A DNA stretch of 24,742 bases from a virus: positions 1 to 24,742 of IMG/VR virus record IMGVR_UViG_3300025646_000347; one strand, given 5' to 3'. Numbering within the stretch: position 1 is the stretch's first letter; every line of letters starts with the position of its first letter. The translations under genes and the position numbers were made by a program. Shown here in pieces: positions 1-24,742 of this stretch. The notes below the pieces were generated by a model. The model was not told where the DNA came from and ran no database searches. It saw only the letters and a program-made list of their open reading frames with translations.

Positions 1-256
1 TACTATCAAAAGACGCAACACCTTTATTAGATGTACTAGCGTCTTCTCCTGCAACAGTTATTGTTGTTCCAACGTGAGTAACATCCATACCTTCGCCACC
101 GTTTATTGTAAAACCGTGTGTTGATGGAGTTAATGCACCTGAATCTGTTGTAACAGTTTTAACTACAGTATCTTCTAATGTAACCGCACCTGAAGTAACA
201 TCAAAATCGTTACTATCAAAAGAAGCAACACCTTTGTTAGATGTACTAGCGTCTTC
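1..256. repeat. Tandem 210-bp coding repeat in fibre gene
   Basis: Bases 1-46 and 211-256 match with only two mismatches and are exactly 210 bp apart (70 codons). The following stretch, encoding GGEG-type sequence, is similar but more diverged. The repeats stay in frame and encode the EDASTSNKGVASFDS unit of the fibre shaft. More copies may lie left of the window. Confidence 0.85.
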
Positions 257-1090
257 AGCAGATACAATTACTGTATCTCCACTTATTGTTGTGTCAATAC
301 CTTCACCACCTGCAAAGTTTAAAGTGTCTGTTAATAAATTAATTCCAAGACCAGTTGAACTATCATCTGAAACGTTTAGCGTTGTGGCAACGTTAACTGT
401 GCTAGCCGCTGTGATTCGTCCTTGTTGGTCTACTGTAAATGTTGGAATAGCAGTTGTTGATCCATAGGAACCTGGAGTAACTGCTGTGTCATCTAAATCT
501 ATTGAAATATCATTATTGGAAACAGTTGTTGTAATACCTGTATCACCAGTGAACGTAATAGTTTCACCTGTGTTTACAGTATCATTTGAACCAACGTCTG
601 CCGCTATAGATAAAGTTTGTGTAACTGTACCAAATGATAAATTACCTGAACCGTCTGTTTGTAAAAATTGTCCACTTGATCCATCTGAGATTGGTAATGT
701 AAAGTTTACATTATCCGCTAAACTATTTGGTGCTTTTAATTGAACATAATGAGCACCATTGTTAGTACCTTCATTAAATTTAATTCCACCACCTGTTGAA
801 GCATTATTACCTACAAAGATTTCATCAATTGCTTTATTTGAATCAACAAGTAATGCTGATGAAGCACTTAATGTACCGTGTACGTGATCTAATAATTGAG
901 TAAAGTATTTACCGCCAATAATATCTATATTAGCAGCAACACCGTTTGTTTCTGTACCTGAACCTATAAAGAGTCTATCACCAAAATTACCTTGGGAACC
1001 TGTGCCGTATGTAAAGGCTAGTTCGCCTTGTGCTAGTTCCGATGGTGCCTGAACGCCTGAGGATCGTTTTATTTTAATAATTGTTGCCAT
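1..1090 (-). CDS. Repeat-containing tail fibre protein (partial, C-terminus beyond window)
   Basis: This open frame has 363 codons from the ATG at 1090 to the left edge without a stop, so it is the N-terminal part of a longer protein. The start is preceded by AAAAGGAA. The N-terminus (MATIIKIKRSSGVQAP, then ELAQGELAYTYG) resembles the N-terminal modules of cyanophage and pelagiphage tail fibres. The remainder is Thr/Ser/Asp/Gly-rich beta-type sequence with recurring GGEG-(I/M)D-T and EDASTSNKGVASFDS units, the latter repeating every 70 residues. This composition is typical of trimeric fibre shafts. Role inferred: distal or side tail fibre, built late in infection and possibly taking part in host recognition. 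It is the last gene seen in the late run that follows the halogenase cassette. The receptor-binding tip, if any, lies outside the window. Confidence 0.75.
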   Translation of the reverse strand, partial: MATIIKIKRSSGVQAPSELAQGELAFTYGTGSQGNFGDRLFIGSGTETNGVAANIDIIGGKYFTQLLDHVHGTLSASSALLVDSNKAIDEIFVGNNASTGGGIKFNEGTNNGAHYVQLKAPNSLADNVNFTLPISDGSSGQFLQTDGSGNLSFGTVTQTLSIAADVGSNDTVNTGETITFTGDTGITTTVSNNDISIDLDDTAVTPGSYGSTTAIPTFTVDQQGRITAASTVNVATTLNVSDDSSTGLGINLLTDTLNFAGGEGIDTTISGDTVIVSAEDASTSNKGVASFDSNDFDVTSGAVTLEDTVVKTVTTDSGALTPSTHGFTINGGEGMDVTHVGTTITVAGEDASTSNKGVASFDS

Positions 1091-1103
1091 AAATTCCTTT
1101 TAT

Positions 1104-1361
1104 TTAAAAGTTACCGCCGTTGAAAATAATAGTTCCTGTATTACTTTCAATTGTTGTTTTGGTAACAAATTTATCTGTTGTTGCGTCATACTGAATCATA
1201 GAACCGTCTGTTAGTGTGCTACTATTCACGTCACCTAATGCTCTTAATTTAAAATTACTGCTTGTACCTGAAGATGGTTGAACAACTTGAACTCTATTTG
1301 GTCCAGTAGAATTGCTCTGCACTTTTGCTGTAATGACCGTAGTATTTCTTACATTTGCCAT
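1104..1361 (-). CDS. Small virion structural protein, 85 aa
   Basis: An 85-residue Ser/Thr/Asn-rich, beta-type protein starting MANVRNTTVITAK. It contains an ALGDVNSSTLTDGSMIQYD segment resembling the short modules found in marine T4-like phage fibres. The start at 1361 follows a GAGAG purine stretch. The ORF ends 13 bases before the next gene (start at 1090), and a TATAAATA box lies 43 bases upstream of the ATG. Position among fibre genes suggests a tail-fibre attachment or structural role. No enzyme motif, signal peptide or membrane segment is visible. The exact function is not recognised. Confidence 0.7.
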   Translation of the reverse strand: MANVRNTTVITAKVQSNSTGPNRVQVVQPSSGTSSNFKLRALGDVNSSTLTDGSMIQYDATTDKFVTKTTIESNTGTIIFNGGNF

Positions 1362-1403
1362 TTTAATCTCTCTATATGTTAAACAAACAGTATTTGTTTA
1401 TAC

Positions 1404-1411
1404 TATTTATA
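1404..1411 (-). promoter_or_regulatory. T4-type late promoter box (TATAAATA)
   Basis: An exact TATAAATAG on the minus strand, overlapping the end of the 112-aa gene and 43 bases upstream of the 85-aa gene start at 1361. It matches the T4 late promoter consensus read by the gp55 sigma factor. The same box recurs before other late genes in this window. Confidence 0.7.
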
Positions 1412-1745
1412 TTTTTGTAACTTCTGGAAGAACTGTAATAATACCTTCAATAACTCTAGTAACTGTACTATCTGAAGCAACTAATTCAACATCATATACA
1501 TAACGACCTTCAGTTATGCCACTAGTTATATTAGCAGGTAATGAAAGGTTTACAACACCTGTTGTTGGATCATCTGCGATTGTAACTGTAAAATTGTATG
1601 CTGTAGTTGATGAATAACTTCTTCTCATTTGAGAATAAGCAGAATATCCTGTCAGATTAAAAGCGTTGCCAGCACTATCTTGTACATTTACACTTGCTGT
1701 AAAAGTCGTGCCTTGGTCTAAGAATAGGTTAGCAACAGCAGCCAT
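1407..1745 (-). CDS. Small virion structural protein, 112 aa
   Basis: A 112-residue protein starting MAAVANLFLDQGTTF, with a DSAGNAFNLTGYSAYSQMR segment and a beta-rich remainder ending in VIEGIITVLPEVTKI. This pattern (an N-terminal dQGttf strand, then a LtGys motif) is common in small phage tail and baseplate-upper-type proteins that form an Ig-like beta sandwich. Its ATG overlaps the stop codon of a 20-aa micro-ORF (TAATG at 1747-1743), so translation is probably coupled to it. Role inferred: fibre or baseplate accessory protein. Family assignment is by general resemblance only. Confidence 0.7.
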   Translation of the reverse strand: MAAVANLFLDQGTTFTASVNVQDSAGNAFNLTGYSAYSQMRRSYSSTTAYNFTVTIADDPTTGVVNLSLPANITSGITEGRYVYDVELVASDSTVTRVIEGIITVLPEVTKI

Positions 1746-1807
1746 TATTCAAATCCTTTACAAATCTTTTTCCAGATATTAGTAATAAGTCTTTTAATCT
1801 TTTTCAT
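1745..1807 (-). CDS. 20-aa cationic amphipathic micro-protein
   Basis: A 21-codon ORF starting MKKIKRLITNIW and ending KGFE. Support for real translation: an AGGAGAG ribosome site lies 6 bases upstream of the ATG, an exact TATAAATA late box sits 17 bases upstream (1825-1832), and the stop overlaps the next gene's ATG as TAATG. Residues I4, L7, I8, I11, W12, I15 and F19 fall on one helix face, with K2, K3, K5, R6, K13, K14 and K17 on the other, so the peptide would form a cationic amphipathic helix. It could be a functional small membrane-active peptide or merely a leader that couples translation to the 112-aa gene. Function unknown. Confidence 0.5.
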   Translation of the reverse strand: MKKIKRLITNIWKKICKGFE

Positions 1808-1824
1808 AAGTCTCTCCTAACTTA

Positions 1825-1832
1825 TATTTATA
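1825..1832 (-). promoter_or_regulatory. T4-type late promoter box (TATAAATA)
   Basis: An exact TATAAATA on the minus strand directly after the halogenase stop codon (1837). It is followed by a short leader with AGGAGAG and then the micro-ORF ATG at 1807. It would start a transcript covering the micro-ORF, the 112-aa gene and genes beyond. Confidence 0.7.
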
Positions 1833-1836
1833 AGAA

Positions 1837-3303
1837 TTAAAGACTATTTCTGATTATTTCTATAGACTTTTTATGACTTAATTTTGTGCTATTCTCTATG
1901 ATTTCGTGTCTTTTATGAATTTGATTCCATATCTCATCTTTTAAATGAGGAGATAACATATCGTACTCTTTTCTTATAGAATCATAGTCAAACAATTCTT
2001 GTCCGTGCATAACTAAAGTGAAATTTGCACTTTTGAATAAACAATAGGATGATTTAAAATCTTCAGAAACAGGTAATTTATGTTTCCACTTATCTAATTT
2101 ATATTTTAGACTTTCAGGTAAAACTAAATTGTTTTTTAAGTCTTTCCAAAATGGAGTATCTTCAGGTTCAACAACATAATGTAAAGCAATAAAATCTAAA
2201 ATGTTATTCATCACAATATTCATTTCAGTATTATAATCGTTTATATCTTTTTCACCATAATTATTTAAATAATGAATAAGTAAAAAAGATTGATTAATAG
2301 TTGTACCTATTGAAGACGCTTCTAAAGGTTCTACAAAACTTCCTGCTAATCCCATAGCAACACAGTTTTTAATCCAAAATCTATCCATAGTACCAGCGTC
2401 AAACTTAACTTTTTTACCAATTTCAATTTCATATCCTAAATACTTTTCAACTTCTTCTTTTGCTTTGTCAAAGTCCATATAATTATCATTGAAAACATAT
2501 CCGTTGCCCCAACGACCATAAGTAGGTATTCTCCACATCCAACCAGCGTCCATTCGTCTAGCAATTGTCCAAGCATTATACTCATCTGTATCTTTTGTTG
2601 GAAAAGCAATTGCACTATTCATTTTTAAATATTTGTCATATGATTTCCACTTACCACCTAATTTTTTAATTAACATTCTTTTCATACCAGTACAATCTAT
2701 ATAAAAATCTGCCGAGTGTACTGTACGTTTACCTACTAATGTTTTAATATTACCTTCTTCATCTAAATGTATATCTTCAATTTCATCATTAACTACTTGT
2801 ATATGTCTATTTGAACAAAGTCTTAACAAAAAGTCATTTAATTTAAAAGTATTAAAGTGATATTGATAAACTGGAGAAAAATTAGGATTAACTAAAAAAT
2901 CTGGTAAGAATTTGTTTTCCCACAAAACAGAATCTACACATTCTTTTGCTTCTTTGCCTTCAGATATTAAAGCACCATAACCAGCAGGATACATTCCTAA
3001 TTCTAAACTGTATGGTTTATTAACACTATGTAAATAATCTTCTCTAGTCCAATTTTGAAACATTATACCAGATTTAAATGTAGCATCCGTCTCTCTTATT
3101 AATTCGTGTGTACTTAAACCAATGAAATCCATAAACTCTTGCCAGTGTTCGGTTGATCCTTCACCAACACCTATGATTCCTATGTTATCTGATTTAACTA
3201 CTTTAATTTTACAATTACTAAATCTGTGTTTTAAGATTAAAGCGGCAACTAATCCTGCTGTGCCACCACCAACTACTAATATTTCTTTAATATCTTTTCT
3301 CAT
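1837..3303 (-). CDS. prnA-like: Flavin-dependent tryptophan-halogenase family protein
   Basis: A 488-residue protein with the landmarks of flavin-dependent halogenases (PrnA/RebH type). These are the FAD-binding GGGTAG at 12-17; a lysine in ATFKSGIMFQNW at K77, aligning with the catalytic lysine (Lys79) of PrnA; the family signature WMWRIP at 255-260, which separates halogenases from monooxygenases; and EPLEASSIG at 325-333, whose E328 corresponds to the catalytic PLE glutamate. Length is close to the usual 500-540. The family uses FADH2 (from a separate reductase), O2 and halide to make HOX, which halogenates an indole or other aromatic. Marine T4-like phages encode such proteins, and one cyanophage member (VirX1) is known to iodinate diverse substrates. 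The ATG overlaps the upstream oxygenase-like stop as ATGA, implying coupled expression. Substrate unknown; no reductase gene is seen here. Confidence 0.9.
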   Translation of the reverse strand: MRKDIKEILVVGGGTAGLVAALILKHRFSNCKIKVVKSDNIGIIGVGEGSTEHWQEFMDFIGLSTHELIRETDATFKSGIMFQNWTREDYLHSVNKPYSLELGMYPAGYGALISEGKEAKECVDSVLWENKFLPDFLVNPNFSPVYQYHFNTFKLNDFLLRLCSNRHIQVVNDEIEDIHLDEEGNIKTLVGKRTVHSADFYIDCTGMKRMLIKKLGGKWKSYDKYLKMNSAIAFPTKDTDEYNAWTIARRMDAGWMWRIPTYGRWGNGYVFNDNYMDFDKAKEEVEKYLGYEIEIGKKVKFDAGTMDRFWIKNCVAMGLAGSFVEPLEASSIGTTINQSFLLIHYLNNYGEKDINDYNTEMNIVMNNILDFIALHYVVEPEDTPFWKDLKNNLVLPESLKYKLDKWKHKLPVSEDFKSSYCLFKSANFTLVMHGQELFDYDSIRKEYDMLSPHLKDEIWNQIHKRHEIIENSTKLSHKKSIEIIRNSL

Positions 3304-3845
3304 TTTGTTTTTAAGAACAAAAATGTAGTTAAAACCATTCTTGCGTCTTCTTTTTTTTCTCCAAAGTTGTCTTCAGGTTCGTGGTCAATGTGTGAATCGT
3401 AAAAAACACCATTATTAAAAATATTTTCTGAAACTTTTACGTTATTTTCATCAAAATATAACTTTGTACCACTATTTATTGGTGGATTTGGTGTTAAATA
3501 CACTACTCCTGCCAAATATTGGTTAAAATCTTGGAATCCATATTCAAAATCTTTGTGTTTGAACAACTGATCGCCATTTTTTGTATAAGAAAATGAAAAT
3601 TGAGTCATCCAACGGTCATATTTTTGATGAAAGTCTGAAATTTTTAATATTTTTCTAGCAATTGCATAAAATTTTTGACAAATTTGATAATACAAGTTGT
3701 AGTTTATATCATTTAAGTACTGTGTTCTATGTCCTGGAAACCCACCAATGTTGTTTGGGTGATTATTTTTATCAAAATACTCTAAAGAGAGAGCATAATC
3801 TCTAATTTCTTTAGGATTTTTAAAAAAATCTTTGACAATTAACAT
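3300..3845 (-). CDS. 2OG-Fe(II) oxygenase-like protein (possible DUF6445 type)
   Basis: A 181-residue protein when started at the ATG at 3845, which leaves 3 bases after the upstream gene's stop. A start at 3881 would give 193 aa but run into the preceding gene by 32 bases. The fold hints are those of a double-stranded beta-helix dioxygenase: HKD at 97-99 as the iron-binding HxD, then GVVYLTPNPP and SGTKLYF strands, a distal His at H152 or H155 in DSHIDH, and R169 in ARMVLTTF in the place of the 2-oxoglutarate-binding arginine. Proteins of this general look occur beside tryptophan halogenases in alphaproteobacteria and marine phages, some as DUF6445. Likely iron- and 2-oxoglutarate-dependent hydroxylation of an unknown substrate. 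The stop overlaps the halogenase start (ATGA). Confidence 0.7.
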   Translation of the reverse strand: MLIVKDFFKNPKEIRDYALSLEYFDKNNHPNNIGGFPGHRTQYLNDINYNLYYQICQKFYAIARKILKISDFHQKYDRWMTQFSFSYTKNGDQLFKHKDFEYGFQDFNQYLAGVVYLTPNPPINSGTKLYFDENNVKVSENIFNNGVFYDSHIDHEPEDNFGEKKEDARMVLTTFLFLKTK

Positions 3846-3849
3846 AATA

Positions 3850-4488
3850 TTATTTAAAACTATTACCGTGTATCCATCCAACTATAGAATATCTTGTTCC
3901 TTTTGATACTTCTTTAATTTTATGAGTTAAATAAGAAGGAAAGATAATAACTGATCCTTGTTTTTTAGCACTAGGAACTAATTTTCCATTTAAAATTTCA
4001 ACGTCACCACCTTCATAATCTTTTTCATCTGACAATTGAATTATAAAAGATAATTTTCTTGTAGGATATTCAGCGCCTACATCAATATGCCAATCAAAGT
4101 AATCTCCTTGTTCATACTTTAATATTTGAGGTAAATCATTATCTAATATTCCACTACAATCAAATTTATATTTTTCTTTATTAACAAATTGTAATAACTC
4201 ATTTATAATAGTGTACGGCCATCCATTTTGTCCAACTGGCAATGGTTGTGTTTTTACTTTTCTTAAATATTTAACATTTGGGTTGCCAGATACTCCACCA
4301 TTTTCCCATAATTCAGTTTCTACTGAATTGATGATTGCTTTACATTGATCTGAATTTAATAATTGTACGTGAATTGCTTGTGATATGTTTTTATTTGATA
4401 AAATAGATTTATTTTCTATTTCTGTTTGCAATTCATCTTGTTGCGAAACTACTGTTTCGGATTGTTTTGGATTTAATTCTATACCCAT
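3850..4488 (-). CDS. 2OG-Fe(II) oxygenase (prolyl-4-hydroxylase/PKHD type)
   Basis: A 212-residue protein with a clear 2-oxoglutarate/Fe(II) dioxygenase core in its C-terminal half. WHIDVG supplies the HxD iron ligands H134 and D136, followed by KLSFIIQLSD and EGGDVEI strands, H189 in SYLTHKI as third ligand, and R199 in GTRYSIVGWIHG as the 2-oxoglutarate contact. This order and spacing match PKHD/P4H-type hydroxylases, which act on proline or other residues. The first 35 residues are Gln/Glu-rich and probably disordered. The start at 4488 has AGGAG upstream and a TATAAATA box 34 bases upstream. It is the first gene of a three-gene late cassette with a second oxygenase-like protein and the halogenase, so the three may act on a common substrate. 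Confidence 0.9.
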   Translation of the reverse strand: MGIELNPKQSETVVSQQDELQTEIENKSILSNKNISQAIHVQLLNSDQCKAIINSVETELWENGGVSGNPNVKYLRKVKTQPLPVGQNGWPYTIINELLQFVNKEKYKFDCSGILDNDLPQILKYEQGDYFDWHIDVGAEYPTRKLSFIIQLSDEKDYEGGDVEILNGKLVPSAKKQGSVIIFPSYLTHKIKEVSKGTRYSIVGWIHGNSFK

Positions 4489-4521
4489 ATTATATTCACT
4501 CCTTTTATAATTTATTATAAC

Positions 4522-4529
4522 TATTTATA
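4522..4529 (-). promoter_or_regulatory. T4-type late promoter box (TATAAATAG)
   Basis: An exact late box on the minus strand, directly after the stop of the 232-aa gene and 34 bases upstream of the oxygenase ATG at 4488. It would drive the oxygenase-oxygenase-halogenase cassette as a late transcript. Confidence 0.75.
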
Positions 4530-5228
4530 CTAATAATTTGAATTGCCTTTTTTTGCCTCTCTCATATATTCATCTATATCCCAATTTTTATATTTCTTTT
4601 TTTGATTTTCTAAAACTTTTTGATGATTTATGAAAGCAATTTCTTCTGCTTCTGCTGAAATAATTTTATATCTTGGATCATCTTTTTTTGCAAACTTACT
4701 AACACTAGGAGACTTTTCAAACATTCTGCCTGCTTCTGCATTTACAACCCAATCTTTTAATCTTCTTCTATTTACAGGTTTATATTCTTTTTCTGTTCTC
4801 CACATACCTGTTTTATCCTGATAACGTTTCCATCCTTTTGGCATATCATCTTTAACACGTAAACCACCATATTGAGTATCAACTTTAGTTGTATAATGTT
4901 TACCAAAAGTTAACTTTCTTGTGTTACCTTTATACCATTCTTGTTGATCTTTTAAAAATTGTTCTTGTCTTAATTTTTTTTCAAAACGCTCTAATCTTTG
5001 TTCTTCAGTTTCTTTTTTATAAAAGATACCTCTACTGTCAATACCTGTGGCAGAGTCATTTATTCTATGTCCACCGTGTTTACCTGGATCACCTCCAGAA
5101 CCTTTTCCGTCATAACCAAATACTGCGTCATAATTATGTTTATAAGGAAACTCCTGTAGTGAAGGTACAGAACCTTTGTGATATTTTCTTTTAAGAACTA
5201 TAGGTGTTGGGAATTTTTTAGTTGTCAT
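4530..5228 (-). CDS. Hypothetical charged protein, 232 aa
   Basis: Not recognised. The protein is hydrophilic and very rich in Lys, Arg, Glu, Asp and Tyr. A glycine/histidine-rich stretch (GKGSGGDPGKHGGH, about 42-54) is followed by a likely helix or coiled coil at 73-100 (ETEEQRLERFEKKLRQ) and a basic central and C-terminal region. No membrane segment or signal peptide is seen. The ATG at 5228 has no Shine-Dalgarno sequence (upstream ACTAAATATTATT) and lies only about 15 bases after an intrinsic terminator, which is unusual. Next in-frame Met codons are far downstream, so this start is the only reasonable one. It sits between the adhesin-like fibre and the oxygenase cassette and could be a virion accessory or assembly protein, but nothing proves it. 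Confidence 0.65.
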   Translation of the reverse strand: MTTKKFPTPIVLKRKYHKGSVPSLQEFPYKHNYDAVFGYDGKGSGGDPGKHGGHRINDSATGIDSRGIFYKKETEEQRLERFEKKLRQEQFLKDQQEWYKGNTRKLTFGKHYTTKVDTQYGGLRVKDDMPKGWKRYQDKTGMWRTEKEYKPVNRRRLKDWVVNAEAGRMFEKSPSVSKFAKKDDPRYKIISAEAEEIAFINHQKVLENQKKKYKNWDIDEYMREAKKGNSNY

Positions 5229-5245
5229 AATAATATTTAGTCAAG

Positions 5246-5276
5246 TAAAAAGGGCGACTTTTTATGGTCGCCCTTT
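5246..5276 (-). terminator. Rho-independent terminator after adhesin gene
   Basis: A perfect 10-bp stem (AAAGGGCGAC at 5249-5258 pairing with GTCGCCCTTT at 5267-5276) encloses an 8-base loop. Read on the minus strand, the GC-rich stem is followed by TTTTT, the form of an intrinsic terminator. It lies 14 bases past the stop codon of the 508-aa fibre gene and would end that transcript. It is the only strong terminator I see in the late block. Confidence 0.85.
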
Positions 5277-5289
5277 GAATTAGTTTAGA

Positions 5290-6816
5290 CTATACCCATT
5301 GTAGAGAGACACCGTGTATTCTTATTGCCTCTGTTAAATTAGACATAGTAAATTTGTATTTCATTTGAGTACCAGATGGTTGACCTGATACGTCAATAGT
5401 TGCTGAATAAACTTTCTTACCACTAGCGCCTTCTAAATAACCACTATCAACTAGTGTTGCGTTAGTATAAGTTGCTCCATTATCTCTACTTACAGCAGCG
5501 ATAACGTCTGTGTTTAAAGTTTCAGAACCAATTTCCATAAATGCAACAAGTCTTGCTTTTGAAGGAACAGTTGTTGCTGTGAAAGCAGCAGATTCTAATA
5601 CACCTGATGTATTACTTGGTTGGAAAGCATAAGTACCACCACCGATACCAGGATTACCTCTACCAGAACCACCTCTACCAGCAGATGAACCGTAGTAAGG
5701 ATCACCTTGGTTTGGAGTACCGTAACCAGAACTACCTTGTGAAGTACTACCACCGCTTAATGAATAACTTGGGTTACCACCTATGTAGCCAGAGCCGCCT
5801 CCGCCACCTCTACCAGGATTGTGGTTAGATGAACCTCCGCCGTAGTAGCCTGAACCACCACCGCCGTTTTCACCACCGCCACCACCGTAGCCGTTGTGTC
5901 CAGAAGGAGCAGCAACGTTAGATGAGTTACCACCGCCGCCGTGTAATTTACCACCAGATGAACCACCGTGACCGCCACCGCCGCCACCTTGTGTACCACC
6001 TGAAGCACCACCAGAAGGTGCAGGTTGACCAGAGTTTCCTCCGCCACCGCCTCCAAATCCATCGTTATATGCACCAGCACCAGCACCAGCAATCATAATA
6101 ACATCATTAAATGAAGTTGTTGATCCTGAAGGGAAACTGTGTGTACCTGGCCATACGCCTGATAAACCACCACCGCCACCACCGTGACCGCCTTGGTTAC
6201 CAGCACCGCCGCCTATAATTACTTGAAATGAATCTCCGTTTGAAACGTTGATTGAACCTTGTGTGTGACCACCGCCACCACCATTACTGCCTTGAGCAGG
6301 AGCAGTTGTTCTAGCACCTCCGCCACCGCCCCAAAAATACCATTGAATTGAACCATCACCACTAGTAGCATTTAATGTACCAACTGTTGATGTAAATGTA
6401 AATGGGTTTGTTTGAGATACAGGAGCACCTAAGTTTGAATAGTAATCACTTGGAGTGTCATATTCTAAATTTGGGTTTGCTCCAACTCCAGATGTATCGT
6501 TAAATTCATCTACAATACCATCTGTTAAATTGAATAATGTTAGACCGTCATTAACGGCTAATTTAAATCCTAATACACCAACGTTTTCGTTGACTGTATC
6601 TAAATCTGTTGATGTTACTGCGCCACTAATTTTAGAGGAAGCAATAGCAGCACTTGGAGAAATGTCATTATTGGTAATACTTCCAGATAAATTAGTTTTA
6701 CTGTACGCAATAGCAGCACTTGCCGAAACATCATCATTAATTAATGTTGCGTCTTTTATTTTAGCGCTTTCAATAGTATCTGTTGTGATATTATCGTTTG
6801 TTATTTTAGTTGTCAT
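5290..6816 (-). CDS. Polyglycine-rich tail fibre adhesin-like protein
   Basis: A 508-residue protein in three parts. Residues 1-130 are a fibre-type N-terminus with the recurring NDDVSASAAIAYSK / NNDISPSAAIASSK unit. Residues about 138-398 are extraordinarily glycine-rich, with at least eight runs of four or more glycines (for example FWGGGGGAR at 161-169 and FGGGGGGNSG at 254-263). Residues about 405-508 form a beta domain ending in RIHGVSLQWV. The glycine block resembles the polyglycine-II sandwich of T-even gp38 receptor-binding adhesins, with loops between glycine strands as candidate receptor contacts. The N- and C-terminal parts match the adjacent 235-aa protein, which lacks the insert. 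The gene has its own late box (6838-6845) and terminator. Start at 6816 has GAGG about 12 bases upstream. Confidence 0.8.
   Translation of the reverse strand: MTTKITNDNITTDTIESAKIKDATLINDDVSASAAIAYSKTNLSGSITNNDISPSAAIASSKISGAVTSTDLDTVNENVGVLGFKLAVNDGLTLFNLTDGIVDEFNDTSGVGANPNLEYDTPSDYYSNLGAPVSQTNPFTFTSTVGTLNATSGDGSIQWYFWGGGGGARTTAPAQGSNGGGGGHTQGSINVSNGDSFQVIIGGGAGNQGGHGGGGGGLSGVWPGTHSFPSGSTTSFNDVIMIAGAGAGAYNDGFGGGGGGNSGQPAPSGGASGGTQGGGGGGHGGSSGGKLHGGGGNSSNVAAPSGHNGYGGGGGENGGGGSGYYGGGSSNHNPGRGGGGGSGYIGGNPSYSLSGGSTSQGSSGYGTPNQGDPYYGSSAGRGGSGRGNPGIGGGTYAFQPSNTSGVLESAAFTATTVPSKARLVAFMEIGSETLNTDVIAAVSRDNGATYTNATLVDSGYLEGASGKKVYSATIDVSGQPSGTQMKYKFTMSNLTEAIRIHGVSLQWV
5562..6405 (-). repeat. Glycine-codon-rich low-complexity tract
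   Basis: On the plus strand this reads as repeated CCACC/GCCACC/CCGCC units and is visibly more GC-rich than its surroundings. It encodes the glycine-strand domain of the adhesin-like protein. The degenerate short repeats make it prone to recombination or replication slippage and probably underlie strain variation. Confidence 0.7.
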
Positions 6817-6837
6817 ACTTCTATTTATCCTCTATTA

Positions 6838-6845
6838 TATTTATA
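6838..6845 (-). promoter_or_regulatory. T4-type late promoter box (TATAAATA)
   Basis: An exact late box 21 bases upstream of the adhesin ATG at 6816, just before the stop end of the upstream paralogue (6849). A one-mismatch copy (GATAAATA) lies closer to the start. Confidence 0.7.
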
Positions 6846-6848
6846 CGG

Positions 6849-7556
6849 TTATGCCCATTGTACGGAAACACCGTGTATTCTTGATTCTTGGTTAGCACAT
6901 TCTATTTTATATACTATTGATGAACCACTAGTTGATGAAAAAGTTTGTTTAGCAGACCATATTTTCATACCAGAAGCGCCTGTAAAATAACCGCCATCTG
7001 TTAATGTCGCTGTTGTAAACGTTGATCCACCATCACGTGATACACTAACTATAAAGTCTGTGTTTGCTGTAGGACTTCCAACATCTTCTTGCCATAGAAT
7101 AACTCTAAACTTAGACGGAGCAGATTCTGCTGAATAAGAGTTACCTATAATTGTTCCTGATACACCAGAAGCATTGTTATAATAGTCATCTGTACTATTA
7201 TAAGTCATACCTGTAGAACTAGAAACACCTGTTTCATCTTCGTATTGGTCAACAAAACCATCCACTAATGCCTGTTTTGATAAACCTTCATTTTGTGATC
7301 TTTTAAAATTTTGAGCAGCCACAGCATAAAATAATCTATCTACCTCTGCTTCAGCAGCGATACCATTACATTTTGATACTGGAATGCCAGCAGCACTTGT
7401 TATGTCAGCGTCCGTTATTGAACCTGATAGATTAAATTTACTTTTTGTTATAGCAGCGTTAGCAGCAAAATCGTCATTACTTAAAGTGTTTAACTTTACT
7501 GATCCTGATTCTATTGTGCCATCTGCAAAGTTGGCATTTGTTACTCGTGTTGTCAT
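6849..7556 (-). CDS. Tail fibre protein, short paralogue of the adhesin
   Basis: A 235-residue protein with the same architecture as the 508-aa neighbour but no glycine domain. The N-terminal fibre unit (SNDDFAANAAITKSKFNLSG) is followed by a linker with VDGFVDQYEDETGV and DDYYNN, then a C-terminal beta domain at about 144-235 containing VSRDGGSTFTTATLTDGG and ending RIHGVSVQWA. The C-terminal domain is found in other marine phage fibre proteins and is likely a beta-sandwich for oligomerisation or binding. AGGAG lies 9 bases before the ATG. The two genes are adjacent and co-directional, which fits a tandem duplication. It may be a structural connector while the long copy carries receptor specificity. 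Confidence 0.8.
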   Translation of the reverse strand: MTTRVTNANFADGTIESGSVKLNTLSNDDFAANAAITKSKFNLSGSITDADITSAAGIPVSKCNGIAAEAEVDRLFYAVAAQNFKRSQNEGLSKQALVDGFVDQYEDETGVSSSTGMTYNSTDDYYNNASGVSGTIIGNSYSAESAPSKFRVILWQEDVGSPTANTDFIVSVSRDGGSTFTTATLTDGGYFTGASGMKIWSAKQTFSSTSGSSIVYKIECANQESRIHGVSVQWA

Positions 7557-7574
7557 TTAGACGAACTCCTATTT

Positions 7575-7817
7575 TTAGATTGGCAATTCTCTAATAATGA
7601 TTTGTACACCACTTGCTGGAGCAGTTGTGAAAGTCAAAGTTGTTCCAGAAATTGTATAGTCAGTTGTTGGTTTTTGTAAAACTCCGTTTTCTGTTACTAA
7701 CACTTTATCAACTGTTTGATTTTGTGTTACAGTAAATCCCGTAGTTGAACCATCACCTGTTGCCGATCTAACATTGATTTCAGTTGGTCTGTCTTTACCT
7801 TGTATGTATCTTACCAT
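7575..7817 (-). CDS. Small beta-rich virion protein, 80 aa
   Basis: An 80-residue protein containing ATGDGSTTGFTVTQNQ, ENGVLQKPTTDYTISG and TLTFTTAPASGVQIIIRE. This strand pattern (a GDGstt-F-T start, VNGVLQ-type turn, DYTIsGttltFttAPasG) is a widespread module in phage tail fibre and structural proteins. It is probably a small fibre-associated or baseplate protein. The ATG follows AGGATC, and the upstream 66-aa gene ends 2 bases before it, so the pair is translationally close. No enzymatic residue is evident. Confidence 0.75.
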   Translation of the reverse strand: MVRYIQGKDRPTEINVRSATGDGSTTGFTVTQNQTVDKVLVTENGVLQKPTTDYTISGTTLTFTTAPASGVQIIIRELPI

Positions 7818-7819
7818 TG

Positions 7820-8020
7820 TTATGATCCTACTTTTGTTCCGAAGTAACCAGTTTCGTTGTTTACTTCTCTAGTTTCATCTGCCGCTTTTGGATTATAAAC
7901 TTCGCCATTATTGCCTACTATTTTAGCAAATACAGTACCGTTAACTCTCTTAATTTGTGCATTAAGAGTCGGTGCGCTATTACCTTTATCGCTGTCGTTT
8001 ATAATTTTTTTAATTGCCAT
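7820..8020 (-). CDS. Hypothetical small protein, 66 aa
   Basis: A 66-residue soluble protein starting MAIKKIINDSDKG, with VNGTVFAKIVGNNGEVYNPK in the centre. An AAAGG ribosome site precedes the ATG at 8020. No family is recognised. It sits inside the run of small late genes between the 122-aa and 80-aa structural proteins and is packed 2 bases from the latter, so a virion or assembly role is likely but unproven. Confidence 0.65.
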   Translation of the reverse strand: MAIKKIINDSDKGNSAPTLNAQIKRVNGTVFAKIVGNNGEVYNPKAADETREVNNETGYFGTKVGS

Positions 8021-8047
8021 ATGAACCTTTATTTGTTAAAAAAAATA

Positions 8048-8416
8048 TTATACGTCTTCTAAAACAGACATTACAACATCTATTGATGAACCAGCAGAAG
8101 CCTCTGCTCTAATTACATCACCTGTTGTACCGTCATTTTGAAGAACTATTTTGTTACCTTGCATTATTTCAACTGTAGTGTTTCCTGGAACTTTTAAATC
8201 TTTACAGATGTAACCATCGTTGGTTCCATCATAGTTATCTAAAAATAGACCTACTGTTCTTTCAGAAGCATTTTTATTACAAACTGAAATGCCGATAACG
8301 ATTGATTCTAATGCTGTAGAACCTGCACCTGCTGGAACTGTGTAAACAGCGTCCGCTGAAGCGCCAGTTGATGTTCCTACATCACCTTTTACTTGTCTTT
8401 TAAAATCGTTTGCCAT
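8048..8416 (-). CDS. Small virion structural protein, 122 aa
   Basis: A 122-residue beta-rich protein starting MANDFKRQVKGDVG. It has a YTVPAGAGSTALESIVIGISVCN segment and a VGLFLDNYDG turn, and resembles small phage proteins with a tail-fibre-attached jelly-roll-like fold (VPAg-st-ivi-i-vaN pattern). GGAG lies 4 to 5 bases before the ATG. It begins a late transcript behind the TATAAATA box at 8502-8509 and carries an 86-base leader with an inverted repeat. Role in the virion inferred from neighbours. Confidence 0.7.
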   Translation of the reverse strand: MANDFKRQVKGDVGTSTGASADAVYTVPAGAGSTALESIVIGISVCNKNASERTVGLFLDNYDGTNDGYICKDLKVPGNTTVEIMQGNKIVLQNDGTTGDVIRAEASAGSSIDVVMSVLEDV

Positions 8417-8438
8417 ATCTCCGTCCTAATTTATTTTA

Positions 8439-8465
8439 TTAGTTTAGATAAATTTACTAAACTAA
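8439..8465. repeat. 9-bp inverted repeat in leader of 122-aa gene
   Basis: TTAGTTTAG (8439-8447) and CTAAACTAA (8457-8465) form a perfect but A/T-rich 9-bp stem with a 9-base loop. It lies between the late box at 8502 and the ATG at 8416. There is no T-run after it on the coding strand, so it is not a typical terminator. It may shape or stabilise the mRNA leader. Confidence 0.45.
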
Positions 8466-8501
8466 ATGTTTTGTTTATAGTTAGTCAACTTATACATTAT
8501 C

Positions 8502-8509
8502 TATTTATA
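8502..8509 (-). promoter_or_regulatory. T4-type late promoter box (TATAAATAG)
   Basis: An exact late box in the 100-bp gap between the 145-aa gene (ends 8517) and the 122-aa gene (starts 8416), on the coding strand. Confidence 0.75.
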
Positions 8510-8516
8510 TTTCTCT

Positions 8517-8954
8517 CTATCCTAATGCTATTGCCTGAGCGATTGCAAAAGGTTGAGTAGCAACACTAGTACTATTTAGTGTTAAAGTACCAGTAGCGTT
8601 TATATTAGTGCCACTTATAGAAGTACTAGTGAAACTTGTAATTCCTGATATAGTAGTATTTAGTGTTACTGTCATAGTATCTGGACTAGACACAGTTGTT
8701 GTAATATTACTGTCACCAGCAAAATTAAATATATCTCCTCCAACCGCATTAGCAACAACTTCTTGTGTTGTAGAACTACTATCTCTAATTGTAAATTTAG
8801 CAACTCCAGCATTGATTTCATTAACAGCACCAACAATAGATGTTGCTATGGTAGTTAATGTAGCAGGATCGCCTATATCAGTAGATGATAGACTATTAAA
8901 ACTTGTTCTAAAGTTTTCTAATGTATCTGTTACTGCGACTGTTCTTGCTGTCAT
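8517..8954 (-). CDS. Tail fibre-type structural protein, 145 aa
   Basis: A 145-residue protein with VTDTLENFRTSFNSLSSTD near the N-terminus (residues 8-26). The TLE-FRT-FN-LS motif recurs at the start of many marine T4-like phage fibre proteins. It then has AATSIVGAVNEIN-like helical sequence and Thr/Ser-rich beta repeats (ISGITSFTSTSISGTNINATG). It looks like a fibre protein reduced to an attachment domain plus a short shaft. The start at 8954 has only weak purine-rich sequence upstream (AGAGAAAG), and the preceding gene ends 6 bases earlier, so coupling is likely. Function inferred from composition and place. Confidence 0.75.
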   Translation of the reverse strand: MTARTVAVTDTLENFRTSFNSLSSTDIGDPATLTTIATSIVGAVNEINAGVAKFTIRDSSSTTQEVVANAVGGDIFNFAGDSNITTTVSSPDTMTVTLNTTISGITSFTSTSISGTNINATGTLTLNSTSVATQPFAIAQAIALG

Positions 8955-8960
8955 TACTTA

Positions 8961-9179
8961 CTAAACTTTCTCTTTTAATAATTTTTTAATTTCTAAAATT
9001 TCTGCTTTTAAAGAATTAATTTCTCTAACCGCTGCTTTCATTTGGTCGTTATTCGAGTCTCTCTCTCGTTTTCTTTTCATATACACTTCATATTCAGATT
9101 TATTTGAATTAACAATCGCTTGAGATTTACTGTCTCTAACTAGTGAAGTGTATCCTTCAACTTTTAAATAACGACTCAT
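8961..9179 (-). CDS. Hypothetical coiled-coil protein, 72 aa
   Basis: A 72-residue protein. The N-terminus (MSRYLKVEGYTSLVRD) and Tyr/Arg-rich middle (YEVYMKRKRERD) are followed by a heptad-type C-terminal helix from about 43 to 72 (NSLKAEILEIKKLLKEKV). Small proteins with this layout are conserved among T4-like cyanophages beside structural genes. A coiled-coil oligomerisation or tail-assembly role is plausible, but no function is established here. No strong ribosome site is visible; the upstream 95-aa gene ends 10 bases before. Confidence 0.65.
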   Translation of the reverse strand: MSRYLKVEGYTSLVRDSKSQAIVNSNKSEYEVYMKRKRERDSNNDQMKAAVREINSLKAEILEIKKLLKEKV

Positions 9180-9189
9180 AATTACTTTA

Positions 9190-9477
9190 CTAAATTCTAT
9201 TTCCGTGAGAAGCGTTACCTCTTACTTTGATATAATGATTTGTTGGGTCTTCAGCAATCCAAGCATTTAACTGCGTGTAATTGTATGAAGATGTATCATT
9301 TAAATCTATGTAGTGATAATTGCCGTGTGTATCCGTAACCGCTATTTTTATTTTAGCAGCATTTGTATCGCTGTAATCATTATTTTCATACAAATATCTT
9401 GCCTCTAAAATTTCATCTTTTGAAAAAATAGCAGGTTTAAGATCAGGATTATATCTGTCATCGTGGTTTAAACTCAT
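9190..9477 (-). CDS. Hypothetical late protein, 95 aa
   Basis: A 95-residue acidic, Tyr/Asn/Asp-rich protein starting MSLNHDDRYNPD, with AAKIKIAVTDTHGNYHYIDL and a C-terminal HYIKVRGNASHGNRI. No family is recognised. The start at 9477 has a good AGGAG at the right spacing and a TATAAATA box about 18 bases upstream, so it is a well-supported late gene. The giant structural gene ends 21 bases upstream of it. A small virion protein is the likeliest role. Confidence 0.65.
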   Translation of the reverse strand: MSLNHDDRYNPDLKPAIFSKDEILEARYLYENNDYSDTNAAKIKIAVTDTHGNYHYIDLNDTSSYNYTQLNAWIAEDPTNHYIKVRGNASHGNRI

Positions 9478-9495
9478 TTGTTTCTCCTTTTTCTA

Positions 9496-9503
9496 TATTT
9501 ATA
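9496..9503 (-). promoter_or_regulatory. T4-type late promoter box (TATAAATA)
   Basis: An exact late box overlapping the stop codon of the 2025-aa gene and 18 bases upstream of the 95-aa gene start. It would begin the transcript for the small structural genes. Confidence 0.7.
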
Positions 9504-12500
9504 CTGCCAAGGCAATTGCTCTCATATCTCTCAATATTGGAGGATAAGATGAAATACTGCCTTTCATAACTATTTTAATTTGAAAAGAAGTAAATGATGA
9601 TAAGTTACTTACTGAATATTTGTATTCTTTAAATGTTACATCATCTTCAGCAGGCGTTACTGTTAAGTCTTCGCTACCATCTGTATTAAATGGTACCCAA
9701 CTTAAATCATCAATTTTTCTTTCGTCTTGTGAACCTATAATTCTATAATATACTCTTACACTTGAACTTGATCTTACGTTTTGAGTTAATCTTACATCTA
9801 AAGATGTTGACTCATTTTCCAATATTACAGGTTTAGTTAAATAAACAGCAGCAGTTGAAGTTCCAGATGATGATGTATCATCAACATAGTCTGGAGTGTT
9901 TCCTGAAGTTGGATTATTTAATCTGTTACCTATTACAAAAGCACTTGTTCTTTGTAAGTCAATAGCAGGTGAAAGTTTTGTATTTGTAGTTGATAACTCT
10001 ATAGTTACAAACAAAGATTTATTTCCTGACATTTCGTTTGTTTCATTTATTTCACTTGCAACCATTTTAGGTGCTTCAAAATAAATGTTGTCATTAGGAA
10101 CAACTGAAATTCTATTTCCATAAGTTGTTAAACTAAATTCTGATTCAGAACCGTGTATAGATTTACCTGAAGTAGGTTGTACAAAAAATCTCATTGATGT
10201 ATCTGGTACTTGTAAAGTTTGTATACCTGCTAAGTTTAATACATCATAAACTCTATTTTGTGTAGCAGTTACAGTTGTACCTCCAACATCTCCTGTTGCC
10301 GTAGCAGTTCCAGTAGTTGTAATATCATAACTATCTAAAGTTACGTTTGAAATACTTGTATATGTTCCATTAATATCACCAGAAGCAATACCGTTATATG
10401 TACCACTTGCTAAACCAGCAATAGTAACGTTGTTACTTGTTCCGTGCATACCGTGGTTTGGATGGAATACTCTAATCACACCAGAACCATTTGTTGTTCT
10501 TAAAGGATTATTTTTAAGTGTTCTTGCTGATAATGTATCGTTTGATAAAGTAACTGTTCCTGTTACGTTACTAAATTCTGCACGTTTTAATTTAAATTTA
10601 AAGTCTTCATTTTGTTCAGCAGACCAAGTTGTGCCGTTTTGTGATTTAAATAATACACCAGCATATGGTTGTGCTGATATTGTTCTATCTGAACCTATAT
10701 TTGTTTCTCCCATTCTTGCAACATAAACATTATATTCTTGTGAGTTTGCTAATAATACAAAACAGTATTCAACATTGTCTTGTATATAAACAGGACTTGG
10801 AAACGTAAATGTAGTTACCGCTGAAGCGTCTGAAGATATATTTACATCAGCAGGATTTTTTGTAACTTCCGAGAATGGTAATATTTTTTGACCTGGATAA
10901 CCATTTACAACATTTCTTAATTGAAGTGTAACTGGAATATTAGAATCTTTAGAACTGAAATAAACATCTAAAGAAGTTAAAAATACACCACCTGCGTCAT
11001 CTATTAAGAATGTTTGTGCTAAAGGATCGTGGTAACCAATTTGTCTTTCTTCCGTTCTTGTAGATGTTCTAGTAATTTGTCTGGATTCATCTACTGCTCT
11101 ATTTTCTACTCTAAATTCTCTACTTGAAATAATTGTTTCTCTTACAGTTTCTAATAAACCTCTAGCAATATATTCTGCGTTACCAGCAGTTTCAATAGTG
11201 CCAGTTAAACTATTTGTAGATGAACTTGTTAATCTAAATTGTCTTTGACCTGTTCTCCATCTAGGATTTGAATCAACTTTTGGATCAGGTATTGCGAAAG
11301 TACCTGATACTGCACCATTTGTATCTGAAACTAAATTACCACCTAATGAACCACCTGTCGGTGTAACATATGAAGATATATCTATACCATCAAAGAAAGG
11401 ATAAACTCTAGTATTAGGTTTTAATCTTGTAGCAGAAAAAGTTAATGTTCTACTTCTAATAAACGGAACAAAAGCAACTGATACAATTCTATCACCAATT
11501 GATGTTCTTACAGTTTCAGGTATTGCAACTGATCTAATACCTGTTCTTGTTTGTGAAACTTGTTGTGCTGTTGTAATTTCTTCTTTTGCAATTACTCTCC
11601 AACCGTGTCCGCCTCTTGTTTCATAAGTTGATACACGTTGTCTTTGTACTTCAGATGGAGTGCCTGCCCAAGTATCTTGCCAGTTGTTCCAAACTGTAGA
11701 TAAAGGAAATTCTGATAATTGACCAGAGTTACCAGTTTGTTTAACTAAGTTATCCCAACTACCATTAGGATTATTAATAACTAATTCTGGTGCTCTTTCT
11801 GTTTCTCTCCACTCGTCTGTTGGTGGAGTTAATTCTATTGAACCAATCCAAGTAAAAATACCAAATGGGTTTACGTTGATTGATTTACTTGCATATGGTT
11901 GATCTATTAAAGTTGTTTCTGTATAAGGTAACGTTAATAAGTCACCAGTCTTTTGATAAAGAGCAGCCGTTCTATCAGCAGCAACTATGGCAGTACCATC
12001 GTCATCTCTTTCAATAAGTTTTACAGCATCCTCGTGGAATGTAGGTCTTGCTTCACCTTTTGCATAATCAATAGATAATTTGTAATCGTTATTTCCAACG
12101 TCACCTATTCCGTGACCAACAAAGTTATCAACTATAAATCCATTTTTAAATCTGTCAAAACCATTTGCGTCTTGTATTTGTAAATTCTGTGCTTGTGCTT
12201 CTAATAAAGATAATTGAGTATAATATTCAATAGTGTCAATTCTTTTTGAAATAGCACCAATATCTCTCATTGTGTATCTTCTATTATCAACAGTTTCAAT
12301 ACCTACTTCAGATGTATCTAAAGTGTAACTTGGTAAGTATAATGTGTAAAGGTGCATTGCATTATCTAATGTACCAGGTACATTTGGACTTGATGAACTA
12401 GCGCCTTTTAATACTTTAAAGTTGCCTTCTTTGTCTAAGAATATTTTATCAACTCTTTGTAAATAAAATTCAAAGTCTGAAGTTATGTCTGAATTAAATC

Positions 12501-15500
12501 TTATAACATCAACTGTTGAAGCACCTGTACCATCAAATGATCTATCTTGGACTCCTGAATTGATTGTTGAAGCGTCATCAACACGTGGTCTAAAATCTAA
12601 ACTATCTCTTAATTCAAATCTTTCACCAGTAGTAACTGAAATATAACTTGGAATATTTTCATAATCAATAACTCCTGAATATGAATCTACATCAAAGTAA
12701 TCTCCAGAACCGTGTGAGAAATAATCAAAGTCAACTAATAGACGACCAGTTGGCGCTAACGCACCATCATTTAATATTAATCTACCAATATCATAGAAGT
12801 TATCTCTTTGACCATTATCTAATGTAAATCTATTTGTAATATCTGTATCACTTGAAGTAGCAGCAGTACTAAAATCTGAAGACATATAAACTGCATTAAT
12901 TTGATAAACGTCTGCTTTACCTAAACCAATTGTTCCTGATTCAATAACTGTTTGAGAACTTATAGCAACTGTTGAATTAGAGTTTAATGTTTTTGTTTTT
13001 GAACCTGCAACTGATCTATTGATTGTTGCTAAAATTTTAACTTTGTGTCCTTGATAGTTTGCACCAAAATCAAGTGTTAAAGTTTTACCTACTGGAGAAC
13101 CGCCAAGTGTGAATATCGGATCACCTTCGTGGTTGTTGCCTGATAAACTTAATACATCTCCAACTGCACCAGAACCACCAGCGCCAGTTGACATAATAGA
13201 AACTGAAAAATCTTTTTCTAACAAAGCACTAAATGTTTCGTTAGTACCAGCAGTAATTGTTACATCACCATTTGATGATAATGTACCAGTAAAGTGTCTT
13301 CTTACTTCAAAGTTTGTATCTGTAATACCAGAGTTAGCAGTAGTCTTTAATGTTTTAATTGTTGAATATGGTAATTTAAATATTGATACGTTTCTATTTG
13401 CGTCTTGTAATTTTGCACGTCTTCTTGTTGCAATTGTTTTTGTTGAAGCAGCAGCAGTTACACTTGATAAAGTTAAACTGTTATTATTAATAATTGCTTC
13501 AATTAATTTTGTTTCTGTATTACCACTATCGTTTGTAAATGAAATTGAATCACCTACTGATAATTCATCTGTAAATCTTGTTCCAATACCTGTAACAGAA
13601 TCACTACCTGAACCAATATCTAAAGAACCAGATAATACAAAATTTTCTCCATAAGTGTTATCTAGTGCTGTATCAGCAGTATATGTTGGAGAACCTGCCA
13701 TACCAACTTGTTTAACGTTGTGTATATCATATTCTTGTACTGCATTAAATCCAACTGCGTTTGATTGTATAACCGCTGTGTTACTTGAAGTACCACCTGT
13801 AATTGTTTCTCCAGCAACAAATGTTCCAGATGTATTTGATATAACTACAACACCGTGTGTAGCGGTACCACCTGAAGTATAACTTGTTACATTAACTGCG
13901 TTACCATCTGTATCATAAATTTCAAAAGTATTTGCGTCTGGATTTCTAACTGTAAATACAGCAGTACCTTGTGCTGATGAATCTACTTGCCAAGTAGCAC
14001 CTGCTATAGTAACTTGTTGACCTTCTTTAAAAGTATGACCTGTAGAAGTTACAACACCAGGACTTGCAACAGATATATCTGTTATTGTAGCAGACTTAGT
14101 TGCTGAAATAGATTGAACTGTACCAGTAGCATTTGAAGTACTACCAGTTACTACTTCACCTGTAGTAAATGATTGATTAGTTGTAATATTTAAATGTGTG
14201 AATAATACTATGTCAAATAGATAGTGTTTGTAAACTGCACTTGTTAATGAACCACTAGCAAAAATATTTGATGTAGCAGTGCCAGATACATATTCAAATC
14301 CTCTGGATTTAGCACGACCTATTTGTGGAACAGTTACACCACTTGTTGATTGTTCACTACCACGTGAACTTGTAGCAGTATCATAAAGATTAACTGCTTT
14401 AAATGCTTCAATATCACCAGTAACAAATCCAATGTCTGGCGATCCGTAAATGTTTGTAACATTGATATAGTTACCTACATTAAATCTTGTATTAAAATTT
14501 TGTTCAGTATCAAAGTCTCTTGCTTTTTCTACATCAACATAAGTTGTTCCAACAGTTTCTATTTCATAACCTTTTACATATGCTTTACCTGGAGATAATC
14601 CAATTGCAAGTTTATCAGCACTACCGCCAGCAGCAGCACTATAGATACCTCTATTGTTACCAGAAATTAAATGTTCTCTAATATCTATGTCAAAATTTCT
14701 AACAGTATAATCACCTGACTCGTCATATGTTCTTCTAGCAAAAGTATCTTCTAATATTCCATAGTCAGTTGTTCTAACTCTATTTTGTAAGTTACCATTT
14801 GACAGTCTTAATAATTCTATAAAGTTTGCGTCTTCAGTACTTGCAATAGTTTTTTTTGCAAGTGTTAAATCTATTTTAAATCTATGAGCGCCTGGAGCAT
14901 TTGCGTTTGAAGAACCAGCAGCGTTATCATTTAGAGTTGCGTCATCATTTGAAGTTACAAAAGATTCTACAACAGATAGACCTACTCTATAACTTGGAGT
15001 GTTTGTATATTTGTCAAGTATTAAAACTTGATTAGAAACTTGTACGTGAAAACCATTAATGTAATAAACACCTGCTTGTATTTCAGCAGCAGAACCAGTT
15101 GCTGTTGTATCTACTGTAGCAGTAGCAGCCGAACCTGATATTGTACAATTTAAAGTTTCACCATCTGTAAATGTGGATGCTGTATTATTAGTTCCAGTCT
15201 TTGTATATTTTACATAAAGAGTATCTGGATCAGTACCGTCTGTAGCAACTGCGTTAACACAAGTTGCAACAACTCCTGAAGTAGCACCCGTTAGTGTAAC
15301 ACCAATATAGTTTGAAATAGTTGAATTAGATTTTGCTGAAAGTTTAACTGCATAATATTCCAAGTCATAACCAATCTCGCCAGGAATAATCATTGCACCT
15401 TTATCAAAAAGATGATCTGATACTCTTTCGATTTGATTTTGTAATATTGTTTGTGATTGTGTTAATTCTCTCGCCTGAACAGCAAACGCTGGTCTAAACA

Positions 15501-15576
15501 ATATACGGTGAAATTTTTTACTTTCAACGTAGTCATCATAATATGGCGAAAGATTAAAGTCTGTAGGACTTGGCAT
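9499..15576 (-). CDS. Giant DUF4815-like baseplate/tail structural protein
   Basis: A 2025-residue protein, the largest in the window. The N-terminus (NLSPYYDDY, then RILFRPAFAVQARELTQSQ at 24-42) is the hallmark of the DUF4815 family of marine T4-like phages. Conserved family blocks follow: LRDSLDFRPRVDD near residue 1000, and a later region with VPFIRSRTLTFSATRLKPN and VYPFFDGIDISSY near 1380. Inserted modules are visible: GE-x-x-TG-x-TS-x-AT units at about 136-155, 470-488 and 586-604, and E1_FCCH-like segments at about 500-570 and 1700-1775. It lies just downstream of gp8 in the position of T4 genes 9-11 and is probably a baseplate-rim or fibre-attachment protein. The start at 15576 has AAAGGAAAG upstream. 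Confidence 0.85.
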   Translation of the reverse strand: MPSPTDFNLSPYYDDYVESKKFHRILFRPAFAVQARELTQSQTILQNQIERVSDHLFDKGAMIIPGEIGYDLEYYAVKLSAKSNSTISNYIGVTLTGATSGVVATCVNAVATDGTDPDTLYVKYTKTGTNNTASTFTDGETLNCTISGSAATATVDTTATGSAAEIQAGVYYINGFHVQVSNQVLILDKYTNTPSYRVGLSVVESFVTSNDDATLNDNAAGSSNANAPGAHRFKIDLTLAKKTIASTEDANFIELLRLSNGNLQNRVRTTDYGILEDTFARRTYDESGDYTVRNFDIDIREHLISGNNRGIYSAAAGGSADKLAIGLSPGKAYVKGYEIETVGTTYVDVEKARDFDTEQNFNTRFNVGNYINVTNIYGSPDIGFVTGDIEAFKAVNLYDTATSSRGSEQSTSGVTVPQIGRAKSRGFEYVSGTATSNIFASGSLTSAVYKHYLFDIVLFTHLNITTNQSFTTGEVVTGSTSNATGTVQSISATKSATITDISVASPGVVTSTGHTFKEGQQVTIAGATWQVDSSAQGTAVFTVRNPDANTFEIYDTDGNAVNVTSYTSGGTATHGVVVISNTSGTFVAGETITGGTSSNTAVIQSNAVGFNAVQEYDIHNVKQVGMAGSPTYTADTALDNTYGENFVLSGSLDIGSGSDSVTGIGTRFTDELSVGDSISFTNDSGNTETKLIEAIINNNSLTLSSVTAAASTKTIATRRRAKLQDANRNVSIFKLPYSTIKTLKTTANSGITDTNFEVRRHFTGTLSSNGDVTITAGTNETFSALLEKDFSVSIMSTGAGGSGAVGDVLSLSGNNHEGDPIFTLGGSPVGKTLTLDFGANYQGHKVKILATINRSVAGSKTKTLNSNSTVAISSQTVIESGTIGLGKADVYQINAVYMSSDFSTAATSSDTDITNRFTLDNGQRDNFYDIGRLILNDGALAPTGRLLVDFDYFSHGSGDYFDVDSYSGVIDYENIPSYISVTTGERFELRDSLDFRPRVDDASTINSGVQDRSFDGTGASTVDVIRFNSDITSDFEFYLQRVDKIFLDKEGNFKVLKGASSSSPNVPGTLDNAMHLYTLYLPSYTLDTSEVGIETVDNRRYTMRDIGAISKRIDTIEYYTQLSLLEAQAQNLQIQDANGFDRFKNGFIVDNFVGHGIGDVGNNDYKLSIDYAKGEARPTFHEDAVKLIERDDDGTAIVAADRTAALYQKTGDLLTLPYTETTLIDQPYASKSINVNPFGIFTWIGSIELTPPTDEWRETERAPELVINNPNGSWDNLVKQTGNSGQLSEFPLSTVWNNWQDTWAGTPSEVQRQRVSTYETRGGHGWRVIAKEEITTAQQVSQTRTGIRSVAIPETVRTSIGDRIVSVAFVPFIRSRTLTFSATRLKPNTRVYPFFDGIDISSYVTPTGGSLGGNLVSDTNGAVSGTFAIPDPKVDSNPRWRTGQRQFRLTSSSTNSLTGTIETAGNAEYIARGLLETVRETIISSREFRVENRAVDESRQITRTSTRTEERQIGYHDPLAQTFLIDDAGGVFLTSLDVYFSSKDSNIPVTLQLRNVVNGYPGQKILPFSEVTKNPADVNISSDASAVTTFTFPSPVYIQDNVEYCFVLLANSQEYNVYVARMGETNIGSDRTISAQPYAGVLFKSQNGTTWSAEQNEDFKFKLKRAEFSNVTGTVTLSNDTLSARTLKNNPLRTTNGSGVIRVFHPNHGMHGTSNNVTIAGLASGTYNGIASGDINGTYTSISNVTLDSYDITTTGTATATGDVGGTTVTATQNRVYDVLNLAGIQTLQVPDTSMRFFVQPTSGKSIHGSESEFSLTTYGNRISVVPNDNIYFEAPKMVASEINETNEMSGNKSLFVTIELSTTNTKLSPAIDLQRTSAFVIGNRLNNPTSGNTPDYVDDTSSSGTSTAAVYLTKPVILENESTSLDVRLTQNVRSSSSVRVYYRIIGSQDERKIDDLSWVPFNTDGSEDLTVTPAEDDVTFKEYKYSVSNLSSFTSFQIKIVMKGSISSYPPILRDMRAIALAV

Positions 15577-15590
15577 TTTATATCTTTCCT

Positions 15591-17021
15591 TTAAAATTCA
15601 ACAATTAGTTTAACATTTTCAGTTTGATCTGCCGCTCTAGTTATCGGCGCTCTGTTTTCAATGTATAAAACATCTCCTGTGTCTGCGTCTATTTCTGAAG
15701 CAGAATAACCAGAAGTAAAACTAGCACTATTAACTGTAGAGGTTGAAGTACTTGGAGTACCAGTTGCACTTGAAGAAGCACCTGTTACTGTATTGGTTCC
15801 AGAAAACGCTGTTAGGTTTCCATTACTATCAATTCCTTCATTAGCAAATCTTGTTTGTATGTAATACAAAATTTTATTTGTAGAATCCCACTCAACAACT
15901 TTACCAACTGCACCAGTTGTTGTTTGAGTAATCTTTTCGTCTTTAGTAAATGTTCCAGATGAACTTGACATTAAGATTGCTTTTGTTCCTCTTAATGTAG
16001 AAGCACTAGCCGCTGATCCTCCTGAATTTGGATCACGTAATAATGCAACTCTTCTAAAATCATTTTCTGTTGTAAAATCGTTTGACTCGCCAGCAGCAAA
16101 GTTAGTATTGACCATTACAAAATGAGCACCTAATTCTTTTTCTGCGTTTGAACCGTGTCCACCTTTTGGTGGAATAATTACAGATAAGTTTGAACCAGAA
16201 CCTGATCCACCACCAGCAGAATTAATATCTGCGTCTGTAATATAAGCAAATCTATATCCACTACCTTTTGTAGTTACTGTTGCACTTGTAATTATACCAG
16301 ATGAAACTACAACTGAACATACGCCAGATGAACCATCACCTCTTATTGGAATACCTGTATGAGTACCATCTGTAAAAGATGAACCACCAGATGTAACTGT
16401 AATAATATCTAATTCACCATCAGTCGCCGCTGACTGAACTGTTGAGTTAGTTGAAACTGCCATAAAGTCAGTAGATAAAAAATTTATTCTTTGTGTCGCT
16501 GATAATGTGTACATATACTTCCATATGTAATCATCTCCAGTTGTTATTGGTGTATTACCTGTGCCTGATGGTTCTACAATAGAAGCGCCACCGTTATTAT
16601 TGAAAAGGCATTTGTAAACATTATAACCAGATGTTACAACATAGAAAGTAGCGTCATATAAATTAGAAGCGCCACTAGTAGAAGTGTTAGATGAAGAATA
16701 ATCGTGTCTGTAATAATCATATATTGTACCATATGTCCAAGTACGTCTAGGAATAACATAAGAAACGTCTGAACTTGCAATTTTTTTAGCCGCTAATGCG
16801 TCATCAAAAGCATAAAATTCTGTTTGTATATTATCAACAGGAGTTGGAGGAGATGAATCAGAACCTTCGTTTATTGATCTACCTTGTCCGTCTGTTGATG
16901 TTGCCCACGCTTGTGGTCTACCAATCATCATATAATAGATGTTTGGGGATGCTTCTGAAAATGATTCATAGAATTGCTCTGAATTATGAATCCTAAATTT
17001 ATTTGTTATGATTGCTGCCAT
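15591..17021 (-). CDS. 8: Baseplate wedge protein gp8
   Basis: A 476-residue protein beginning MAAIITNKFRIHNSEQFYESF, followed by ASPNIYYMMIGRPQAW, DVSYVIPRRTWTYG and DATFYVVTSGYNVYKCL. These blocks are those I associate with gp8 baseplate wedge proteins of T4-like cyanophages. T4 gp8 itself is 334 aa, so this version is longer, partly through Ser/Gly/Thr-rich insertions in the C-terminal half. In the baseplate, gp8 binds gp7 and gp10 in each wedge. A late box lies 18 bases upstream of the ATG and AAGGAA precedes it. It is placed between the gp7-position gene and the DUF4815-like gene, in T4-like order. Confidence 0.8.
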   Translation of the reverse strand: MAAIITNKFRIHNSEQFYESFSEASPNIYYMMIGRPQAWATSTDGQGRSINEGSDSSPPTPVDNIQTEFYAFDDALAAKKIASSDVSYVIPRRTWTYGTIYDYYRHDYSSSNTSTSGASNLYDATFYVVTSGYNVYKCLFNNNGGASIVEPSGTGNTPITTGDDYIWKYMYTLSATQRINFLSTDFMAVSTNSTVQSAATDGELDIITVTSGGSSFTDGTHTGIPIRGDGSSGVCSVVVSSGIITSATVTTKGSGYRFAYITDADINSAGGGSGSGSNLSVIIPPKGGHGSNAEKELGAHFVMVNTNFAAGESNDFTTENDFRRVALLRDPNSGGSAASASTLRGTKAILMSSSSGTFTKDEKITQTTTGAVGKVVEWDSTNKILYYIQTRFANEGIDSNGNLTAFSGTNTVTGASSSATGTPSTSTSTVNSASFTSGYSASEIDADTGDVLYIENRAPITRAADQTENVKLIVEF

Positions 17022-17038
17022 TTGTTATTCCTTAATTA

Positions 17039-17046
17039 TATTTATA
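17039..17046 (-). promoter_or_regulatory. T4-type late promoter box (TATAAATA)
   Basis: An exact late box on the minus strand, just after the stop of the 96-aa gene and 17 bases upstream of the gp8 start. Confidence 0.7.
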
Positions 17047-17049
17047 TCA

Positions 17050-17340
17050 TTAAAAAGACTCTAAAGTAATTCTTTTCCATATAGTTGTAGAACCATCATA
17101 CGTTCCTGTACACACATATAGATACGTTCCATCTTGTACAACAAGTCCAGCAACATCACCACTTTGTCCTGTATTTGTTGGTGTTCTTGTAGTTATTTTT
17201 GTAGTAGAAGGTAAAGTATTACCTCCTAAAAAAGAATATATCTCATTAAAGTTATCATTGATAAGATCACCACCATCACGGATAGATGAACCTGTACCGT
17301 CATTAGCGATTGATCCAATATTGATTGTCTGTTTTGCCAT
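17050..17340 (-). CDS. Small virion structural protein, 96 aa
   Basis: A 96-residue protein beginning MAKQTINIGSIANDGTG, then SIRDGGDLINDNFNEIYSF. This N-terminal motif (INIGs-aNDGTGd-lRda-x-kINdNF-ElY) is widespread in marine T4-like phage structural proteins. A beta-rich tail with GTYLYVCTGTYDGSTTIWKRI follows, a pattern often seen in small virion-surface modules. The start at 17340 has no Shine-Dalgarno and lies only 9 bases after a TATAAATA box, so a transcript from that box would be nearly leaderless; readthrough from upstream may give most expression. The gene lies between the gp7-like gene and gp8. Confidence 0.75.
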   Translation of the reverse strand: MAKQTINIGSIANDGTGSSIRDGGDLINDNFNEIYSFLGGNTLPSTTKITTRTPTNTGQSGDVAGLVVQDGTYLYVCTGTYDGSTTIWKRITLESF

Positions 17341-17349
17341 AGTTAATAC

Positions 17350-17357
17350 TATTTATA
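17350..17357 (-). promoter_or_regulatory. T4-type late promoter box (TATAAATAG), close to start codon
   Basis: An exact late box only 9 bases upstream of the ATG at 17340. Transcription would begin within a few bases of the start codon, giving a leaderless or near-leaderless message. Confidence 0.55.
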
Positions 17358-17362
17358 CATCT

Positions 17363-19966
17363 TTATGAAGCGACATCAAAAGTTATTGTGTCAACATCAA
17401 AAGTAACTCCTGTTTCGTCAAAACTATTATTACCGCCAAAAGTTATTTCTGTTGGGAAAGCAAAGTTAGTTTTTAAATCTGTTGTAAAATCTCTTAATTG
17501 CACTTGTTCGCCATCTAAAGAAGTATTTTTAGTTCCCATTAATCTGATTGAATTAATTTGATCTATAGTAACTTTTGGTCCTGCACCTGTAAATACTTGA
17601 TTAAAAGCATATTTGTTTATTGTACTTAATTTAGGTCCTGCAAAGGCATAACCAAAGTTTAATAAGTTATCTCTTACTGTCAACTTAGGTTTAGTTGTTA
17701 AACTAAAAGACATTGCACTTCTTAAAGTTACATCTCTAGTATTTGAAGTGAAATGATCTACTGTAGATTCTGTAAAGTCTGGATCAACACCTGCAAGCGG
17801 ATTAGCACGTAAAGACGTTCCATCAGTTGTTGTTCCTAATCTTCTTCCAAATATTGTAGTAAATAAAGTATTCAATGAAACAAATAAAGGAGTTTCTTCT
17901 ATACCAGAAACTAATCCTACAACAGGAGTTTGTATTTGTAAATTAACTCTATTTGCAATTCTAACTTCTCCAGTTACATAGAAACCAGAAGGATGAATTG
18001 TTTTTTTTAATGCGTCTCTCCAGTTATTAATACTTTCGTTAACACGAACAACATAAGAATAATCTTGGTAGTATAAACTGTCTTGTATTCTTTTAGAATT
18101 TTCAGAAATAAATCCATCTTCACCAATATAAGCACCATCAGTATCTAAAAGAGAACCTACTGTTGTTGTAGCAGTTGCCGTATCAAATTTAGTAACTGTT
18201 CCAGTAACACCAGATGTGCCACCAGTAACAACTCTATCTATCTCAAATGTTCCTGTTGATTCTTTTACTTTTAAAATTTTTAAACTAGGACTCCAAGAAA
18301 CTACAGTTGCTGTTATAACTGAACTTGAACTATCTAGTGATGTTACAGTTTCTCCTACAGCATAATTTCCTGTTGATGATGTTAATAACAAATTTGTATT
18401 AAACGTTAATGTTGGTGGACTAGGAGATAAATTATGATTAACTCCTGTTTCAATAATTTTTATTGATTGCACTCTACCAATTTCTGAACCATATGCTAAA
18501 GCACTACCATTAGAACCACCAGAAGATGATATAGTTAAACTAGGTAAAGTTTTATAATTATGTCCTGTATCTATAATTCTAATATCAGTTATATCTCCAA
18601 CACCTGTTCCTGATTCTTGTACAATTTTATTTCCAGTATAAACATCACCTCTTGTTGTTTCGTCTTCCATAACAATATGATCGTCAACTGTAGATGTTGA
18701 ATCTTCTTGTGTAAATCCTCCATTAACAACTGAAACTTTTGCAATCGCACCACCACCGCTAGTATTAGTATTGTCAAAAACAATATCATCACCAATAGCA
18801 TAACCTGTACCACCGTTGTCAACTATAATTTCTGAAAGACCATTTGTTCCAACAGAACCTACTTGTAAATTAGCGTCATTACCACCACCAGTTAAAGTCA
18901 TAGTATCTGACTCATCATATAAAGAACCATCATTATTAATAGATGTATTTGTTATAATACCTTTTATAGTAGCAGTAACTAGTGTATCAATATCTGTGTT
19001 ATCTGTTGCTGTAATATTTTGTCCTACAACAAATGTACCACTTATTGAATCTTCATTTAAAATAATTTCTGATATTTGTTCAGAACCTAATCTAAACTGT
19101 CTTACGTTTTCTACAATAGCAGTTGCTAAATTAACATCACCATTGCCAGGTATGTTTGCTTGTGTTATTGTTTGTCCTACTAAATGTAAAGGTTGTGAAT
19201 CGCCAACAGCAGTTACACGCATTATTTTTTCTACACTCCACTTACCATCTGATACTTTTAACATATCATCTTTTGGTAAATAGATTTCTGATTCAGAATT
19301 TAATAATGCACGAAAGAATATCTTGTGTCCTTCTAGTGTTCCTTTTGTTCTATATAAATCTTTTATTCTTTTAATAAATTTTGGTTTACTAATACCAGTT
19401 GCTAAGTTATTTGGTATTGTATTTAAGAATGTATCTCTAAAGTTATTTAAATAATCAAATATTGTTGTATCTACTTTAGCGTAATTTAAAAGTTGTTGAA
19501 TATTTTGAATTGGGTTTGCACGATATTTACCAACTATAGCACTTGCACCCGAAGTACTACCTACTACAGTTTCACCTGTAATAAAATCATTATTGGCAGA
19601 TATAAAAAGTCTTCCACCTTCATCTAAGTAATCTGCAAGTATGGTTGCTGTAGCATTAGATGTTTGACCTGTAATTATTTCTCCTTTTTGAAACTCTCCG
19701 TATTCAGTATCTTCTAATACAACTCTATCATTGGTGTCTAAACCTTTTTCGTTTGTAGCATTTAATATTAGAAAATTATTTTGTGATGTTTGAGTTTCTA
19801 AAAGAATTTGATCGGTTGCTTCTATATTAGTTAAAGTTAATTCACCACTTTCTAAAAATATAAAATATTGTTTTAATAATTCTTTAAATTGAGGATGATC
19901 TTCAATAACAAAATCTGGTAATTGATTTTCAAATATCGTTGATATTTTATTTTTTAGAATTGTCAT
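17363..19966 (-). CDS. Baseplate wedge protein at the gp7 position
   Basis: An 867-residue protein beginning MTILKNKISTIFENQLPDFV, followed by FKELLKQYFIFLES. The C-terminal block SKRIQDSLYYQDYSY, VNESINNWRDALKKTIHP and GFYVTGEV (about 624-668) is highly conserved in baseplate proteins of marine T4-like phages. Between them are several GE-x-TG-x-TS-x-AT modules (92-110, 128-147, 535-555, 574-592) and three YDG-like repeats (DNGGTGYAIGD at 383-393, IDTGHNYKTLPSLTI, IETGVNHNLSPSPP). Its place directly after gp6 matches T4 gene 7 (1032 aa), so a wedge role is likely, though sequence alone does not prove homology. No Shine-Dalgarno is seen; 12 bases separate it from the gp6 stop. Confidence 0.75.
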   Translation of the reverse strand: MTILKNKISTIFENQLPDFVIEDHPQFKELLKQYFIFLESGELTLTNIEATDQILLETQTSQNNFLILNATNEKGLDTNDRVVLEDTEYGEFQKGEIITGQTSNATATILADYLDEGGRLFISANNDFITGETVVGSTSGASAIVGKYRANPIQNIQQLLNYAKVDTTIFDYLNNFRDTFLNTIPNNLATGISKPKFIKRIKDLYRTKGTLEGHKIFFRALLNSESEIYLPKDDMLKVSDGKWSVEKIMRVTAVGDSQPLHLVGQTITQANIPGNGDVNLATAIVENVRQFRLGSEQISEIILNEDSISGTFVVGQNITATDNTDIDTLVTATIKGIITNTSINNDGSLYDESDTMTLTGGGNDANLQVGSVGTNGLSEIIVDNGGTGYAIGDDIVFDNTNTSGGGAIAKVSVVNGGFTQEDSTSTVDDHIVMEDETTRGDVYTGNKIVQESGTGVGDITDIRIIDTGHNYKTLPSLTISSSGGSNGSALAYGSEIGRVQSIKIIETGVNHNLSPSPPTLTFNTNLLLTSSTGNYAVGETVTSLDSSSSVITATVVSWSPSLKILKVKESTGTFEIDRVVTGGTSGVTGTVTKFDTATATTTVGSLLDTDGAYIGEDGFISENSKRIQDSLYYQDYSYVVRVNESINNWRDALKKTIHPSGFYVTGEVRIANRVNLQIQTPVVGLVSGIEETPLFVSLNTLFTTIFGRRLGTTTDGTSLRANPLAGVDPDFTESTVDHFTSNTRDVTLRSAMSFSLTTKPKLTVRDNLLNFGYAFAGPKLSTINKYAFNQVFTGAGPKVTIDQINSIRLMGTKNTSLDGEQVQLRDFTTDLKTNFAFPTEITFGGNNSFDETGVTFDVDTITFDVAS

Positions 19967-19978
19967 TATTAATTATTA

Positions 19979-21835
19979 TTAATAACTTGATGTAGTTGTG
20001 TATCCAACACCTGCATTAGCAGAACCGCCAACAAATGTATCTGACTCTACTGTAATTGTGCTATTTGCAACATCAATATTTAATACCTGATTTCTTACAG
20101 GAACAATATCGTTTGAACTAGGTTTAACAGTTAACTCAATTATTGATGAAGAAGAACCTCTAATATTTGAAATAGATGAAACATCTAAAGAATTGATTAC
20201 TAGTGAACCTGTATTGTAATTAATTGTTCCTTGTGTGTTGTTTAAATATGTTCTAACTGAACCTGTGGTTAAATAATATAATCTAATATTACCTGCACCA
20301 TCATCATCTAAAAATACTTCATTATTATTACCATTAATTTTAAATCCAGTTGATGATAATATACCGCCAGCATTTTTATTATGTTCACTATGAGGATTAT
20401 ATAATGCATTAGCAAAGTTTACTTCATATCTTGTTGAACTTCCAATTGTTGGAGTAAAACTTTTTCTAATATTTAAAGTTGTAATGTTAGAAAGAATAGA
20501 TGTATCTGTTTCATCAATCAATCTACTTATTTTTGAATATCTGTAAACACCATCAAACTGTTGTAACGTAGCAGTATTGTAATTTGTTAATGTTGTATTA
20601 ACAAGTGATTTAATATCATCAATAGATTTTGTTGTTAACTTACTATCATATTTAATTGTTGAATTTAATAAAATATCTGTAGTTTCTGGATCAACAATAA
20701 CTGGAGTTACAGAAGCAACTGAATAACTTTTTAATTGTGTAACAATAGATTGTTTTGTAGAAGTTGTCAAATTACTTCCTGAAGTAGGTTTAATTGAAAT
20801 AAAAACTCTACCATAAAAAGGAGTATCATTATCTTCACCGCCCCACGCTGATACTGATTGTGCGTTTGGATATAATTCTCTAACTTTAATTTTATAATCT
20901 TCAACCGTAACAGCACGATCTTGTGCTGAATAACTTTTTGGTGCATTAAATTTTATTGTATCAGTACTTTCAGGTTCAGCACCACCTTGTGCGTCTGTAA
21001 CAGTTGTTACTGTTACATTTGAAAACCCACCTATTGTACCTGAAACTGTAAACGAACTAGCGCCATTAGCATTTGTTTTATTTGTAACAATATATTCTAA
21101 AGTTACTATGTTACCATCTTCAACTGCGTCACCTATTACACCGTCACCAAAATAAACTTCAAACTGTCCATTGTCAACTTCTTGTAAGAAATAAACTTTT
21201 GATGTTGATGATAATTCTTTTATTGTTGTGGCACGTGTATAAGTGTTTGTAGTAGAATCACTTGAACTAGTTTGAACTGTAACTCTTAATGTATCAATGT
21301 CAACATTTTTATTTGGTATTAAAAATTTCTGTTCAGTATTACTGCTATCAACTGTATAACTATAACTTGCTAATGTACCTTCGTAAATAGTTAAGTTATT
21401 AAAACTATAAACTCCATCTGATGGAGAAATAGTAATTTCATTTCTATTTACAAAATTATAAGATACGTCATCTATAACGGTTAAAAATTTTGTTCCTTTT
21501 GCCATAGTGAGAGATGAACCTGTTGCATTATTAACATTTACATTAACAACTGCTGTTGGTGCCTTTGCACTTGATGGTGTATAACCTAATTGACCTGCTA
21601 AAGACACAACACTATTTCTTTGAGTTGCTGTATCTAAAAACATTTCGTTTGCTAACATATTAGAATGAAACGCTAAGTAGTGTGTATTGTATGCTAGTAA
21701 ATCTAAAAGAATGGACATACCACTTCCTTCAAAGTTGTAGTCTGTAAATTTATCTTGTTGTGATAAAAAAGTTTTTAGATTTGTTTTTATATCATCAAAA
21801 TCTAATTCAGATATATCTATTCTTTTAATTGCCAT
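19979..21835 (-). CDS. 6: Baseplate wedge protein gp6
   Basis: A 618-residue protein, close to T4 gp6 (660). The N-terminal region MAIKRIDISELDFDDIK, then GMSILLDLLAYNTHYLAFHSN and MFLDTATQRNSVVSLAGQLG (residues 39-84), is diagnostic for gp6 of T4-like phages. A baseplate-J-like block follows near 295-355 (APKSYSAQDRAVTVEDY, then SAWGGEDNDTPFYGRV). Two gp6 copies per wedge form the inner ring that holds the baseplate together and rearranges on contraction. The ATG lies 1 base after the gp25 stop, so the two are translationally coupled, as expected from the adjacent functions of gp25 and gp6 in the wedge core. Confidence 0.92.
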   Translation of the reverse strand: MAIKRIDISELDFDDIKTNLKTFLSQQDKFTDYNFEGSGMSILLDLLAYNTHYLAFHSNMLANEMFLDTATQRNSVVSLAGQLGYTPSSAKAPTAVVNVNVNNATGSSLTMAKGTKFLTVIDDVSYNFVNRNEITISPSDGVYSFNNLTIYEGTLASYSYTVDSSNTEQKFLIPNKNVDIDTLRVTVQTSSSDSTTNTYTRATTIKELSSTSKVYFLQEVDNGQFEVYFGDGVIGDAVEDGNIVTLEYIVTNKTNANGASSFTVSGTIGGFSNVTVTTVTDAQGGAEPESTDTIKFNAPKSYSAQDRAVTVEDYKIKVRELYPNAQSVSAWGGEDNDTPFYGRVFISIKPTSGSNLTTSTKQSIVTQLKSYSVASVTPVIVDPETTDILLNSTIKYDSKLTTKSIDDIKSLVNTTLTNYNTATLQQFDGVYRYSKISRLIDETDTSILSNITTLNIRKSFTPTIGSSTRYEVNFANALYNPHSEHNKNAGGILSSTGFKINGNNNEVFLDDDGAGNIRLYYLTTGSVRTYLNNTQGTINYNTGSLVINSLDVSSISNIRGSSSSIIELTVKPSSNDIVPVRNQVLNIDVANSTITVESDTFVGGSANAGVGYTTTSSY

Positions 21836-21836
21836 C

Positions 21837-22259
21837 TTATCTTACTCTTTCTAAAAATTCTCTCAACACAATTGGTTGAGGAACGTTTAATATTTGAAAA
21901 GTTATTTTACACTCAAACCCATTTCTTTCAAAAGCAGGTTCACATAAAACTTCTAATAGTTTTACACGAGGTTCAAAGTTTGATATGGTTTCAGAAATTC
22001 TATCTTGTAATAGAACTGCTGTTATCATAGTCAAAGGTTCAAATAATAAATCTCTTACACTTGATCCTATTTCTGGATGAAAAGGTCTTTCAAACCTATT
22101 TGTAAGAATTAAATTTCTAACACTTCTTTTAATTGCTTCGGCGTCTTTTAAAACAGAAACATCTTTAGTTGGACGAGATATGTCTAAATCTAAATTTAAA
22201 TCAGTAAAGATTCTAGTAGACCTTTTTGTATTCGTTGATGTTGCGTCATAATTCGCCAT
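21837..22259 (-). CDS. 25: Baseplate wedge protein gp25
   Basis: A 140-residue protein (T4 gp25 is 132) with the gp25/TssE fold signatures: SVLKDAEAIKRSVRNLILTN, RPFHPEIGSSVRDLLFEPL (59-76) and the core motif NFEPRVKL with the EPR triplet at 96-98. It sits in the inner baseplate, joins the wedge to the sheath and starts sheath polymerisation. The gene is directly followed by gp6 with a 1-base gap. A TATAAATA box ends only 5 bases before the ATG, too close to be a normal leader, so translation probably relies on mRNA from further upstream with AAGG located 13 bases before the start. Confidence 0.92.
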   Translation of the reverse strand: MANYDATSTNTKRSTRIFTDLNLDLDISRPTKDVSVLKDAEAIKRSVRNLILTNRFERPFHPEIGSSVRDLLFEPLTMITAVLLQDRISETISNFEPRVKLLEVLCEPAFERNGFECKITFQILNVPQPIVLREFLERVR

Positions 22260-22264
22260 ACAAC

Positions 22265-22272
22265 TATTTATA
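22265..22272 (-). promoter_or_regulatory. T4-type late box abutting the gp25 start
   Basis: An exact TATAAATAG between the PAAR gene stop (22279) and the gp25 ATG (22259), only 5 bases from the start codon. If used, transcription would begin at or inside the coding region. It may therefore serve gp6 and later genes or be inactive. Confidence 0.45.
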
Positions 22273-22278
22273 CCTTAA

Positions 22279-22590
22279 TTAACTATTTGTTCTAACATTT
22301 GAGGATGCTGATATAATAACCTCTGAACCATATGCTGATCCTAGTTTAGCAATAGGCAAACCATTTACTCTAACATTTCGTACTGTATTTGTTGACATTG
22401 CTACACTATGCGATGGACACGCTGGGACTGGTGGAAAAGTATGTGGTGTATTAATATCACCTAGTCTTACAAAACCTCTTCCATTTAATCTAACGTTTGT
22501 TGATCCTGTATTAGTAGTTGTTACACTTGAACAAGCGTGACCTGTTGCTACTGCGTCTGTTCCTAGATTTCTAGCAATGCCTACTGCCAT
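22279..22590 (-). CDS. 5.4-like: PAAR-domain spike-tip protein (T4 gp5.4-like)
   Basis: A 103-residue protein with the PAAR fold pattern: an N-terminal MAVGIARNLGTDAV strand, GHACSS with H18 and C20, VNVRLNGRGFVRLGD-type repeats, H50 in NTPHTFPP, C58 and H61 in ACPSHS, and VNGLPIAKLGSAYGSE. Histidines 18, 50 and 61 with C58 or C20 are the likely metal ligands that fold the cone. PAAR proteins cap the central membrane-piercing spike (gp5 in T4), and T4 gp5.4 has 97 residues. Its ATG overlaps the stop of the 71-aa gene as TAATG, and it precedes gp25, so spike and wedge genes are co-expressed. Confidence 0.88.
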   Translation of the reverse strand: MAVGIARNLGTDAVATGHACSSVTTTNTGSTNVRLNGRGFVRLGDINTPHTFPPVPACPSHSVAMSTNTVRNVRVNGLPIAKLGSAYGSEVIISASSNVRTNS

Positions 22591-22805
22591 TATCTACTCA
22601 ACTTCTTTGATCTACCTAAAGGTATAGTTTGCCACTTAGTCATTTCTACGCCTCTTTTGGACATCCACTCCACAAATATTCTAGGAGTTTTCTTTGGATC
22701 GAATTTTGATTGTACACTTTTAACTGCCTTTTTAAAAGAGTTTGCTTCAACTGATTCGTTTATCTCGTTTCCATCTGTAAATTTAAAGGTTCTATTCTTT
22801 GCCAT
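22590..22805 (-). CDS. Hypothetical small basic protein, 71 aa
   Basis: A 71-residue protein starting MAKNRTFKFTDGNEINESV, with KKAVKSVQSKFDPKKTPRIFVEW and a basic tail LGRSKKLSR. No family is recognised. It is the first gene of the minus-strand baseplate operon and overlaps the PAAR gene by one base (TAATG). The ATG at 22805 has only a weak GGAA upstream, and its region TTGACAAATG is repeated in inverted form near the plus-strand promoter. Possible roles are a baseplate-hub accessory or chaperone, by position only. Confidence 0.65.
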   Translation of the reverse strand: MAKNRTFKFTDGNEINESVEANSFKKAVKSVQSKFDPKKTPRIFVEWMSKRGVEMTKWQTIPLGRSKKLSR

Positions 22806-22923
22806 TTGTCAATTCCATTATTGATTCGTTTATAATACACTATTTAGTAGAACATTATGAGAACAAAAGAAGAACACCCATAAAAAATAATGAAAAATAG
22901 TGTATTTTATCTATTGACAAATG
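22803..22923. repeat. Two motifs repeated in inverted orientation between divergent operons
   Basis: AAATAGTGTATT occurs on the plus strand at 22895-22906 and on the minus strand at 22845-22834. Downstream of each, ATTGACAAATG occurs on the plus strand at 22913-22923 and on the minus strand at 22813-22803. The motif order is the same toward each operon, but the gap between the two differs (6 versus 20 bases). This is either an ancient inverted duplication of a promoter region or a pair of regulatory sites serving both directions. Confidence 0.7.
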
Positions 22924-22942
22924 ATTGGTTTTATGGTATATT
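22914..22942 (+). promoter_or_regulatory. Sigma-70-type promoter for the plus-strand gene group
   Basis: TTGACA at 22914-22919 (perfect -35) is followed after 17 bases by TATATT at 22937-22942 (five of six -10 positions). The predicted start of transcription near 22949 leaves a leader of about 35 bases before the first gene. This is a host-type promoter, as used by early genes of T4-like phages. A weaker TTGTCA (22806) plus TATAAT (22831) pair with 19-base spacing lies upstream on the same strand. Confidence 0.8.
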
Positions 22943-22983
22943 AATAGTATATGATAAACAAAATAACAAAAGGAAAATATATT

Positions 22984-23163
22984 ATGAGTAACTTCTTTGG
23001 ATTTACAACAATAATGAGTTTGATATTTGCCGCTGGTGCAATTGAAGATTGTAACGGTGCTTGTATTGGAAATGAGAATTGGACTGCGTTTATTATTTGC
23101 TTGACAATAGCAATAATATGTGGTATATTAACTATAGTAACAATGAAAAAGGAGAATGTATAA
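22984..23163 (+). CDS. Small two-helix membrane protein, 59 aa
   Basis: The start at 22984 is chosen over an in-frame ATG at 22951 because AGGA lies 9 bases before it and the earlier ATG would be almost leaderless. The 59-residue product has two hydrophobic segments, about 4-20 (FFGFTTIMSLIFAAGAI) and 33-55 (NWTAFIICLTIAIICGIL), joined by a short loop with two cysteines (EDCNGACIG). A basic KK near the C-terminus suggests that end is cytoplasmic. It is the first gene behind the early promoter. Small two-helix proteins of this kind include superinfection-exclusion proteins such as T4 Imm, but there is no sequence signature to claim that. The stop overlaps the next ATG. Confidence 0.65.
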   Translation: MSNFFGFTTIMSLIFAAGAIEDCNGACIGNENWTAFIICLTIAIICGILTIVTMKKENV

Positions 23164-23348
23164 TGAGTAAAACAAAAACATATTTTACAAATGAAGTTGA
23201 AAAAGAAATTGATAATATTACAAATGACTATTTAATGAATGTTATTGATTATGCTAATGCAAAAACTAAACTTGAAAAGATTGACAATATAGAATTAGTA
23301 ATGGAAAAAGAAAATATTGACGATCACTTATATTACGCAAAACAATAA
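23163..23348 (+). CDS. Hypothetical acidic helical protein, 61 aa
   Basis: A 61-residue protein starting MSKTKTYFTNEVEKEIDN, rich in Asp, Glu, Lys and Asn and predicted to be mostly helical (VEKEIDNITNDYLMN, AKTKLEKIDNIELVMEKEN). The ATG overlaps the previous stop as TAATG, and AGGAGA is well placed upstream. No family is recognised and no membrane segment is seen. Its place in a compact early-type group suggests a small host-interaction or regulatory protein. Confidence 0.65.
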   Translation: MSKTKTYFTNEVEKEIDNITNDYLMNVIDYANAKTKLEKIDNIELVMEKENIDDHLYYAKQ

Positions 23349-23367
23349 TTTAAAAAGGAGATATATT

Positions 23368-23733
23368 ATGACAATGGTAACAAAAACAGCAAAGACTTTA
23401 GATGAAGGTATTTCAATTATGATGACTGCCGCTAAACAAGATTACGTTGATTGGTCAACCAAATCTGATAGAGACGGATTATCTAATTACGCCAAAGAAC
23501 AAATAGCACAATGGGATGCCAAAACAAAAGTAACGTATGGTAAAAAGTATATTAAGATTGTACACGATACTGGCGTCTTTTGTTTTGTAATGCAAGAAGA
23601 TGAAGGTAGATTTAAAAAAGGTGATATACTAAAGGCGGCAGGATATAATAAACCTGCGTTAAACTCACCAAGAGGAAATGTATTAACAGGTAACTATCCA
23701 ATAAGATGGACAGGACCTTACTATTTAAGATAA
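23368..23733 (+). CDS. Conserved phage protein of unknown function, 121 aa
   Basis: Start at 23368 chosen because AAAAAGGAG lies 8 bases upstream; an earlier in-frame ATG at 23317 would overlap the previous gene. The product starts MTMVTKTAKTLDEGIS. It has KYIKIVHDTGVFCFVM in the middle and a GRFKKGDILKAAGYNKPALN, then RGNVLTGNY and IRWTGPYYL ending. This C-terminal pattern (fkkGDILKaAg-PArN-RGNv-g-y-irWtGP-YL) looks like a family shared by many tailed phages, with no known function that I can name. No catalytic motif is visible. It is a soluble early-type protein. Confidence 0.75.
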   Translation: MTMVTKTAKTLDEGISIMMTAAKQDYVDWSTKSDRDGLSNYAKEQIAQWDAKTKVTYGKKYIKIVHDTGVFCFVMQEDEGRFKKGDILKAAGYNKPALNSPRGNVLTGNYPIRWTGPYYLR

Positions 23734-23752
23734 TAATAAAGGAGAAAACTAT

Positions 23753-23992
23753 ATGATGATAGAAACGTTAAACAAAATGAGTATCACACAATTAAATGAT
23801 ACCAAGGCAATGATTGATGTATTAATCAAGTCTAAAGTTAAAAATGAAATGAAAGTTGGAACAAAGGTCTTTGTAGTACAAAAAACTAAAAAGACACCAG
23901 GTGTGATAACTAAAATTATGAATAGTAAATGTTTAGTTGATTTGTCTGGTAGAATTTATAGAGTGCCAATGACAATGTTGGAGGTTGCATAA
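23753..23992 (+). CDS. Hypothetical protein with SH3/KOW-like C-terminus, 79 aa
   Basis: A 79-residue protein. The N-terminal helix (residues 1-33, MSITQLNDTKAMIDVLIKSK) is followed by a small beta-barrel-like segment: MKVGTKVFVVQKTKKTPGVI, then TKIMNSKCLVDLSGRIYRVP (34-73). The pattern of a VG-x-KV-x-V strand, a turn, G-x-I-x-K-I and a final strand with R-x-P is typical of KOW/SH3-like folds that bind nucleic acid or protein. An AAAGGAG ribosome site is present; ATGATG gives two possible starts one codon apart. The stop overlaps the following gene's ATG as TAATG. Confidence 0.65.
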   Translation: MMIETLNKMSITQLNDTKAMIDVLIKSKVKNEMKVGTKVFVVQKTKKTPGVITKIMNSKCLVDLSGRIYRVPMTMLEVA

Positions 23993-24084
23993 TGTATGAG
24001 ATAGAAACCTTTTATTGGTTTGATTACATTTGGATTACCGCCCTAGTCTTATTATACTTTTGGTATAAAGGTCATTTAAAATAA
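23992..24084 (+). CDS. Single-pass membrane mini-protein, 30 aa
   Basis: A 30-codon ORF (MYEIETFYWFDYIWITALVL, then LYFWYKGHLK) supported by a strong GGAGG 7 bases upstream of the ATG and a TAATG overlap with the previous gene. Residues 7-25 form one hydrophobic, aromatic-rich transmembrane helix with a short basic C-terminus, so the tail is probably cytoplasmic. It is in the same reading frame as the following ArfA-like gene, separated from it by TAA GTC ATT. Function unknown. Confidence 0.55.
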   Translation: MYEIETFYWFDYIWITALVLLYFWYKGHLK

Positions 24085-24090
24085 GTCATT

Positions 24091-24240
24091 ATGAAAAAGA
24101 AATCACCAAAGAAAAGAAATTCAGTTGCTAAGATTTTAAGAACTACCTTGTTTAAGCAACGAATTGTTAAATCTAAAAAAGGCAAAGGTAGTTATAAACG
24201 TAAACCTAAAATAAATGAAGAATGGAGTGGAATAGTATGA
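24091..24240 (+). CDS. arfA-like: ArfA-like alternative ribosome-rescue factor, 49 aa
   Basis: A 49-residue, very basic protein. Residues 15-38 (ILRTTLFKQRIVKSKK, then GKGSYKRK) match the conserved core of ArfA, whose E. coli sequence has LFRQRVEKNKKGKGSYMRK. Shared are LF, QR, KKGKGSY (29-35) and the following RK. In ArfA this segment lies in the empty mRNA channel of ribosomes stalled on broken mRNA, and the protein recruits release factor RF2. E. coli ArfA is 72 aa with a hydrophobic tail that marks it for destruction; the active form is about 55 aa. This product ends at residue 49 without that tail, so it should be stable. No Shine-Dalgarno is seen; it probably relies on reinitiation after the 30-aa gene (stop 6 bases before). 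Confidence 0.8.
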   Translation: MKKKSPKKRNSVAKILRTTLFKQRIVKSKKGKGSYKRKPKINEEWSGIV

Positions 24241-24569
24241 TTGTAAATACAAAGTTAAGAAGTATCAATCAAAGAATAACCGAGTGGGCAAAGTGGGCAA
24301 AAAAAGATGATAAGTTTCTTTACTACAAAGGCACACCCGAATCGTTTGAAAAGATATTAAATACAAAGATTGGTAAAGTAAAGTTAGAAGAATATACTGA
24401 CAAAGAATACTTTAATGACTTTTGGATTTTAGATCAATTTACAAATAAAGTAGAAGGCAACAATCACTATATCATATGCAATAATGATTATGTCATAGGT
24501 GATATGAATATAGATTGGGAAGATGTATTAAAACAAACCTACGTTAAGAAATATAAAAAGGCAAGTTAA
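24237..24569 (+). CDS. Hypothetical soluble protein, 110 aa
   Basis: The start at 24237 gives an ATGA overlap with the ArfA-like stop and has GGAG about 10 bases upstream; a start at 24222 would extend further into that gene. The product starts MIVNTKLRSINQRITEWAKW. It contains KDDKFLYYKGTPESFEKILN, DKEYFNDFWILDQFTNK and a C-terminal DMNIDWEDVLKQTYVKKYKK. It is Lys/Asp/Tyr/Trp-rich with no membrane segment. No family is recognised. Its tight link to the ArfA-like gene suggests coordinated early expression. The stop overlaps that of the convergent minus-strand gene. Confidence 0.65.
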   Translation: MIVNTKLRSINQRITEWAKWAKKDDKFLYYKGTPESFEKILNTKIGKVKLEEYTDKEYFNDFWILDQFTNKVEGNNHYIICNNDYVIGDMNIDWEDVLKQTYVKKYKKAS

Positions 24570-24742
24570 GACTTACGTCTCTTTTTCTTTCTTTTAGGAA
24601 TTCGATTTAAAACGTCTTTAAAACATTCGTACCAATAGATTCCAGATTCTCTTAAAGACTCATTTGATTGCCTTAGTTTTTCTAACTTTGCAATCAAAGT
24701 CTTTAAAGATTTCTTAGAATAAATCTTTTCTCGTTCTTTATG
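24566..24742 (-). CDS. Partial hypothetical coiled-coil protein (N-terminus beyond window)
   Basis: An open frame of 58 codons runs from the right edge to TAA at 24568-24566 with no internal stop; the start lies outside the window. The visible part has a Lys/Glu/Leu helix (SLKTLIAKLEKLRQSNESLR), a YWYECFKDVL segment and a very basic end (IPKRKKKRRKS). It is convergent with the plus-strand 110-aa gene, and the two stops share the TTAA at 24566-24569. Function not recognised. Confidence 0.6.
   Translation of the reverse strand, partial: HKEREKIYSKKSLKTLIAKLEKLRQSNESLRESGIYWYECFKDVLNRIPKRKKKRRKS

Follow-up and report, generated by a model that had tools for sequence, protein, structure and literature searches.

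A flavin-dependent halogenase and two 2OG-Fe(II) oxygenases encoded in the tail-fibre block of a T4-like virus: a possible late module for virion protein tailoring

Results

Layout of the cassette and its promoter

The window, namely the whole stretch of DNA that was analysed, is a 24.7-kb virus record from IMG/VR. Its baseplate-wedge protein shares 63% and 55% identity with the counterparts of Pelagibacter phage Mosig and Methylophilales phage Melnitz, respectively, and the virus was therefore considered as a T4-like relative of the pelagi- and methylophages. Three tightly packed minus-strand ORFs, designated as genes A, B and C in their order along that strand, were found inside the tail-fibre block where an earlier sequence-only reading had placed them (Table 1). 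They encode proteins of 212, 181 (as counted from ATG) and 488 amino acid residues, respectively. The stop codon of gene B overlaps the start codon of gene C in an ATGA (3300-3303) as previously described, but the gap between genes A and B is 4 bases (3846-3849) instead of the 3 bases proposed. The location within the fibre block was borne out by the fibre genes on both sides of the cassette in the window.

Table 1 Features of the cassette and its flanking region in the window
Feature	Position	Strand	Basis
Fibre-type protein rich in Gly (up to 51%), without its own Pfam match	5290..6816	-	ORF, composition
232-aa gene between the Gly-rich fibre gene and the cassette	4530..5228	-	No Pfam or PHROG match; a single relative among viral contigs
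T4-type late promoter box TATAAATA	4522..4529	-	Exact match, 34 bases upstream of the ATG of gene A
Gene A, 2OG-Fe(II) oxygenase of PKHD/P4H type (H134-x-D136, H189, R199)	3850..4488	-	PF13640, NF003974, PDB matches
Gene B, DUF6445-like 2OG-Fe(II) oxygenase, most likely (H97-x-D99, H155, R169)	3300..3845	-	Invariant residues, predicted fold
Gene C, flavin-dependent halogenase (FDH; GxGxxG, K77, WMWRIP 255-260, E328)	1837..3303	-	PF04820, phrog_2928, model
Next late box, serving the 112-aa fibre gene; downstream limit of the cassette	1825..1832	-	Box match
112-aa fibre-associated protein, marker of the syntenic slot	1407..1745	-	phrog_3304 (L-shaped tail fibre assembly), E 8e-25
85-aa fibre-block gene, syntenic in relatives	1104..1361	-	Synteny
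Tail-fibre gene that runs off the window end; syntenic in relatives	2..1090	-	ORF, synteny

The late promoter claimed ahead of the cassette was recovered as an exact match, and this box is the only late box that serves the three cassette genes. Nine late boxes were detected in the window, all on the minus strand, as compared with 4.9 on both strands together in shuffled sequences. According to the ORF and box coordinates, each of them is followed by a minus-strand ORF within about 100 bases. The late promoter type is thus common to the cassette and the structural genes, an observation on the side of a virion protein as the target.

Identification of the encoded enzymes

Gene A matched PF13640 (2OG-FeII_Oxy_3) with an E value of 4.8e-16 (59.9 bits, cut-off 27), and the complete HxD...H motif together with the Arg was read off the alignment. 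Its match to NF003974 (Fe2+-dependent dioxygenase), 7e-19, is under the cut-off of that model. PDB sequence matches were the PKHD hydroxylases PiuC and Sbal_3634; among the PKHD-type hydroxylases (PiuC, YbiX), gene A resembles PiuC by sequence.

Gene B scored 23.3 bits against PF20043 (DUF6445), under the cut-off of 24, and was therefore named DUF6445-like; its match to PF13640 (E 0.0013) is also under the cut-off. The four putative metal- and 2OG-site residues listed in Table 1 are invariant among 23 phage and bacterial homologues. The closest fold to the predicted model (pLDDT 84) is that of HIF prolyl hydroxylase 2 (PHD2), with Pseudomonas P4H and PiuC also matching; for the top PDB matches, PHD2 and P4H, the best E value was 4e-6 and TM reached 0.64. 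Based on the invariant HxD...H facial triad and Arg and on the double-stranded beta-helix fold of prolyl-hydroxylase type, gene B most likely encodes a 2OG oxygenase, which implies that DUF6445 as a whole is a 2OG-oxygenase family. Identity of the PKHD and P4H enzymes to the cassette genes is low, mostly 10-18% for gene B. The HIF and bacterial prolyl hydroxylases nearest to gene B in fold act on protein, which is in line with a protein target for the cassette. The PHROG label of gene B, 'minor coat protein', is probably a mislabel in view of the invariant residues and the fold.

Gene C matched the curated profile PF04820 with an E value of 1.7e-95 (321 bits, cut-off 21) and phrog_2928 with 2e-103. 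The catalytic Lys, the WMWRIP signature and the catalytic Glu, which had been reported as intact, are all present together with GxGxxG (G12/G14/G17), and K77 and E328 align with K75 and E354 of PyrH, respectively. In a wide FDH set, the catalytic Lys was kept in 86 of 86 sequences and the catalytic Glu in 84 of 86. The predicted model (pLDDT 94) has the two-domain FDH fold, with PyrH as the top PDB match (Z 44.7, rmsd 2.4, 473 residues) and with MibH (Z 39.9) and VirX1 (Z 37.3) as further structural matches. The intact catalytic residues are in line with the earlier suggestion that the enzyme is probably active. Profile matches, motifs and predicted folds thus agree with the earlier assignment of two 2OG oxygenases and one halogenase.

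The tryptophan halogenases PrnA, PyrH and RebH (PF04820) have the fold (Z 41-45), the motifs and the catalytic residues in common with gene C, whereas the identity is 26-27% over the aligned structure and the window cassette stands without a biosynthetic cluster; free tryptophan is not indicated as the substrate of gene C. MibH, the lanthipeptide Trp 5-halogenase (PDB 5uao), provides a precedent in this family for the halogenation of Trp inside a peptide, but it is 23% identical to gene C and its substrate is a small ribosomal peptide rather than a virion protein. The 'FES' stretch of AbeH corresponds to 'FKS' in gene C by sequence alignment.

Association of FDH genes with 2OG genes

Loci were fetched by FDH alignment (80 viral, and 79 from a bacterial collection), and their ORFs were scored with purpose-built 2OG profiles iterated at an E value of 1e-4. 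Some of the 2OG calls may be loose at this threshold, since 71 of the 365 profile hits were without the strict HxD...H...R pattern. Over 84 viral loci, the fraction of genes scored as 2OG fell from 0.46 next to the FDH to 0.44 and 0.39 at a distance of two and three genes, 0.17 at a distance of five and 0.07 from the eighth gene onwards. A 2OG gene directly adjoins the FDH in 53 loci, as compared with 37.1 ± 3.7 by rotation of the gene lists (0 of 2000 rotations as high); after deduplication to one locus per 70%-identity cluster, the corresponding values were 30 and 22.7 ± 2.8 (17 of 2000). With curated PF13640 hits in twelve whole records, six cultured phages among them, 19 were found within 5 kb of an FDH, as compared with 7.7 expected.

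A neighbourhood comparison had been called for to establish whether the three genes are conserved together. The general grouping of FDH and 2OG genes is conserved, but the exact A-B-C triad was found beyond the window only in the near-identical contig L002 and was rejected as a general feature. The cassette genes of the two contigs differ by 0, 0 and 1 codon changes and are too similar to tell about selection. The arrangement of the genes and the number of copies differ considerably from locus to locus.

Association with tail-fibre genes

The Melnitz orthologue of the 112-aa protein carries the annotation tail fiber protein. Between this orthologue (of window gene 1407-1745) and that of window gene 7575-7817, Melnitz has other fibre genes, and nothing in this block matched the cassette. 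Around the 112-aa gene in 79 viral contigs, 65 2OG genes were found among 475 genes upstream and none among 356 genes downstream. In contigs L214 and L222, the slot beside this gene contains 2OG genes and a complete FDH of the VirX1 clade, which is 27-28% identical to the window FDH, and in L263 the FDH in the slot is cut off by the contig end. From the comparison of L214 and L222 with the window, either FDH clade, together with 2OG genes, fills the same place beside the same fibre genes. A Gly-rich fibre gene was present in 1 of the 79 loci with the 112-aa gene (short loci), and the link is therefore to the fibre locus generally, not to Gly-rich fibres alone.

The same association recurs in other phage groups. 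In one lineage (L017, L019, L032, L035, L040, L045, L072, L073, L076 and L088), which is probably podovirus-like as judged from a phrog_3287-type structural gene, the genes repeatedly run from a Gly-rich fibre through one or more small proteins to a group of 2OG genes, the FDH and a second group of 2OG genes, and the Gly-rich proteins tested in the podovirus-like loci match PF21722 or tail-fibre PHROGs. The FDH directly follows a fibre gene in L003, and in L025 and its relatives a baseplate-wedge tail-fibre connector is encoded a few genes away from three 2OG genes and the FDH. Among the nine complete cyanophages carrying a phrog_863 Gly-rich tail-fibre gene, the FDH lies within 1.2 kb of that gene in seven (S-CREM1, Sf-CH11, S-RIM44, syn9, P-TIM40, P-RSM6 and S-WAM1, with P-SSM2 and S-B64 as the two exceptions); the Fisher p of 3e-4 is to be read with the common ancestry of these phages, which belong to Kyanoviridae where classified.

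The fibre linkage is not universal, since FDH genes also occur at non-fibre sites: in tRNA/psbA/hli islands in S-PM2 and S-MbCM6, beside terminase genes in HTVC008M, beside gp45/gp44 in L006 and far from fibres in S-B64 and P-SSM2. The distance from FDH to Gly-rich (PF21722) genes was not significant by a rotation test on mostly short fragments (p 0.22), and a comparison of fibre state with 2OG state by independent pairs gave too few informative pairs. The distant FDHs, this distance test and the unconserved triad are observations that speak against tailoring of a virion protein.

The fibre loci of marine phages have been described as variable islands, and Fe(II) oxygenases were previously recorded in host-recognition islands (PMC3909814); the position of the cassette may accordingly be a matter of hitch-hiking. 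Under the corresponding explanation, which we consider improbable, the fibre locus collects mobile genes, with FDH and 2OG genes as passengers that have nothing to do with each other and differ in target (DNA repair, iron/heme or host stress). It agrees with the wide variation in gene order and copy number and with the abundance of 2OG genes in these phages, for which DNA repair was suggested (PMC2984593). It is opposed by the narrow payload (FDH, 2OG and a few transferases), the one-sided distribution of 2OG genes about the fibre marker and the steep fall of 2OG density with distance from the FDH. An AlkB-like, DNA-repair reading of the 2OG genes of the cassette itself is unsupported by their family or neighbours, although it is possible elsewhere.

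Comparison with VirX1

To our knowledge, VirX1 is the sole characterised viral halogenase. Its PDB sequence (6qgm) is identical to Syn10 CPUG_00131 at 529 of 530 residues. The Syn10 locus consists of Gly-rich fibre genes (PF21722, phrog_863), gp40, an FDH, VirX1, two further genes and ten 2OG-type genes, the last including DUF6445-like, 2OG-FeII_Oxy_5, 2OG-FeII_Oxy_3 and JmjC/cupin proteins. VirX1 has the catalytic Lys and Glu of gene C and likewise lies behind Gly-rich fibre genes and ahead of a 2OG cluster with DUF6445-like members; unlike the single FDH of the window, it is one of two tandem FDHs. No description of this gene neighbourhood was found in the literature searched, the original VirX1 paper being outside its scope.

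VirX1 is 23% identical to gene C over the aligned structure, and the window FDH falls outside the VirX1 clade, in the other supported clade (99* in a quick tree). VirX1, which had been named as a cyanophage relative, is therefore a distant one, and its iodide preference is not transferable to gene C. In the FDH tree, bacterial FDHs stand between the VirX1-like and window-like clades (99*). A single phage FDH clade was not rejected by the AU test (p 0.108) despite this split, and independent acquisition of the two clades is not claimed.

Small-molecule tailoring is the usual auxiliary-metabolic-gene reading of such enzymes. Here it would mean that an aromatic metabolite, made by the host or imported, is halogenated or hydroxylated by the FDH and 2OG enzymes during the late stage of infection, with the proximity to fibres arising by chance. 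VirX1 prefers iodide and accepts many aromatic small molecules in an open active site (PMC8407142), a review casts phage FDHs as modifiers of host metabolites (PMC10452541), the FDHs of S-PM2 and S-MbCM6 are within metabolic islands and bacterial homologues stand beside TonB receptors. Nevertheless, this explanation appears unlikely for the cassette in view of the late box ahead of it and of the finding that FDHs with 2OG clusters follow fibre genes again and again in distinct phage groups, and no pathway genes or flavin reductase were recognised among the window ORFs examined.

Bacterial relatives

In marine Gammaproteobacteria, operons with the order of TonB receptor, FDH, SapC, Cupin_8, FDH and DUF6445 were found (e.g. 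Shewanella, L107), and the DUF6445 gene of L107 matched PF20043 with an E value of 3.8e-67. As in the phage cassette, the FDH adjoins DUF6445 and a second oxygenase of 2OG/cupin type, and the pairing of FDH and DUF6445 genes is thus common to bacteria and phages. The TonB receptor and SapC occur only in the bacterial operons, which are without fibre genes, and the FDH identity is about 33%. The substrate may differ in this bacterial context, a point that counts against a virion protein.

These operons, starting with a TonB receptor gene, also speak for an alternative that we consider very improbable, namely that the enzymes alter the receptor on the host, for example a TonB-dependent receptor or a surface glycan, late in infection and so limit superinfection or keep progeny from adsorbing to debris. 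Further points in its favour are the carbamoyl- and sulfotransferases of some phage clusters, enzymes commonly associated with surface chemistry, and the FDH of S-SSM7, which is located among carbamoyltransferase and heptose genes. The cytoplasmic cofactors (FADH2 and 2OG) argue against direct action at the surface, and no annotated receptor gene was present in any phage locus examined.

Proposed role of the cassette

The reading favoured here, held tentatively and at nearly even confidence, is that the cassette is a late module for the oxidative tailoring of a tail-fibre (virion) protein, with the substrate deduced from context. It is based on the late timing, the fibre locus, the protein-hydroxylase-like folds of the 2OG enzymes and the peptide-halogenase precedent. 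The cassette would be expressed late from the tail-fibre locus. The two 2OG-Fe(II) oxygenases would then hydroxylate side chains, probably of Pro/Asn/Asp type, and the FDH would halogenate side chains, probably of Trp/Tyr/His type, of the freshly made tail-fibre or other virion protein, with FADH2 for the FDH as well as Fe(II), 2-oxoglutarate and O2 supplied by the host. The simplest target would be the fibre made from the same locus, and the modification may alter the folding, the oxidation resistance or the host binding of the adhesin. The enzyme activity, the choice of a protein over a small molecule and the target residues are all presumptive in this scheme.

The sequence-only reading had likewise suggested that the late enzymes modify virion proteins. 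The late box, the position in the fibre block and the wide recurrence of the FDH-2OG-fibre grouping, the VirX1 locus included, lend weight to this suggestion, while the restriction of the exact triad to the window and L002 detracts from it. Nothing relevant on halogenated or hydroxylated phage fibres or modified virion residues was found in the literature searched. A broader generalisation is possible but doubtful, namely that a widespread marine-phage module, consisting of an FDH and several 2OG genes and sometimes carbamoyl- or sulfotransferases, halogenates and hydroxylates the tail-fibre adhesins of the phage itself and that this is the native role of VirX1.

The enzyme families are known, and the recurrent fibre-linked FDH/2OG module appears to be undescribed in the literature searched. 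Phage halogenases have so far been read as auxiliary metabolic genes and VirX1 has been studied as a biocatalyst. Earlier proposals for phage halogenases include protection against antibiotics (PMC2984593) as well as the halogenation of host metabolites mentioned above. With VirX1 and other phage FDHs placed in fibre-linked 2OG clusters, the native role of these halogenases can be put to the test, and tailoring of fibres, if true, would give phages a new means, besides sequence change, of diversifying their adhesins. The window itself carries the elements of the fibre-linked module, with an FDH and 2OG genes within a fibre block and a late box ahead of them.

Flavin-dependent halogenase and 2OG oxygenase clusters

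Groupings of the same kind as the window cassette, but far denser, were observed in six records (L016, L020, L039, L041, L057 and L058), in which 4-5 flavin-dependent halogenase (FDH) genes per record were interleaved with many 2OG-Fe(II) oxygenase (2OG) genes and adjoined Gly-rich fibres, and in several of which the FDH genes stood in tandem. In L025 and the podovirus-like viral contig L088, FDH/2OG clusters included a carbamoyltransferase and a sulfotransferase, which suggests a broader tailoring chemistry. The contig L091, filed under a Verrucomicrobia MAG, has its genes in the same order as L088 and is apparently of phage origin. The FDHs of L089 and L090 grouped nearest to viral FDHs.

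Annotation of 2OG-type proteins

Proteins that receive the PHROG names 'minor coat protein' (phrog_1644) and 'DNA endonuclease V' (phrog_274) were 2OG oxygenases or cross-matched them, and phage annotations under these two names are probably wrong. For DUF6445 (PF20043), also found in a bacterial operon, re-annotation as a family of 2OG oxygenases is probably warranted.

Sequence upstream of the cassette

The stretch that separates the 232-aa gene from the Gly-rich fibre gene contains a stem-loop (11-bp stem, loop of 6 bases), which may serve as a bidirectional terminator. The 232-aa protein was without any family match, and four of the five codon changes in its gene relative to the near-identical contig L002 were non-synonymous.

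Coordinates of the features
Feature	Record	Position
Stem-loop	window	5249-5276
232-aa gene	window	4530-5228
Carbamoyltransferase/sulfotransferase site within FDH/2OG cluster	L025	3259-5088
Carbamoyltransferase/sulfotransferase site within FDH/2OG cluster	L088	5783-6556
TonB receptor - FDH - SapC - Cupin_8 - FDH - DUF6445 operon	L107	275-9259
phrog_1644/phrog_274-named protein	window	3300-3845
phrog_1644/phrog_274-named protein	L183	11117-11905
phrog_1644/phrog_274-named protein(s)	L183	14334-16041
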